Shown here piece after piece: positions 1 to 50,906 of a stretch of DNA of 50,906 nucleotides. The DNA is from Verrucomicrobiota bacterium (GTDB lineage Bacteria; Verrucomicrobiota; Verrucomicrobiia; Opitutales; Opitutaceae). The position numbers and the translations under genes were made by a program. Where the stretch lies: positions 1 through 50,906 of the forward strand of contig JAQGON010000204.1 in NCBI GenBank assembly GCA_028293565.1. The letters run 5' to 3'. Numbering within the stretch: the first letter of the stretch is position 1; each line of letters opens with the position of its first letter. The notes below the pieces were generated by a model that had not been told where the DNA came from, ran no database searches, and was given only the letters and a program-made list of their open reading frames with translations.

Positions 1-2
1 CA

Positions 3-30
3 AAAAGCCGCCCCGCAAGGGGCGGCTTTT
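3..30. terminator. Rho-independent-type hairpin
   Basis: Perfect 12-bp stem (3-14 with 19-30) closed by a GCAA tetraloop. Four A-T pairs at the base give a short T run on either strand, so it could end transcription from both sides. The gene it serves lies left of the window. Confidence 0.8.
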
Positions 31-43
31 GTAGTTTGGGGGG

Positions 44-146
44 GTGGCACGGGTCTCCGACCCGTGAAGTGGGATTCGAGTTGAACGGTAGAGCTCGACG
101 TTGCCGGTTGGCGGAGTCCGCGTTCACGGTCGGAGACCCGTGCCAC
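44..146. repeat. Family A REP-pair element, copy A1
   Basis: Two inward-facing REP-like hairpins around a ~60-bp middle. Each begins with a GTGG head followed by the stem CACGGGTC-TCC-GACCCGTG. The right hairpin lacks one G in its stem. The element lies between the hairpin terminator and the TPP riboswitch. Confidence 0.85.
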
Positions 147-198
147 TTTCCACTTCCCGCTTGCAGTGCGAGGCGCGCGCCCTTTGCTGCGCGTTGCC

Positions 199-290
199 TG
201 TAGGGGTGTCCTCCGCGGAGGGCTGAGATTGCGGCGCGACCGGCCGCTCGACCCTTCGAACCTGAAACGGATCATGCCGACGAAGGAAAC
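199..290 (+). promoter_or_regulatory. TPP (THI-box) riboswitch
   Basis: The conserved thiamine-pyrophosphate aptamer blocks occur in order: GGGGTG near 203-208, GGCTGAGA at 221-228, ACCCTTCGAACCTGA at 251-265, then GGATCATGCCGACGAAGG at 269-286. This is the canonical THI-box layout. It precedes the TonB-dependent receptor by about 80 bases. Two short GC hairpins (295-309 and 314-326) follow and could form the expression platform. No T-run is visible, so control at translation is more likely than termination; that part is inference. Confidence 0.93.
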
Positions 291-370
291 AGCAGGCGCT
301 GCCAGCGCCTTGGGGCGCGCAGCGCCGCCGTCGTCGGGAGTTCGTCTTGGGCCGGGCCTCAACACCCACC

Positions 371-2710
371 ATGAAATTCCCGCACCGCCTGCCGTTTCTC
401 GCCGCCCTGGCTGCATTGGCCTGTTTCCACGCCCGCGCCCAGTCCACGCCGGATCCTGAAACCCTCTCCCGCTTCGTCGTGGTTGGATTGCCCGTCGAGC
501 AGTCGATCAATCCGCTCACGCGCGAGACTTCCTCGGTTCTCGGCGAGGATCGCGCCCTGCTCGAAACGCCGCGCGGCGTCAGCAGCCTGACGACGGCGCT
601 GTTCAACGAGCGCCAGATTCACGGCGTCCGCGAAATCCTCCTCTATTCGCCGTCGGCCTACGCCGGCGCGAGCTACGGCAAGACCACCGTGCCCAACATC
701 CGCGGCGACACCGCGGAAACCTACCTCAACGGCCAGCGCCTCAGTTATAACCTCTACGGCTATTTTCCCTCGTTCAACGGAGTCGAGGCCATCGATCTCG
801 TCCGCGGCCCCGGCTCGGCGGTGTTCGGCGCCGGATATTTTTCCGGAGGCTACGTGAACTACGTCACCAAGGCCCCGAATTTTTCCGGGCCCGAGACGGT
901 CGTCACGACGCGTTTCGGGACTTGGGCGCCGGGCGAGGTCAGTTATCTCAACGGCTCCGTACAGGTCGATGCGACGGCGCCGGTTTCCGACCGGCTCGCC
1001 TGGCGGGTGAGCATCGAAGGCAAGGGCGGGGACACCTTCTGGAAAAAGAACGACGTGCGCGACGACCGTTTCGATTTCTTCGCGGCGCTCGCGTGGCGTC
1101 CCGCGCCCGGCACGAGCGTCGATGCGAACGTGCAGTACCTCTGGCAGGCGTCGCCGGAGGTGCTTGGCGTCAATCGCGTCAACCAGGAGCTGGTCTGGCA
1201 CGGCACGTATTACACCGGGGCGTCGGCGGATCTCGGGCTGCCGGGGCCGGTCCCCGCGACGACCGCCGTGAAAATCCCGTGGGAGGACACGCTTTTTTCC
1301 AGGGGGGATTTCTCGAACGCGACGGTGGCGCGGGCGCAGGTGATCGTGACGCGCGAGGTTTCGCCGGCGCTCCAGCTCGTCAATCGCACGCTCTATGAGC
1401 ACGTCGACCGCCGCCGCGCGCATCAGTTCGAGTACGCGGAATACGTCACGCAGGACACCGCCGAAAACCGCACCGAGGCGCACGTCAAGTTCACCGCGTT
1501 CGGTCTGCCGCAGTCGGTGATCGCCGGCGTGACGGTCCGCTACGAGGGGCGCGAGAGCTTCACGAATTACTTCAACGAGTATTTCTACAACTTCGACCTC
1601 ACCGATCCTTCGCGCGTCTTCAATTTTCGCGCCGGGTACCCCAACAGCACGTTTCCGGGTTTCATCGGGCCGGGCGGGCGCGAGTTATTTCCTGCGAGCG
1701 ATGACAGCCCGGAGACCGTGCGCAGCGAGACGTGGAATCCCGCGGCGTTCTGGCAGCAGGACATCGCGATCACGTCGAAGCTCTCCGCGATCGTCGGCCT
1801 GCGCGAGGACACTTTTTTCGCGCGCGCGAAGGATCCGCTCGGCGACGCGGCCGGCGTGCCGTGGCGCGACGCCGAAACCGTCAGTGCTTTCTCCCAGGCT
1901 TACAGTCTCCTGTACCGGGCGGCCCCGGGGCTTTCGTTCTATGCGACGCACAACCGGATCCGCGCCGCGAACGGCAATGTCACGGGCGGCGGGGTGATCC
2001 TCAATCTGCCGGATGGACAGATCAACCGCGACGACTTCCGCAACCTCAGCGAACTTTGGGAGGCGGGCGTCAAGGCCGCGCTCCTCGACAACCGCCTCTT
2101 CGCGGCGCTCACCGGCTTCCAGCAGGACCGGTCGCGCGTCGCGCTGGGGGGAAAGAAAAACAACCTCACGCTGCACGGCGTGGAGTTCGAGACAACCTAC
2201 CAGCCCGACAGTCGGCTGAGCCTGACGGCGAACGCGACGTTCCAGAGCGGGCACTACGTCGATTCGCAGCCGTACCAGGCGGGAGGGCGGGATATTTATT
2301 CCGCCTACGCTCTCGGCCGCGGGCCGGGAGGTCTCGGCACCGCGGTGGGATTCTACGATCCCTACGCGAACCAGGTTCCTGCGGGGGACTGGCCGCTGCT
2401 CGGATTTTCGAACACGATGGTGAACGCGAGCGCGCGCTACCGGCTCGCCGGCGGGTTCGGGATCGGGGGAAACGTCCAGTGGCAGAGCCGCCAGCGAGGC
2501 AACCTCGACGATCAGTGGCACATTCCCGCGCAGTACACGCTGAACGCGTCGCTCTTTTACGAGGCGAGGCGGTGGTCGGCGAACCTCGATTTCCTGAACG
2601 TCACGGATCAGCGCAACTGGATCCACAACGGCGACGCCTACACCGCGAGCGAGCTGATTTTCCCCGAGCTGCCCTTCCGGATGGAAGGGTACGTGAAGGT
2701 GAAGTTTTGA
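371..2710 (+). CDS. TonB-dependent outer-membrane receptor under TPP riboswitch
   Basis: About 779 residues. The ATG at 371 opens a clear signal peptide (MKFPHRLPF... ending in FHARA). A TonB-box-like FVVVG follows, then a plug domain (about residues 50-170, with NIRGD, VRGPGSAVFG and GYVNYVTKAP), a long beta-barrel and a terminal aromatic (KVKF), as in outer-membrane barrels. Such receptors import scarce ligands using TonB-ExbBD energy. The TPP riboswitch directly upstream implies repression when thiamine pyrophosphate is plentiful, so thiamine or a precursor is the likely ligand. The plug resembles siderophore receptors, so ligand identity rests on the riboswitch alone. The stop is TGA, and a repeat array begins two bases later. 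No other thiamine gene is in the window. Confidence 0.9.
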   Translation: MKFPHRLPFLAALAALACFHARAQSTPDPETLSRFVVVGLPVEQSINPLTRETSSVLGEDRALLETPRGVSSLTTALFNERQIHGVREILLYSPSAYAGASYGKTTVPNIRGDTAETYLNGQRLSYNLYGYFPSFNGVEAIDLVRGPGSAVFGAGYFSGGYVNYVTKAPNFSGPETVVTTRFGTWAPGEVSYLNGSVQVDATAPVSDRLAWRVSIEGKGGDTFWKKNDVRDDRFDFFAALAWRPAPGTSVDANVQYLWQASPEVLGVNRVNQELVWHGTYYTGASADLGLPGPVPATTAVKIPWEDTLFSRGDFSNATVARAQVIVTREVSPALQLVNRTLYEHVDRRRAHQFEYAEYVTQDTAENRTEAHVKFTAFGLPQSVIAGVTVRYEGRESFTNYFNEYFYNFDLTDPSRVFNFRAGYPNSTFPGFIGPGGRELFPASDDSPETVRSETWNPAAFWQQDIAITSKLSAIVGLREDTFFARAKDPLGDAAGVPWRDAETVSAFSQAYSLLYRAAPGLSFYATHNRIRAANGNVTGGGVILNLPDGQINRDDFRNLSELWEAGVKAALLDNRLFAALTGFQQDRSRVALGGKKNNLTLHGVEFETTYQPDSRLSLTANATFQSGHYVDSQPYQAGGRDIYSAYALGRGPGGLGTAVGFYDPYANQVPAGDWPLLGFSNTMVNASARYRLAGGFGIGGNVQWQSRQRGNLDDQWHIPAQYTLNASLFYEARRWSANLDFLNVTDQRNWIHNGDAYTASELIFPELPFRMEGYVKVKF

Positions 2711-2711
2711 A

Positions 2712-2969
2712 GTGGCACGGGTCTCCGACCCGTGAAGCTGGATTCGAGCTGAACGGGTGAGCTCGACGTTCCCGGTAGGCGGAACCCGCGTTCACGGGTC
2801 GGAGACCCGAAAAGTGGATTTCGAGCTGAACGGTTGAGCCCGACGTTCCCGGTAGGCGGAGTCCGCGTTCACGGGTCGGAGACCCGTAAAGTGGGATTCG
2901 AGCTGAACGGTTGAGCTCGACGTTCCCGGTGGGCGGAGTCCGCGTTCACGGGTCGGAGACCCGTGCCAC
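2712..2969. repeat. Family A array with 77-bp internal period, copy A2
   Basis: Starts with a GTGG-headed hairpin, then three tandem middle-plus-hairpin units (period 77 bp, measured from the shared CGAGCT at 2745, 2822 and 2899), ending in the inverted GTGCCAC. It fills the 302-base gap between the TonB receptor and the pRiA4b-like gene. Confidence 0.85.
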
Positions 2970-3012
2970 TTCTCACTCTTGCACGCGATGCGATGCGCGG
3001 TTGAATGCGGGG

Positions 3013-3606
3013 ATGATCGGTCTGCTCGAAGGCAAGGGCACGCAGGTGAAGAAACCCGTTGAGAAGGTTTTTTCGCTGCGGCTCTCCGTGGTCGGCTGCC
3101 AGCCGCGCATCTGGCGGCGCCTCCTCGTCCGCGAATCGATGTGGCTCTCGCGGCTGCACGACAGCATCCAGGTCGCCTTCGACTGGTTCGACTACCAGAC
3201 GCACGCCTTCAACCTGGAGGAGCTGCGGTTCGGGAATCCGATGAAGCGCGACGAGGCGATGATCGAGGACGACCGCGACGTCGGCCTCGCCGATCTCGAC
3301 CTGGAGCATCGGAACCAGTTTGTCTACGAGTACCATTTCGGGGAGGGCTGGCAGATCGAGATCAAGATCGAGAAGGTCCTGCTGATCGAAAAAGGCACGA
3401 GCTATCCGGTCTGTCTCGCCGGCGAGCGGGCGGGCCCGCCCGAGGATTGCGGCGGCCTCGAGGCGTTTCATGACATGCTCGCGTGCATCAAGGAGCCCGA
3501 GACGGACCTGGGCCGCGAATGGCTCGAATGGCTCGGACCCGACTACGATCCGAATGCCTGCGACGTTGCGAAGATCAACAAGGGCCTCAAGAAGCTGACG
3601 AAATAG
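3013..3606 (+). CDS. pRiA4b ORF-3-like protein
   Basis: About 197 residues. The block LRLSVVGCQPRIWRRLLV, then LSRLHDSIQVAFDWFDYQTHAF and an acidic YEYHFGEGW segment, is the signature of the plasmid pRiA4b ORF-3 family (PF07929). Its biochemical role is not established; members occur on plasmids, with IS1096-type transposons and on chromosomes. The open frame extends upstream into the repeat array, so the ATG at 3013 is preferred because the family homology begins about 15 residues after it. No partner transposase is adjacent, so it looks like a stand-alone chromosomal copy. Confidence 0.85.
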   Translation: MIGLLEGKGTQVKKPVEKVFSLRLSVVGCQPRIWRRLLVRESMWLSRLHDSIQVAFDWFDYQTHAFNLEELRFGNPMKRDEAMIEDDRDVGLADLDLEHRNQFVYEYHFGEGWQIEIKIEKVLLIEKGTSYPVCLAGERAGPPEDCGGLEAFHDMLACIKEPETDLGREWLEWLGPDYDPNACDVAKINKGLKKLTK

Positions 3607-3650
3607 GCGGCCACAGGATGTCTTGGTCCCACCGTTCGGGCATTCCATGT

Positions 3651-3681
3651 TGGAAGTTGAGCGTTGAAAGTTCGATGTTCG
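3651..3681. repeat. Degenerate heptamer array
   Basis: Four consecutive 7-mers in register: TGGAAGT, TGAGCGT, TGAAAGT, TCGATGT. Same class as the arrays at 4203, 9655, 10393 and 17458. Confidence 0.6.
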
Positions 3682-3738
3682 TCCGGCCGGTGGCCTTCCC
3701 GCCCGGCCGCCCGCGCTGCTGTCCGCGACATTGGCCAC

Positions 3739-3893
3739 CGGGAGTCTCAATCCCGGGCAAGGGCTCAATAACCGCCCGCGAAAAAAGCCCCTTGACCGTC
3801 AGGCGAGCGCGCACAGGTTACGCCCGTTCTTTCGCAGTTTTGTGGTCAGCCGGGAGTCGTTGCCGCGCCGTGCGGCAACGACTCCATCTGACC
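3739..3893 (+). promoter_or_regulatory. Structured leader with start-codon-abutting hairpin
   Basis: Three potential hairpins precede the small gene at 3894. The last is exceptional. An outer 6-bp stem (3844-3849 with 3888-3893) encloses a small internal loop and a perfect 14-bp stem (3853-3866 with 3872-3885), ending one base before the ATG. Any ribosome-binding site would be buried in it. A smaller stem is formed by 3739-3744 with 3752-3757. I match it to no known riboswitch class. Confidence 0.55.
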
Positions 3894-4148
3894 ATGAAAA
3901 ACAGGACAAGACAGCTCTACGTCATCAGTCCGGGTCTCTCCTCGGGTGTGGCGTTCGTCAGTTGGGATTCGGGCGAAGACCCGTACCAGCGCGCGAGCGA
4001 CTTCATGCCCGATGTGGATCATCCGGTTGAAAAACGCCAGGGCCTGCAACGCAACTGGACGCAGGCGATCAAGCACCTGCCCAAGGTGTGGACCCGTCTC
4101 GTCCGACCGACACTGCGGCGCCAGGCAACGAAGCCGGCCTCAGTTTAA
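3894..4148 (+). CDS. Hypothetical 84-residue protein
   Basis: Begins MKNRTRQLYVISPGLSSG. It is a soluble-looking protein with an acidic middle and a basic C-terminus (WTRLVRPTLRRQATK); no signal peptide, membrane segment or family I recognise. Evidence that it is real: it is a discrete unit with a structured leader ending at the ATG and a strong terminator 12 bases after the stop. Evidence against: small size and no recognised family. An alternative is that the transcript is a structured RNA and the reading frame is incidental. Confidence 0.5.
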   Translation: MKNRTRQLYVISPGLSSGVAFVSWDSGEDPYQRASDFMPDVDHPVEKRQGLQRNWTQAIKHLPKVWTRLVRPTLRRQATKPASV

Positions 4149-4160
4149 ACAGCAAACAAC

Positions 4161-4200
4161 GCCGGGGCGGGGGAGCAATCCCCCGCCCCGGCCTTTTTTT
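4161..4200. terminator. Strong Rho-independent terminator
   Basis: A 13-bp GC-rich stem (4161-4173 with 4180-4192), loop AGCAAT, then C and seven T. It ends the 3894 transcript; the stem could also act on the convergent M16 operon, but that strand has only a short T tract. Confidence 0.92.
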
Positions 4201-4202
4201 CG

Positions 4203-4230
4203 AACTACGGATTGCGGATGTCTGATCCCG
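4203..4230. repeat. Degenerate heptamer array
   Basis: Four 7-mers in register (AACTACG, GATTGCG, GATGTCT, GATCCCG) between the terminator and the M16 gene. Confidence 0.5.
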
Positions 4231-4257
4231 GAGAGTCGGAAACCGCTGCGCGAGCCG

Positions 4258-5649
4258 TTAGTTTTTGGCGGGCGAAGGGGGCGCGCCGGGGACGGTGCCG
4301 GCCCTGATGACGACCATCGCCGAGGGATTGAGGTGCTTTTTGATCGCACCGTTCACTTCCGGAAGCGTGAGCGCGTTGATCTTGCCGGGATACTGGTCGA
4401 GCCATTCCGGCCCGACGCCGCGGTTCACCGAGGCCAGCAGCGAGCCCGCCATGCCTTCGGTGGTCGCGAGCGCCACTTTGTAGTGGCCGACAAGATTTGT
4501 CTTCCGCTTTTCCAGCTCGTCCGCCGTCACGCCCTGGTCATACCACGCGGTGAGCTGTTTCATCGTGGAGGAGATTCCCTGGCTCAGGAGCTTGGGGGCG
4601 AAGGTCGCGCTGATGCGCCACTCGCCGTCGGTGAAGTCGTCGCGCGTCAGTTGCGACGAGATGCCGTACGTGAGGCCTTCGGTGTCGCGCACGTGGTGCA
4701 CGAGGCGGCTGGTGAAATCGCTGCCGAGGATCGAGGTGGCGGCGCGCAGGGCGACGTAGTCGGGATCGCCGTAGTGCAGGCCGCTGGGCTGGCCGATGAT
4801 GACCGACACGCTGGTCTTGTCGGCCATGAAGATAGTCTGCTCGCGCGGTGCGTCCGTGCCCGTGGATTTCGCGGCGCGGAGATAATCGGCGCCGCCCGTC
4901 CAGCCGGCGAAGGCCGTGGCGACCTCGCGCTCGATCACCGGTGCATCGACGTCGCCGACGAGCACGAGCGTGCAATGGGCGGGGCCGAAATATTTCGCGT
5001 GAAACGCCTTTACGTCATCCAGCTTGGCCGACTCCAGCGCGGCGAGGAATTCGTCGCTCGTCGCGTCGCGGTTGGGATGCCCGGGAGAATACACCGCCTG
5101 CTTAAACGCCTCGGTGGCGCGGTAGTCGGTGCTCTCGGCCTGGCGCTGGATCGTGCCGGCGACCTGGGCCTTGGCCTTGGTGAATTCCTCCTCGGAAAAC
5201 GCCGGATGGCGGAGTTCCTCGGCGATGAGGCCGATGACCAGCGGCACGTCCTGCTTCAGGCATTTGGCGCTGATCTCCAATGACTGCGAGCCGACGTTGA
5301 ATTCGATCGTCGCGCCGACGCGCTCGAGTTTTTCGGCGATGGCAAACTTGGACTGCTTCGTCGTGCCTTGGTCGAGGAGTTGTCCGCAGAGCGTGGCGAG
5401 GGCGACGTTGCCGCTGGCGCACATGGCGTCGCCGGCGGGCAGCGAGCCCTTGATCGTGACGACGTCCTGCACGCCGGTCCGGTAGATCAGGACATCGACT
5501 CCGGCGATCTTCGAACGGACGACTTTCGGCGCGATTTGGGCGAAGGCGGTCCCGGCGGCCAGCAGCACGGAGCAGGCGGCAAGGAGCAGGAGGCGCGATG
5601 CGCGGGGCAGCGAGCGGGGGACGGGGAGCAGGGAGAGGAAAAAATTCAT
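4258..5649 (-). CDS. M16-family peptidase homologue, catalytically inactive partner
   Basis: 463 residues with an N-terminal signal or membrane segment (LLLLAACSVLLAAGTAFA). The fold-level sequence is M16 (pitrilysin/processing-peptidase family), including the SLEISAKCLKQD and YFGPAHCTLVLVGDVD blocks. Where active members carry HXXEH, this protein reads LCGQLLDQG, so the zinc site is absent. M16 enzymes often work as an active plus an inactive half. The active half is encoded 41 bases upstream on the same strand. Likely role: the non-catalytic half of a periplasmic M16 heterodimer that degrades peptides or signal remnants. The pairing is inferred from adjacency. Confidence 0.88.
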   Translation of the reverse strand: MNFFLSLLPVPRSLPRASRLLLLAACSVLLAAGTAFAQIAPKVVRSKIAGVDVLIYRTGVQDVVTIKGSLPAGDAMCASGNVALATLCGQLLDQGTTKQSKFAIAEKLERVGATIEFNVGSQSLEISAKCLKQDVPLVIGLIAEELRHPAFSEEEFTKAKAQVAGTIQRQAESTDYRATEAFKQAVYSPGHPNRDATSDEFLAALESAKLDDVKAFHAKYFGPAHCTLVLVGDVDAPVIEREVATAFAGWTGGADYLRAAKSTGTDAPREQTIFMADKTSVSVIIGQPSGLHYGDPDYVALRAATSILGSDFTSRLVHHVRDTEGLTYGISSQLTRDDFTDGEWRISATFAPKLLSQGISSTMKQLTAWYDQGVTADELEKRKTNLVGHYKVALATTEGMAGSLLASVNRGVGPEWLDQYPGKINALTLPEVNGAIKKHLNPSAMVVIRAGTVPGAPPSPAKN

Positions 5650-5690
5650 GGGAGTGGGCTTTGGTCTTTCGGCGACAGGTGGAGTACGGC

Positions 5691-7112
5691 TCAGAGCTTT
5701 GCCGGGGCCGCCGGCTTCGCGGCGGTGGGGACGAACCAGCCGGTGGTGCTTTGGTCGATGTTGAAATATTTCTGGGCGACGCGCTGGACGTCGGCGGCGG
5801 TCACTTTCTTGATCGCGTCGTCGAAGGTGTAGAACGTGGTCCAGTCGCCGATGGCGATGGCCGTGTTGATATTGTTCGCGATCTCGTAGGTGCCGTCGCG
5901 CTGATAGGCGGCGTCGGCGAGGTATTTCGCGACTGCAGTCTGGACTTCGGCGTCGGTCACGCCGTCCTGCTTCAGCTTCTCGATCTGGTCGACGGCGATC
6001 TTTTCCACCTGTTCGTGCGTGGCGCCGGGCGCAAGCGGGATGAACGTGAAGTGCAGGGAGGGATCATGGGTCGGAAACGGATAACCGGAGACGCCGGTGG
6101 AGAGGCTCTGGTCGGTGATCGCCTTGTAGAGCCGGCTGTTTTTGCCGTCGGTGAGGATGGAGCTCAGGATGGTGATCGCCGGGGCGTCGGGGTGGGTGGC
6201 GGCCGGAATCTTGTGGCCGATGGCGACGACGCCGAGCTTGCCGGCGCGCTTCACGACGATGCGGCGCGGGCCCGACTGCTCGGGCTCCTCGGTGTAGAGC
6301 TGCGGGATGGGTTTGGGCGCGCGGGGGATGGCGCCATAATATTTTCCGACCAGCCCGAGGGCTGCGGCGGAATCAAAATCCCCGACGATCGAGACGGTCG
6401 CGTTGTCGGGCCAGTAGAACGTGTCGTAGAACTCGCGGAGTTTTTCGATCGAGACCTTCTCGATGTCGCTGCGCCAGCCGATCGTGTTGTGGTGGTACGG
6501 GTGCGCGACGTACGCGGCCTGGGTGATTTCCTTGATCAGGGCGGAGACGGGGGAGTTTTCGCCGCGCTCGAACTCGTTCCGCACGACGGTCATTTCGGGC
6601 TGGCGGTCCGACTCGCGCAGCAGCAGCCCGCGCATCCGGTCGGCCTCGATCTCGACGATGAGCGGGAGATGCTCGTTGCCGAAGGTCTCGTGGTAATTGG
6701 TGCGGTCGACCCACGTGCTGGCGTTGTTGGACGCGCCGATGGGGTCGAGGACCTGGTCGAGCTTGTTGCCCTTGTCGGAGTTGAAATTCGTCGAGCCCTT
6801 GAACATCAGGTGCTCGAGGAGGTGGGTGGCTCCGGTCGTGCCCGTGACCTCGTTGCGCGAGCCGACGCGGTAGGTGACCTGGAAGGTGATGACGGGCGCA
6901 GAGTGATCGGGGAGCAGGAGGACCTGGAGACCGTTCGCGTTGAGCGTGTATTCGGAAATGCTTCCGACCGTCTTGACGTAGGTGAACCCTTCGACGCGCT
7001 CGGGGCGGATCCCCTCGACGGCGGGACGGTTGGAGGGATCGGGAGCGGGGCCGGCGGCGCAGAGGCCAAGCGGAAGCAAGGCGGCAAGGAGTGACAGGAT
7101 TTTCGATTTCAT
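5691..7112 (-). CDS. M16-family zinc metallopeptidase, active subunit
   Basis: About 473 residues. The ATG at 7112 gives a signal peptide (MKSKILSLLAALLPLGLCAA). The zinc motif HLLEH is at about residues 97-101, with the downstream glutamate in IVEIEADRM, as in active M16 peptidases. The C-terminal M16 domain includes the VVAIGHKIPA and SSILTDGKNSRLYKAL-like region. It is the first gene of a two-gene operon with the HXXEH-less partner. It is divergent from the DUF899 gene, with a 164-base gap. Probable periplasmic or membrane-anchored oligopeptidase; substrate unknown. The open frame continues upstream of 7112, but the signal peptide favours this start. Confidence 0.93.
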   Translation of the reverse strand: MKSKILSLLAALLPLGLCAAGPAPDPSNRPAVEGIRPERVEGFTYVKTVGSISEYTLNANGLQVLLLPDHSAPVITFQVTYRVGSRNEVTGTTGATHLLEHLMFKGSTNFNSDKGNKLDQVLDPIGASNNASTWVDRTNYHETFGNEHLPLIVEIEADRMRGLLLRESDRQPEMTVVRNEFERGENSPVSALIKEITQAAYVAHPYHHNTIGWRSDIEKVSIEKLREFYDTFYWPDNATVSIVGDFDSAAALGLVGKYYGAIPRAPKPIPQLYTEEPEQSGPRRIVVKRAGKLGVVAIGHKIPAATHPDAPAITILSSILTDGKNSRLYKAITDQSLSTGVSGYPFPTHDPSLHFTFIPLAPGATHEQVEKIAVDQIEKLKQDGVTDAEVQTAVAKYLADAAYQRDGTYEIANNINTAIAIGDWTTFYTFDDAIKKVTAADVQRVAQKYFNIDQSTTGWFVPTAAKPAAPAKL

Positions 7113-7276
7113 GCGTTGGAGAGTCCAGACGCTGGCCGGTCGCGGACCTTTCGCCAAGCCTCTTGAGACGGCCGGAATCATGACCGGGCGATGTCGCGGA
7201 GTGCTTTGTCCGAAACTGGGCATCTCGTTCGTTGTATCCGTTGAAAGACCGGCGAGGGTCTTGACGATTTCCACCC

Positions 7277-8041
7277 ATGACTTCCCGAAGCTCCCAACCC
7301 AAAACCATCCGCGGCAAAGACGTGGCCGTGCCGCATCCCGCCATCGTGTCCGGATCCGAGTGGCGCGCGCAGCGGATAAAACACCTGAAACGCGAAAAGC
7401 GGGTCACCCGAAACTACGACCAGATCGCGGCGGAGCGGCGGAAACTCCCGATGGTCCGGATCGAAAAGGATTATTTTTTCGAGGGACCGGGAGGGCGAAA
7501 GCACCTGCGCGATCTCTTCGACGGCCGCCGCCAGCTGATCGTCTATCATTTCATGTTCGATCCGGCGCGGACCGAAGGGTGTCCGGGATGCACGGGCTAC
7601 GTGAACGCCCTCGGCGACCTGTCGCTGCTGCGCGAGCGCAACACGCACTTCCTCCTCATCTCGCGCGCGCCGCTGGCGAAGCTGCGGCGGTACGCGAAGA
7701 AGCAGGGCTGGACACGCCCGTGGGTCTCGTCGTTCGGGAGCGATTTCAATTACGACTTCCATGTCACCCTCGACGAAAAGATCGCGCCGGTGGAATACGG
7801 CTACCGCACCAAGGCGGAGATGCTCGCCCATGGCATGCCGGGCGGCTTCGAGGGCGAAGCGCATGGCCTGAGCGTTTTCTTCCGCATCGGCGACGAGGTG
7901 TATCACACGTATTCGACCTACGCCCGCGGCGTGGAAAGCCTCACCGACTCCTATCGCCTGCTCGATACGACTCCCTATGGCCGGCAGGAAGACTGGGAGG
8001 ACTCGCCGCGCGGCTGGCCGCAGAAACCGACCTACGGGTGA
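7277..8041 (+). CDS. DUF899 thioredoxin-like family protein
   Basis: 254 residues. Diagnostic DUF899 features: [10 protein letters not shown] near the N-terminus, [18 protein letters not shown] and [10 protein letters not shown] (a CXXC site near residue 102), then [15 protein letters not shown] and [18 protein letters not shown]. The family is predicted to have a thioredoxin-like fold; the reaction is unproven. The start at 7277 leaves a 30-residue basic lead before the conserved part. It stands alone, divergent from the M16 operon. Confidence 0.88.
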
Positions 8042-8083
8042 GGATTGCGGTTCGGCCGTGACTGCAGCTGCCCCAGGCACCGT

Positions 8084-8135
8084 TTGACAAATGAAAATAT
8101 GTCAGACATTCTCGGCGGGTGTTAACGAACACCCG
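8084..8135 (+). promoter_or_regulatory. Candidate promoter and operator palindromes of toxin-antitoxin pair
   Basis: TTGACA at 8084-8089 is a consensus -35. The -10 is weak (around 8105-8111). Two palindromes follow: ATGTC-A-GACAT at 8098-8108, and CGGGTGTT-AACG-AACACCCG at 8116-8135, which contains the proposed GTG start. Autorepression by the antitoxin at such palindromes is usual for this class; here it is inference. Confidence 0.45.
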
Positions 8136-8340
8136 CAATTTCCTCCGCGATTTCACGGCCATCAAGGCGCGGGCCCGCAAGGGTGAAACCGTGCGCGTGC
8201 AGGACAAGGCGGGCGAATTCGTCTTCGCCGCGGTTATCTCGCGGAGGTCCCTGCTGGGAGTCGCCAAAGGCAAGATCGCCTTTCACGACGACTTGACGAA
8301 ACCTACTCTGCCGAACGATAGCTGGCGGGCTTCGTTGTAA
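8119..8340 (+). CDS. Putative antitoxin of a VapBC/Phd-type pair
   Basis: 73 residues from a GTG start at 8119. The sequence (RNFLRDFTAIKARARKGETVRVQDKAGEFVFAAV split into a helix and a strand) fits a short DNA-binding antitoxin of the Phd/YefM or AbrB type, but I cannot assign the family with certainty. Its stop codon overlaps the toxin start by one base (TAATG), the usual translational coupling. The start lies inside a perfect 8-bp-arm palindrome, so its own binding could block both transcription and initiation. Role by context: neutralises the PIN toxin. Confidence 0.7.
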   Translation: MLTNTRNFLRDFTAIKARARKGETVRVQDKAGEFVFAAVISRRSLLGVAKGKIAFHDDLTKPTLPNDSWRASL

Positions 8341-8738
8341 TGGCGCGGCTCCGATACCTCCTCGATACGCATGCTTTTCTCTGGGCGGCGACCGACGACG
8401 AGGACCGGCTGAGTCCCAAGGCGGCGCGCGCGATCGGCACTACGCCCTACGAGCAACTGGCCATTGCGGATGTGAGCCTTCAGGAAATCGGCCTGTTGCT
8501 TCATGCGGGCCGGATCTCTTTCAGTGGTTCAGCGGCCAAAGTCCTCGGCAACCTGCTTAATTACGTCACCGTGCTGCCGATCACCTTGGACATCGCGATC
8601 GTCGCTCCGTCGCTGCCGTTGCCCCACGGCGACCAGTTCGATCGGATCATCGCCGCCACGGCAAAGGTCCACCGGCTGCCGCTGGTGACGAAGGATGCGA
8701 ACATCACCGACGCCGCAGTCGTTTCCACGATCTGGTAA
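8340..8738 (+). CDS. PIN-domain ribonuclease toxin (VapC-like)
   Basis: 132 residues. The PIN pattern is intact: an N-terminal aspartate in YLLDTHAFLW, the middle helix with SLQEIGLLL, the second acidic cluster in HGDQFDRIIAATA and the final aspartate in LVTKDANI. PIN toxins cleave RNA, often tRNA or rRNA, using Mg2+ held by these acidic residues. It belongs to the type II toxin subgroup with a YLLDTHxFLW start. It is coupled to the antitoxin by a one-base overlap. Confidence 0.92.
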   Translation: MARLRYLLDTHAFLWAATDDEDRLSPKAARAIGTTPYEQLAIADVSLQEIGLLLHAGRISFSGSAAKVLGNLLNYVTVLPITLDIAIVAPSLPLPHGDQFDRIIAATAKVHRLPLVTKDANITDAAVVSTIW

Positions 8739-8801
8739 TTTCACGGGTCCGATCAATCGTCGGCCGGATCACGCGCCGGGCGGTAAAGTCGCGGATCGCG
8801 C

Positions 8802-8859
8802 CAGCCTCGTGACCTCGGCTGCTACAGGTAATCAAGTAGCAGGCGACGTCAGGAGGCTG
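8802..8859. repeat. Family B REP hairpins, outward-facing pair
   Basis: One inverted copy (8802-8825, ending CTAC) and one forward copy (GTAG at 8836, ending GGCTG at 8859). The stems are CAGCC/GGCTG-like with a TCA-rich loop. The pair sits between the toxin and recD2. Confidence 0.65.
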
Positions 8860-8881
8860 TTTCCAGAAGCCTGAAGGGAAA

Positions 8882-11266
8882 TCACCGGGCCGCGATCTTC
8901 TGCTGAAGGTGGGTGACGCGCTGCTTGGATTCGCTGTTCCGCACGGCCATCGCGTAGGCGGCGGGCTCGCCGACGATCACGACGCGCTTTCGGCCACGCG
9001 TGATTGCGGTGTAGAGCAGGTTTCGCTGGAGCATCATGAAATGGCCCTTGAGCAGCGGGATGATCACCACGGGGTACTCGCTGCCCTGCGACTTGTGGAT
9101 GCTGATCGTGTAGGCCAGCGCGAGATCGCCGAACTCGCCGCGCTCGAACGTGTGCCGTTCACCGTCGAATCTGGCGTCGAGCGTGCCCTTGATCCCGTCG
9201 ATCGAGACGACGGAGCCGATGTCGCCGTTGAAGAGGTTCTTGTCGTAGTTGTTCCGGAGCTGGATGACCTTGTCGCCGGGACGGTACTCGGCGCTGGGCC
9301 CGCGCAGGCCGCGCTCGTGCGGGTTCAGCGCGGCCTGGAGGGAAATGTTGAGATTCGCGACGCCGGCCACGCCCTTGTGCATCGGCGCGAGCACCTGCAC
9401 GTCGTTCACCGGGTCGAGCCATTTCCAGTGCCGCGGGATGAATTCGGTGCAGAGCGCGATGACTTTTCCCAGGCAGTCCTCGGCGTCCTTCGCCGCGACG
9501 AACATGAGGTCGCCCCAGTCCCGCATCGCCGCGAAGTCCGCGACGGCGGGCGGCAGCGACGGGTCGCCGGCATTGATCGCATGCGCCGTGGTCACGATCC
9601 GGCTTTGCTCCTGCTGGCGGTAGATGACGGAAAGGCGGGTCACCGGGACCAATACCCTCGCAGATCGCAGTTCGGAGTTCGCAGTTCGATCGTCCGTTGA
9701 AGGCGTCGCTCCCATCGCATTCCCAGCCCCACCGCCAGTCTGCAATTTTCGATCTTCCGTTGCCGAGCTGCGAACTGCGAACTGCGAACTGCGATCTCCG
9801 ATCCCGCCTCCCGCCGCGATCAGATCCTTGAGGACGTTTCCCGCGCCGACGCTCGGGAGCTGGTCGGTGTCGCCGACAAGGAGGAGATGCGCCTTGGACG
9901 GAACGGCCTGCAGCAGCGCCGACGCGAGCCGCGCGTCGAGCATCGAGGCTTCGTCGACAATGAGGAAATCCGTCGCGAGCGGATGGGATTCGTTGCTGGT
10001 GAAGCCGCCGCTCGCCGGGTCGTACTTGAGGAGCCGATGGATGGTCGACGCCGCTCCGCCGGTCGTCTCGGCGAGGCGCTGGGCCGCGCGGCCGGTCGGG
10101 GCGGCGAGATGCACGCGGACCTTCTTCGCCTTCAGGATTTCAACCAGCGCGCGAAGGATCGTCGTCTTCCCTGTTCCGGGCCCGCCGGTGAGGATGGTGA
10201 ACTTGTGCGTCAGCGCGTGGCGGACGGCGGTGCGCTGGAGTTCGTGAAACGTGAAGCCCGCTTTTTTCTCGGCCCAATCCACGGCCGCCGCGGCCTTGAT
10301 CGGAGGAAGGCCGCTGGTGACGCGTCCGAGGCGCGCGACGACGTCGGCGATCTTCTGCTCGGCGCGGTCGTTGTGCGGAAGCTGGATCAGCGATTGCGGA
10401 TGGCGGACGGCGGACTGCGGGGCACCGGGCGGCGCATGGATGACCAGCGACTTGTTCTCGATGAGCGCGGCGATGCGCGCCTCGAGCAGCCTGGAATCGG
10501 TCTCGAGCTGGTTGGCGGAATAGGCGATCAGGTCGCCCTCGTGAAAGGCGGTGTGGCCTTCCTCCTGGAGCGTATCGAGCGCGAAGATGAGGCCGGCGTC
10601 GAGGCGCGGGGCGGCGTCGTTGGCAAACCCGAGGTTGATCGCGATCCGGTCGGCGGTCTTGAAGCCGATGCCGTCGATTTCCCGGGCGACCCGGTACGGC
10701 TCGTTCATCAGGATCTGTTTCGCCTGCGGGCCGAAGTGGTTGACGAGCTTCACGCACTGCGACGGCGTGACGCCGTAGGTCTGGAGAAAAATATAGAGCT
10801 CCCGCTCGGTGCGTTTCTCGTCCCACGCCTTTTTGATGAGGCCGGCGCGCTTTTTGCCGATGCCCTCGACGTCGCGCAGGCGTCCGGACTCTTCGCTCAG
10901 GATGCGGAAGGTGTCGGTGCCGAACGCATCGACGATCTTGTTCGCGTAGACTTTCCCGATGCCGGGCACGAGACCGCTGCCGAGGTATTTGCGGATCCCG
11001 TACACCGAGGCGGGCAATTCCGACTTGAAGCCGGCGATCTTGAACTGGGCGCCGTGCTGGGCGTGGTGCGTCCATTCGCCGTCGAGGTGGAGCGTCTCGC
11101 CGCATTCCACGCCCGGCAGCGCGCCGACGATCGTCACCTTGGCGGCGGCGTCCTTCGTGTCGCTGGCATCGGGCCGGAACTCCGCGATTGTGTAATGGTT
11201 TTCCTCGTTGAAAAAAATGATGCGCTCGAGGACGCCGGTCAGGATGCTGGGCGCGGGGGAAGTCAC
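8882..11266 (-). CDS. recD2: RecD2-type ATP-dependent 5'-3' DNA helicase
   Basis: 794 residues, longer than the usual 720-750. Order: an N-terminal OB-like region, helix-hairpin-helix segments (LVPGIGKVYANKI and VEGIGKKRAGLI), Walker A GGPGTGKTT, DEASMLD (motif II), GDTDQLPSVGAGNVL (motif III) and VIYRQQEQSRI (motif IV). The C-terminal motifs HKSQGSEYPVVI and LLYTAITRGRKRVVIVG complete a superfamily 1B helicase. RecD2 acts without RecBC, in repair and replication-fork processing. Between motifs III and IV about 50 residues (roughly 489-537) are encoded by a heptamer repeat array, and a second smaller array lies near residues 283-291. The frame is intact through both. Confidence 0.95.
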   Translation of the reverse strand: MTSPAPSILTGVLERIIFFNEENHYTIAEFRPDASDTKDAAAKVTIVGALPGVECGETLHLDGEWTHHAQHGAQFKIAGFKSELPASVYGIRKYLGSGLVPGIGKVYANKIVDAFGTDTFRILSEESGRLRDVEGIGKKRAGLIKKAWDEKRTERELYIFLQTYGVTPSQCVKLVNHFGPQAKQILMNEPYRVAREIDGIGFKTADRIAINLGFANDAAPRLDAGLIFALDTLQEEGHTAFHEGDLIAYSANQLETDSRLLEARIAALIENKSLVIHAPPGAPQSAVRHPQSLIQLPHNDRAEQKIADVVARLGRVTSGLPPIKAAAAVDWAEKKAGFTFHELQRTAVRHALTHKFTILTGGPGTGKTTILRALVEILKAKKVRVHLAAPTGRAAQRLAETTGGAASTIHRLLKYDPASGGFTSNESHPLATDFLIVDEASMLDARLASALLQAVPSKAHLLLVGDTDQLPSVGAGNVLKDLIAAGGGIGDRSSQFAVRSSATEDRKLQTGGGAGNAMGATPSTDDRTANSELRSARVLVPVTRLSVIYRQQEQSRIVTTAHAINAGDPSLPPAVADFAAMRDWGDLMFVAAKDAEDCLGKVIALCTEFIPRHWKWLDPVNDVQVLAPMHKGVAGVANLNISLQAALNPHERGLRGPSAEYRPGDKVIQLRNNYDKNLFNGDIGSVVSIDGIKGTLDARFDGERHTFERGEFGDLALAYTISIHKSQGSEYPVVIIPLLKGHFMMLQRNLLYTAITRGRKRVVIVGEPAAYAMAVRNSESKQRVTHLQQKIAAR
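9655..9805. repeat. Inverted pair of heptamer arrays inside recD2
   Basis: Left array 9655-9696: six 7-mers, mostly AGTTCGN. Right array 9736-9805: ten 7-mers in perfect register, with three identical CGAACTG. The arrays are inverted relative to each other, around a 39-bp spacer. The whole block is read through in frame by recD2. Confidence 0.85.
10393..10420. repeat. Second heptamer array inside recD2
   Basis: Four 7-mers in register: GATTGCG, GATGGCG, GACGGCG, GACTGCG. In RecD2 they encode part of the APPGAPQSAVRHPQSL stretch, which has no counterpart in the family as I know it. Confidence 0.6.
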
Positions 11267-11324
11267 GGAAGGCGGACAGAAAGCCGAGAAACGCAGCGAG
11301 GCAATCCTGCGGGAGAAGGGCGTC

Positions 11325-11429
11325 GTAAAACGGGTCTCCCGACCCGTTGGAGCGGACGCGATTTACGGTGGACGCCGAGGGTCACCGTTTCGCCCGCATC
11401 CAGCGTCACGGGTCGGAGACCCGTGCTAC
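11325..11429. repeat. Family A element, copy A3
   Basis: Left hairpin AACGGGTC-TCC-CGACCCGTT with a GTAA head. The right hairpin faces the minus strand with a GTAG head, and its TAG is the stop of the small membrane gene at 11426. Confidence 0.8.
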
Positions 11430-11581
11430 TTTTTCTCCGTCGGCCGGGCGATCGTCAGGTCCTTGATCAGCGTCCTGATTTCGCCGCCGGCCTTGATGCC
11501 GATATAGAAGACGAGGAAGCCGTACCACGCGATCGAGCTGAAAAGAAGCACGGTCCAGAAGAGGAGATAGGGATCTTTCAT
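11426..11581 (-). CDS. Small single-pass membrane protein paired with symporter
   Basis: 51 residues beginning MKDPYLLFWTVLLFSS. One hydrophobic segment covers about residues 5-30, followed by a short charged tail (TLIKDLTIARPTEKK). It starts two bases after the stop of the sodium:solute symporter gene on the same strand, so translation is almost certainly coupled. Small companions of this kind are known for several SSS transporters, but I know no name for this one. The final TAG is supplied by the repeat that follows. Likely role: an accessory subunit or stabiliser of the symporter (inference). Confidence 0.75.
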   Translation of the reverse strand: MKDPYLLFWTVLLFSSIAWYGFLVFYIGIKAGGEIRTLIKDLTIARPTEKK

Positions 11582-11583
11582 GG

Positions 11584-13092
11584 TCAGGCGGGACTGGGGA
11601 TGGGTTGCTTGAGCGGCGCGCGCGTGACGAGCGAGCCGACGATCATGCCGAGAAAAGCGAGCGCGAACGAGGACGCGCCCGCCACCTCCGGCGCAATCTG
11701 GTGTTCCTTCGCGACGACCGCGTTCACCACCAGAAAGGTGAGCGGGCCGATGGCGCCGAGGATCAGGGCCGCGTACGCGCCCGTGGAATTTGCCCGCGGC
11801 CAATAAAGCCCGGCGATCAGGAGCGAGAACACGCTCGCGAGGTAAATGTTGCCCGTCACCGCCAGGTAGTCCCAGGCATTCCCCGGCATCTTGTACCACA
11901 AGCCGTAGAACAGCAGAAACGCCGCGATGCCGAAGAGGATGCTGCGCGTCAGAAACAGCTGGCCCTTGTTCGAGAGCGGCCGCTTCAGGCACGGGGTGAT
12001 GATGTCGTTGTAGATCACGGTGGCCCACGTCAGCATGTAGCCGCTGACCGTGGACATCTCGGCCGCGATCATCGCCGCGACGATCAGCCCGAGCATCCCG
12101 GCCGGCAGCACTTCACTGAGGTAGCGCGGCATCGCGGTCGAGGTGTCGAGCCCGGCGGGGAGCCCGCCCTTCTGGTTGAAATAAACGAACGCCGCCGCGC
12201 CCCACAGGCCCGGCAGCAGGAAGCGGCCGACGAAATAGAACGAAACGCGCCGGTACATCTGCTTGGCGCTGCGCGAATCCTTCATCGCGAGCACGCGGGT
12301 GATCGTCGTCTGCCAGGTGGTCACGACCGCGAGCTGGAAGACGAACTGCCAGATGAGGTAGCCCCAGCCGAAGTTGGAGGGATGCGCCGGGTTGAAGGGA
12401 TGCGCCGCCTTGCCGCCGGTGGCGGCGCTGACCGTCCACGCGGATTGCAGGCCCTCGACGAGGTGGGACCAGCCGATGTTCAGGATGACCAGCACCGAGG
12501 TCACGACGATGCCGACGCCGACAACAAGAAACTGGAGATAATCGGTGACCAGCACCGAGAGCATTCCGCCCAGCACCGTGTAGAGCAGGACCAGCGCGAG
12601 GAGGATCGTCATCACGCTCTCGAGCCAGGTCGGCGGCATGCCCGTGGCGTGAACGAGAAAGTCGCCGCCGAGCCGGAGAAAAATTCCCATGTTGAGCAGT
12701 CCGCCGAGCGCGACGAAGACACCCGTCAGCCAGCGCACGCGCCGGCTGAAACGTTTTTCGAACAGCTCGGGAATCGTCATCACCCCCGCGTTCCGCAGCG
12801 GTTCGATCACGAAACCCGTCTGGCCGACGACGAGAAAGGCGATCGCCATGATCACGCCGATGATCGCGCCGGCGAAACCCTTTTCATAGCCGAGCTGCGC
12901 CGTGTACATCACCGTGACGAGGCCGAGCTCCGTCGCCGCCAGCGAGGCGATCCCGAGATTCACGTGAACCTCGCGTCCTGCGATCGTGAAATCGTCAACC
13001 CCGCGAATGAAGCGCCGCATCCACAAACCCGCCGAAAGGCAGCCCACGACGTAAAGAGTGATGATGATCCAGTCGATCGGGTGCAGCGTCAT
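11584..13092 (-). CDS. Sodium:solute symporter (SSS family)
   Basis: About 502 residues with 13 or so predicted membrane segments. Family marks: YVVGCLSAGLWMRR at the start, FTIAGREV, ASLAATELGLVTVMYTAQLGYEKGFAG, then GGLLNMGIF and the long C-terminal bundle (GNIYLASVFSLLIAGLYWPRANSTGAYAA). SSS members couple Na+ entry to uptake of sugars, amino acids, carboxylates or others; the substrate cannot be read here. The ATG at 13092 (MTLHPIDWIII) is chosen over the longer open frame because the first helix begins there. It forms an operon with the 51-residue membrane protein. Confidence 0.9.
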   Translation of the reverse strand: MTLHPIDWIIITLYVVGCLSAGLWMRRFIRGVDDFTIAGREVHVNLGIASLAATELGLVTVMYTAQLGYEKGFAGAIIGVIMAIAFLVVGQTGFVIEPLRNAGVMTIPELFEKRFSRRVRWLTGVFVALGGLLNMGIFLRLGGDFLVHATGMPPTWLESVMTILLALVLLYTVLGGMLSVLVTDYLQFLVVGVGIVVTSVLVILNIGWSHLVEGLQSAWTVSAATGGKAAHPFNPAHPSNFGWGYLIWQFVFQLAVVTTWQTTITRVLAMKDSRSAKQMYRRVSFYFVGRFLLPGLWGAAAFVYFNQKGGLPAGLDTSTAMPRYLSEVLPAGMLGLIVAAMIAAEMSTVSGYMLTWATVIYNDIITPCLKRPLSNKGQLFLTRSILFGIAAFLLFYGLWYKMPGNAWDYLAVTGNIYLASVFSLLIAGLYWPRANSTGAYAALILGAIGPLTFLVVNAVVAKEHQIAPEVAGASSFALAFLGMIVGSLVTRAPLKQPIPSPA

Positions 13093-13339
13093 GAGGGGTA
13101 TCGGTCGCTCCAGGGGCAGGGGTGAACCGGTCCCGTTACGTTGGTGGAAGCCACGAGGGAGTGAAGCGGATTCTGTGGAACGCATCGCCGCTATGCTCTG
13201 GTCGCCGTCCCGACCGGCACATCGCGATGTCACCGTCTGCGCGATCCAAACAGGGACTCAGTCTTCGCAAGGTGAATGTTCAAGCGTCGGCGTTTGCCTT
13301 CGCCCAAAACGCCCGCCTGATATTTCCCTTTTCCGATCC

Positions 13340-14035
13340 ATGTCATCGACCCAAGCCCTTTCCTCCTCCCTGGCCGGACGCTTTGCGCGCGACGGCTTCG
13401 TCATTCTTCCCGACCTGATCGCGCCCGCGGAATGCGACCGCCTCAAGGCGGAGGCGCGCCGCGTGCTCGACACGCATGCCCAGCCCGGCGCGTCGGTCCA
13501 CCTGCACATGGCGGCGACCAGCCCGCTCTTCCGCGAGCTTTCGGAGGATCCGCGCGTGCTCGGGCCGCTGCGGGAGCTGATGCCGCAGGGCGTGATGTTT
13601 CTCAGCGACAAGATCGTCTATAAATCGGCGACGAAGACGTTTCCGACTCCGTGGCACATCGACTGTTTTTATTGGCGCAACACGCGTCCGAAGCTCTCCG
13701 TCTGGATCCCGCTGGACGACGCGACCGCCGCGAACGGCACGCTCACGGTCGTGCCGGGAAGCCATCGCAAGGACTGGCAGATGGTGAAGAAGGGGCTCGC
13801 GAACGGGGAATTCCACGACGAGGTCTCGAACGCCGACTGGCGGGAGGGTGACGTGGTCACCTGCGCGATCCGGCGCGGCACGGGAATCGTTTTTTCCGAC
13901 CGGCTCGTGCACGGTTCGACGCCGAACGCCGCGGGGACGGATCGTTACGCGATCATCAGCACCTATCACGCGCCGGCGCCGGACGAGCCGTTCGACCTGG
14001 ATTTTCCCGCGCGAAAAATCCTGGTGCCGGCATAA
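13340..14035 (+). CDS. Phytanoyl-CoA dioxygenase (PhyH) family protein
   Basis: About 231 residues. An Fe(II)/2-oxoglutarate oxygenase of the PhyH family. The iron triad is visible as HID in PWHIDCFYW (about residue 106) and the distal histidine in RLVHGSTPN (about residue 191). An arginine in DRYAIISTYH is the probable 2-oxoglutarate anchor. N-terminal FARDGFVILPDLIAPAECDRL is typical. The hydroxylated substrate is unknown. Start at 13340 (MSSTQALSSS). The 247-base region upstream holds nothing I recognise. It converges with the HAD gene (36-base gap). Confidence 0.9.
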   Translation: MSSTQALSSSLAGRFARDGFVILPDLIAPAECDRLKAEARRVLDTHAQPGASVHLHMAATSPLFRELSEDPRVLGPLRELMPQGVMFLSDKIVYKSATKTFPTPWHIDCFYWRNTRPKLSVWIPLDDATAANGTLTVVPGSHRKDWQMVKKGLANGEFHDEVSNADWREGDVVTCAIRRGTGIVFSDRLVHGSTPNAAGTDRYAIISTYHAPAPDEPFDLDFPARKILVPA

Positions 14036-14071
14036 CGCCGTCTCTTCGACCGACGATCGGGAAAGCGCCCG

Positions 14072-14713
14072 CTATTTCAGCTCCCCGCCGAGGGCGGCGA
14101 GGTTGGGAAACACTTCGTCTGCCCCGGCGGAGCGCAATTCGGATTCCGCGTGCGTTCCCGTCGTGACGCACCACGCCGGAAATCCCGCATTCCGCGCGGT
14201 GGCGACGTCGAAGGGCGAGTCGCCGATGAGCAGCGCACTGCCCGCCTGCGCGCCGAGCTTGGCCAGGACGTATTCGGTGAATTCCGGCTGCGGTTTCAAC
14301 CATGGGGTGTCGCCCGCGCCGAACACGCCGTCGAGGAACGGCGTGACTTCCAGATGCGCGCAGATGCGGCGGGCGGCCTCTGCCTGCTTGTTGGTGAAAA
14401 CGGCGAGCTGCCGGCCGCGTTCGTGCTGCGAGCGCACGAACTCCCTTCCGCCCGGCATCAGCGTGACGTCGTCGAGCAGGATCGTCTGGACATAATCGGT
14501 GTGAACCTTGATCGCGGCCGGAATCAGGTCCGGAGGAAGGAAATGGCCCATGGCGTTCGCGATTCCGCCGCCCACGGCGCGGCGAACCTCGTCCATTGCC
14601 GGGGCCGGCCGGCCGAACTGCGGCAGCGTATGAACATACCCGCGATGGATCGTCGTGAAGGCGTCGACCAGCGTGCCGTCGAGGTCGATGAGGAGAGTGG
14701 CAAATCGGGTCAT
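14072..14713 (-). CDS. HAD-superfamily phosphatase, phosphoglycolate phosphatase-like
   Basis: About 213 residues. Motif I LLIDLDGTLVDAF, motif II VFTNKQAEAA, then a lysine near KPQPEFTEYVLAKLG and motif IV LLIGDSPFDVATARNAG. The helical cap between motifs I and II matches subfamily IA. Such enzymes remove phosphate from small metabolites; phosphoglycolate is the common annotation but specificity is not fixed by sequence. The ATG at 14713 starts directly before the motif I strand; the longer open frame is repeat-derived. Confidence 0.9.
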   Translation of the reverse strand: MTRFATLLIDLDGTLVDAFTTIHRGYVHTLPQFGRPAPAMDEVRRAVGGGIANAMGHFLPPDLIPAAIKVHTDYVQTILLDDVTLMPGGREFVRSQHERGRQLAVFTNKQAEAARRICAHLEVTPFLDGVFGAGDTPWLKPQPEFTEYVLAKLGAQAGSALLIGDSPFDVATARNAGFPAWCVTTGTHAESELRSAGADEVFPNLAALGGELK

Positions 14714-14768
14714 GAGTATTTCACAGGATGCACGAGAGTCGGGGGTGGGGTCGACTCGGCATTGGGCC

Positions 14769-14941
14769 GCATGGGTCAGGAGACCCATGCGACGTAGAAC
14801 GGGTCTCCGACCCGTTAAGCTGGACTCGAGCCCACCGAGCGGTCCGCACTGTCTTCAGGTCGAGCTCTGCCCTCACATTTGCCGCGTCCAGCCACATGGG
14901 TCAGGAGACCCATGCTACGTAAAACGGGTCTCCGACCCGTT
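14769..14941. repeat. Family A cluster upstream of RAYT, copy A4
   Basis: Four hairpins: a lone inverted CATGGGTC-type (14769-14790), a full GTAG...CTAC element (14794-14918) and a lone GTAA-headed AACGGGTC-type (14919-14941). The full element is subfamily II, with one CATGGG end and one AACGGG end. It fills the 302-base gap before the transposase. Confidence 0.85.
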
Positions 14942-15015
14942 ATGCCACCTGTATCTTAGATCAGCAGAGCCGCAAAATATTCGACGCGGGCTCATCGAGC
15001 GCACCGCCTCGCGCG

Positions 15016-15657
15016 ATGCATCGCTCGCTGCTGCCTCAGCACATTCGCGTCCGACAAGGCGCCCATCTTCCCCACTGGACGGCGCCCGGTTCCACTTATG
15101 CCGTGTGTTTTCGGCTGGCCGATTCTCTTCCCAAGCACGTTCTGGCCAGCTGGAAAAGAGAGCGTGCCGAAATGCTCGCCCGCTTCCACCGCGGCCACGA
15201 GCCGCTCACGCCGGGAGCGATCAAGGAAATTCGCGAGCTGTTCGCTCACCGCATCGATCGCTATCTCGATGCCGGATACGGCGGATGTTTCCTTCGCAAT
15301 CCATCCGTGGCGAAGATCGTCGCGAACGCCCTCGGCCACTTCGTCGGCGAACGCTATCTGCTCCATGCCTGGTGCATCATGCCCAATCATGTTCATGCGG
15401 TGTTGACGCCGGTGAACGGCCATTCCTTGCCGGAAATAATGAAATCGTGGAAGGGATATACCGGTACGGAAGCCAACCGTGCCTTGGATCGCGAAGGCCC
15501 CTTTTGGCAGGTCGAGTACTACGATCATCTCATCCGGGACGATCCGGAGTTCGCGCAAGCTGTGCGATACACCCTCGAGAATCCGGTCAAAGCCAGGCTG
15601 GCCGATTGGTCTTGGGTATGGGCATCCGAAGAAGCGTTGAAACGGGTGGCCGAGTAG
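15016..15657 (+). CDS. REP-associated tyrosine transposase (RAYT, Y1_Tnp)
   Basis: 213 residues. Single-strand DNA transposase of the Y1/HUH type. The HUH motif is in WCIMPNHVHAVL (about residue 125), and the catalytic tyrosine is in WQVEYYDHLIRDD (about residue 167). N-terminal LPHWTAPGSTYAVCFRLADSLP is typical of RAYT proteins. These enzymes bind and cleave REP hairpins carrying a GTAG-like tetranucleotide. Here the gene is flanked by GTAG-headed hairpins, and its own stop codon is the TAG of the downstream head. It appears intact and is the only transposase in the window that fits the family A repeats. Confidence 0.95.
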   Translation: MHRSLLPQHIRVRQGAHLPHWTAPGSTYAVCFRLADSLPKHVLASWKRERAEMLARFHRGHEPLTPGAIKEIRELFAHRIDRYLDAGYGGCFLRNPSVAKIVANALGHFVGERYLLHAWCIMPNHVHAVLTPVNGHSLPEIMKSWKGYTGTEANRALDREGPFWQVEYYDHLIRDDPEFAQAVRYTLENPVKARLADWSWVWASEEALKRVAE

Positions 15658-15778
15658 CATGGGTCTCCCGACCCATGTGGTTGGACGCGGCAAACGTGAT
15701 GGCAGAGCTCGATCTAAAGACAGTGCGGGCCGGTCGGTCGGCTCGAGTCCAGCTTCACGGGTCGGAGCCCCGTGCTAC
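15654..15778. repeat. Family A-II element ending two convergent genes, copy A5
   Basis: GTAG at 15654-15657 contains the RAYT stop; CTAC at 15775-15778 contains, on the other strand, the stop of the PqiC-like gene. The right hairpin has one stem mismatch. The 125-bp element is the entire spacer between the two genes. Confidence 0.9.
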
Positions 15779-16398
15779 TTCACCGTCGCCACCAGGCTCG
15801 CGACGCGATCCGAAAATCCGTCGATCGCCTCGCTCAGTTTCTGCGCGAGCTGGCCGTAACCCTGCCGGTCCCATCCCGGGATCTCCGTCGTAAACGTCTC
15901 CCGCGCCCGGCGCACGCCGTCGGGGCCAGGGGTGAAAATCTCCACCTGCGCCACAAACCGGGCGACGCCCGCCTCACGGTCGCCCTCGCAGCGGATCACC
16001 GTCACGAGAATCTCGAAATCGTGGTCCTCGCCCAATGACGCCACGACGTGCGCGATCGGGCCGCGTCCCTCCAAACCGTCGCGGAGCACACGCCCGATGC
16101 CCGCTTCGAGCCCTTCCGCCCAGCGGGATTCGTCCGCGTACGTGATCTCGTTCGATGCCACGCGGACCTGCATCGCCTTGCTGCTCCGAAGATAACTCGG
16201 CAGCTGGATTGCCCGCAGCGCCACGCGCAAGTGCGCGCCCTCGGCCGGAGCGGCCTTCGCGGCCGGGAGGGTGAGCACAAAATAGCGCGTGAGGTCAGGC
16301 TGCGCCTGCGGAAGCGAGCATCCTGCGATCGCGAACGCCCCGGCAATGAGCCAGAGGCGCGAGGAAAAAATCCGGCGGATTGGGTTCAAAATCATCAT
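15775..16398 (-). CDS. PqiC-like ABC-transport auxiliary lipoprotein
   Basis: 207 residues. Lipobox IAGCS after a hydrophobic segment (LWLIAGAFA), so it is probably an outer-membrane or periplasmic lipoprotein. The RYFVLTLPAA start and the LRVALRAIQLPSYL and RWAEGLEAGIGRVL blocks are those of the PqiC/DUF330 (ABC-type auxiliary) family. It is the last gene of an Mla/Pqi-type lipid-transport operon, 33 bases after the MCE gene. Expected role: docking of the MCE channel at the outer membrane. The stop TAG belongs to the adjoining repeat. Confidence 0.9.
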   Translation of the reverse strand: MMILNPIRRIFSSRLWLIAGAFAIAGCSLPQAQPDLTRYFVLTLPAAKAAPAEGAHLRVALRAIQLPSYLRSSKAMQVRVASNEITYADESRWAEGLEAGIGRVLRDGLEGRGPIAHVVASLGEDHDFEILVTVIRCEGDREAGVARFVAQVEIFTPGPDGVRRARETFTTEIPGWDRQGYGQLAQKLSEAIDGFSDRVASLVATVK

Positions 16399-16431
16399 CG
16401 TCGCGATCTCCGTTTTTTGCGTGGTTGAAAA

Positions 16432-17430
16432 TCAGCGCGGCTTTTTCCCGGTGATCAGCGCGTTCGGATTCCGCTCGATGAAGTCCGCGAGCCGCTGCAC
16501 CGCGTCCGCCGCGTCCCGGAGCTGGGCCAGGGTGTGCGTGACCTCGTCGCCCAGGCCGCCCTGCGCCGCGATGAACTTCCGCGCGTCGTTGGCCGCGGCG
16601 TTGAAGGACTCCAGCGTCGTCTTCGCCTGCGCCAGCGTCTCCTGCAGCTCCCTGCCCGCCGGCATCACCTGGGTGTCGAGTTTCGCGAGCACCGTCCGCA
16701 GGTCCGTCACCGCCGCATTCAGGTTGGCGAACGTCTGCTTGATCTCGGGGGCCGTCGCCGCGGCCTCGACCGCGACGCCCGTCTGCTTCCATTGCGCCAC
16801 CACGCCCTTCAGGTCCAGCCCATCGATCTGCCGGTGCGCCGAAACGAGGACGGTCTTCAGCTCGACCGAGATTCCCGCAAAATCGACCTTCTGGAGGTTC
16901 GCCAGAATTTCCGACACGCTCGCCTGGAATTCGGAAATCGCCGAAGGCATCGCCGGCACGACCGGGTATCTCGGATCCGTCAGCCGGTTGTCGACCGGGA
17001 ATTCCTTCGGATCCATGAAATCCAGCTCGACGAACAGGAGGCCCGTCGCCAACCCGAGCACCCCGAGCTGGGCGCGCAGGCCGCGGTCGACCAGGATCGC
17101 CATTTCCCCGCGCTGGGAGACGTCGATCACGCTGCCGGAGGTGTCGGTCACCATGTTCTTGCTGAACTCGCACACCACGACGACGACCGAGTGGTTCTTG
17201 TCCTTGTCATACCGGACATTGAGGTCGACCACGCGGCCGACGCGCACGCCGCGCAGCTTGACCGGGGAACCGAGGTCAAGTCCGTGGATCGACTCGTCGA
17301 AATACACCACGAACCGCTGCGGCTTCGAAAAAAAACTCACGCTCCCGAACGACAGCAGCCCGATGATGATCAGGGCGAATCCGCCCAGCACGAACGCGCC
17401 GACCACCGCGGGACTGAACTTGGTTTTCAC
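16432..17430 (-). CDS. MCE-domain substrate-binding protein (MlaD-like)
   Basis: About 332 residues. Short N-terminal anchor (VVGAFVLGGFALIIIGLLSFGS), one MCE domain at about residues 38-115 (RFVVYFDESIHGLDLGSPVKLRGVRVGRV), then a long alpha-helical region, as in proteins that form hexameric lipid-channel rings. GTG at 17430 is chosen because homologues start with the same KTK-F-PxxVGAFVLG. The longer frame to 17481 would start in heptamer repeat DNA. Works with the MlaE/MlaF pair upstream in phospholipid movement between membranes. Confidence 0.9.
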   Translation of the reverse strand: MKTKFSPAVVGAFVLGGFALIIIGLLSFGSVSFFSKPQRFVVYFDESIHGLDLGSPVKLRGVRVGRVVDLNVRYDKDKNHSVVVVVCEFSKNMVTDTSGSVIDVSQRGEMAILVDRGLRAQLGVLGLATGLLFVELDFMDPKEFPVDNRLTDPRYPVVPAMPSAISEFQASVSEILANLQKVDFAGISVELKTVLVSAHRQIDGLDLKGVVAQWKQTGVAVEAAATAPEIKQTFANLNAAVTDLRTVLAKLDTQVMPAGRELQETLAQAKTTLESFNAAANDARKFIAAQGGLGDEVTHTLAQLRDAADAVQRLADFIERNPNALITGKKPR

Positions 17431-17457
17431 GTGAACGAAGGGATAAAGGCTGGGGAG

Positions 17458-17619
17458 GAAGTGACAAGTGACGAGTAACAAGTGGCCGGCGACGCGATTC
17501 CAGGCCGGGCCGTCCGCGTCCCGGGACCCCGCGGTCGGGTGCGGATCATTCCAGGTCGCGCCAGCGGCTGAGTCTCCAATCCGAAATTCATGGCGCTCGT
17601 CACTGGCCGCTGGCCGCTC
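17458..17619. repeat. Inverted pair of heptamer arrays between mlaF and mlaD
   Basis: Left 17458-17499: six 7-mers (for example CAAGTGA, CGAGTAA, CAAGTGG). Right 17571-17619: seven 7-mers (GTCACTG, GCCGCTG, GCCGCTC and others). AGTGACGAG at 17467-17475 is inverted at 17596-17604. The right array encodes the last residues and the TGA of the MlaF-like gene. Confidence 0.7.
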
Positions 17620-18412
17620 CGCCGGCGACGCCGGGCGCCGGCAGGTCGCCCCGATGAAGAAACTCGATCACGCGCGGATCGCGGCTGTCCGCGGCCAGCT
17701 CGCGCGGTTTTCCTTCGGCGATGATCCCCTGCGCGGCCCGCTCGAGCATGATCACGCGGTCGGCGATGCTGAAAATCGAAGCGAGCTCGTGCGAGACCAC
17801 CACGATCGTGGTCCCGAACATCCCGCGGATCTCGAGGATCAGCTCGTCGAGGCGGCGCGACGTGATCGGGTCAAGGCCCGCCGACGGCTCGTCGAGGAAC
17901 AGGATCGCCGGGTCGAGCGCCAGCGCCCGCGCGAGGCCGGCCCGCTTCTTCATGCCGCCGCTGATTTCAGAGGGATAGTAATCCTCGAAGCCGCTCAGCC
18001 CGACCTGCGAAAGCTTGAGCGCGACGAGTTCCTGGATCTCCCCGGGCGTGAGCCGCGTGTATTCCTCGAGCGGCAGCGCCACGTTCTGCCGCAGCGTGAG
18101 CGAGCTCCACAGCGCCCCGCTCTGGTAAAGCACGCCGAAGGTCTGGAGCAGGGCGCGCCGCGCGGCCGCGTCGTTCTCCGCAAAAACCCGGTCGAAGTAT
18201 TTCACCACGCCGGTCATCGGCGTCTCGATCCCGATCAGATTGCGGAGCAGCGTGCTCTTGCCGCAGCCCGAGCCGCCGATCACGAAGAAAATCTCGCCGG
18301 GCCTCACCGCAAAGCTCACGTCCTTCAGCACCACCGTGCCGTCATAGCCGCAGGTCAGCCGCGAGGCTTCGATGGCGGGGACGGTTGCGGGACCGGGCGT
18401 GGGGTCGATCAT
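17600..18412 (-). CDS. ABC transporter ATP-binding protein (MlaF-like)
   Basis: 270 residues. Walker A GGSGCGKST, signature ISGGMKKRAGLARAL (MlaF-type, not LSGGQ), Walker B ILFLDEPSAGLDP and the switch histidine in VVVSHELASIF. The DEPSAGLDPITSRRLDELI block is typical of the MlaF/Ttg2A branch, which energises phospholipid transport with MlaE. It starts four bases after the permease stop. The C-terminal GVAGGAASGQ is low complexity and encoded by heptamer repeats, so the true family C-terminus probably ended near FLHRGD. Confidence 0.93.
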   Translation of the reverse strand: MIDPTPGPATVPAIEASRLTCGYDGTVVLKDVSFAVRPGEIFFVIGGSGCGKSTLLRNLIGIETPMTGVVKYFDRVFAENDAAARRALLQTFGVLYQSGALWSSLTLRQNVALPLEEYTRLTPGEIQELVALKLSQVGLSGFEDYYPSEISGGMKKRAGLARALALDPAILFLDEPSAGLDPITSRRLDELILEIRGMFGTTIVVVSHELASIFSIADRVIMLERAAQGIIAEGKPRELAADSRDPRVIEFLHRGDLPAPGVAGGAASGQ

Positions 18413-18416
18413 CGCG

Positions 18417-19544
18417 TCAGAGCCCGACGATGTTGAAGAGCACCGCGAAAATCGCGTCGGCGACGATGATGAAGAGGATGGCCGTGACCACCGCCGAGGT
18501 CGCCGCGCGCCCGACCCCTGCCGCGCTGCGGTCGGCCTGCAGCCCGCGCAGGCAGCCGGCGACGCCGACGATCAGGCCGAAGGTCACCGCCTTGATCACG
18601 CCCGCCGCCACGTCGCCCAGCGACACAATCGTCAGCATCTCGACCCAGAAGGCGGTCGGAGAAATCGAGAGCACGCCGCGCGCGACCGCCATGCCCCCCA
18701 AGATTCCGAGGGCGTTCGCATAAAGCGCGAGCAACGGCATCATCACGCCGAGCGCGAGCAGACGGGGCAGCACGAGGAAAGTGACCGCGGGAATCCCCAG
18801 CGTCTCGAGCGCGTCGATCTCCTCGTTCGCCTTCATGTTCCCCAGCTGGGCCGCAAACGCCGCGCCCGTGCGGCCCGCGAGGACCACGCCGGTCATCATC
18901 GCGCCCATCTCCCGCACCATCGCCAGGCCGATCAGGTCCGCGACGTAAATGTCGCCGCCATACTGCCGGAGCACGAGCGCGCCGGTGTAGGCGAGCGTCA
19001 CGCCGACGAGGAAGCTGATCAGGCTGACGATCGGCAGGGCCATCGCCCCGCACTGCTGCATTTCCACGATGCAGTCGCGCCAGCGGAATTTCCGCGGATT
19101 CTTCACCACCCGCGCCGCGCTCAGCACGCATTCGCCCACGAAACTGGACATCGCGGTGCCCTTGGACACGAGGTCCCTGGTCGCCAGCCCGACTGTGATG
19201 AGGAAATTTTCCGTGCGGTCGAAGGGCACGCAGGTCTCGTGCGAGGCGGCGAGCTGGGTGAGGAGGAGCCGGATTTTTTCCGGAAGCGCGCCGACGTCGG
19301 CATGCGCCCCGTTGGCCTGGCACCATTGCTGCGCGGCGAACAAAAACAGCAGCAGGGAGCTGTCCCATTTCTCGACCTCGTCGACCCGGAAACGGACGCG
19401 CGCCGGCCGGCGCGTCCCGAGCACCTCGCCCCACGACGGCCGCACCTCGGCGGCCTGCCACACGCCGCCGAGCGAGACCTCCAGCACGTCGCCGGCCATT
19501 TCGGCCGCCACGCGGGCAGGGAGAGTTTCCGAAAGGACGGCCAT
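18417..19544 (-). CDS. MlaE permease with fused N-terminal STAS domain
   Basis: About 375 residues. Residues ~1-120 form a STAS-like (MlaB) domain (GDVLEVSLGGVW, VRFRVDEVEKWDSSLLLFL). The rest is the MlaE/DUF140 permease with five or so membrane segments, including VGVTLAYTGALVLRQYGGDIYVADLIGLAMVREMGAMMTGVVLAGRTGAAFAAQLGNM and NEEIDALETLGI in pieces. In E. coli, MlaB and MlaE are separate proteins; here they are one chain. First gene of the operon. ATG at 19544 avoids repeat-derived upstream frame. Confidence 0.93.
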   Translation of the reverse strand: MAVLSETLPARVAAEMAGDVLEVSLGGVWQAAEVRPSWGEVLGTRRPARVRFRVDEVEKWDSSLLLFLFAAQQWCQANGAHADVGALPEKIRLLLTQLAASHETCVPFDRTENFLITVGLATRDLVSKGTAMSSFVGECVLSAARVVKNPRKFRWRDCIVEMQQCGAMALPIVSLISFLVGVTLAYTGALVLRQYGGDIYVADLIGLAMVREMGAMMTGVVLAGRTGAAFAAQLGNMKANEEIDALETLGIPAVTFLVLPRLLALGVMMPLLALYANALGILGGMAVARGVLSISPTAFWVEMLTIVSLGDVAAGVIKAVTFGLIVGVAGCLRGLQADRSAAGVGRAATSAVVTAILFIIVADAIFAVLFNIVGL

Positions 19545-19603
19545 CGTCCCGATGTTCACTCGCGACACCGCCCGCCGCCAAACCAAATCTCGACCCGATG
19601 TGC

Positions 19604-19730
19604 GTAGCATGGGTCTCCCGACCCATGTGGCTGGACGCGGCAAACCTGATGGCCGAACTCGAACTGAAAGACAGTGCGGACGGGTCCGTGGGCTCGAGTC
19701 CGCCTCAACGGGTCGGGAGACCCGTTCTAC
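19604..19730. repeat. Family A-II element, copy A6a
   Basis: 127 bp from GTAG to CTAC with CATGGGTC and AACGGGTC hairpins. The next copy follows with no spacer. Confidence 0.88.
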
Positions 19731-19857
19731 GTAGCATGGGTCTCCCGACCCATGTGGCTGGACGCGGCAAACGGGAGGGCCGGGCTCGAACCGAAAGACA
19801 GTGCGGACCGGTCCGTGGACTCGAGTCCAGCTCAACGGGTCGGGAGACCCGTTCTAC
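19731..19857. repeat. Family A-II element, copy A6b
   Basis: Also 127 bp and directly abutting A6a, with small differences. Its terminal CTAC supplies the dapL stop on the minus strand. Confidence 0.88.
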
Positions 19858-21077
19858 TTCAGCGCCGCCGCGATCCGGGCGAGCGCTTCCTCGACGTTCG
19901 CGCGGGAATTGAACGCGCTGATGCGCACGTGCCCTTCGCCGCACTTGCCGAACCCGGCACCCGGCGTGCAGACCACCTGGGCTTTGCTCAGCAAGAGATC
20001 GAAGAACTCCCACGAATCCCGGCCGGTGTTGACCCAGATGTAGGGCGCGTTGTCCCCGCCGACGCACTTGAGTCCGAGCTTCGCGACCGCGGCGCGGATC
20101 AGCTTCGCGTTGCCAAGATAGAAATCCGTGAGCGCCTTCGTCTGGGCCTTGCCGGCATCAGTGTAGATCGCCGCGGCGGCCTTCTGGATCGGGTAGGCGA
20201 CGCCGTTGAATTTCGTCGTATGCCGGCGATTCCAGAGCGCATGCACCGAGTGTTCGTTCCCGGCGGAATCCCAGGCCTTCAGCGCTTTCGGCACGACGGT
20301 GTAGGCGCAGCGCGTGCCGGTGAAGCCGGCGATCTTGGAATAGCTCCGGAATTCGATCGCGACCTCCCGCGCGCCCGCGATCTCGTAGATGCTGTGCGGA
20401 ATCGCCGGATCGCGAATGTAGGATTCGTAAGCGGCGTCGAAGAGGATGATCGCCCGGTGCTTCCTCGCGTAGGCGACCCACGCCTCGAGCTGGGCCTTCG
20501 TCGCCACGGCTCCCGTGGGATTGTTCGGGAAGCACAGATAGATCAGGTCGGCGGGCGTCGACGGGATCGCCGGCACGTACCCGTTGGCCGGAGTGGAGTC
20601 GAGGTAGGTGACCCCCGGATAGCGTCCATCGACGTTCGCTCCCGTGCGCCCCGCCATGACATTGGTGTCGACGTACACCGGGTAAACCGGATCGGGAATC
20701 GCGAGGCGGATGTCGGTCGAAAAGATTTCCTGGATGTTCCCGCAGTCGCACTTTGAACCGTCGGAGATGAAGACCTCGTCGGCTTCCACCTCGCAGCCGC
20801 GCGGCGCGAACTCGTGCTGCACCACGGCCTCGCGCAGAAACGCATACCCCTGCTCGGGGCCGTAACCCCGGAAAGTCTCGCGCCGCGCCATCTCGTCGGT
20901 CGCCGCGTGCAGCGCCTCGACGCACACCGGCGGGAGCGGCTCGGTGACATCGCCGATGCCGAGCCGGATGACCGGCTTCGCGGGGTTCGCGGCGACGTAG
21001 GCGCTGACGCGCTTGGCGATGTCGGCGAAAAGATAGGAGGCCTTGAGCTTCGTGTAGTTCTCGTTGATGCGGATCAT
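19854..21077 (-). CDS. dapL: LL-diaminopimelate aminotransferase
   Basis: 407 residues, near the usual ~410. It converts tetrahydrodipicolinate plus glutamate directly to LL-diaminopimelate, for lysine and peptidoglycan. Family marks: [21 protein letters not shown] at the start, [55 protein letters not shown] and the PLP lysine in [10 protein letters not shown] (about residue 246). DapL is typical of Chlamydiae, Verrucomicrobia, plants and some other lineages. The stop TAG is the GTAG head of repeat A6b. Divergent from the PanC-like gene with about 200 bases between. Confidence 0.97.
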
Positions 21078-21279
21078 GGCGGGAAATTGAGGGGAGCTGT
21101 CATTGCTGGAACCCCTGCGTCGAAGCAAACCCGGATTTGAGGGGAAGCTCGCAAAGGGGCACGAAGCGCCCGCGACGTTTGGCTCCGTGCGGCTTTCTGC
21201 CCAAAAAAGCGGAACCCCCGCGTTCGTGATTTTCAACTTTCATCCGGGCGGGATTGCCAGCACCCTCTGCCACCGCCCC

Positions 21280-22122
21280 ATGCAAAAAATCGAGTCTGTG
21301 TCGGAAATGAGATCGACCGCGGCGCAGCTGAGGAGTCAGGGGAAGACCCTCGCACTCGTGCCGACCATGGGGGCGCTGCATGCGGGGCAGGAGACGCTGA
21401 TCCGCGCCGCCGCGAAGAAGGCCGACGTGGTGGTCGTCGCAGTCTTCGTCAATCCGCTCCAGTTCGGGCCGAACGAGGTCATCGCGAATTATCCGCGAAG
21501 CTTCGCCGAGGACCTGAAGCTCTGCGAGGCATCCGGCGCCCACGTGGTCTTCGCGCCCTCGGTCGAGGAGATGTATCCGCGCGGTTATTCGAGTTATGTC
21601 ATCGAGGACCAGACGAGCCGGGCGCTCTGCGGTCCCTCGCGTCCCACTCATTACCGCGGGGTGACGACGATGATGGCGAATTTTTTCAGCATCCTCCGCC
21701 CGCATTTCGCGTTCTACGGGCAGAAAACCGCGCAGCGCGCGGCGGTGGTGCGAAAGATGGCGTCGGATCTGCACTTCGACGTGGAGATCGTGATGGTGCC
21801 AACGGTGCGCGAACCGGATGGCCTCGCCGCCGGCGTGCGCAACCGCGAATTCACCTCGAGCATGCGCCAGGAGGCGCTGGCACTGAGCAAGGCCCTCAAG
21901 GTCGTGAAGGACATGTTCGACAGCGGCGTGCGCAGCCCCGACCGGCTTATCGCGGAGGCGACGCACATCCTCAGCCAGCACCGGCGGGTCCGGATCATCT
22001 ACATCTCGATCGTCGACGCCACCACGATGGAAACGATGCGCGACGCTGTCGCCGGCCGTTCGATGCTCGCGATCGCCGCGTGGATCGATGAGGTCCGGCT
22101 GGTCGACAACGTGATCCTGTAG
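21280..22122 (+). CDS. Pantothenate synthetase (PanC) homologue with altered active site
   Basis: 280 residues with full PanC length and order: LVPTMGALHAG, FVNPLQFGPNE, YPRSFAEDL, PTHYRGVTTMMANFF, VREPDGLA, RNREF. Key positions differ from canonical enzymes. The HxGH nucleotide motif reads HAGQ (about residues 34-37). The GEKDxQQ block reads GQKTAQR (about 147-153). The MSSRN block reads AGVRN (about 183-187). PanC joins pantoate and beta-alanine using ATP. These changes suggest a paralogue with weak, altered or no activity, rather than the housekeeping enzyme. No panB or panD is nearby. Confidence 0.85.
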   Translation: MQKIESVSEMRSTAAQLRSQGKTLALVPTMGALHAGQETLIRAAAKKADVVVVAVFVNPLQFGPNEVIANYPRSFAEDLKLCEASGAHVVFAPSVEEMYPRGYSSYVIEDQTSRALCGPSRPTHYRGVTTMMANFFSILRPHFAFYGQKTAQRAAVVRKMASDLHFDVEIVMVPTVREPDGLAAGVRNREFTSSMRQEALALSKALKVVKDMFDSGVRSPDRLIAEATHILSQHRRVRIIYISIVDATTMETMRDAVAGRSMLAIAAWIDEVRLVDNVIL

Positions 22123-22134
22123 CCGGGATCTCTT

Positions 22135-22446
22135 GTAGCAGCCGACGTCAGAAGGCTGTGGCCCGCGCTCGGCCGGGCAAACACCATAGACCCAGCCGCC
22201 TGACGTCAGCTGCTACCGGGTGCAGCGCATTGCCCCAATGCGCTGGAGACGCGAGCGAACGTTTCGCGGTCGACGCAGCCGGATTCTCTCGTAGCAGCCG
22301 ACGTCAGAAGGCTGTGGCCCGCGTTCGACCGCGGAAGCACCATGGAGTCAGCCGCCTGACGGCGGCTGCTAGCAGGTGGAGCGCATTGCCCCTAATGCGC
22401 TGGAGACGAGATCGAACGTTTCGCGGTCGACGCAGCCGCCGGCGCA
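22135..22446. repeat. Tandem pair of 156-bp units with family B REPs
   Basis: Unit 1 starts at 22135, unit 2 at 22291. Each has a GTAG-headed hairpin (CAGCCGACGTCAGAAGGCTG), its inverted partner ending CTAC/CTAG (22216, 22372), then a GCGCATTG...AATGCGC hairpin and a conserved GAACGTTTCGCGGTCGACGC tail. It fills the 425-base gap between the PanC-like and aldolase genes. Confidence 0.8.
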
Positions 22447-22547
22447 TTGAGCCCCTCCCGTTCGACCCACGCAGAATCCGCTACCACGCCCGCCGCTTGC
22501 GAGATTGTGATGGAAATCTCCCAAAATCTATCATCTGATTTTCCCTC

Positions 22548-23312
22548 ATGTCCGCGGCCTCAGACCTGCTCGATCGCCTCCTCGCTCTCTCGCATCAGCT
22601 CGGTCGCGAGGAGCGGAAGCTCGCGATCCTCGGCGAGGGCAACACGTCGGCGCGGGTTTCGGCGGACACCTTTCTGGTCAAGGCGAGCGGCTCGACGCTG
22701 GGAACGCTCGCCGCCGTGAATGTGACGGAGTGCCGCTTCTCCCAGCTGCTTCCGGCCCTGGACGAGCGTGCGATAGAGGATGCGGCAGTGGACGAGCAGC
22801 TGCTCGCGTCGCGCGTGCACCCGGGCGCGAAGAAGCCCTCGGTCGAGGCGATGTTTCACGCCTGGCTGCTGACCCTGCCCGGGGTGAATTTCGTGGGCCA
22901 CACGCATCCGGTCGCGGTGAACGCGATCCTGGCGACGAAGCAGGCGCGAGCGTTCGCGACGCGACGGCTTTGCCCGGACGAAATCGTCTGTTGCGGAGCC
23001 GAGTTCGTGCTCGTCCCATATGTGGACCCCGGACTCAGGCTCGCGCAGGCCATCCGCCGCGCGGTGACGGCTCACGTGAAACGACTCGCCCGCCCGCCAC
23101 GCGTCATCCTCCTGGAAAACCACGGCTTGATCGCCCTTGGGGCGACGCCCGAGGCGGTGCTGGCCGCGACGCTGATGGCGGTGAAGGCCGCGGAGATTTT
23201 TCTTGGCGCGTCCGCGCTGGGTGCGCCGCGCTTTCTTTCGCCGGCGGTGGCCCGGCGCATCGCGGGCCGGCCGGATGAACACTATCGCGAGAAGATGCTC
23301 GGGCTGCGCTGA
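22548..23312 (+). CDS. Class II aldolase/adducin family protein
   Basis: 254 residues. Class II aldolase fold marks: LGEGNTSARVS (phosphate loop region), the metal-binding pair in VGHTHPVAVNAI (about residue 118), and a later histidine in LLENHGLIALG. These zinc enzymes split or isomerise sugar phosphates such as fuculose-, rhamnulose- or ribulose-phosphates. It lies 332 bases before rhaEW, so a role in deoxysugar or pentose breakdown is plausible, but the substrate is not fixed by sequence. The proton-donor residue could not be assigned with confidence. Confidence 0.88.
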   Translation: MSAASDLLDRLLALSHQLGREERKLAILGEGNTSARVSADTFLVKASGSTLGTLAAVNVTECRFSQLLPALDERAIEDAAVDEQLLASRVHPGAKKPSVEAMFHAWLLTLPGVNFVGHTHPVAVNAILATKQARAFATRRLCPDEIVCCGAEFVLVPYVDPGLRLAQAIRRAVTAHVKRLARPPRVILLENHGLIALGATPEAVLAATLMAVKAAEIFLGASALGAPRFLSPAVARRIAGRPDEHYREKMLGLR

Positions 23313-23387
23313 GTTTCACCCCGAAGGGACACGAGTTCACGCGAATGAAAACCGCTGCAGGGCCAACCTTGAGTCCCGGAACAATCC

Positions 23388-23555
23388 TACAGAAGGCAAC
23401 GAAGATAACGAAGGGCCCGCCGTGTGCGGAGTCAGGGTGGCAAGCAGGACTACCCTGGAGGGGGTCCGGAGCTGAAATCAAAATCTGGCGCCCGCTTGTG
23501 AACCCTGGCGTTTTCAACGGACACCTCTTCGTTTCCTTCGTTACCTTCTGTTCAA
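23388..23555. repeat. Family C MITE-like element, copy C1
   Basis: Ends are imperfect inverted repeats of about 27 bp: ACAGAAGGCAACGAAG-type on the left, and CTTCGTTTCCTTCGTTACC then TTCTGTTCAA on the right. Length ~168 bp with no open frame of note. Occupies the gap before rhaEW. Confidence 0.75.
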
Positions 23556-23644
23556 TTTCAGTTCCTGAGGCTGGGTCGTTTTAGTGCGGCTGTGCCTCTC
23601 CAGCTTTTGGTCGATTCGTGGTTTCCTTCCTCTTTTTTGAATCT

Positions 23645-25833
<2,189 letters not shown>

Positions 25834-25837
<4 letters not shown>

Positions 25838-25976
25838 CACGGGTCTCCGACCCGTGAAGCTGGACTCGAGAACAACGCACCGGCCAGCATTTTGAAGTAG
25901 CACTCGAGAACAACCGATGAGCTCAGCTTTCACAGTCAGCGTGCGTCCAGCCACACGGGTCGGAGACCCGTGCCAC
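25834..25976. repeat. Family A element with internal rearrangement, copy A7a
   Basis: Starts GTAG (TAG = rhaEW stop), ends GTGCCAC. An extra partial middle (25886 onward) repeats the ATTTTGAAGTAGCAC junction also found before A7b, indicating a tandem duplication with loss of one hairpin. Confidence 0.8.
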
Positions 25977-25993
25977 CGGCCGGGCATTTTGAA

Positions 25994-26099
25994 GTAGCAC
26001 GGGTCTCCTGACCCGTAAAGCTGGACTCGAGAACAACCGATGAGCTCAGCTTTCACAGTCAGCATGCGTCCAGCCACACGGGTCGGAGACCCGTGCCAC
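25994..26099. repeat. Family A element, copy A7b
   Basis: 106 bp, GTAG to CCAC. It ends five bases before the isomerase start codon, so it must also carry or replace that gene's leader. Confidence 0.85.
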
Positions 26100-26104
26100 C
26101 TTTC

Positions 26105-26971
26105 ATGAAACTCGGCGCGCATATTTTTCTCTGGACGCAACGCTGGGCCGATTCGGAAATTTTCCTCTTCGAAAGGGCGCGCTCCCTCGGGCTCGAGCTC
26201 CTCGAGGTTTCGCTCGGGCTCGATGCGAAATTCTCCGCCTCCGCGGCGCGCCGCGCGGCTGACGCCGCAGACGTGGGCATCGTGGTCAGCCCCGGAGGAG
26301 AATGGCCGGCAGGCGCCGACCTCTCCGACGACGACCCCGTCAACCGCCGCAGCGCGGCGGAGTTTCACACCCGGCTGATCGACCAGGCGGCGGACCTGGG
26401 TGCGGTCGCCTATGCCGGGGCGATCTATGGGCGGCCCGGCAAAGTCCTGCGGCGCCGGCCGCCGCCGGACGAATTTCGCCGCGCGGCCGACGGCCTGCAC
26501 GCGCTCGCCGACCATGCGGCCAAGGCGCAGGTGAAACTCGTGATCGAGCCGATGAGCCGCTTCCGGTCCCATGTGGTGAACACTCCGGCGCAGGCGATGG
26601 AGCTGCTCGCGCTCGCGGATCACGCCAACCTGTTTGTCCTCCTCGACACCTATCATCTGGTGACCGAGGTGCGCGATTATGCGGCGGCGATCCGGCTGGT
26701 GGGCGACCGGCTTTGGGGATTGCACGCGTGCGAGAATGACCGGGGGGTTCCGGGAGGCGGATTGCTGCCGTGGCCGCAGATTTTTTCGGCGTTGCAGGAG
26801 ACTCGCGCCGAATATGTGGGGTTCGAGTCGTACAACACGGGAATCGGTGACTTCGGTTTCCAGCGCGGGATGTTCCAGGACGTCTGCCCGGACGGCGACG
26901 CCTTCGTGCGCGCCGCAGTGTCCTTCACGCGCAAGCATCTCCCTTGTGTAGCACGGGTCTCCGACCCGTGA
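26105..26971 (+). CDS. Xylose-isomerase-like sugar isomerase/epimerase
   Basis: 288 residues. TIM-barrel AP-endonuclease-2 superfamily. Metal ligands are visible in VIEPMSRF (Glu), LLDTYHLV (Asp, His), LHACENDRG (His, region of the third ligand) and VGFESYN (Glu). This pattern resembles D-tagatose 3-epimerase/allulose epimerase relatives. It follows rhaEW and may act in the same sugar pathway. The last seven residues (VARVSDP) and the TGA are encoded by the downstream repeat, so the original C-terminus has been replaced. The start at 26105 is five bases after another repeat; no clear ribosome-binding site is visible. Confidence 0.88.
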   Translation: MKLGAHIFLWTQRWADSEIFLFERARSLGLELLEVSLGLDAKFSASAARRAADAADVGIVVSPGGEWPAGADLSDDDPVNRRSAAEFHTRLIDQAADLGAVAYAGAIYGRPGKVLRRRPPPDEFRRAADGLHALADHAAKAQVKLVIEPMSRFRSHVVNTPAQAMELLALADHANLFVLLDTYHLVTEVRDYAAAIRLVGDRLWGLHACENDRGVPGGGLLPWPQIFSALQETRAEYVGFESYNTGIGDFGFQRGMFQDVCPDGDAFVRAAVSFTRKHLPCVARVSDP

Positions 26972-27051
26972 AGGTGGACTCGAGCTAAACGGCCGCGCTC
27001 AACGTTCTCCGTTGGCAGAGTCCGCCCCCACGGGTCGGAGACCCGTGCTAC
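26948..27051. repeat. Family A element, copy A8
   Basis: 104 bp from GTAG to CTAC. Its first 24 bases are translated as the end of the isomerase gene. Confidence 0.9.
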
Positions 27052-27062
27052 ACAAATTCCTT

Positions 27063-27096
27063 AAAATTCCCCTATGGGATTTTGCCAGCTCATCCG
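27063..27096 (+). promoter_or_regulatory. Shared hairpin motif upstream of sigma/FecR genes
   Basis: 34-bp motif matching 27 of 34 positions of the motif at 29394-29427. AAAA/TTTT and TCCC/GGGA arms enclose a CTAT loop. It lies about 190 bases before the sigma factor start. Function unknown; see findings. Confidence 0.5.
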
Positions 27097-27212
27097 TCTA
27101 AAGAGAAACGCCTCTCTCCTCGCACCTCGCGCCATGATCCCACCCCTCGCCGCGGGCCGACTCCCGGCTCGATCCTCCGGTTTCTCCCTTTCCCGGAACA
27201 CGACGCCGAAAC

Positions 27213-27241
27213 CTTTGCTTCCTTCCCGGCCTTTTGTTCAA
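27213..27241. repeat. Degenerate family C terminus
   Basis: The reverse complement begins TTGAACAAAAG and continues with a GAAGGAAGCAAAG stretch, close to the family C end. No matching partner end was found, so it is a relic. Confidence 0.4.
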
Positions 27242-27287
27242 ATTCTGTTCCGAAGTCAGGCGCCCGGGCCCCTGTCCGACTGAACGC

Positions 27288-27902
27288 ATGTCGCAATCGC
27301 TTCCAGCCGCTCCCCAGTCTGCGCCACCGTGCATCGCGGAGGAGGGGGAGGCCGGGGCGCCCGTCCTGAGCCTGGCGAAATGGTTCGCCGACGAAGTGCA
27401 GCCGCACGGCCCGCAGCTGCGTTCGTACCTGCGCGGCAAATATCCGTCGGTCCGCGATGTCGACGATGTCGTGCAGGAATCCTTTCTCCGGCTCTGGCAG
27501 GCGCGCGCCCGGCAGTCGATCCACTCGGCGAAGGCGTTTCTCTTCCAGGTCGCGCGCAACGTCGCCACCGATGTCATTCGCCACGAGACCTGCTCGCCCT
27601 TCGAGTCGGTCTCGGATCGGGCGAGGCTGACCGTCCTCGATCACCGGCCCAGCGCCGCCGACGCGGCCTGCACGCGCGAGGAACTCGCGCTCCTCGCCGA
27701 CGCCATCGAGTCGCTGCCGCCGCGCTGCCGCGAAATTGTGGTTCTCTTCAAGCTCAGACGCCTTTCGCAGCGGGCGATCGCGGCCCAGCTCGGGATCGCC
27801 GAAGGCACGGTCATGGTGCACGTCGCGCTGGGGGTGAAGCGCTGCGCCCACTTTCTCGTCGCCCGCGGGGTGAACCTTTCTTCCGGTCATGAAAACCGCT
27901 GA
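27288..27902 (+). CDS. ECF-type RNA polymerase sigma factor (FecI-like)
   Basis: About 204 residues. Region 2 is YPSVRDVDDVVQESFLRLWQ plus AKAFLFQVARNVATDVIR; region 4 is IESLPPRCREIVVLFKLRRLSQRAIAAQLGIAEGTVMVHVALGVKRC. These fit the FecI branch. It overlaps the FecR-like gene by 14 bases, and the cognate TonB receptor with signalling domain is downstream. Expected role: the receptor senses its ligand, FecR relays it and this sigma directs transcription of the receptor operon. ATG at 27288; the stretch before the core (PAAPQSAPPCIAEEGEAG) is unstructured. Confidence 0.93.
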   Translation: MSQSLPAAPQSAPPCIAEEGEAGAPVLSLAKWFADEVQPHGPQLRSYLRGKYPSVRDVDDVVQESFLRLWQARARQSIHSAKAFLFQVARNVATDVIRHETCSPFESVSDRARLTVLDHRPSAADAACTREELALLADAIESLPPRCREIVVLFKLRRLSQRAIAAQLGIAEGTVMVHVALGVKRCAHFLVARGVNLSSGHENR

Positions 27903-28911
27903 CGTCACCGATCTGGCCGCCGAGTGGATCACGCGTTGCGACGCGGGTCTTTCCCCCTCCGACCGCGCCCGGCTCGAGGCCTGGCTCGGCGCCGATCCCG
28001 GGCACCGCGCGACCTTCGAGCAACTGTCGGCGGGCTGGAAAAAACTCGATCGCCCGTTCGAGGCCGGCGCGGCCGACGAGCTGCTCGAGGAGCTCAGCGT
28101 GCGGGCAAAACGGCGGAAACGCCGGCGGACGGTGCGGGCCGGTTCGGCGCTGGTGCTGCTCGTGATCGCCGGATTCGCTTGGAATTTCAGCAGGCAGGGG
28201 CCGGAGACGGACGCCGCGACCGCCGTTGCGAGCCTGCCGCCCAGCGCCCCCGTCATGATACTACCGGCGCACGAGACCCTGCCGGACGGGACCGTGGTCG
28301 AATTGAAAGAGGGTGCGCGCATCCTCGCGGATTTCACTCCGGCGGAGCGCCGCGTCACGCTGGTGGCCGGCGAGGCGCATTTTCAGGTCACGAAGGACCC
28401 GGCGCGCCCCTTCCTCGTTTCGGCCGGCGGCATCCGGTTCCGCGCCGTGGGCACGGCGTTCTCGGTGGACCTCGGCGCAACGTCGGTCGAGATGCTGGTG
28501 ACCGAGGGACGGGTGGCGGTGGAGAAGCCGGCGGACAACGCGGCGAACACGACGGCGGAATCGCTGGGGACGGTGGACGCCGGGAGCCGCGTGGTCGTGA
28601 AAATCGCGGTGGGAGCCGCAGACATCGAGCCGGTGGCGCCGGCCGAAGTCGACAGCCGCCTGGCATGGCGCGCGCCGCGCGTGGAGTTCACCGGCACGCC
28701 GCTGGTCGAGGCGATCGCCGCGCTCAACCACCACGCGCTGACCCGCGGCACGCCGCGGATCGTCCTCGGCGACCCCTCGCTTGCCCCGACGCGTGTGAGC
28801 GGCCTGTTCCGCCTCGATAACACCGACGCCTTTGTCCATCTCCTCCACAACGGCTTCGCGATTGAAGCCGAGAGCCGGGGCAGCGAGATCGTTCTCTATA
28901 AGGCCAGGTGA
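27889..28911 (+). CDS. FecR-family anti-sigma factor/regulator
   Basis: 340 residues. The N-terminal cytoplasmic DUF4880-type helix region (LAAEWITRCDAGLSPSDRARLEAWL) should bind the sigma factor. One membrane segment follows (GSALVLLVIAGFAW, about residues 86-99), then the periplasmic FecR domain (LPDGTVVELKEGARI, FTPAERRVTLVAGEAHFQV, FLVSAGGIRFRAVGTAFSVD). A C-terminal STN-like part (VEFTGTPLVEAIAALNHH) completes it. The start overlaps the sigma gene by 14 bases, so the two are coupled. Confidence 0.94.
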   Translation: MKTADVTDLAAEWITRCDAGLSPSDRARLEAWLGADPGHRATFEQLSAGWKKLDRPFEAGAADELLEELSVRAKRRKRRRTVRAGSALVLLVIAGFAWNFSRQGPETDAATAVASLPPSAPVMILPAHETLPDGTVVELKEGARILADFTPAERRVTLVAGEAHFQVTKDPARPFLVSAGGIRFRAVGTAFSVDLGATSVEMLVTEGRVAVEKPADNAANTTAESLGTVDAGSRVVVKIAVGAADIEPVAPAEVDSRLAWRAPRVEFTGTPLVEAIAALNHHALTRGTPRIVLGDPSLAPTRVSGLFRLDNTDAFVHLLHNGFAIEAESRGSEIVLYKAR

Positions 28912-28940
28912 CGGGGAAGGTTTTACAGGAGGAAACGAGC

Positions 28941-29044
28941 GTAGCACGGGTCTCCGACCCGTGAAGCTGGACTCGAGCTAAACGGGTGTGCTCAACGTTC
29001 CCCGTTGGCCGAGTCCGCCCACACGGGTCGGAGACCCGTGCTAC
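28941..29044. repeat. Family A element, copy A9
   Basis: 104 bp, GTAG to CTAC, 29 bases after the FecR stop. The 219 bases from here to A10 contain a degenerate repeat-like stretch near 29046-29085 and nothing else recognised. Confidence 0.9.
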
Positions 29045-29263
29045 ACGATCTTCGCGACCTTTGCGCCCTTCGTGGTAAAAACTTGTCGGACCCCGCCCGA
29101 TTTCCCCGCTGCTGGCGAAGACCCTGCCGAACAGCAGCAAGGGCTCCAAGGCTCCGAATTGAATCCCGCGTGCGCCAATAGGCGCGGGCGCCCTTGCGCA
29201 TTTTTGCGGCCACTCTTTCCGAACCCGAATTCGGCCCCGACCTTGCCGTTTTCGTGGCCGCGT

Positions 29264-29367
29264 GTAGCACGGGTCTCCGACCCGTGAAGGTGGACTCGAG
29301 CTAAACGGATGTGCTCAACGTTCTCAGTTGGCAGAGTCCGCCCACACGGGTCGGAGACCCGTGCTAC
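29264..29367. repeat. Family A element, copy A10
   Basis: 104 bp, GTAG to CTAC, very similar in the middle to A8 and A9. It lies immediately before the receptor leader. Confidence 0.9.
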
Positions 29368-29393
29368 ACGCACCGAATCCGTTAATATTAGGC

Positions 29394-29427
29394 AAAATTC
29401 CGCTATCGGGTTTTGCAGGGACATCCG
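29394..29427 (+). promoter_or_regulatory. Shared hairpin motif upstream of TonB receptor
   Basis: Second copy of the 34-bp motif at 27063. The loop-closing pair is G-C here and C-G there, and the stem can extend by GC/GC. It ends six bases before the ATG at 29433, and the 3' arm touches a possible ribosome-binding AGGGA (29417-29421). Confidence 0.55.
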
Positions 29428-29432
29428 ACATC

Positions 29433-32400
29433 ATGGTCATGACCCAGAACCCCATGGCACAGATGCGCAGAGTATTCGCTGCTTTTGTCCTGACCTTTCT
29501 TGTTGGTTTCCTTCCGGCGGCTGATTTGCCCCGGAAAGCCTACAATCTTCCGGCCGACACCGCCGAGAAATCCCTGAAGCGGCTCGCCGAGCAGTCAGGT
29601 CGCGAGATCCTGTTTCCGACGGACGCGGTGGAGGGGGTTCGCACCCGGGCGGTGCACGGCGAGATGACCCCCGAGGAGGCGCTCGACGCGATGCTGACCG
29701 GCACGGTGCTGGTGGCGGTGCCCGATTCCCAGACGGGATCGCTGACCGTCCGTCGGGAGACGAGCGTGGAGCGAGCGGAAAAAAACGGCTCAAGCCGCCC
29801 GGCAAGTGACCGGGCGGCGCGCAACGAAAACGGCACCCTGAGGCTCGATACCTTCGAGGTGATGGAGTCGAAGCTGCTGAATATGGACAAGCCTCGTTCT
29901 GCTGGCGGCCCGCAGCCTTATGTGGTATTCGATCGCGGACGAATCGAACGGTCCGGTGCCAGCAGCGTCGAAGACTTTCTAAAGAACTATTTGCCGCAAA
30001 ATACGGTTTCGGTGACAGGAGCAAATTCCCAGCCCGCGATTGGTCCAGGCTCCAACGGGAACACGAGTCAGATCAATCTTCGAGGCCTGGGTACAAACCA
30101 GACCCTCATCTTGATCGACGGTCGTAGGACGCCGACTCTGAACAACGGAGTGCTCACAACTCCTCTCCTTCAACCCGACCTCAACGGCGTCCCCTTGAGC
30201 GCGATCGAGCGAATCGAGGTTCTTCCGACGACTGCCTCGGGGATTTATGGAGGTGGGGCGACCGGCGGCGTAATCAATATTGTTCTGAGGCGTGACTACA
30301 CCGGCCTCCAAACCACGCTCACTTACGAGAACACATTTGGGACGGACAGCGCTATCAGGCGCATCGATATTTCTGCCGGCACTGTGTTCAACCAAGGTAG
30401 GACAAATGTTCTTGTAGCTGGCACATGGTCAAAGCAATCGATTCTCGCGTTGTCGGACCGGAGATTCACCCAAGATTATCGCAATCGGATAGTCGCAAAC
30501 AATGGCGGTAATTACTTGGTTGCGTATTCGAGTGCCGTACCGCCCGTAAGTTCCACGCCGAATATCAGGTCGACCGACGGCTCCAACCTTGTGCTCCGAA
30601 GTGGCCAGCCACTCGGTTCGCCGATCACGTTTGTTCCAGTCGGTTACGCCGGCCCCCAGACGGATAATGGTGCCGCCTTAGTTGGTGGAGCGGGAAAATA
30701 TAATCTCAACTGGGGTAACGGCGAAAATGGCAGTGGGCAAATGGGCCTGATGAGTGGTCCGGAGATCAAATCAGTCATTGCGACGCTTCGGCACGAGATT
30801 TCTAGCCGGCTTAACGTGTTCGTGGACGTCCAATCATCAATCAACCAGAGTGAAGCGCCTCGTTCCTTGGTCGGAGCTTTCGGTTTTGTGCTGCCGCCCG
30901 GGATCGCGACAAACCCGTTCCAGCAAGCGATTCGCGTTGTCACGCCCATGAGGTTGGGCGAGGAGCAGAAGGTCACAAATCATAGCAACCGTATCTCCGG
31001 GGGGTTGATCTTTAAGATGTCGGACAGCTGGACGGCGGAGGCGGACTTCACTTGGACTTCCGCGTGGCTTGCGTACACTTACGGCAAGGGGTCTTTACCC
31101 GGACTGAACGCTGCTGCGACGAACGGCGCATTCAACATATTGCGCGACCCTACTGGATTTCCATTTGATCCCTTTGCTTTCGACAGCACGCTTCCGACGC
31201 CGCAGCGCACGGCCAAACCGACCAGGACAAACGGTGCGGATTCAACGCTGCGGTTGAGTGGCCCGCTTCCATACACGCTGCCATGGGGTTCTGCTGCGGT
31301 TGTCTCAGGATTTTTCGAGCATCGCGATGAACGCATCGGAGATGGCAGCATCTATTCTGGATCGGTTACCAACATTGTCATTTTCAACCCCAGCAAGTCG
31401 CAATCCGTCGACAGTGCTTACGTCGAGTTTGCCATTCCTGTGGTGGTCGAGAGCACAGGAACACCCTTTATTAAGTCTCTTGAATTTCAGCTCGCCGCGA
31501 GACATGACGAATACACCACGCGTGGTGTCACGGGAATTGTTATCAACCCAACGCCATCGTCTATCATTACGCGGACCAAGAACCGGGTGAGGTCGACTGA
31601 TCCCACGGTCGCGCTGAAGTATGTCCCGGTAGCCGGGTTCGCTCTTCGTGCCAGCATTGGCACAGGATTTTTGCCGCCGACGGTCTCGCAAATCGTCCCT
31701 AGTCCCGCGAACGCATTACCTAATCCTATTAGTGATCCGAAGCGGGGAAACACCGAGACAACGGTAGCGGCGGGTCAGATCACGAGCGGTGGCAACTCAG
31801 ATTTGAAGCCGGAGACCTCCCACAGCGTTTCGGTGGGTCTGTTGCTCGGCAAGGAAGCTTCTGGGCTCAGGCTCTCGCTCGATTACACGAATATCAAGAA
31901 GGACGATGCCATTCTCTCATTTCCCGGCGGCGCGCAAGGGATCGTGAATAATGAGAATCTTTTTCCGACGCGAGTTGTACGCGGGCCGAACCTGCCTGGA
32001 GACTTGGCGGGGTGGTCTGGCCCCATCACGGCGATTGATTCAACATATTTGAATGTCACGACGGCAGAAATTACTGCATTTGATATTCAGCTCGGCTACA
32101 CACGCGCGATTTCTGCTACTCAGCGGGTTGATTTGAGCTGCTTTGCGACATGGCAGACTCACTTTAAGACCCAATCGTTTCCTGGGCAGCCGAACATCGA
32201 AAGTGTTGGGTTCGGCACCGGAAATCCCCTGAAATTCAAGGCGAATGCAAGCCTCACGTGGAGTTCGCGATCGTGGACGGTTGTGTGGTCAACACGATAC
32301 TTCGATTCATATCGGCCATACGGTCCAACTGATTCGCCGACTCAGATCGCGCTGAACATCGCAAGCCAGGGAGCAAGCCGCGTCCCGAGGCAGATCTACC

Positions 32401-32609
32401 ACGATTTGGGAATTAGTTACCGCATTCCAAACACCCTGTTCGAGAAGCAGCGTACTCTGGCAAAGCTTTCGCCTTTTGAGGTCACAGTGGGTCTCAAGAA
32501 CGTATTCGGTCAAAAACCCACCTTTGATGCAACGAGCTATGCCTTCTACAGCCCCTACGGTGATCCACGAATCAGCACGTACTACATAGCCATCAAGAAT
32601 CGATTCTAG
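29433..32609 (+). CDS. TonB-dependent receptor with STN signalling domain
   Basis: About 1058 residues. Signal peptide (FAAFVLTFLVGFLPAA), then an STN/secretin domain at about residues 30-100 (YNLPADTAEKSLKRLAEQSGREILF), a TonB box near LDTFEV, the plug (INLRGLGTNQTLILIDGRR, IERIEVLPTTASGIYGGGATGGVINIVLRRD) and a beta-barrel ending in IAIKNRF. The STN domain links it to the FecI/FecR pair upstream. Base composition changes near 29875: the signal and STN part is GC-rich like the neighbours, while the plug and barrel use many A/T third bases. Ligand unknown. ATG at 29433; 29439 is an alternative. Confidence 0.94.
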   Translation: MVMTQNPMAQMRRVFAAFVLTFLVGFLPAADLPRKAYNLPADTAEKSLKRLAEQSGREILFPTDAVEGVRTRAVHGEMTPEEALDAMLTGTVLVAVPDSQTGSLTVRRETSVERAEKNGSSRPASDRAARNENGTLRLDTFEVMESKLLNMDKPRSAGGPQPYVVFDRGRIERSGASSVEDFLKNYLPQNTVSVTGANSQPAIGPGSNGNTSQINLRGLGTNQTLILIDGRRTPTLNNGVLTTPLLQPDLNGVPLSAIERIEVLPTTASGIYGGGATGGVINIVLRRDYTGLQTTLTYENTFGTDSAIRRIDISAGTVFNQGRTNVLVAGTWSKQSILALSDRRFTQDYRNRIVANNGGNYLVAYSSAVPPVSSTPNIRSTDGSNLVLRSGQPLGSPITFVPVGYAGPQTDNGAALVGGAGKYNLNWGNGENGSGQMGLMSGPEIKSVIATLRHEISSRLNVFVDVQSSINQSEAPRSLVGAFGFVLPPGIATNPFQQAIRVVTPMRLGEEQKVTNHSNRISGGLIFKMSDSWTAEADFTWTSAWLAYTYGKGSLPGLNAAATNGAFNILRDPTGFPFDPFAFDSTLPTPQRTAKPTRTNGADSTLRLSGPLPYTLPWGSAAVVSGFFEHRDERIGDGSIYSGSVTNIVIFNPSKSQSVDSAYVEFAIPVVVESTGTPFIKSLEFQLAARHDEYTTRGVTGIVINPTPSSIITRTKNRVRSTDPTVALKYVPVAGFALRASIGTGFLPPTVSQIVPSPANALPNPISDPKRGNTETTVAAGQITSGGNSDLKPETSHSVSVGLLLGKEASGLRLSLDYTNIKKDDAILSFPGGAQGIVNNENLFPTRVVRGPNLPGDLAGWSGPITAIDSTYLNVTTAEITAFDIQLGYTRAISATQRVDLSCFATWQTHFKTQSFPGQPNIESVGFGTGNPLKFKANASLTWSSRSWTVVWSTRYFDSYRPYGPTDSPTQIALNIASQGASRVPRQIYHDLGISYRIPNTLFEKQRTLAKLSPFEVTVGLKNVFGQKPTFDATSYAFYSPYGDPRISTYYIAIKNRF

Positions 32610-32663
32610 GCCATGCGTGCGGTAATCAACGTTCAGTTTCACGGTTCCCACCGTGGTCGGCGT

Positions 32664-35300
32664 ATGATTCGGACTGCGACAACCGCTTTGTTCGTGCTTG
32701 CTACTGCCGCCGCACTGTCTGCCGATCGACCTTTGAATCCGATAGACCTGATCGGGCTCGAACATTTCGGCGCGGTGTCGCTCAGGCCCGAAAGCAGTGA
32801 CGTAGCCTTTGTGAAGATCGGTTCAATGCAATCTCCCGGACGGAATGACTTCGGACAGGCCGTGCTCGCTGGGATCGACCGCTCGGACATTTGGCTTTGG
32901 CGAGCGGAGTCGAAGACCATGCGAAACCTGACGAATCGCGCAGGAAGCGGCAGAGGCTGTGCTGCGCCACAATGGTCTCCAGACGGCCGATGGCTTGCAT
33001 TCCTTTCGAGCCGGGACGACGGCAATCTCTGCATTGGCTTGTGGGACTCCGTGAACGATAAACTCACGCTGTTCGATCGTTTTGCGGTCAGTACGGGTTA
33101 TTCGGTCCCGCAGAGTATCGCTTGGCTGGACGGGAAGTCTTTTTTAGTAGTCTTGCATCACTCCCGTGAGGCCCCCCCCGACTTCGGTTACGAATCACAT
33201 ATAGCTTCATTCACATCGCAGGCGTGGCAGAAAACGCGCGACGGGAAAATCGTGTCAGTCGGGATACTCGATAGCGGAACTGCAAGGCAAAGCGACGAAC
33301 AACTACTGGAAGACCTCGTCATCGTCTCGACCTCGGGTGACATCAACATCATCGATCAAGCCCGGCATTTCCCCGAATTCCAAGTTGCGCGAGCGTCGAA
33401 AGCGATCGCATATTTGGTCGAGCGCGATTTCCATCCGCCTACCTCGAAAGTTGCAATGTTAGAAGATGCGGAAATTGGTCCGCACGCATTGCATCGTTAC
33501 GAGCTGGTCGTTGTACGAGATTTAGTAAATGAGAAACCCGTCCGATACCCGGGTTTCGAAGCCCTGCTTGGAAGCCTTCGTTGGTCTTCGGACGGAGGAT
33601 CGTTCGCGGTCATTGGTTCGCGCGATGGCGAGTCTGCGAAGCGGGCATTCGTGGGACGTAGCGGTTCCGAAAAAATGACGCGTCTAGCGATCTTGGATCC
33701 TCGTCCGGATTCTGTTGTATGGAGCTATAATAACCGGTTGTATGTTTCCGGATATGATGACGGCGAACAAGGTGCGCGAATCCCTGCTTGGTATCTCGTT
33801 AACGCTGACCTTTCGTTGAAAAATATTTCGCAAAAAGGGGACGATGCGCCCATAACGCTGTGCCCTTTCGGAAAAGACAAAGTTGTGGGACTCAGCGGGG
33901 GTCAACTGCTGTGCTACGATGAATCGACTGGTGCGTGGACAAATCTCTCGGCTGGGAAGTTGCGCCCTATGCAGCGTATCGCGTGGACCAACGAATCTGA
34001 AGGGAGCGGCAACTTCGAAGGCGAGGAAACAACGATTGTTCTGAAGTCGTCGGATCGGGAAGGGAGCCAATATTATGCCTTGAACAGCATCGCGAAACAG
34101 ACTTTGGCGCTGACTAAAGTATCCGGAACTCTCATCGCATACGCGCCGACCCGCCGCACGGCTGTATTCCTATCGGAAGCTCAGGCAGCGTCTGAATTAG
34201 CCGCCGCCACCGATGCAGACGTGACGCGAATTGCCGAATGCGGCAGCGAATTGAAAAGCGTTCGGTTTCCGTCTCGGTTTGAACAGATCAACTATCGCGG
34301 CGTCGACGGGAACCAACTAAGTGCGTGGCTTCTTTACCCGATCGACTACGAGGCGGGAAAAAAATACCCGCTGGTGACGCGCGTCTATGCTGGTTCGACG
34401 ATAGAGGAGGAGCCGACTTCGGGAACGATGCGCAGGCTTGCTTCCCCGCCTATAAATCCACATCTATTTGCCGCGGCGGGATATGCTGTCTTGATTCCCA
34501 GTATGCCGCTCGGACCTATGCCGCGTTTCGGTGGGGGGAATCCCACCGATCCGTATTTTGATCTCGCGAAGGGTGTGATTCCTGCGGTCGACAAGGCAAT
34601 CGAACTCGGGGTCGCCGATCCCGGGCGGCTGGCCCTAATTGGCCATAGCCTTGGCGGATACAGTGTATATTCTCTGGTAACCCAGAGTTCTCGCTTTAGC
34701 GCCGCTGTCGCAGTCGATGGGATTACGGATCTCATCAGCTTTTATTCGATGCCTCCGCACTTGCGGTACACCGAAAGGCCCCATGAGTTTATCGAATGGC
34801 AGGCACAGGCGGAAGGCCGGCTTTTCCGCACCGGTGGACCTCCTTGGAAGGACTGGAGCCGGTATCTTCGCAACAGCCCCATTTTTTATGTCGATCGCGT
34901 GCGCACTCCGCTTTTGATGATACATGGCGACTTGGACGGAACTTCGCTCACGCAAGCCGAAGAGTTCTTCTCGGCACTATACCGCCAAGGTCGGCGAGCA
35001 AGGCTTGTGACGTACTATGGCGAATTGCACTTCCCGATGTCGCCGGCAAACATCGAAGACATGTGGAGTCGCGTATTGAATTGGCTCGATGAATATTGCG
35101 ACCTGACCCGAGGACCGGATGGAACGATCACATTCGAAGGGAGCACAGCAAAGAGTAAAGAGGGGACTGCAACGGATTTTCAGCCGGAGTCGTGGATTAT
35201 ACTCTGGCGCTCGCAAACAAATCCGAGGTCGGTGTCAGGGGGCTCGCGTTCAGTCGATGCTCGCCGCAACGAACTTCACCCGCAGGTGTCCCAGAATTAG
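32664..35300 (+). CDS. S9-family prolyl-oligopeptidase-like peptidase
   Basis: About 878 residues. Signal peptide (MIRTATTALFVLATAAALSA), an N-terminal beta-propeller-like half (WSPDGRWLAFLSSRDDGN, LRWSSDGGSFAVIGSRDG) and a C-terminal alpha/beta hydrolase. The catalytic serine is in IGHSLGGYSVYS (about residue 661), the aspartate in IHGDLDGTS (about 757) and the histidine in YGELHFPMSP (about 789). An upstream ATG at 32613, four bases after the receptor stop, is possible, but 32664 gives the signal peptide. It follows the receptor closely and shares its low GC, so the two were probably acquired together. A ~60-residue tail after the hydrolase is unexplained. Confidence 0.92.
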   Translation: MIRTATTALFVLATAAALSADRPLNPIDLIGLEHFGAVSLRPESSDVAFVKIGSMQSPGRNDFGQAVLAGIDRSDIWLWRAESKTMRNLTNRAGSGRGCAAPQWSPDGRWLAFLSSRDDGNLCIGLWDSVNDKLTLFDRFAVSTGYSVPQSIAWLDGKSFLVVLHHSREAPPDFGYESHIASFTSQAWQKTRDGKIVSVGILDSGTARQSDEQLLEDLVIVSTSGDINIIDQARHFPEFQVARASKAIAYLVERDFHPPTSKVAMLEDAEIGPHALHRYELVVVRDLVNEKPVRYPGFEALLGSLRWSSDGGSFAVIGSRDGESAKRAFVGRSGSEKMTRLAILDPRPDSVVWSYNNRLYVSGYDDGEQGARIPAWYLVNADLSLKNISQKGDDAPITLCPFGKDKVVGLSGGQLLCYDESTGAWTNLSAGKLRPMQRIAWTNESEGSGNFEGEETTIVLKSSDREGSQYYALNSIAKQTLALTKVSGTLIAYAPTRRTAVFLSEAQAASELAAATDADVTRIAECGSELKSVRFPSRFEQINYRGVDGNQLSAWLLYPIDYEAGKKYPLVTRVYAGSTIEEEPTSGTMRRLASPPINPHLFAAAGYAVLIPSMPLGPMPRFGGGNPTDPYFDLAKGVIPAVDKAIELGVADPGRLALIGHSLGGYSVYSLVTQSSRFSAAVAVDGITDLISFYSMPPHLRYTERPHEFIEWQAQAEGRLFRTGGPPWKDWSRYLRNSPIFYVDRVRTPLLMIHGDLDGTSLTQAEEFFSALYRQGRRARLVTYYGELHFPMSPANIEDMWSRVLNWLDEYCDLTRGPDGTITFEGSTAKSKEGTATDFQPESWIILWRSQTNPRSVSGGSRSVDARRNELHPQVSQN

Positions 35301-35490
35301 CCGCCAACATCTGGCTATTTGATCCTGGCAGAACCGGACTCCCCGTTAACGGCCAGCGGTGCACGCGAACACTTGTCCGCAACGGTGAAAACGCACCTGG
35401 CGGAGAAAGCGATCAACTGCGACGGGGCCCGCCCAATAATAACGTAAGCGTTCAACTCCCGCAGTGAAAGCATTCATCAAGCATCATAAC

Positions 35491-35982
35491 ATGCGAACAT
35501 TCAAATCCTCGGGCCCGTTGCGGCTAAGTCTCCTGTGCGCGTTGGGTGGTATATTATTTACCGCAGGCTTGTCCGCAGTGGCCCACGACCAGAGCGAACA
35601 CACTGACAATGTAATGCCTAACGGTGCTATATTCTCGGCATCGCTTGTCGATATGCCTGGGAAAAACCTTGTTGTAGTGGCGCTAAAGTTCCCTCCGGCG
35701 ACAAAGCGCTCACGCGTAGATCATCGTCATCCGGGATCGGTTTATGTTTATGTCACAGAGGGGACCGTTCGTCTGGGTCTCGAGGGAGGACCAATTAAGG
35801 AGGTGCACGTAGGTGAGAGCTTTTTCGAGCCTCCCGGTGCACTGCATACCGTTGCTGAAAGCGCGAGCGCGACTGAATCCGCGGCCGCTATTGCTGTAAT
35901 GATCGTTCCTGACGGGGCGCCACTTGTAAGTAAGTGTGAAACCTCTGTACGTCCGGGACCTACTAGTGCGGCGGAACGTTGA
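35491..35982 (+). CDS. Secreted cupin-domain protein
   Basis: About 163 residues. Signal peptide (LSLLCALGGILFTAGLSAVAHD), then a single cupin: motif 1 VDHRHPGSVYVYVTEGTVRLGLE, motif 2 VGESFFEPPGALHTVAE. The metal-binding histidines are present. Small periplasmic cupins of this type occur beside oxidoreductases and transporters; the activity is not predictable. Low-GC codon use like the S9 gene. The final ~18 residues (from VSKCETS) are doubtful because a possible IS66 end (GTAAGTGTG) lies at 35930. An upstream GTG at 35464 is possible but gives a poorer signal peptide. Confidence 0.82.
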   Translation: MRTFKSSGPLRLSLLCALGGILFTAGLSAVAHDQSEHTDNVMPNGAIFSASLVDMPGKNLVVVALKFPPATKRSRVDHRHPGSVYVYVTEGTVRLGLEGGPIKEVHVGESFFEPPGALHTVAESASATESAAAIAVMIVPDGAPLVSKCETSVRPGPTSAAER

Positions 35983-36062
35983 GAGGCGCGTGCAAGCAAG
36001 ATATAATATATAAAGGGCGCTATAAGGCGGCGCTATAGAAAGAAAGCTATACTTATTATCCG

Positions 36063-37607
36063 TTGTCGTGTCATCCCTCGAAACCAATTACATTACCCGT
36101 GATCAGCACGGACGAACTGCAAGGTCTGCCTCCCGCCGCCCGGGCGGAGATCCTGTCGTTGCGCGGGGCGAAGGCCGGGCTCGAGATCGACAAGCGGATC
36201 CTGGAACTGAAGGTGCAGAAGTACGAGCGGATGCTGTGGGCCAAAAAGTCGGAGCGGCTCACGCCGGCGGATCAGAAGCAGGGGACGCTGTTCAACGATC
36301 CCGCGGGAGTTGCACCGGCCCCGGTTCCGCCCGCGCCCAAGCTCAGCGCGAGCGTCCGGGGACCGCGCCTGCCGAAAGGACCCAAGCCGCTCGATCCCGC
36401 GCTGCCGCGCGAAGTGATCGCGGTCCCGTCTCCGGCCTTGAAGGAGTTGATCTGCCCGGAGACCAGGCAACCGATGCGGCCGGGCTTCGTGGAGACCTTG
36501 GAAGTCCTCGCGCGGCGCGCACCGGAGTATTATGTGAAGCGCTACGAGCGGACGGTGTTCGTGTCGCCGGCGAAGACGGCCCCGGTGTACGCGCCGTGGC
36601 CCGCGGAGGTGCTGCCTCGGTCGCGGATGCACGTGAGCATTGTGGCGCATCTGGCCTCGGCGCATTACTGCGAGCATCAACCCTTCCACCGGATCGAACA
36701 GGACCTCGCCCGCAAAGGGGTGCATCTGCCGCGCAACAGCCAGGTGTCGCTCATGCAGCAGCTCGACCGGATGATGGAGCCATTGCTCTCCACTCTGAAA
36801 CAGGAGGTGTTTGCGAGCGGTTACATCCACTTGGATCCGACACCCGTCGATCTGTGCGATCCGGCGCGTCCGGGCTCGACCCGCGAGGCGACCCTGTGGG
36901 CGTACCGCGCGAAGAACGGCGCCGTCTGGTTCGATTACCAGACAAGCAAGTCGCCGAGCCACGCGGACGCGCTGCTCAAAAAGCTCAATTACCGCGGCTA
37001 CGGTCAGACCGACGGAGCGACGGGATTGGATGCGATCGGCCCACCCGGCCAAGTGACCAACCTTGGTTGCTGGACGCATGCCCGACGACGCTTCTACGAC
37101 GCGCATCAGGAAGGCGACTCCCGCGCACAGTGGTACCTGGCACAGATTGGAAAACTCTTCCGCGTCGACCGAATCGCGACTCGCTATGGCCGGAAGGCCC
37201 GTCTGCGGGAACGCTTCAGCGTGCCGATCTTCGACCAAGTCATGAATCAGGCGATCGCCCATGCCGAAGTGACCGAAGCGAAGACCACCCTCGGCGACGC
37301 GGTGCGGTACCTGCTCGGACAGGAGGAACGATTGGCACGTTGTCTGATGCACATCGCGGCCGAACTCTCGAACAATCCCGTCGAACGGGCGATCCGGCCC
37401 TTGAAAGTAGGAGCGAAGAACTGGCTCTTCATTGGGCACCCCAGCGCTGGCCCGCGGTTGGCGAATCTTTTTACGCTCGTGGAAAACTGCCGACTCTTGG
37501 CCATCGACCCGGAGCGTTACCTGACGGATGTGATGACGCGCTTGTCGGATCATCCGGCGGCGCGCATCGCGGAACTGCTGCCGCATCGCTGGTCAGTCTC
37601 CGGCTGA
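36063..37607 (+). CDS. tnpC: IS66-family transposase (TnpC)
   Basis: 514 residues from a TTG, or about 502 from the GTG near 36099. It has the N-terminal coiled coil (EIDKRILELKVQKYERMLWAKKSERL in pieces), the zinc-finger-like ICPETRQPM region and the DDE core. The acidic residue is in IHLDPTPVDL (about 256), then GCWTHARRRFYDA, and the glutamate in NNPVERAIRPLKVGAKNWLF. The usual DNN before that glutamate reads SNN. The C-terminal DHPAARIAELLPHRW is typical. Appears full length. Its 3' end overlaps the convergent tnpB by 58 bases, an orientation opposite to the normal IS66 order. Confidence 0.93.
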   Translation: MSCHPSKPITLPVISTDELQGLPPAARAEILSLRGAKAGLEIDKRILELKVQKYERMLWAKKSERLTPADQKQGTLFNDPAGVAPAPVPPAPKLSASVRGPRLPKGPKPLDPALPREVIAVPSPALKELICPETRQPMRPGFVETLEVLARRAPEYYVKRYERTVFVSPAKTAPVYAPWPAEVLPRSRMHVSIVAHLASAHYCEHQPFHRIEQDLARKGVHLPRNSQVSLMQQLDRMMEPLLSTLKQEVFASGYIHLDPTPVDLCDPARPGSTREATLWAYRAKNGAVWFDYQTSKSPSHADALLKKLNYRGYGQTDGATGLDAIGPPGQVTNLGCWTHARRRFYDAHQEGDSRAQWYLAQIGKLFRVDRIATRYGRKARLRERFSVPIFDQVMNQAIAHAEVTEAKTTLGDAVRYLLGQEERLARCLMHIAAELSNNPVERAIRPLKVGAKNWLFIGHPSAGPRLANLFTLVENCRLLAIDPERYLTDVMTRLSDHPAARIAELLPHRWSVSG

Positions 37608-37975
37608 ATCTTCATCCGCTCGATTGGGCTCTTGCGCACCCAGCGGCGCGGCCGCAGCTGCGCGAGGTCGAGTCCCTCGAGCAGCATCTGCAGTTCGCCC
37701 GCCGTGAGCATGACCACCTTGTCGGTCAGGCTCGTCTTCGACTGAAACGTGCCTTCGTGGAGGCGCTTCGCCAGGACGCAGACGCCACCGGTATCCCACC
37801 AAAGGATCTTCACGAGCGAGCGCTGCTTATTGAGGAAGACCCACAGATGTCCGGAGAGCGGTTCGCCGCCAAAGTGCTGCTCGATCAGATTAAAGAGCCT
37901 CGAGTAACCGCGCCGAAGATCGACCGCACCGATCGCCAAGTGGATCAGCGTATTAACGCCGCCGAGTTGGATCAT
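37550..37975 (-). CDS. tnpB: IS66 accessory protein TnpB (Orf2)
   Basis: 141 residues. IS66 Orf2 marks: LAIGAVDLRRGYSRLFNLI, GHLWVFLNKQRSLVKILWWDTGGVCVLAKRLHEGTF. Required with TnpA and TnpC for IS66 transposition; exact role unclear. The start is six bases after the tnpA stop. The last ~20 residues lie in the overlap with the oppositely oriented transposase gene and are not family-like, so the original end may have been changed. Confidence 0.92.
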   Translation of the reverse strand: MIQLGGVNTLIHLAIGAVDLRRGYSRLFNLIEQHFGGEPLSGHLWVFLNKQRSLVKILWWDTGGVCVLAKRLHEGTFQSKTSLTDKVVMLTAGELQMLLEGLDLAQLRPRRWVRKSPIERMKIQPETDQRCGSSSAMRAAG

Positions 37976-37981
37976 GTCGGC

Positions 37982-38350
37982 TCAGGCGTTGAGGGTCTTG
38001 AGCAGAAGTCCGAGGCCCTGCCAGGTCGCGTCACTTGTATGGAAGACATCCAGTCGCACTCCGCCCGGCACATGCAGGGAGACGACCGGCAACTCGGGCG
38101 TCGTGCGGACCGTCGCACTCACTTGCACCTCGGCGAACTGCAAGCTCTCGGTGCCGCCGGCGTTCTCCCGCGCCTGTCGGCGCCACAAACTAAACGTTGC
38201 CTCATTGAGCGACATCTCCCGACAGAAGTCCGCCGGGCTCATCCCGCTCTGCTCAAACAGCGCCAGGTGCTCGGCCTTCTCCTGGACAGTATAAACTCGG
38301 CGGCTGCGCGGGGCGGCTTCCGCCACCGGAGTCGAAGGGGTTGGGGTCAT
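37982..38350 (-). CDS. tnpA: IS66 accessory protein TnpA (HTH)
   Basis: 122 residues. A helix-turn-helix of the IS3/IS66 Orf1 type (EKAEHLALFEQSGMSPADFCREMSLNEATFSLWRRQARE), followed by a short C-terminal domain ending FHTSDATWQGLGLLLKTLNA. It is the first gene of the tnpA-tnpB pair, pointing inward from the right end of the element. Confidence 0.9.
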   Translation of the reverse strand: MTPTPSTPVAEAAPRSRRVYTVQEKAEHLALFEQSGMSPADFCREMSLNEATFSLWRRQARENAGGTESLQFAEVQVSATVRTTPELPVVSLHVPGGVRLDVFHTSDATWQGLGLLLKTLNA

Positions 38351-38449
38351 CCCGCCACTCTATCAACTAACCATGCCTAATGTCACCACGTGCAAAAAGA
38401 ACACTTACCTGGCGGATAATCACTGCGATGATTTTCCACTCATGAAAAG

Positions 38450-40363
38450 ATGAAACGCCATCTCCTATTCAGCATAGTGCTGGCCTTCCCCATTGGTACG
38501 GATGCCAGTGTTATCCTCCCTTCTGTCGGTCGTGAGCTTCGGCCGGTGCCAATGCTTGCAGAGACCGAATTTGATCTGGCCGCCGTTCGTCTCCTCGACG
38601 GGCCGTTCAAAAAGGCGCAAGAACTCGACCAGATGTTCCTCCTGAGGCAGGACGCGAACCGGCTTCTGCTCTCCTTCAAGATTACCGCTGGAATTGCCTC
38701 TTGGGCCAAACCCATCGGTGGCTACGAAAGTCCCGGCTGCGAACTGCGCGGGCACGCGGTGGGTCATTACTTGAGCGCGTGCGCTCTCATGTACGCGAGC
38801 ACCGGCGACCCGGCGCTCAAAGCGAAGTGCGATGCGATCGTCGAAGGCTTTGCCAAGTGCCAGGCGAACGCGCCGAAGCAGGGCTATCATGCCGGCTATT
38901 TGTCCGCGTTTCCCGAATCGCTCTTCGACCGGGTCGACGCTCTCCAGCGTGTCTGGGCGCCTTGGTACACAATGCACAAGATTCTTGCCGGGCTTGTGGA
39001 CGCGCATGTGCACACCGCGAGTGTAGAGGCACTGGCCATCGCCCAAAGGCTGGCGGATTGGGTCAAATTCCGCGTCGATCGGCTGACTCCGGAACAGATG
39101 CAGGCTTCGCTCAAGGAAGAACACGGCGGGATGAACGAGGCCCTGTGCAACCTCTACGCCGTCACGCACAACCCTGACCACCTGCGGCTGGCCTTGGCTT
39201 TCAATCAAAAGCTCGTCTTCGAACCGCTGTCGAAAGGGGAGGATCACTTAAACGGCCTCCACGCTAATACGCAGATTCCCAAAATAGTCGGCGCGGCCCG
39301 TGAATACGAACTGGGCGGTGACGAGACCTTCCGCCGGGCCGCGGAGTTTTTCTGGAAACGCGTCGCCCTCTCCCGGTCGTATGCCAATGGCGGCAACAGC
39401 GACGAAGAGCACTTTTTCCCGGTCACGGATTTCGCAAAGCACCTGACGCCGGTCACCGCCGAGACCTGCAACACGTACAACATGCTGAAACTCACCCGGC
39501 ATGTGTTCGCGTGGGAGCCGAAGGCGAGCACGATGGATTTCTACGAGCGGGCGCTCTACAATCACATCCTGGCGTCGCAGGATCCGAGGACCGGCCTGTT
39601 TTGCTACTACATTTCCTTCAAACCGGGACACTTCAAGGTGTACTCGAGTCCCGATGAATCCTTCTGGTGCTGCGTGGGGACGGGCATGGAAAACCACGCG
39701 CGTTACGGCGAGGCGATCTACGCGCACGGGAGCGATTCACTCTATATTAATTTATTCATCGCCTCCGAACTCACGTGGGCCGAGCGTGGGCTGGTTTTGC
39801 GCCAGGAGACTCAATTCCCGGAAGAGGCTGCGACCCAGTTCCGGCTCAAACTTAAGCAGCCGAGCAAGTTTGCTCTGAAACTGCGGCACCCGGCTTGGTG
39901 CACCGAAGGAATGTCCGTTTCGGTCAACGGTGCCTCGACGCCGGCTGAGCCGGACAGCACAGGCTACATCACCCTCGACCGCGAATGGCGCGACGGCGAT
40001 CTCGTGCAACTGCAACTGCCGATGACGCTCCGCACTGAGCCGCTTCCGGGCGAACCCCGCACAGTCGCCTTTTTCTACGGGCCCATCCTCCTCGCCGGTG
40101 CGCTCGGGGACGCGGGGATGCCCGAGAACGGCGCCTATGCGACGCGCGACGCGGAAAAGTTCAGCGAATGGCCCGTTCCCACCGTTCCCGCCCTGACTGG
40201 CGATCCCGCGGGCATCCTGGCGACCTTGCAACCCGTCGCCGGCAAGCCCCTCACGTTCGCCTTCCCGAAAAAGTCCAAGGACGACGACCCGCTCACCTTC
40301 ATCCCGCTCTACCGCCTGCATCACCAGCGATACAACGTATACTGGCCGCTGGGGACGAACTGA
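38450..40363 (+). CDS. GH127-type glycoside hydrolase (beta-L-arabinofuranosidase-like)
   Basis: 637 residues with a short signal peptide. The (alpha/alpha)6 barrel family DUF1680/GH127 is clear from GCELRGHAVGHYLSACALMYASTGDP, WYTMHKILAGL, EHGGMNEAL, the zinc-site ETCNTYNMLKL (Glu ~337, Cys ~339) and WCCVGTGMENHARY (Cys-Cys ~407-408, the catalytic pair in BlHypBA1). It removes terminal arabinofuranose or related sugars from plant or microbial glycans. GH127 and GH146 are not easily separated by eye. It heads a four-gene cluster with nine bases to the next gene. Confidence 0.92.
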   Translation: MKRHLLFSIVLAFPIGTDASVILPSVGRELRPVPMLAETEFDLAAVRLLDGPFKKAQELDQMFLLRQDANRLLLSFKITAGIASWAKPIGGYESPGCELRGHAVGHYLSACALMYASTGDPALKAKCDAIVEGFAKCQANAPKQGYHAGYLSAFPESLFDRVDALQRVWAPWYTMHKILAGLVDAHVHTASVEALAIAQRLADWVKFRVDRLTPEQMQASLKEEHGGMNEALCNLYAVTHNPDHLRLALAFNQKLVFEPLSKGEDHLNGLHANTQIPKIVGAAREYELGGDETFRRAAEFFWKRVALSRSYANGGNSDEEHFFPVTDFAKHLTPVTAETCNTYNMLKLTRHVFAWEPKASTMDFYERALYNHILASQDPRTGLFCYYISFKPGHFKVYSSPDESFWCCVGTGMENHARYGEAIYAHGSDSLYINLFIASELTWAERGLVLRQETQFPEEAATQFRLKLKQPSKFALKLRHPAWCTEGMSVSVNGASTPAEPDSTGYITLDREWRDGDLVQLQLPMTLRTEPLPGEPRTVAFFYGPILLAGALGDAGMPENGAYATRDAEKFSEWPVPTVPALTGDPAGILATLQPVAGKPLTFAFPKKSKDDDPLTFIPLYRLHHQRYNVYWPLGTN

Positions 40364-40372
40364 CCCAAGCTC

Positions 40373-41761
40373 ATGGAACCCCAACTGCCGCGCCGCGAAT
40401 TTCTTAAAACTGCCGCGGTCGGCATGGCTGCCGTCATGCTCGGCGAGCAAGCGAAGGCCGCGTCCAACGTCTTGCCGCCATCCACGCCCAAGGGCCCCGC
40501 GACGGCCGTCGGTCTGATGACGCCAAAACTGGACAAGGTCAGGTTCGGCTTCATTGGGCTCGGCGCCCGCGGGCGACCGACGTTGGAGGAAACACTGCGG
40601 ATCGAGGGGTGCGAGGTGCGCGCCGTGTGCGACTCGGACGACACCGCCTTGGCTTGGGGCGCCAAGTATCCGGGGATCGTCGGCAAAGCTTCGCCTGCAT
40701 CCTATGGCGGAAGTCCCGACGCGTTCCTCAAAATGCTCGAGCGCGAGGACGTCGACGCCGTGATGATCTGCACGCCGTGGCGCGAGCATGTGCGGATGGC
40801 GGTGGCGGCGATGCGCGCGGGCAAGCACGCCTTCGTCGAGGTGCCTGCGGCCGTCACGCTCGAGGAGTGCTGGCAATTGGTCGAAACCGCCGAGCAGACC
40901 CAGCGCCACTGCATGATGCTCGAGAACTGCTGCTACGGCCGGGACGAGTTGATGGTGTTGAATCTCTGCCGCCAAGGCATCTTGGGGGAGTTGCTGCACG
41001 CCGAGGGCGCTTACCTGCATGACCTGCGCGAGCAGATGAAGGACATCGACCACGGCACGGGCAGTTGGCGCACACATGAGCATGAAGTGCGCAATGGAAA
41101 TCTCTATCCGACGCACGGGCTCGGTCCCGTCGCGCAATGTCTGGGCATCAACCGCGGCGACCGGTTCGAGCGCATCGTTTCCCTGAGCAGCCCCTCCCGT
41201 GGAATGGCGGCCTACGCGGACGCGAACTTTCCGCCGGACCATCCACGGCGGAAGGCCACCTACCGCTGCGGCGACATGAACACCTCGATCATCCAGACCG
41301 CGCGCGGCCGGACGATCGTGGTCCAGCACGACACCATGAATCCTCGACCTTATTCGCGGACAAACGTGGTGCAGGGCACGAAAGGGATTTTTTCCGGTTA
41401 CCCCAACCGGATCTACGTCGAAGGCCGTTCCGCGCAAGAACACCGCTGGGATACTGACCTCGAAAAATGGTATGCGGAGTTCGATCACCCGCTTTGGAAA
41501 AAGATTGCCGCTCCCGCGTTGCGATCCGACCGAAATGGCGGGATGGGCCACGGCGGCATGGATTACGTCATGAAGTGGCGGCTCGTGCAGTGTCTGCGCG
41601 AGGGATTGCCGTTGGACCAGGATGTTTACGACGCTGCGGCGTGGAGCGCGATCGGACCCTTGAGCGAACAGTCGGTCGCGCAGGGCGGCGCGCCCGTGGA
41701 AATTCCGGACTTCACGCGGGGCGCTTGGAAAACCACCGCTCCGCTCGGGATTGTGTCTTAG
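40373..41761 (+). CDS. Tat-exported GH109-like Gfo/Idh/MocA protein
   Basis: 462 residues. Tat signal RREFLKTAAVGMAAVM. The Rossmann domain follows (GFIGLGARGRPTLEETL, CDSDD, VMICTPWREHVRMAVAAMRAGKHAFVEVPAA). The downstream block GTGSWRTHEHEVRNGNLYPTHGLGPVAQCLGINRGDRF (in pieces) is typical of GH109, where bound NAD+ enables hydrolysis of alpha-N-acetylgalactosaminides by redox-assisted elimination. Substrate here may differ. Second gene of the cluster. Confidence 0.9.
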   Translation: MEPQLPRREFLKTAAVGMAAVMLGEQAKAASNVLPPSTPKGPATAVGLMTPKLDKVRFGFIGLGARGRPTLEETLRIEGCEVRAVCDSDDTALAWGAKYPGIVGKASPASYGGSPDAFLKMLEREDVDAVMICTPWREHVRMAVAAMRAGKHAFVEVPAAVTLEECWQLVETAEQTQRHCMMLENCCYGRDELMVLNLCRQGILGELLHAEGAYLHDLREQMKDIDHGTGSWRTHEHEVRNGNLYPTHGLGPVAQCLGINRGDRFERIVSLSSPSRGMAAYADANFPPDHPRRKATYRCGDMNTSIIQTARGRTIVVQHDTMNPRPYSRTNVVQGTKGIFSGYPNRIYVEGRSAQEHRWDTDLEKWYAEFDHPLWKKIAAPALRSDRNGGMGHGGMDYVMKWRLVQCLREGLPLDQDVYDAAAWSAIGPLSEQSVAQGGAPVEIPDFTRGAWKTTAPLGIVS

Positions 41762-41780
41762 GTGGGAGGGTGGAATCGCC

Positions 41781-42935
41781 ATGAGTGTCTCGAGTCGGAC
41801 TAATGCCGCGAGGCCGCCGGAGGCTGCCGCGCCACGTCGGCTCGCCTCGTTGGATGCCTACCGCGGATTCGTGATGCTGCTCATGATGGCCGAAGTGCTG
41901 CGGCTGCATCTCTTGACGACGTATTTTCCGGAGAGCGGATGGGCGGCGGCGATCGCCGCCTTACAGTCGCATGTGCCATGGGAGGGATGTCATCTGCATG
42001 ATCTCATCCAGCCGTCGTTTTCGTTTTTGGTAGGAGTGGCGCTGCCGTTTTCGTTGGCGAGCCGACTGGCACGGGGGGAATCGACAGGGCGCATGGCGGT
42101 GCACGCGGTGTGGCGAGCGGTCGTGCTGGTTCTGCTCGGAGTGTTTTTGAGATCGGTCGGTGAGGCGAATACCAACTGGACCTTCGAGGATACCCTGACG
42201 CAGATCGGGCTCGGCTATCCGTTTCTATTTTTATTGGGGTTCTGTCGGACGCGCACGCAGTGGATCGTTTTTGGGATAATCCTGGTGGGGTACTGGTTCG
42301 CGTGGGCGGCCTACCCGTTGCCGCCAGGGGCGCACGAATTCGCGGCGCACTGGAATCCGGGGGCCAACCTTGGGGTCGCGTTCGACCGATGGTTTCTCAA
42401 TCTTTTTCCGCGCGAGCAGCCATTTGTCGCCAACGACGGCGGCTATGTGACGCTGAATTTCATCCCGACGCTCGGCACGATGTTGCTCGGCGTCATCGCC
42501 GGGGAGTGGCTGCGGTCGGAGCGCAGTGAGCACGAACGGGTCCAAATGTTTTTGGTCATGGGACTGCTGGGGATTGCGCTCGGACTCGCGCTGCATGGCT
42601 TCGGAATTTGCCCGCTCGTGAAGCGGGTCTGGACGCCGTCGTGGGTGCTTTTCAGTGGGGGATGCTGCTTTGTCCTGTTGGCCGCGTTCCATGCGGTGAT
42701 CGACCGGCGGGGATATCGGTCGCGGGCCTTTCCCCTCATCGTCGTCGGGACGAATTCGATCGCGGCTTACTGCATCGCGGAACTGATGGGACACTTCATC
42801 GGGAGTTCGCTGACGACGCATTTCGGCGGCTTTCATTTTATAGGAGGTCCGATTGTTAAAGGCGTGCTGATCCTCCTGATTTATTGGCTGGTTCTTTTTT
42901 GGATGTTTCGACGGAAGTTATTTCTAAAAATATGA
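41781..42935 (+). CDS. DUF5009/HGSNAT-like membrane acyltransferase
   Basis: About 384 residues and ten or so membrane segments. RLASLDAYRGFVMLLMMAEVL at the start, PWEGCHLHDLIQPSFSFLVGVALPFSLASR and IGLGYPFLFLLG are marks of the DUF5009 family, related to heparan-alpha-glucosaminide N-acetyltransferase. The histidine in CHLHDLIQP corresponds to the region carrying the acetyl-accepting histidine in that enzyme. Proposed role: acetyl transfer across the inner membrane to a sugar released by the neighbouring hydrolases. Its last codon overlaps the mutarotase start (ATGA). Confidence 0.88.
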   Translation: MSVSSRTNAARPPEAAAPRRLASLDAYRGFVMLLMMAEVLRLHLLTTYFPESGWAAAIAALQSHVPWEGCHLHDLIQPSFSFLVGVALPFSLASRLARGESTGRMAVHAVWRAVVLVLLGVFLRSVGEANTNWTFEDTLTQIGLGYPFLFLLGFCRTRTQWIVFGIILVGYWFAWAAYPLPPGAHEFAAHWNPGANLGVAFDRWFLNLFPREQPFVANDGGYVTLNFIPTLGTMLLGVIAGEWLRSERSEHERVQMFLVMGLLGIALGLALHGFGICPLVKRVWTPSWVLFSGGCCFVLLAAFHAVIDRRGYRSRAFPLIVVGTNSIAAYCIAELMGHFIGSSLTTHFGGFHFIGGPIVKGVLILLIYWLVLFWMFRRKLFLKI

Positions 42936-44089
42936 ATGCATTTCCATGCTTGATGAACTCGGTGGCCATCGCGGCGGTGCTCCTCAGCATCGGCGTTTTG
43001 ACGGGAGCGGCGGACTCCGGCGAGGTAACGCTGCCGGCAAATAAGGAGGCCCCTGCTCGCTCCACGAGGTGGAAGGAATTTACGCTGAAGAACCGCCATG
43101 GCCTTCGCGCGGTGCTGTTGGAATATGGGGCCATCCTGCAAAGCATCGAGGTCCCGGACCGCGCGGGTAAATTGGCGGACATCACCCTCGGGTACGACAC
43201 ACCCGCCGGATGGCGGAGCAGCACGTCTTACTTCGGCGCGGTCGTCGGCCGTTATGCGAACCGCATCGCGAAGGGCTCGTTCACGCTCGGGGGAAAAACT
43301 TATCTGCTCGCGACCAATGATAATCCGGCCGGAATCCCCTGCCATCTCCACGGTGGCCGGGTGGGGTTCGACAAACGGTCTTGGTCGGGCCGCGAGGTCG
43401 AGTGCCGGGGGGCGCACGGCGTGGAATTCACTTACGTGAGTCCCGCGGGCGAAGAGGGATATCCCGGAAAACTCGAGTCCCAGGTTACCTACTGGCTGAC
43501 GGACGAAGACGAATTGAAGGTGGAGTTTGTGGCGACGACGGACCAGCCGACCATCGTCAACCTCACGCAGCACACCTACTGGAACCTGACGGGCGATCCG
43601 CGCAAACGGATCACCGGCCATGAACTCACGCTCGCCGCCGACGAAATGCTGGCCGTGAACTCAGGGTTGATCCCGACGGGCGAACGGGTTCCGGTCCGGG
43701 GAACGCCCTTCGATTTCACGCAGGCGGCCCGGATCGGAAAACGCATCGGCGTCGACGATCCGCAACTCAAGTTTGGCCATGGCTACGACCATTGCTGGGT
43801 GTTGAGGCAGAGCGCCGGCGTTCGCCTTGCTGCCCGTCTATACGATCCTGATTCGGGTCGGGTGCTGGAAGTGTCCACGGACCAACCCGGCATCCAGTTC
43901 TACTCGGGAAACTTTCTGGACGGCACCGCCAAAGGGAAGGGCGGGATCGATTATGCGTTCCGCACCGGCCTTTGCCTGGAGACCCAGAAATTTCCCGACA
44001 GCCCCAACCATCCCGATTTTCCTTCGACCGAGTTACGGTGGGGTGAGGTTTATCGACACACGGTCGTGTACAAGTTCTCGACGAAATGA
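42932..44089 (+). CDS. galM: Aldose 1-epimerase (galactose mutarotase family), secreted
   Basis: About 385 residues. Signal-peptide-like start (SVAIAAVLLSIGVLTGAADS), then GalM: FTLKNRHGLRAVLLEYGAILQSIEVPDR, VVGRYANRIAKG, LHGGRVGFDKRSW, NLTQHTYWNLTG (catalytic His), DDPQLKFGHGYDHCWVL, GIQFYSGNFLDG, LCLETQKFPDSPNHPDFPS (catalytic Glu). It interconverts anomers of free aldoses, consistent with supplying the correct anomer after GH127/GH109 action. The start codon is shared with the acyltransferase stop (ATGA). Confidence 0.94.
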   Translation: MNAFPCLMNSVAIAAVLLSIGVLTGAADSGEVTLPANKEAPARSTRWKEFTLKNRHGLRAVLLEYGAILQSIEVPDRAGKLADITLGYDTPAGWRSSTSYFGAVVGRYANRIAKGSFTLGGKTYLLATNDNPAGIPCHLHGGRVGFDKRSWSGREVECRGAHGVEFTYVSPAGEEGYPGKLESQVTYWLTDEDELKVEFVATTDQPTIVNLTQHTYWNLTGDPRKRITGHELTLAADEMLAVNSGLIPTGERVPVRGTPFDFTQAARIGKRIGVDDPQLKFGHGYDHCWVLRQSAGVRLAARLYDPDSGRVLEVSTDQPGIQFYSGNFLDGTAKGKGGIDYAFRTGLCLETQKFPDSPNHPDFPSTELRWGEVYRHTVVYKFSTK

Positions 44090-44161
44090 CTCCGTCTTAA
44101 GCTTTGGAAGCGTATCGGGCGATGCTGTCAGGAAAACGGACATGACCTCCTGCACAGCGGA

Positions 44162-44608
44162 TCAATTCGGGATCTCGGGTTCGACGAGCATTGCCAGCTG
44201 GATGAGCGACTCCTGCCAGCCGAGGTAGCACGCCTCGGGCGGGATGACGGCGGGCACGCCCTCTTGGACGATGTTCACCTCGGTCCCACAGGAGACCTTC
44301 TTCAGGGTGACCGTCACCTGGAGTTCCCCGGGCAGGTTGGGGTCGTCAAACTTGTCCGTGTAGCGCAGGCGTTCGTGCGGCACCAGTTCGAGATATGTGC
44401 CGCCGAAGGAGTGACCGCCGCCGGTCGTGAAATTCGTGAACGACATCCGGTGGGCGCCTCCGACCTTGGCGTCCAGATGGTGGACCTTGGCCGTGAATCC
44501 GTTGGGCGGCAGCCATTTGGCGAGGGCGTCGGCGTCGAGGAACGCGCGGTACACTTTCTCGGGCGTCGCGCGGAGGACGCGATGAAGGCGAATGGTATTG
44601 GTGGACAT
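44162..44608 (-). CDS. SRPBCC/AHSA1-domain protein
   Basis: 148 residues. Activator of Hsp90 ATPase homologue 1-like fold: LHRVLRATPEKVYRAFLDADALAKWLPP, FTNFTTGGGHSFGGTYLELVPHERLRYTDKFDDP, LGWQESLIQLAMLVE. These small proteins bind hydrophobic ligands and are often stress or polyketide related; no defined function. The ATG at 44608 (MSTNTIRLHR) is preferred to 44665 because the domain starts four residues after it. The 248 bases upstream hold no gene; a GTAGCATGTCCGCGAAAGGC stretch near 44801 resembles repeat DNA. Confidence 0.88.
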   Translation of the reverse strand: MSTNTIRLHRVLRATPEKVYRAFLDADALAKWLPPNGFTAKVHHLDAKVGGAHRMSFTNFTTGGGHSFGGTYLELVPHERLRYTDKFDDPNLPGELQVTVTLKKVSCGTEVNIVQEGVPAVIPPEACYLGWQESLIQLAMLVEPEIPN

Positions 44609-44856
44609 GATTTCCTTTTCTTTCGATTGGGGCGTGGGCGTTTGGTTTTGGTGAGATTCAATCATTCAACGAACGAGCCTTGGCCGGGCGGACATCCCTT
44701 TCCAGGTTCTTGGAAAGAAGTTCGATCCTGGCCAGCGCGGTTCAACAAGCGACAGGCAATGTTTCCGCGGCAGCCGTGGGAAAGGAGGACGGTCGCCGTG
44801 GAGTAGCATGTCCGCGAAAGGCGAAAGGAGCCATTGTTGCGCGGAAGCGCGCCGAG

Positions 44857-46281
44857 CTATGCCGGCGAGTAACTCGTCTGCTGGAGATCGGCGGCGAGCA
44901 GCTGGCGGAACGTCGCGAGGTTTTTCACGGCGCCAAGGGCGACCAGCTGGCTAGTCAGGTTGCCCACGGCGGTGCCCTCGAGGTTGAACGACACAACCGG
45001 AATCCCGCAGGCGTTCGCCGTCGCCTGGCAGAGAAGCTTGTTCTTCGATCCGCCGCCGACCATCAGGATCCGGCGGAATTTGTTTCCTGTCATCTTCTCG
45101 AAATTGGCGGCCGCCGCGGCGTGTCCGCGGCCGATCGAGTCGCAGATGACCCGGGTGTACTCCGCCAGCGTTTTTGGCGGCGTCGCCTTCCGCTGCTTCA
45201 GGTGGGCGTCGATCGCGGCGCGCATCGACTTGGGCGCCGTGAACGCGGGATCGGCGGCGTCGATCAGGATTTCGGGCGGCGGCTGCGCCGCGGCGGCGGA
45301 GATCAACGAGTCCCAGTCCGCGGCGGTCTCGGGGCGCTCCTTGAAGTCGGCCATGGTCTGCTCGAGGAGGAAAAGGCCGACGACATTGACCAGCGGACGA
45401 TAGCCGCCGAGGCCGGTGCGCTCGTTCGCCACGCGCGCAGCCATGGCTTCCGGCCCCAGCAGCGGCTTCGCGTTCTCAAACCCGACCAGCGACCAGGTCC
45501 CGGAGCTGATGAACAAATCGCCGCCATCGGGCGAAGCCGGCATCGCATCGTAGGCGCACGCGGTGTCGTGGCCCGGAACGACAACGACCTGGGCGCTGTC
45601 GAGCTCCGGAATCGACGTGACCGGACCCAGTTTTTTTCCGGCCAGCACCGGCGGAGTGAACCAGGCCGGCGGAATCTTGAAATGGTCGAGCGCGGTGCGC
45701 GACCACTCCTGGCCCTGCACGTCGAGAAGCTGGGAGGTGCTGGCGATCGTCAGCTCGTTTTCCATTTTCCCGCTCAGCAGAAAATTGAAATAGTCCGGGA
45801 GAAACAGGCAGCGCGTCGCAATGTCCTTGAGCGCCGGAAACCGCGCGAGGGCCTCCCCGAGCTGCAGGCTCGTGTTGTAGAAAACATTCGGGATTCCGGT
45901 CGCCGTGTAGAGGTGCGCCTCGCCTCGCTCGGCGAGGGCCGCGAGGCCGGCCTGCGTGCGGTTGTCGCGATAGGCGTGCGCGGGGAAAACCAGGCGGCCG
46001 GCGTCGTTGACCAGGACGTGATCGCAGCCCCACGTGTCGACTCCGACCGAGGAGAGTTTCGCGCCGGCCGGAAGCAGCCCCTGGGCCTTGCGCAGGCCCG
46101 TCTGGATTTCGTGCCAGAGCGTGCCGACTTCCCAGTACGCATGTCCGCCCAGTTCGCGATAGGCATTGGGAAACCGATGCGCCTCGGTCAGCGTGAGCTT
46201 GTTGTCGGCCCACTGTCCGAGGATGACACGCCCGCTGGTGGCCCCGAGATCGACGGCAGCGGTGAAGAGGGGAGAGGGCAT
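44857..46281 (-). CDS. rhaB: Rhamnulokinase
   Basis: About 474 residues. FGGY kinase with the RhaB marks AAVDLGATSGRVILG at the start, HRFPN near residue 26 and VGVDTWGCDHVLV. VVVPGHDTACAYDAMPA, FISSGTWSLVGFE and ILMVGGGSKNKLLCQATAN follow. It phosphorylates L-rhamnulose to rhamnulose-1-phosphate, the substrate of the rhaEW product. No rhamnose isomerase or regulator is adjacent. The ATG at 46281 puts the phosphate-binding loop at the usual distance. Upstream is mqo on the same strand, with a 144-base gap. Confidence 0.94.
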   Translation of the reverse strand: MPSPLFTAAVDLGATSGRVILGQWADNKLTLTEAHRFPNAYRELGGHAYWEVGTLWHEIQTGLRKAQGLLPAGAKLSSVGVDTWGCDHVLVNDAGRLVFPAHAYRDNRTQAGLAALAERGEAHLYTATGIPNVFYNTSLQLGEALARFPALKDIATRCLFLPDYFNFLLSGKMENELTIASTSQLLDVQGQEWSRTALDHFKIPPAWFTPPVLAGKKLGPVTSIPELDSAQVVVVPGHDTACAYDAMPASPDGGDLFISSGTWSLVGFENAKPLLGPEAMAARVANERTGLGGYRPLVNVVGLFLLEQTMADFKERPETAADWDSLISAAAAQPPPEILIDAADPAFTAPKSMRAAIDAHLKQRKATPPKTLAEYTRVICDSIGRGHAAAAANFEKMTGNKFRRILMVGGGSKNKLLCQATANACGIPVVSFNLEGTAVGNLTSQLVALGAVKNLATFRQLLAADLQQTSYSPA

Positions 46282-46425
46282 GCGATGGCGGATTTCGGAG
46301 GGCGGATCGGGCGGACGCAAGCGCGGGGTGACGAGGGATTTTATGGAAGACCGCGACGAGGAGGGCGGAGTGGGTTTGTGCCGGAATGCGCTCGTCAGTT
46401 CCGGCAAAAAGCGGATCGGATCGTG

Positions 46426-47925
46426 TCAGCCGAGCTCGAGAAGGTCATTGGCCCGGCGCTGCACGCTGCGAAACTGGGCCTCGTTTTGCGGGAGTTTGTA
46501 ATCGATGTCGTAGCCGGGGATCATCGCCTTCATGCGCGCGGCGCCGGCGGGATCGGACAGGAGGTGGGGGAAACACAGCTTGATCACTTCGAGCATGATG
46601 TTGACCGAGACCGAGGCGCCGGGCGAGGCGCCGAGCAGGGCGGAAATCGTGCGGTCGGAATTGGTGATGACTTCGGTGCCGTAATGGACGATGCCGGCCT
46701 CGCCGTCCGTTTTCTTGATCGCCTGCACGCGGATGCCGGCATCGATGAGCTTCCAGTCGCTCACCTGGGCGGCGGGATAAAAAATGTGCAGCACCTCCAT
46801 GCGGTCCGACATGCTCTGCGTTCCCTGCTGGATAAGGTAGCGCACCAGCCCGAGGTTCGCGGCGCCGATCTTGAGCAGCGTCGCGAGATTGTCGGGCTTG
46901 ATCGACGCCGGCAGGTCGGTCCAGCGGCCTTGCCGGTGCAGGAATTTCGTGGTCCACGCGGCGAAGGGCCCGAACAGCAGCGTCTTTTTCCCGTCGAGCA
47001 CGCGCGTGTCGAGGTGAGGCACGGCCATCGTCGGCGCCGTTTCGAGCGCCTGGCCGTAGACCTTGGCCTGGTGCCGGCGGACGATCTCCGGATTTTCGCA
47101 GACGAGCCACTGGCCGCCGATCGGAAATCCGCCGAGCCCCTTGCTTTCGGCGATGCCGGACTTCTGGAGGAGGTGGAGGCTCCCGCCGCCCGCGCCGACG
47201 AAAACAAACGACGCGTGGTTCTCGCGCGCCTGGCCGGTGGCGAGATCCTTGATGGAAACGTCCCACCCGGAATTCGTTTTGCGGAGGTCGACGACGCGGT
47301 GGCTCGTCGCGATGCCACACCCCTCCTGCTGCGCGAGCCATTCGAGGAGTTTGCGCGAGACCGATCCGAAGTTCACGTCGGTGCCGGCGTCCATCTTCGT
47401 TGCCGCGATGGGCACGTCGCCGCGTCCCTCGACCAGCAGCGGCGCCCATCCCGCGATCGCGGCGCGGTCGGTGGTGAAGGCCATTTCGCGGAAGAAAGGA
47501 TGGGCGGCCATGGCCGCATGCCGCGCGCGGAGAAAATCGACCTGCTCGGCGCCGTGCACGAAGCTGAGGTGCGCGACGGGATTGATGAAGTCCCTCGGCC
47601 CGCGGATCATTCCGCTCGTGACGGCGTGGCTCCAGAACTGTTTGGACTGCTCGAACTGCTCGAAAATCCCGATGGCCTTCGCGACGTTGACGGAACCATC
47701 GGCCTCCCGCTTCGGCGTGTAGCTCAGCTCGCAGATTCCCGCGTGTCCGGTGCCGGCGTTGTTCCAACCGTGGGAGCTTTCCTGCGCGAGTTCGTCGGTG
47801 ACCTCGTAAACCTGGATGGAAAGCTTGGGCTCAAGGCGCTTGAGGAGCGCGCCGAGATTCGCCGACATGACGCCGCTGCCGATCAGGATCACGTCGGGAT
47901 TCGCGATGTGCGTGGAATGCTTCAT
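46426..47925 (-). CDS. mqo: Malate:quinone oxidoreductase
   Basis: 499 residues. Membrane-associated FAD enzyme that oxidises malate to oxaloacetate and passes electrons to quinone, replacing or backing up malate dehydrogenase. FAD loop VILIGSGVMSANLGALLK, then SSHGWNNAGTGHAGICELSYTP, VAHLSFVHGAEQVDFLRARH, VGAGGGSLHLLQKSGI, FPIGGQWLVCENPE and LLGASPGASVSVNIMLEVI are all family signatures. Full length. ATG at 47925 (MKHSTHIANPD). Confidence 0.96.
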   Translation of the reverse strand: MKHSTHIANPDVILIGSGVMSANLGALLKRLEPKLSIQVYEVTDELAQESSHGWNNAGTGHAGICELSYTPKREADGSVNVAKAIGIFEQFEQSKQFWSHAVTSGMIRGPRDFINPVAHLSFVHGAEQVDFLRARHAAMAAHPFFREMAFTTDRAAIAGWAPLLVEGRGDVPIAATKMDAGTDVNFGSVSRKLLEWLAQQEGCGIATSHRVVDLRKTNSGWDVSIKDLATGQARENHASFVFVGAGGGSLHLLQKSGIAESKGLGGFPIGGQWLVCENPEIVRRHQAKVYGQALETAPTMAVPHLDTRVLDGKKTLLFGPFAAWTTKFLHRQGRWTDLPASIKPDNLATLLKIGAANLGLVRYLIQQGTQSMSDRMEVLHIFYPAAQVSDWKLIDAGIRVQAIKKTDGEAGIVHYGTEVITNSDRTISALLGASPGASVSVNIMLEVIKLCFPHLLSDPAGAARMKAMIPGYDIDYKLPQNEAQFRSVQRRANDLLELG

Positions 47926-48039
47926 GGCCGGGGGCAAAAGCGGTAATCGAGAGCGGGTCGACGTCAATGATGGAGCCCCGGAATGAAGACCGGAACTGAA
48001 TGTCGAACATCAAATCTGCGGGATCGATTCCCCAATCTG

Positions 48040-48209
48040 TGAACAGAAGGTAGCGAAGGAAACGAAGCGTCGTCCGTGCAAGGAGTCCGGGTTGCAGGCG
48101 AAAGCCAATGCGGAGGAGGGTTGGAATTCAAACCGATCGCTCGATGCAGCCTGCAACCCTCGCGGTTTCGACGGACGGCGCTTCGTTCCCTTGGTGTGCT
48201 TCTGTTCAA
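48040..48209. repeat. Family C MITE-like element, copy C2
   Basis: 170 bp with ~29-bp inverted ends (GTGAACAGAAGG... and ...CTTCTGTTCAA). Part of the 562-base gap between mqo and the OPT gene. Confidence 0.8.
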
Positions 48210-48240
48210 AATAGATCGATCCAACCTCGAACCTCAATCA

Positions 48241-48409
48241 TTGAACAGAACTAGCGAAGGTAACGAAGCGCGGTCCGTGCGAGGAGTCCGGGTTTCAAGC
48301 GGAAGCCAGTGCGAAGGAGGATCGGAACCCAACTGATCACTGGATGCAGCCTGCAACCCTCGCAGCTTCGACGGACGGCGCTTCGTTTCCTTCGTTTGCT
48401 TCTGTTCAA
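48241..48409. repeat. Family C MITE-like element, copy C3
   Basis: 169 bp starting TTGAACAGAA and ending TTCTGTTCAA. The middle is ~80% like C2. The two copies are 31 bases apart in the same orientation. Confidence 0.85.
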
Positions 48410-48487
48410 AAAGGATCGGGGATCGGTTCCGGTCGCCCACTGCCATTTCTCCGTTGGCTTGAAGGTGTCGCGCACTATACCGGTCCG

Positions 48488-50809
48488 ATGGCTTCTCCCT
48501 CGTTTCCCCCGGTTGAGCCCTACATCGCGCCTGAGACGTCGATGAAGGAATTTACGGTGCGGGCGGTTCTCACGGGCGCAATCCTCGGGCTGATCTTCGG
48601 CGCTTCGTCTCTCTACCTTGTCCTCAAGGTCGGCCTCACGGTCAGCGCATCCATTCCGGTGGCGGTCATCTCGCTGGCGATGTTCCGCGGATGGTCGAAG
48701 CTCGGCGGACGCGACGCGACGATCCTCGAGAACAACATCACGCAGACGGCCGGTTCCGCCGGCGAGTCGCTCGCCTTTGGCATTGGCGTGACGATGCCTG
48801 CCATCCTGATCCTGGGTTTCGACCTCGAGCTCACGCGAGTGATGCTCGTCGCGATGCTCGGCGGGCTGCTTGGCATCCTGATGATGATCCCGCTGCGGCG
48901 CGCCTTGATCGTGAAGGAACACGGCGTGCTGAAATACCCCGAGGGCACGGCCTGCGCGGCGGTGCTCAAGGCGGGCGCGAGCGCCGGCTGTCGCGCGGCA
49001 GCCTCGCCGGCGGCGCAGACGGAAATGCGCGCGGCGGAGGCGGCGGGCCTGGGAAAGTCGCCGGGCGCGAAAGTCATCTTCACCGGCTTCGGCCTCGGAC
49101 TGCTCTACAAGTCGCTCAACGTCGCCTTCAAGGGCTGGAAGGATACGCCGGAGCGGATCTTCGGCGCGCCGTTCAAGGGAGGTTCGGTGAGCGTGGAAAT
49201 TTCCCCCGAACTGCTGGGCGTCGGCTATATCATCGGGCCGCGCATCGCCTCGATCATGTGCGCCGGCGGCGTGCTCAGCTACCTGCTCCTGATTCCTCTG
49301 ATCAAGTTTTTCGGCGACAGCATTCCGGGTCCGCTTGCGCCCGGCCTCATCCCCATCTCGGACATGGGGCCCGGCCAGATCCGCACCGCCTACATTCTCT
49401 ACATCGGCGCGGGGGCGGTCGCGGCCGGCGGGATCATCAGCCTCGTGCAGTCGATGCCGACAATCTGGCACGGACTTCGCGGTGGATTGAAGGACCTTGG
49501 ATTGACGCGCGGGGACAGCGGCGCCGGTGAAACACCGCGGACCGATCGCGATCTTCCGATGAAGTTCGTGGGCATCGGAATCGTCGGGATCATTGCGATC
49601 ATCGTGCTCGCGCCCACGCTGCACATGAACCTGCTCGGCGCGTTGCTCATCGTGCTGTTCGGTTTTTTGTTCGTGACCGTTTCGTCGCGGCTGACGGGAG
49701 AAATCGGCTCCTCGTCCAATCCAATCTCGGGCATGACCGTGGCGACGCTGCTCTTCACCTGCCTGATTTTCCTGCTCGTGGGCTGGACGGGCGGCACGTA
49801 CTACGTGACCGCCCTCTCGATCGGGGCGATCGTGTGCATCGCCGCCTCGAACGGCGGCTCCACTTCGCAGGACCTGAAGACCGGCCATCTGCTGGGCGCG
49901 ACGCCGAAATATCAACAGCTCGCGATCATCGCCGGCAGCATGTTGTCGGCCGTTTTGCTGGGACCGATTCTGCTGACGCTCAACGATTCGGCGACCGTGT
50001 ATGTTCCCGCCGCGCAGGTGGCGCCGGCGGGATTGCAGACGGATGTGACGAAGCTGGAAAAATCCGAGGTGCTGCGCGGACCCCAGCATCGGGACGATGC
50101 GGGCACCTATCACGTGTGGCAGAAGACCGACGAGGCGGGTGGGCCGTCGGGCCGCTATCTCGTGAACGACGGAGGCAAGGCCGTCTGGCTGGTGGATCCC
50201 GGGATCAACGGCGCGTACAGCACGCGTCCCGACGGGACGACGGTGAAGAAATTCGACGCGCCGAAGGCGACGCTGATGTCGTATATCATCAAGGGGATTC
50301 TCGACCGGAAACTGCCGTGGGCGCTGGTGCTGCTCGGCGTCATGATTGCCGTGACGACGGAGATGTCGTTCCTGCCGGCGCTGGCATTTGCGGTGGGGGT
50401 TTACCTGCCGTTGTCGTCGTCGAGTCCGATCTTCATCGGCGGACTGATCCGGTGGATGGTGGATCGCCGCGCGCGGAAGCAGGCATCGCACGCCGAGTTG
50501 ACGGAGGAGCAGATGATCGAGGAGTCCGACAAGAGCCCGGGCGTGCTGCTGGCGTCGGGTTATATCGCGGGCGGGGCGATTGCCGGGATCATCATCGCGA
50601 TTCTCGCAGGGGCGCTGGACAAGGTGAGCCCGGCGCTGGCGATCTTCTTCGAGCGGGTCGATTCGCGGCTGAACGCGTGGTCGACGGCGCACAATCCGTT
50701 TTTTGCCGGACCGAATTCAAACGCCCTCTCGATGATCCCGTTCGTGATCCTCTGCGCGCTGCTGTATTACGTCGGTCGAGAAGTGCTGCTGGCCCCGAAG
50801 CGACGGTAG
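48488..50809 (+). CDS. OPT-family oligopeptide transporter
   Basis: 773 residues with about 16 membrane segments. OPT signatures: [108 protein letters not shown] in parts, [13 protein letters not shown] and [17 protein letters not shown]. Such proteins take up peptides or metal-chelates with protons. A soluble loop of about 100 residues (~510-610, including [18 protein letters not shown]) interrupts the C-terminal half. ATG at 48488; the open frame runs upstream through C3 but that part is repeat-encoded. The stop TAG is in a family A head. Confidence 0.94.
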
Positions 50810-50906
50810 CACGGGTCTCCGACCCGTGAAGTGAGGCGCTGCTAGCTGAGGACGTCCTCCGGAGATTCACGCCATCGCCGTCGCGATCGAAGGTTGGCGC
50901 GGAGTT
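50806..50906. repeat. Family A element, copy A11, left part
   Basis: GTAG head plus full left hairpin (to about 50828). The sequence after it departs from the family middle and contains a GAGGACGTCCTC palindrome (50849-50860). The window ends before a right end could appear. Confidence 0.7.

Follow-up and report, generated by a model that had tools for sequence, protein, structure and literature searches.

In Pseudomonas fluorescens, two inverted REPs reportedly make up one long hairpin, the REPIN, with one RAYT per REP family. The REPINs described here differ from those of P. fluorescens in sequence and form dimers of 103-127 nt. The group 3 TnpA-REP system of Stenotrophomonas maltophilia (subclass 2.5), as described in the available portions of PMC8266576 and PMC6006769, shares with the present locus a REP of 23 nt with a GTAG head, a perfect 8-bp stem and a 3-nt loop, and an HUH-Y1 enzyme with its own REPs that carries an aspartate at the position of E. 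coli E100 (D170 here). Unlike in that system, the host here is probably an Opitutaceae-like member of the Verrucomicrobiota, many heads read GTGG, and 4-nt loops occur in three of the six hairpins adjoining the RAYT gene. The group 2 enzyme, TnpA-REP of E. coli (4er8), has the same fold, HUH motif and tyrosine, and its W94, Q95, H101, R104, Y115 and N119 are kept here; the E. coli REPs, however, are longer and have a bulge, and the C-terminal tail of the E. coli enzyme contacts the head (available part of PMC8266576). According to the same text, the enzymes of groups 2 and 3 rely on different determinants, and structural data for group 3 are lacking. GTAG REP families (GTAG-17, -19 and -20) are also on record for Opitutus terrae, which probably belongs to the same bacterial family as the present host; going by their description in the accessible portion of PMC3733652, which names no RAYT for O. 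terrae, they share the GTAG/GTGG heads found here, and GTAG REPs often provide TAG stop codons to flanking ORFs.

The DNA that we analysed, referred to below as the window, is a single stretch of 50,906 nucleotides. We conclude with high confidence that it carries a REPtron, made up of a single-copy RAYT (TnpA-REP) and its cognate REPIN family. D170 and the 23-nt REP with a perfect 8-bp stem suggest that the RAYT is group 3-like. A RAYT of G076, a genome assigned to the same family as the source of the window, does not differ over the stretch compared from one in a contig labelled Opitutus sp. GAS368, which points to an Opitutaceae-like host.

The transposase and its flanking repeats

The RAYT gene lies at 15016-15657 on the forward strand, inside the region 14769-15778, and encodes 213 aa. 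The protein matches Pfam Y1_Tnp with 28 bits (cut-off 23) and the NCBIfam model NF047646 (REP_Tyr_transpos) with E 6e-22 and 78 bits, 2 bits under the curated cut-off of 80. In a sequence search of the PDB, 4er8, the E. coli TnpA-REP on its REP hairpin, was the sole match at E <= 0.01. An AlphaFold2 model built from 35 family sequences (pLDDT 88.7) again had 4er8 as the top match in Foldseek (E 6e-7) and as the best match in VIA-align (Z 14.4, rmsd 2.8 over 138 residues). By sequence and predicted fold, the protein is a TnpA-REP. Its HUH metal motif (H125-V126-H127) and its catalytic tyrosine (Y185) are intact, as a sequence-only reading of the locus had claimed; V126, H127 and Y185 are kept in 64/64 aligned RAYTs, the present one counted, and H125 in 63/64. 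Residues W164, Q165, D170, H171, R174, E178, Y185 and N189, numbered by counting off the sequence alignment, stand opposite E. coli W94, Q95, E100, H101, R104, D108, Y115 and N119; the alignment with E. coli TnpA-REP marks W164, Q165, D170, H171 and R174 as a putative head-contact region.

Only one close RAYT was found in the genome, the next best match being 30% identical (E 8e-6). The assembly consists of 239 contigs and is scored 99.6% complete with an estimated contamination of 4%, so it may hide a second RAYT or contain a repeat-borne misjoin. The genome also has two other Y1-like transposase genes, of 345 and 178 aa, at 5455-6492 of L044 (C33) and 3657-4193 of L045 (C78).

The RAYT gene has GTAG-headed hairpins on both sides, as the sequence-only reading had it; their stems measure 8 bp and their loops 3 or 4 nt. 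On the 5' side, a complete REPIN of 125 nt (14794-14918, reverse strand) is preceded by GTCG-CATGGGTC-TCCT (14770-14793, reverse strand), the left-end hairpin that remains of another inverted REPIN, and followed by a remnant hairpin, GTAA-AACGGGTC-TCC (14919-14941, forward strand), directly 5' of the RAYT leader. The complete 3' REPIN, also of 125 nt (15654-15778, forward strand), has the left hairpin GTAG-CATGGGTC-TCCC, a right hairpin with one stem mismatch and the right head CTAC. The two complete REPINs are inverted relative to each other and 90.4% identical.

The stop codon of the RAYT gene is the first TAG of the 3' REPIN, supplied by its GTAG head, and the last CTA of the same REPIN is the TAG stop of a lipoprotein gene on the reverse strand. 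The right head of the REPIN at 19731-19857 gives an aminotransferase gene its TAG stop. At 47 of 107 GTAG heads the TAG-ending frame was open for at least 100 codons; the other frames reached this length at 28 and 21, and among GTGG heads the figure was 9 of 55. The use of GTAG heads as stop codons, reported earlier, is confirmed here; a GTAG head at gene ends as a new stop-codon device was dropped as a candidate because the available text of PMC3733652 already reports TAG stops from REPs. At a GTGG-headed RAYT locus (L125 of G016, at 2091-2315) the frame stays open past the 3' REPs to the next stop at 3135, and the head gives no stop.

The REPIN family and its pairing with the RAYT

The complete element of the family, called family A, is a REPIN: two GTRG-headed hairpins, heads outward, with 8-bp stems and a loop of TCC or of TCCC/TCCT, whose arms pair into one long hairpin in folds predicted with RNA parameters. 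Besides the RAYT locus we counted nine other places in the window, in line with the ten or so of the sequence-only reading, all on the forward strand. They are single REPINs of 103 nt at 44-146, 105 nt at 11325-11429 and 104 nt at 26948-27051 (of the dominant subtype), 28941-29044 (predicted to fold as one long hairpin) and 29264-29367; a cluster with 77-nt repeat steps at 2712-2969; a tandem of two 127-nt REPINs at 19604-19730 and 19731-19857; two REPINs (25834-25976 and 25994-26099) within 25834-26099; and a hairpin close to the contig end at 50806-50828. Genome-wide, 248 hairpins with a 3-nt loop and 62 with a 4-nt loop were counted, allowing at most one mismatch; the reversed pattern gave 0. 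The window holds 19 and 9 of these, where 3.0 and 0.76 are expected from its share of the genome, an enrichment of about sixfold and twelvefold (binomial p 4e-10 and 7e-8).

Other features were seen in the window. A TPP riboswitch (RF00059, 64.2 bits, gathering cut-off 54.3) lies at 192-305 on the forward strand. A second GTAG-started repeat, GTAGCAG..GACGTCAG.AGGCTG, occurs at 8836-8886, 22135-22185 and 22291-22341; it differs from family A and is possibly another REP-like family. A further dispersed repeat family is present at 23501-23555 and 48051-48418, in stretches of 55-88 nt with 80-89% identity.

One regular expression found 181 distinct hairpins in the window and in sampled stretches of the genome, and a looser pairing yielded 85 dimers, 83 of which were used after one spurious 33-nt pair and one double count had been removed. 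By length, 57 of the 83 measure 103-106 nt, 14 measure 124-127 nt and 12 are of other lengths, in a sample where diverged copies are under-represented since dimers were located through recognisable hairpins. The 103-106-nt form is thus the dominant one and mostly has the stem-loop CACGGGTC-TCC. Its nearest-neighbour identity has a median of 0.962, with 27/57 copies having a neighbour at 97% or above; for the 124-127-nt REPINs, the subtype found at the RAYT, the median is 0.913 and 0/14 reach 97%. Judged by these identities, the shorter subtype is the younger. Its near-identical copies on unlinked contigs, including an identical pair on C5 and C92, are as expected for recent spread. The RAYT had been read as embedded in the dominant REP family of the window, and this is right for the family; its own flanks belong to the less common 124-127-nt subtype. 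It had also been called active-looking; its motifs are intact, but because its flanks are not of the young, dominant subtype, we infer rather than observe that the enzyme is active.

To relate RAYTs to their repeats, we compared 64 RAYT loci, drawn from the order of the present host and from further phyla: the one in the window, 34 of the 41 members of one homologue set, the seven weakest or partial homologues being kept out of the flank count, and 29 of another set. A headed hairpin (GTAG, GTGG or GGAG only) lies within 300 bp on the left at 49/64 loci, on the right at 48/64 and on either side at 53; control stretches of similar size, some 1 kb distant, contain one in 5/58 (left) and 7/57 (right) cases. 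Among 115 loci selected for a callable head, 111 have hairpins on both sides. At 96 of these 111 loci the left stem is the same as the right one, whereas comparisons between loci give identical stems in 205 of 12,210 cases. The distance between stems grows with the distance between RAYT proteins (Mantel r 0.36, 0/2000 permutations as high, n=115): the same stem is shared by 17/17 protein pairs less than 20% apart and by 0/766 pairs more than 65% apart. The closest homologue found, the RAYT of G053, is 59% identical and has the same CACGGGTC stem alongside, in a genome with 165 copies of the family, and the RAYT of G047 (52% identical) is adjoined by the CACGGGTC form with a 3-nt loop. Only in G000, G053 and G047 does the family A stem stand beside an examined RAYT. 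A second stem family, GGGCW, has 225 copies in G016, 80 in G089 and 20 in G034, and the RAYTs of all three carry a GGGCW stem; it is also found in G014 (12 copies) and G088 (6), neither of which has a RAYT match at 1e-15, G014 having two weaker matches (best 2.5e-11).

Across 141 genomes, the presence of family A and that of a RAYT appear only loosely associated. The family A pattern occurs in 10 of them; a RAYT match at 1e-15 exists in 7 of these 10 and in 38 of the 131 genomes without the pattern (Fisher p 0.012). The congener G011 (94% complete) has 42 family A copies and gave no Y1_Tnp match at E <= 0.01. In G021, G036, G041 and G032, with 12, 8, 5 and 3 copies, the best RAYT examined is flanked by other stems; G009 and G001 have 2 and 1 copies. 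Among 11 congeners, one has a RAYT at E <= 1e-15 (37% identical), and G008 has two weak matches (best 2.8e-10). Family populations in genomes without a RAYT match at these thresholds are most simply explained as left behind after RAYT loss, or by assembly gaps.

The matched stems and their co-variation with the protein make it well supported that the window RAYT is cognate to its REP family. The sequence-only reading had gone further, proposing that the RAYT spreads family A, and had named family A copies abundant in relatives without this RAYT as evidence against; the G011 copies are in part such a case, and together with the subtype of the RAYT flanks they leave the proposal partly supported. 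The putative activities of the window RAYT are REP binding, cleavage and mobilisation. Most likely it recognises REP hairpins in single-stranded form by their 5' GTAG/GTGG head and their 8-bp stem-loop, cuts REP DNA by means of Tyr185 and the HUH metal site above it, and spreads REPINs, as inverted REP pairs of 103-127 nt forming one long hairpin, to new sites. The second head base would be read by H171 and E178, the counterparts of E. coli H101 and D108.

Two other accounts of the system were considered. The window RAYT might be a relic or a newcomer that handles only the 124-127-nt subtype, the 103-106-nt REPINs having been spread by another RAYT, now lost or hidden in an assembly gap. The long subtype of the complete REPINs at the gene, the younger age of the short one, the 3-nt-loop form beside the 52% identical RAYT of G047 and the division of the assembly into 239 contigs all fit such a history. 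We nevertheless find it improbable: a genome scored 99.6% complete has one such RAYT gene, of the two further Y1-like genes, the one on C33 shares its contig with no GGGTC/GACCC hairpin and the one on C78 is more than 3 kb from any, and dimers combine 3- and 4-nt loops, so one enzyme may accept both. Still harder to credit is that the RAYT and its bracketing REPs move as one IS200/IS605-like unit. Such a unit would account for the matched REPs that bracket the gene at 111 loci of the callable-head set of 115, and for the patchy occurrence of RAYTs among congeners; however, the genome has a single RAYT copy, the nearest heads point different ways from locus to locus (41, 35, 18 and 17), unlike the fixed left and right ends of an IS, and none of the 8 neighbour genes scanned with Pfam is tnpB. 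A REPtron with a single cognate RAYT is the reading that we retain.

Residues 171 and 178 and the second base of the head

Position 171 of the RAYT is H in 23/24 GTRG-headed loci and R in 27/29 GGAG-headed loci. For a wider comparison, a head was called where the same tetramer, not named beforehand, stood in at least two hairpins of a locus. The first round covered 104 loci and gave 74 head calls, 68 of them GT or GG and 66 of these with at least 140 aa; R171 with H178 (one N178) was present in 35/35 GG-headed loci and 0/31 GT-headed loci. For the second round the rule was fixed in advance, and 86 loci outside family f1 were taken, plus two more that gave no call. Heads were called at 54 of the 86, 49 as GT or GG and 5 otherwise, with 32 uncalled; 49/49 GT or GG loci fit the rule, and with a stem length of 9 four of the five others have a GTAG or GTGG head. 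Overall the strict rule holds for 114/115 loci, the exception being L132 with N178. E. coli TnpA-REP, with H101, D108 and, according to the available text of PMC8266576, a GTAG head, obeys it too. In E. coli numbering, the comparison suggests that R101 with H (once N) at 108 goes with GG, and that GT heads accompany H101, or R101 combined with E/Q at 108.

In the available portions of PMC6006769 and PMC8266576, REP heads take the form GT[AG]G, class 3 being the exception with its other tags (CnGA). PMC6006769 counts H101 among the residues contacting GTAG and describes it as 'sometimes replaced by R', with no tie to the head. Literature searches for a GGAG head with RAYT or TnpAREP returned nothing relevant, and GGAG is absent from the main texts, figures and supplements aside, of PMC2817692, PMC3686654, PMC6006769 and PMC8266576. 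GG-headed hairpins (GGAG, GGAA, GGAC) were seen beside R171/H178 RAYTs at L087, L095, L096, L098-L105 and L107-L111, and the putative GG-head class is spread over contigs that carry the labels Verrucomicrobiota, Planctomycetota, Hydrogenedentota and Alphaproteobacteria.

An apparently inverted mla-type operon beside the RAYT

The neighbour genes carry the Pfam names HAD hydrolase, ABC_trans_aux, MlaD, ABC ATPase, MlaE permease and class I/II aminotransferase; the hydrolase gene we take to be gph, and the aminotransferase gene presumably is dapL. An mla-type operon of the ABC_trans_aux lipoprotein, MlaD, ABC ATPase and MlaE permease genes occupies 15775-19544 on the reverse strand (start of the last gene approximate), followed on the same strand by the aminotransferase gene (19854-21077). 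The order in the window is gph(-), RAYT(+), lipoprotein(-), mlaD(-), ABC(-), permease(-), dapL(-), whereas in 11/11 congeners it is gph(-), permease(+), ABC(+), mlaD(+), lipoprotein(+), dapL(-), with dapL of G003 cut by a contig end. In the congeners the aminotransferase gene faces the 3' end of the lipoprotein gene directly, and the comparison indicates an inversion of the operon in the window, which may have taken in the RAYT as well.

Both breakpoints of the inversion fall in REPIN blocks. The REPIN at 14794-14918 is inverted relative to those at 19604-19730 (88.2% identical) and 19731-19857 (89.8% identical), and by sequence such a pair has the right geometry for inversion by recombination. 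If it did recombine, the RAYT would once have lain between the lipoprotein and dapL genes; ordinary homologous recombination or RAYT action could either one have turned the operon. At this presumed former place of the RAYT, the 3' end of the lipoprotein gene, G011 has a 124-nt REPIN (L251:1349-1472) whose hairpins match those of the window. That this solo REPIN may be the scar of a lost RAYT was considered and not adopted, because its interior does not align with the window REPINs. Titles from our literature searches included none on REPIN- or RAYT-linked inversions. Work in Salmonella is said to have found REP-mediated duplications. A precedent for repeat-driven rearrangement, involving a different repeat, is TRIP1 in E. 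coli (available part of PMC10888264).

We put at about even the chance of the combined reading that a two-residue switch in the RAYT reads the second head base, that the R/H enzymes define a REP class outside GT[AG]G and that the RAYT-REPIN block flipped the operon. The tie between residues 171/178 and the head might instead be inherited by descent and not causal, which is a real though lesser possibility. On a tree of the 115 rows with both columns removed, the head changes about 5 times, 2 of the changes being forced by strongly supported branches, so common descent could explain much of the rule, and independent pairs on the tree are too few for a sign test. Descent sits less well with the ranking of the alignment columns, where 178 and 171 sort 114 and 109 of the 115 loci and outrank all others (the third best, column 28, sorts 104), with the identity of 171 as the equivalent of E. 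coli H101, one of the residues discussed as contacting GTAG (PMC6006769), and with the success of a rule written before the 49 new loci were seen. As to the operon, its apparent inversion may be an assembly misjoin at the REPINs, with no real rearrangement behind it. Repeats of about 125 bp that are 88-90% identical, in an assembly of 239 contigs, could give rise to one; we consider it unlikely, as the gene order is otherwise intact on both sides and contigs usually stop at an unresolved repeat rather than jump across it.

The system in the window is an ordinary one, of a kind already known, to which the present analysis adds a testable two-residue head code and a REPIN-bounded inversion. The inverted mla-type operon is a concrete example of a gene-order change that is marked by REPINs and lies next to the transposase they belong to. 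REP biology has yet to explain how a Y1 transposase, once domesticated, comes to choose one repeat family as its own, and with matched RAYT/REP pairs the question can be put to two named residues and one named base. If the proposed code is true, two substitutions would re-aim a RAYT.
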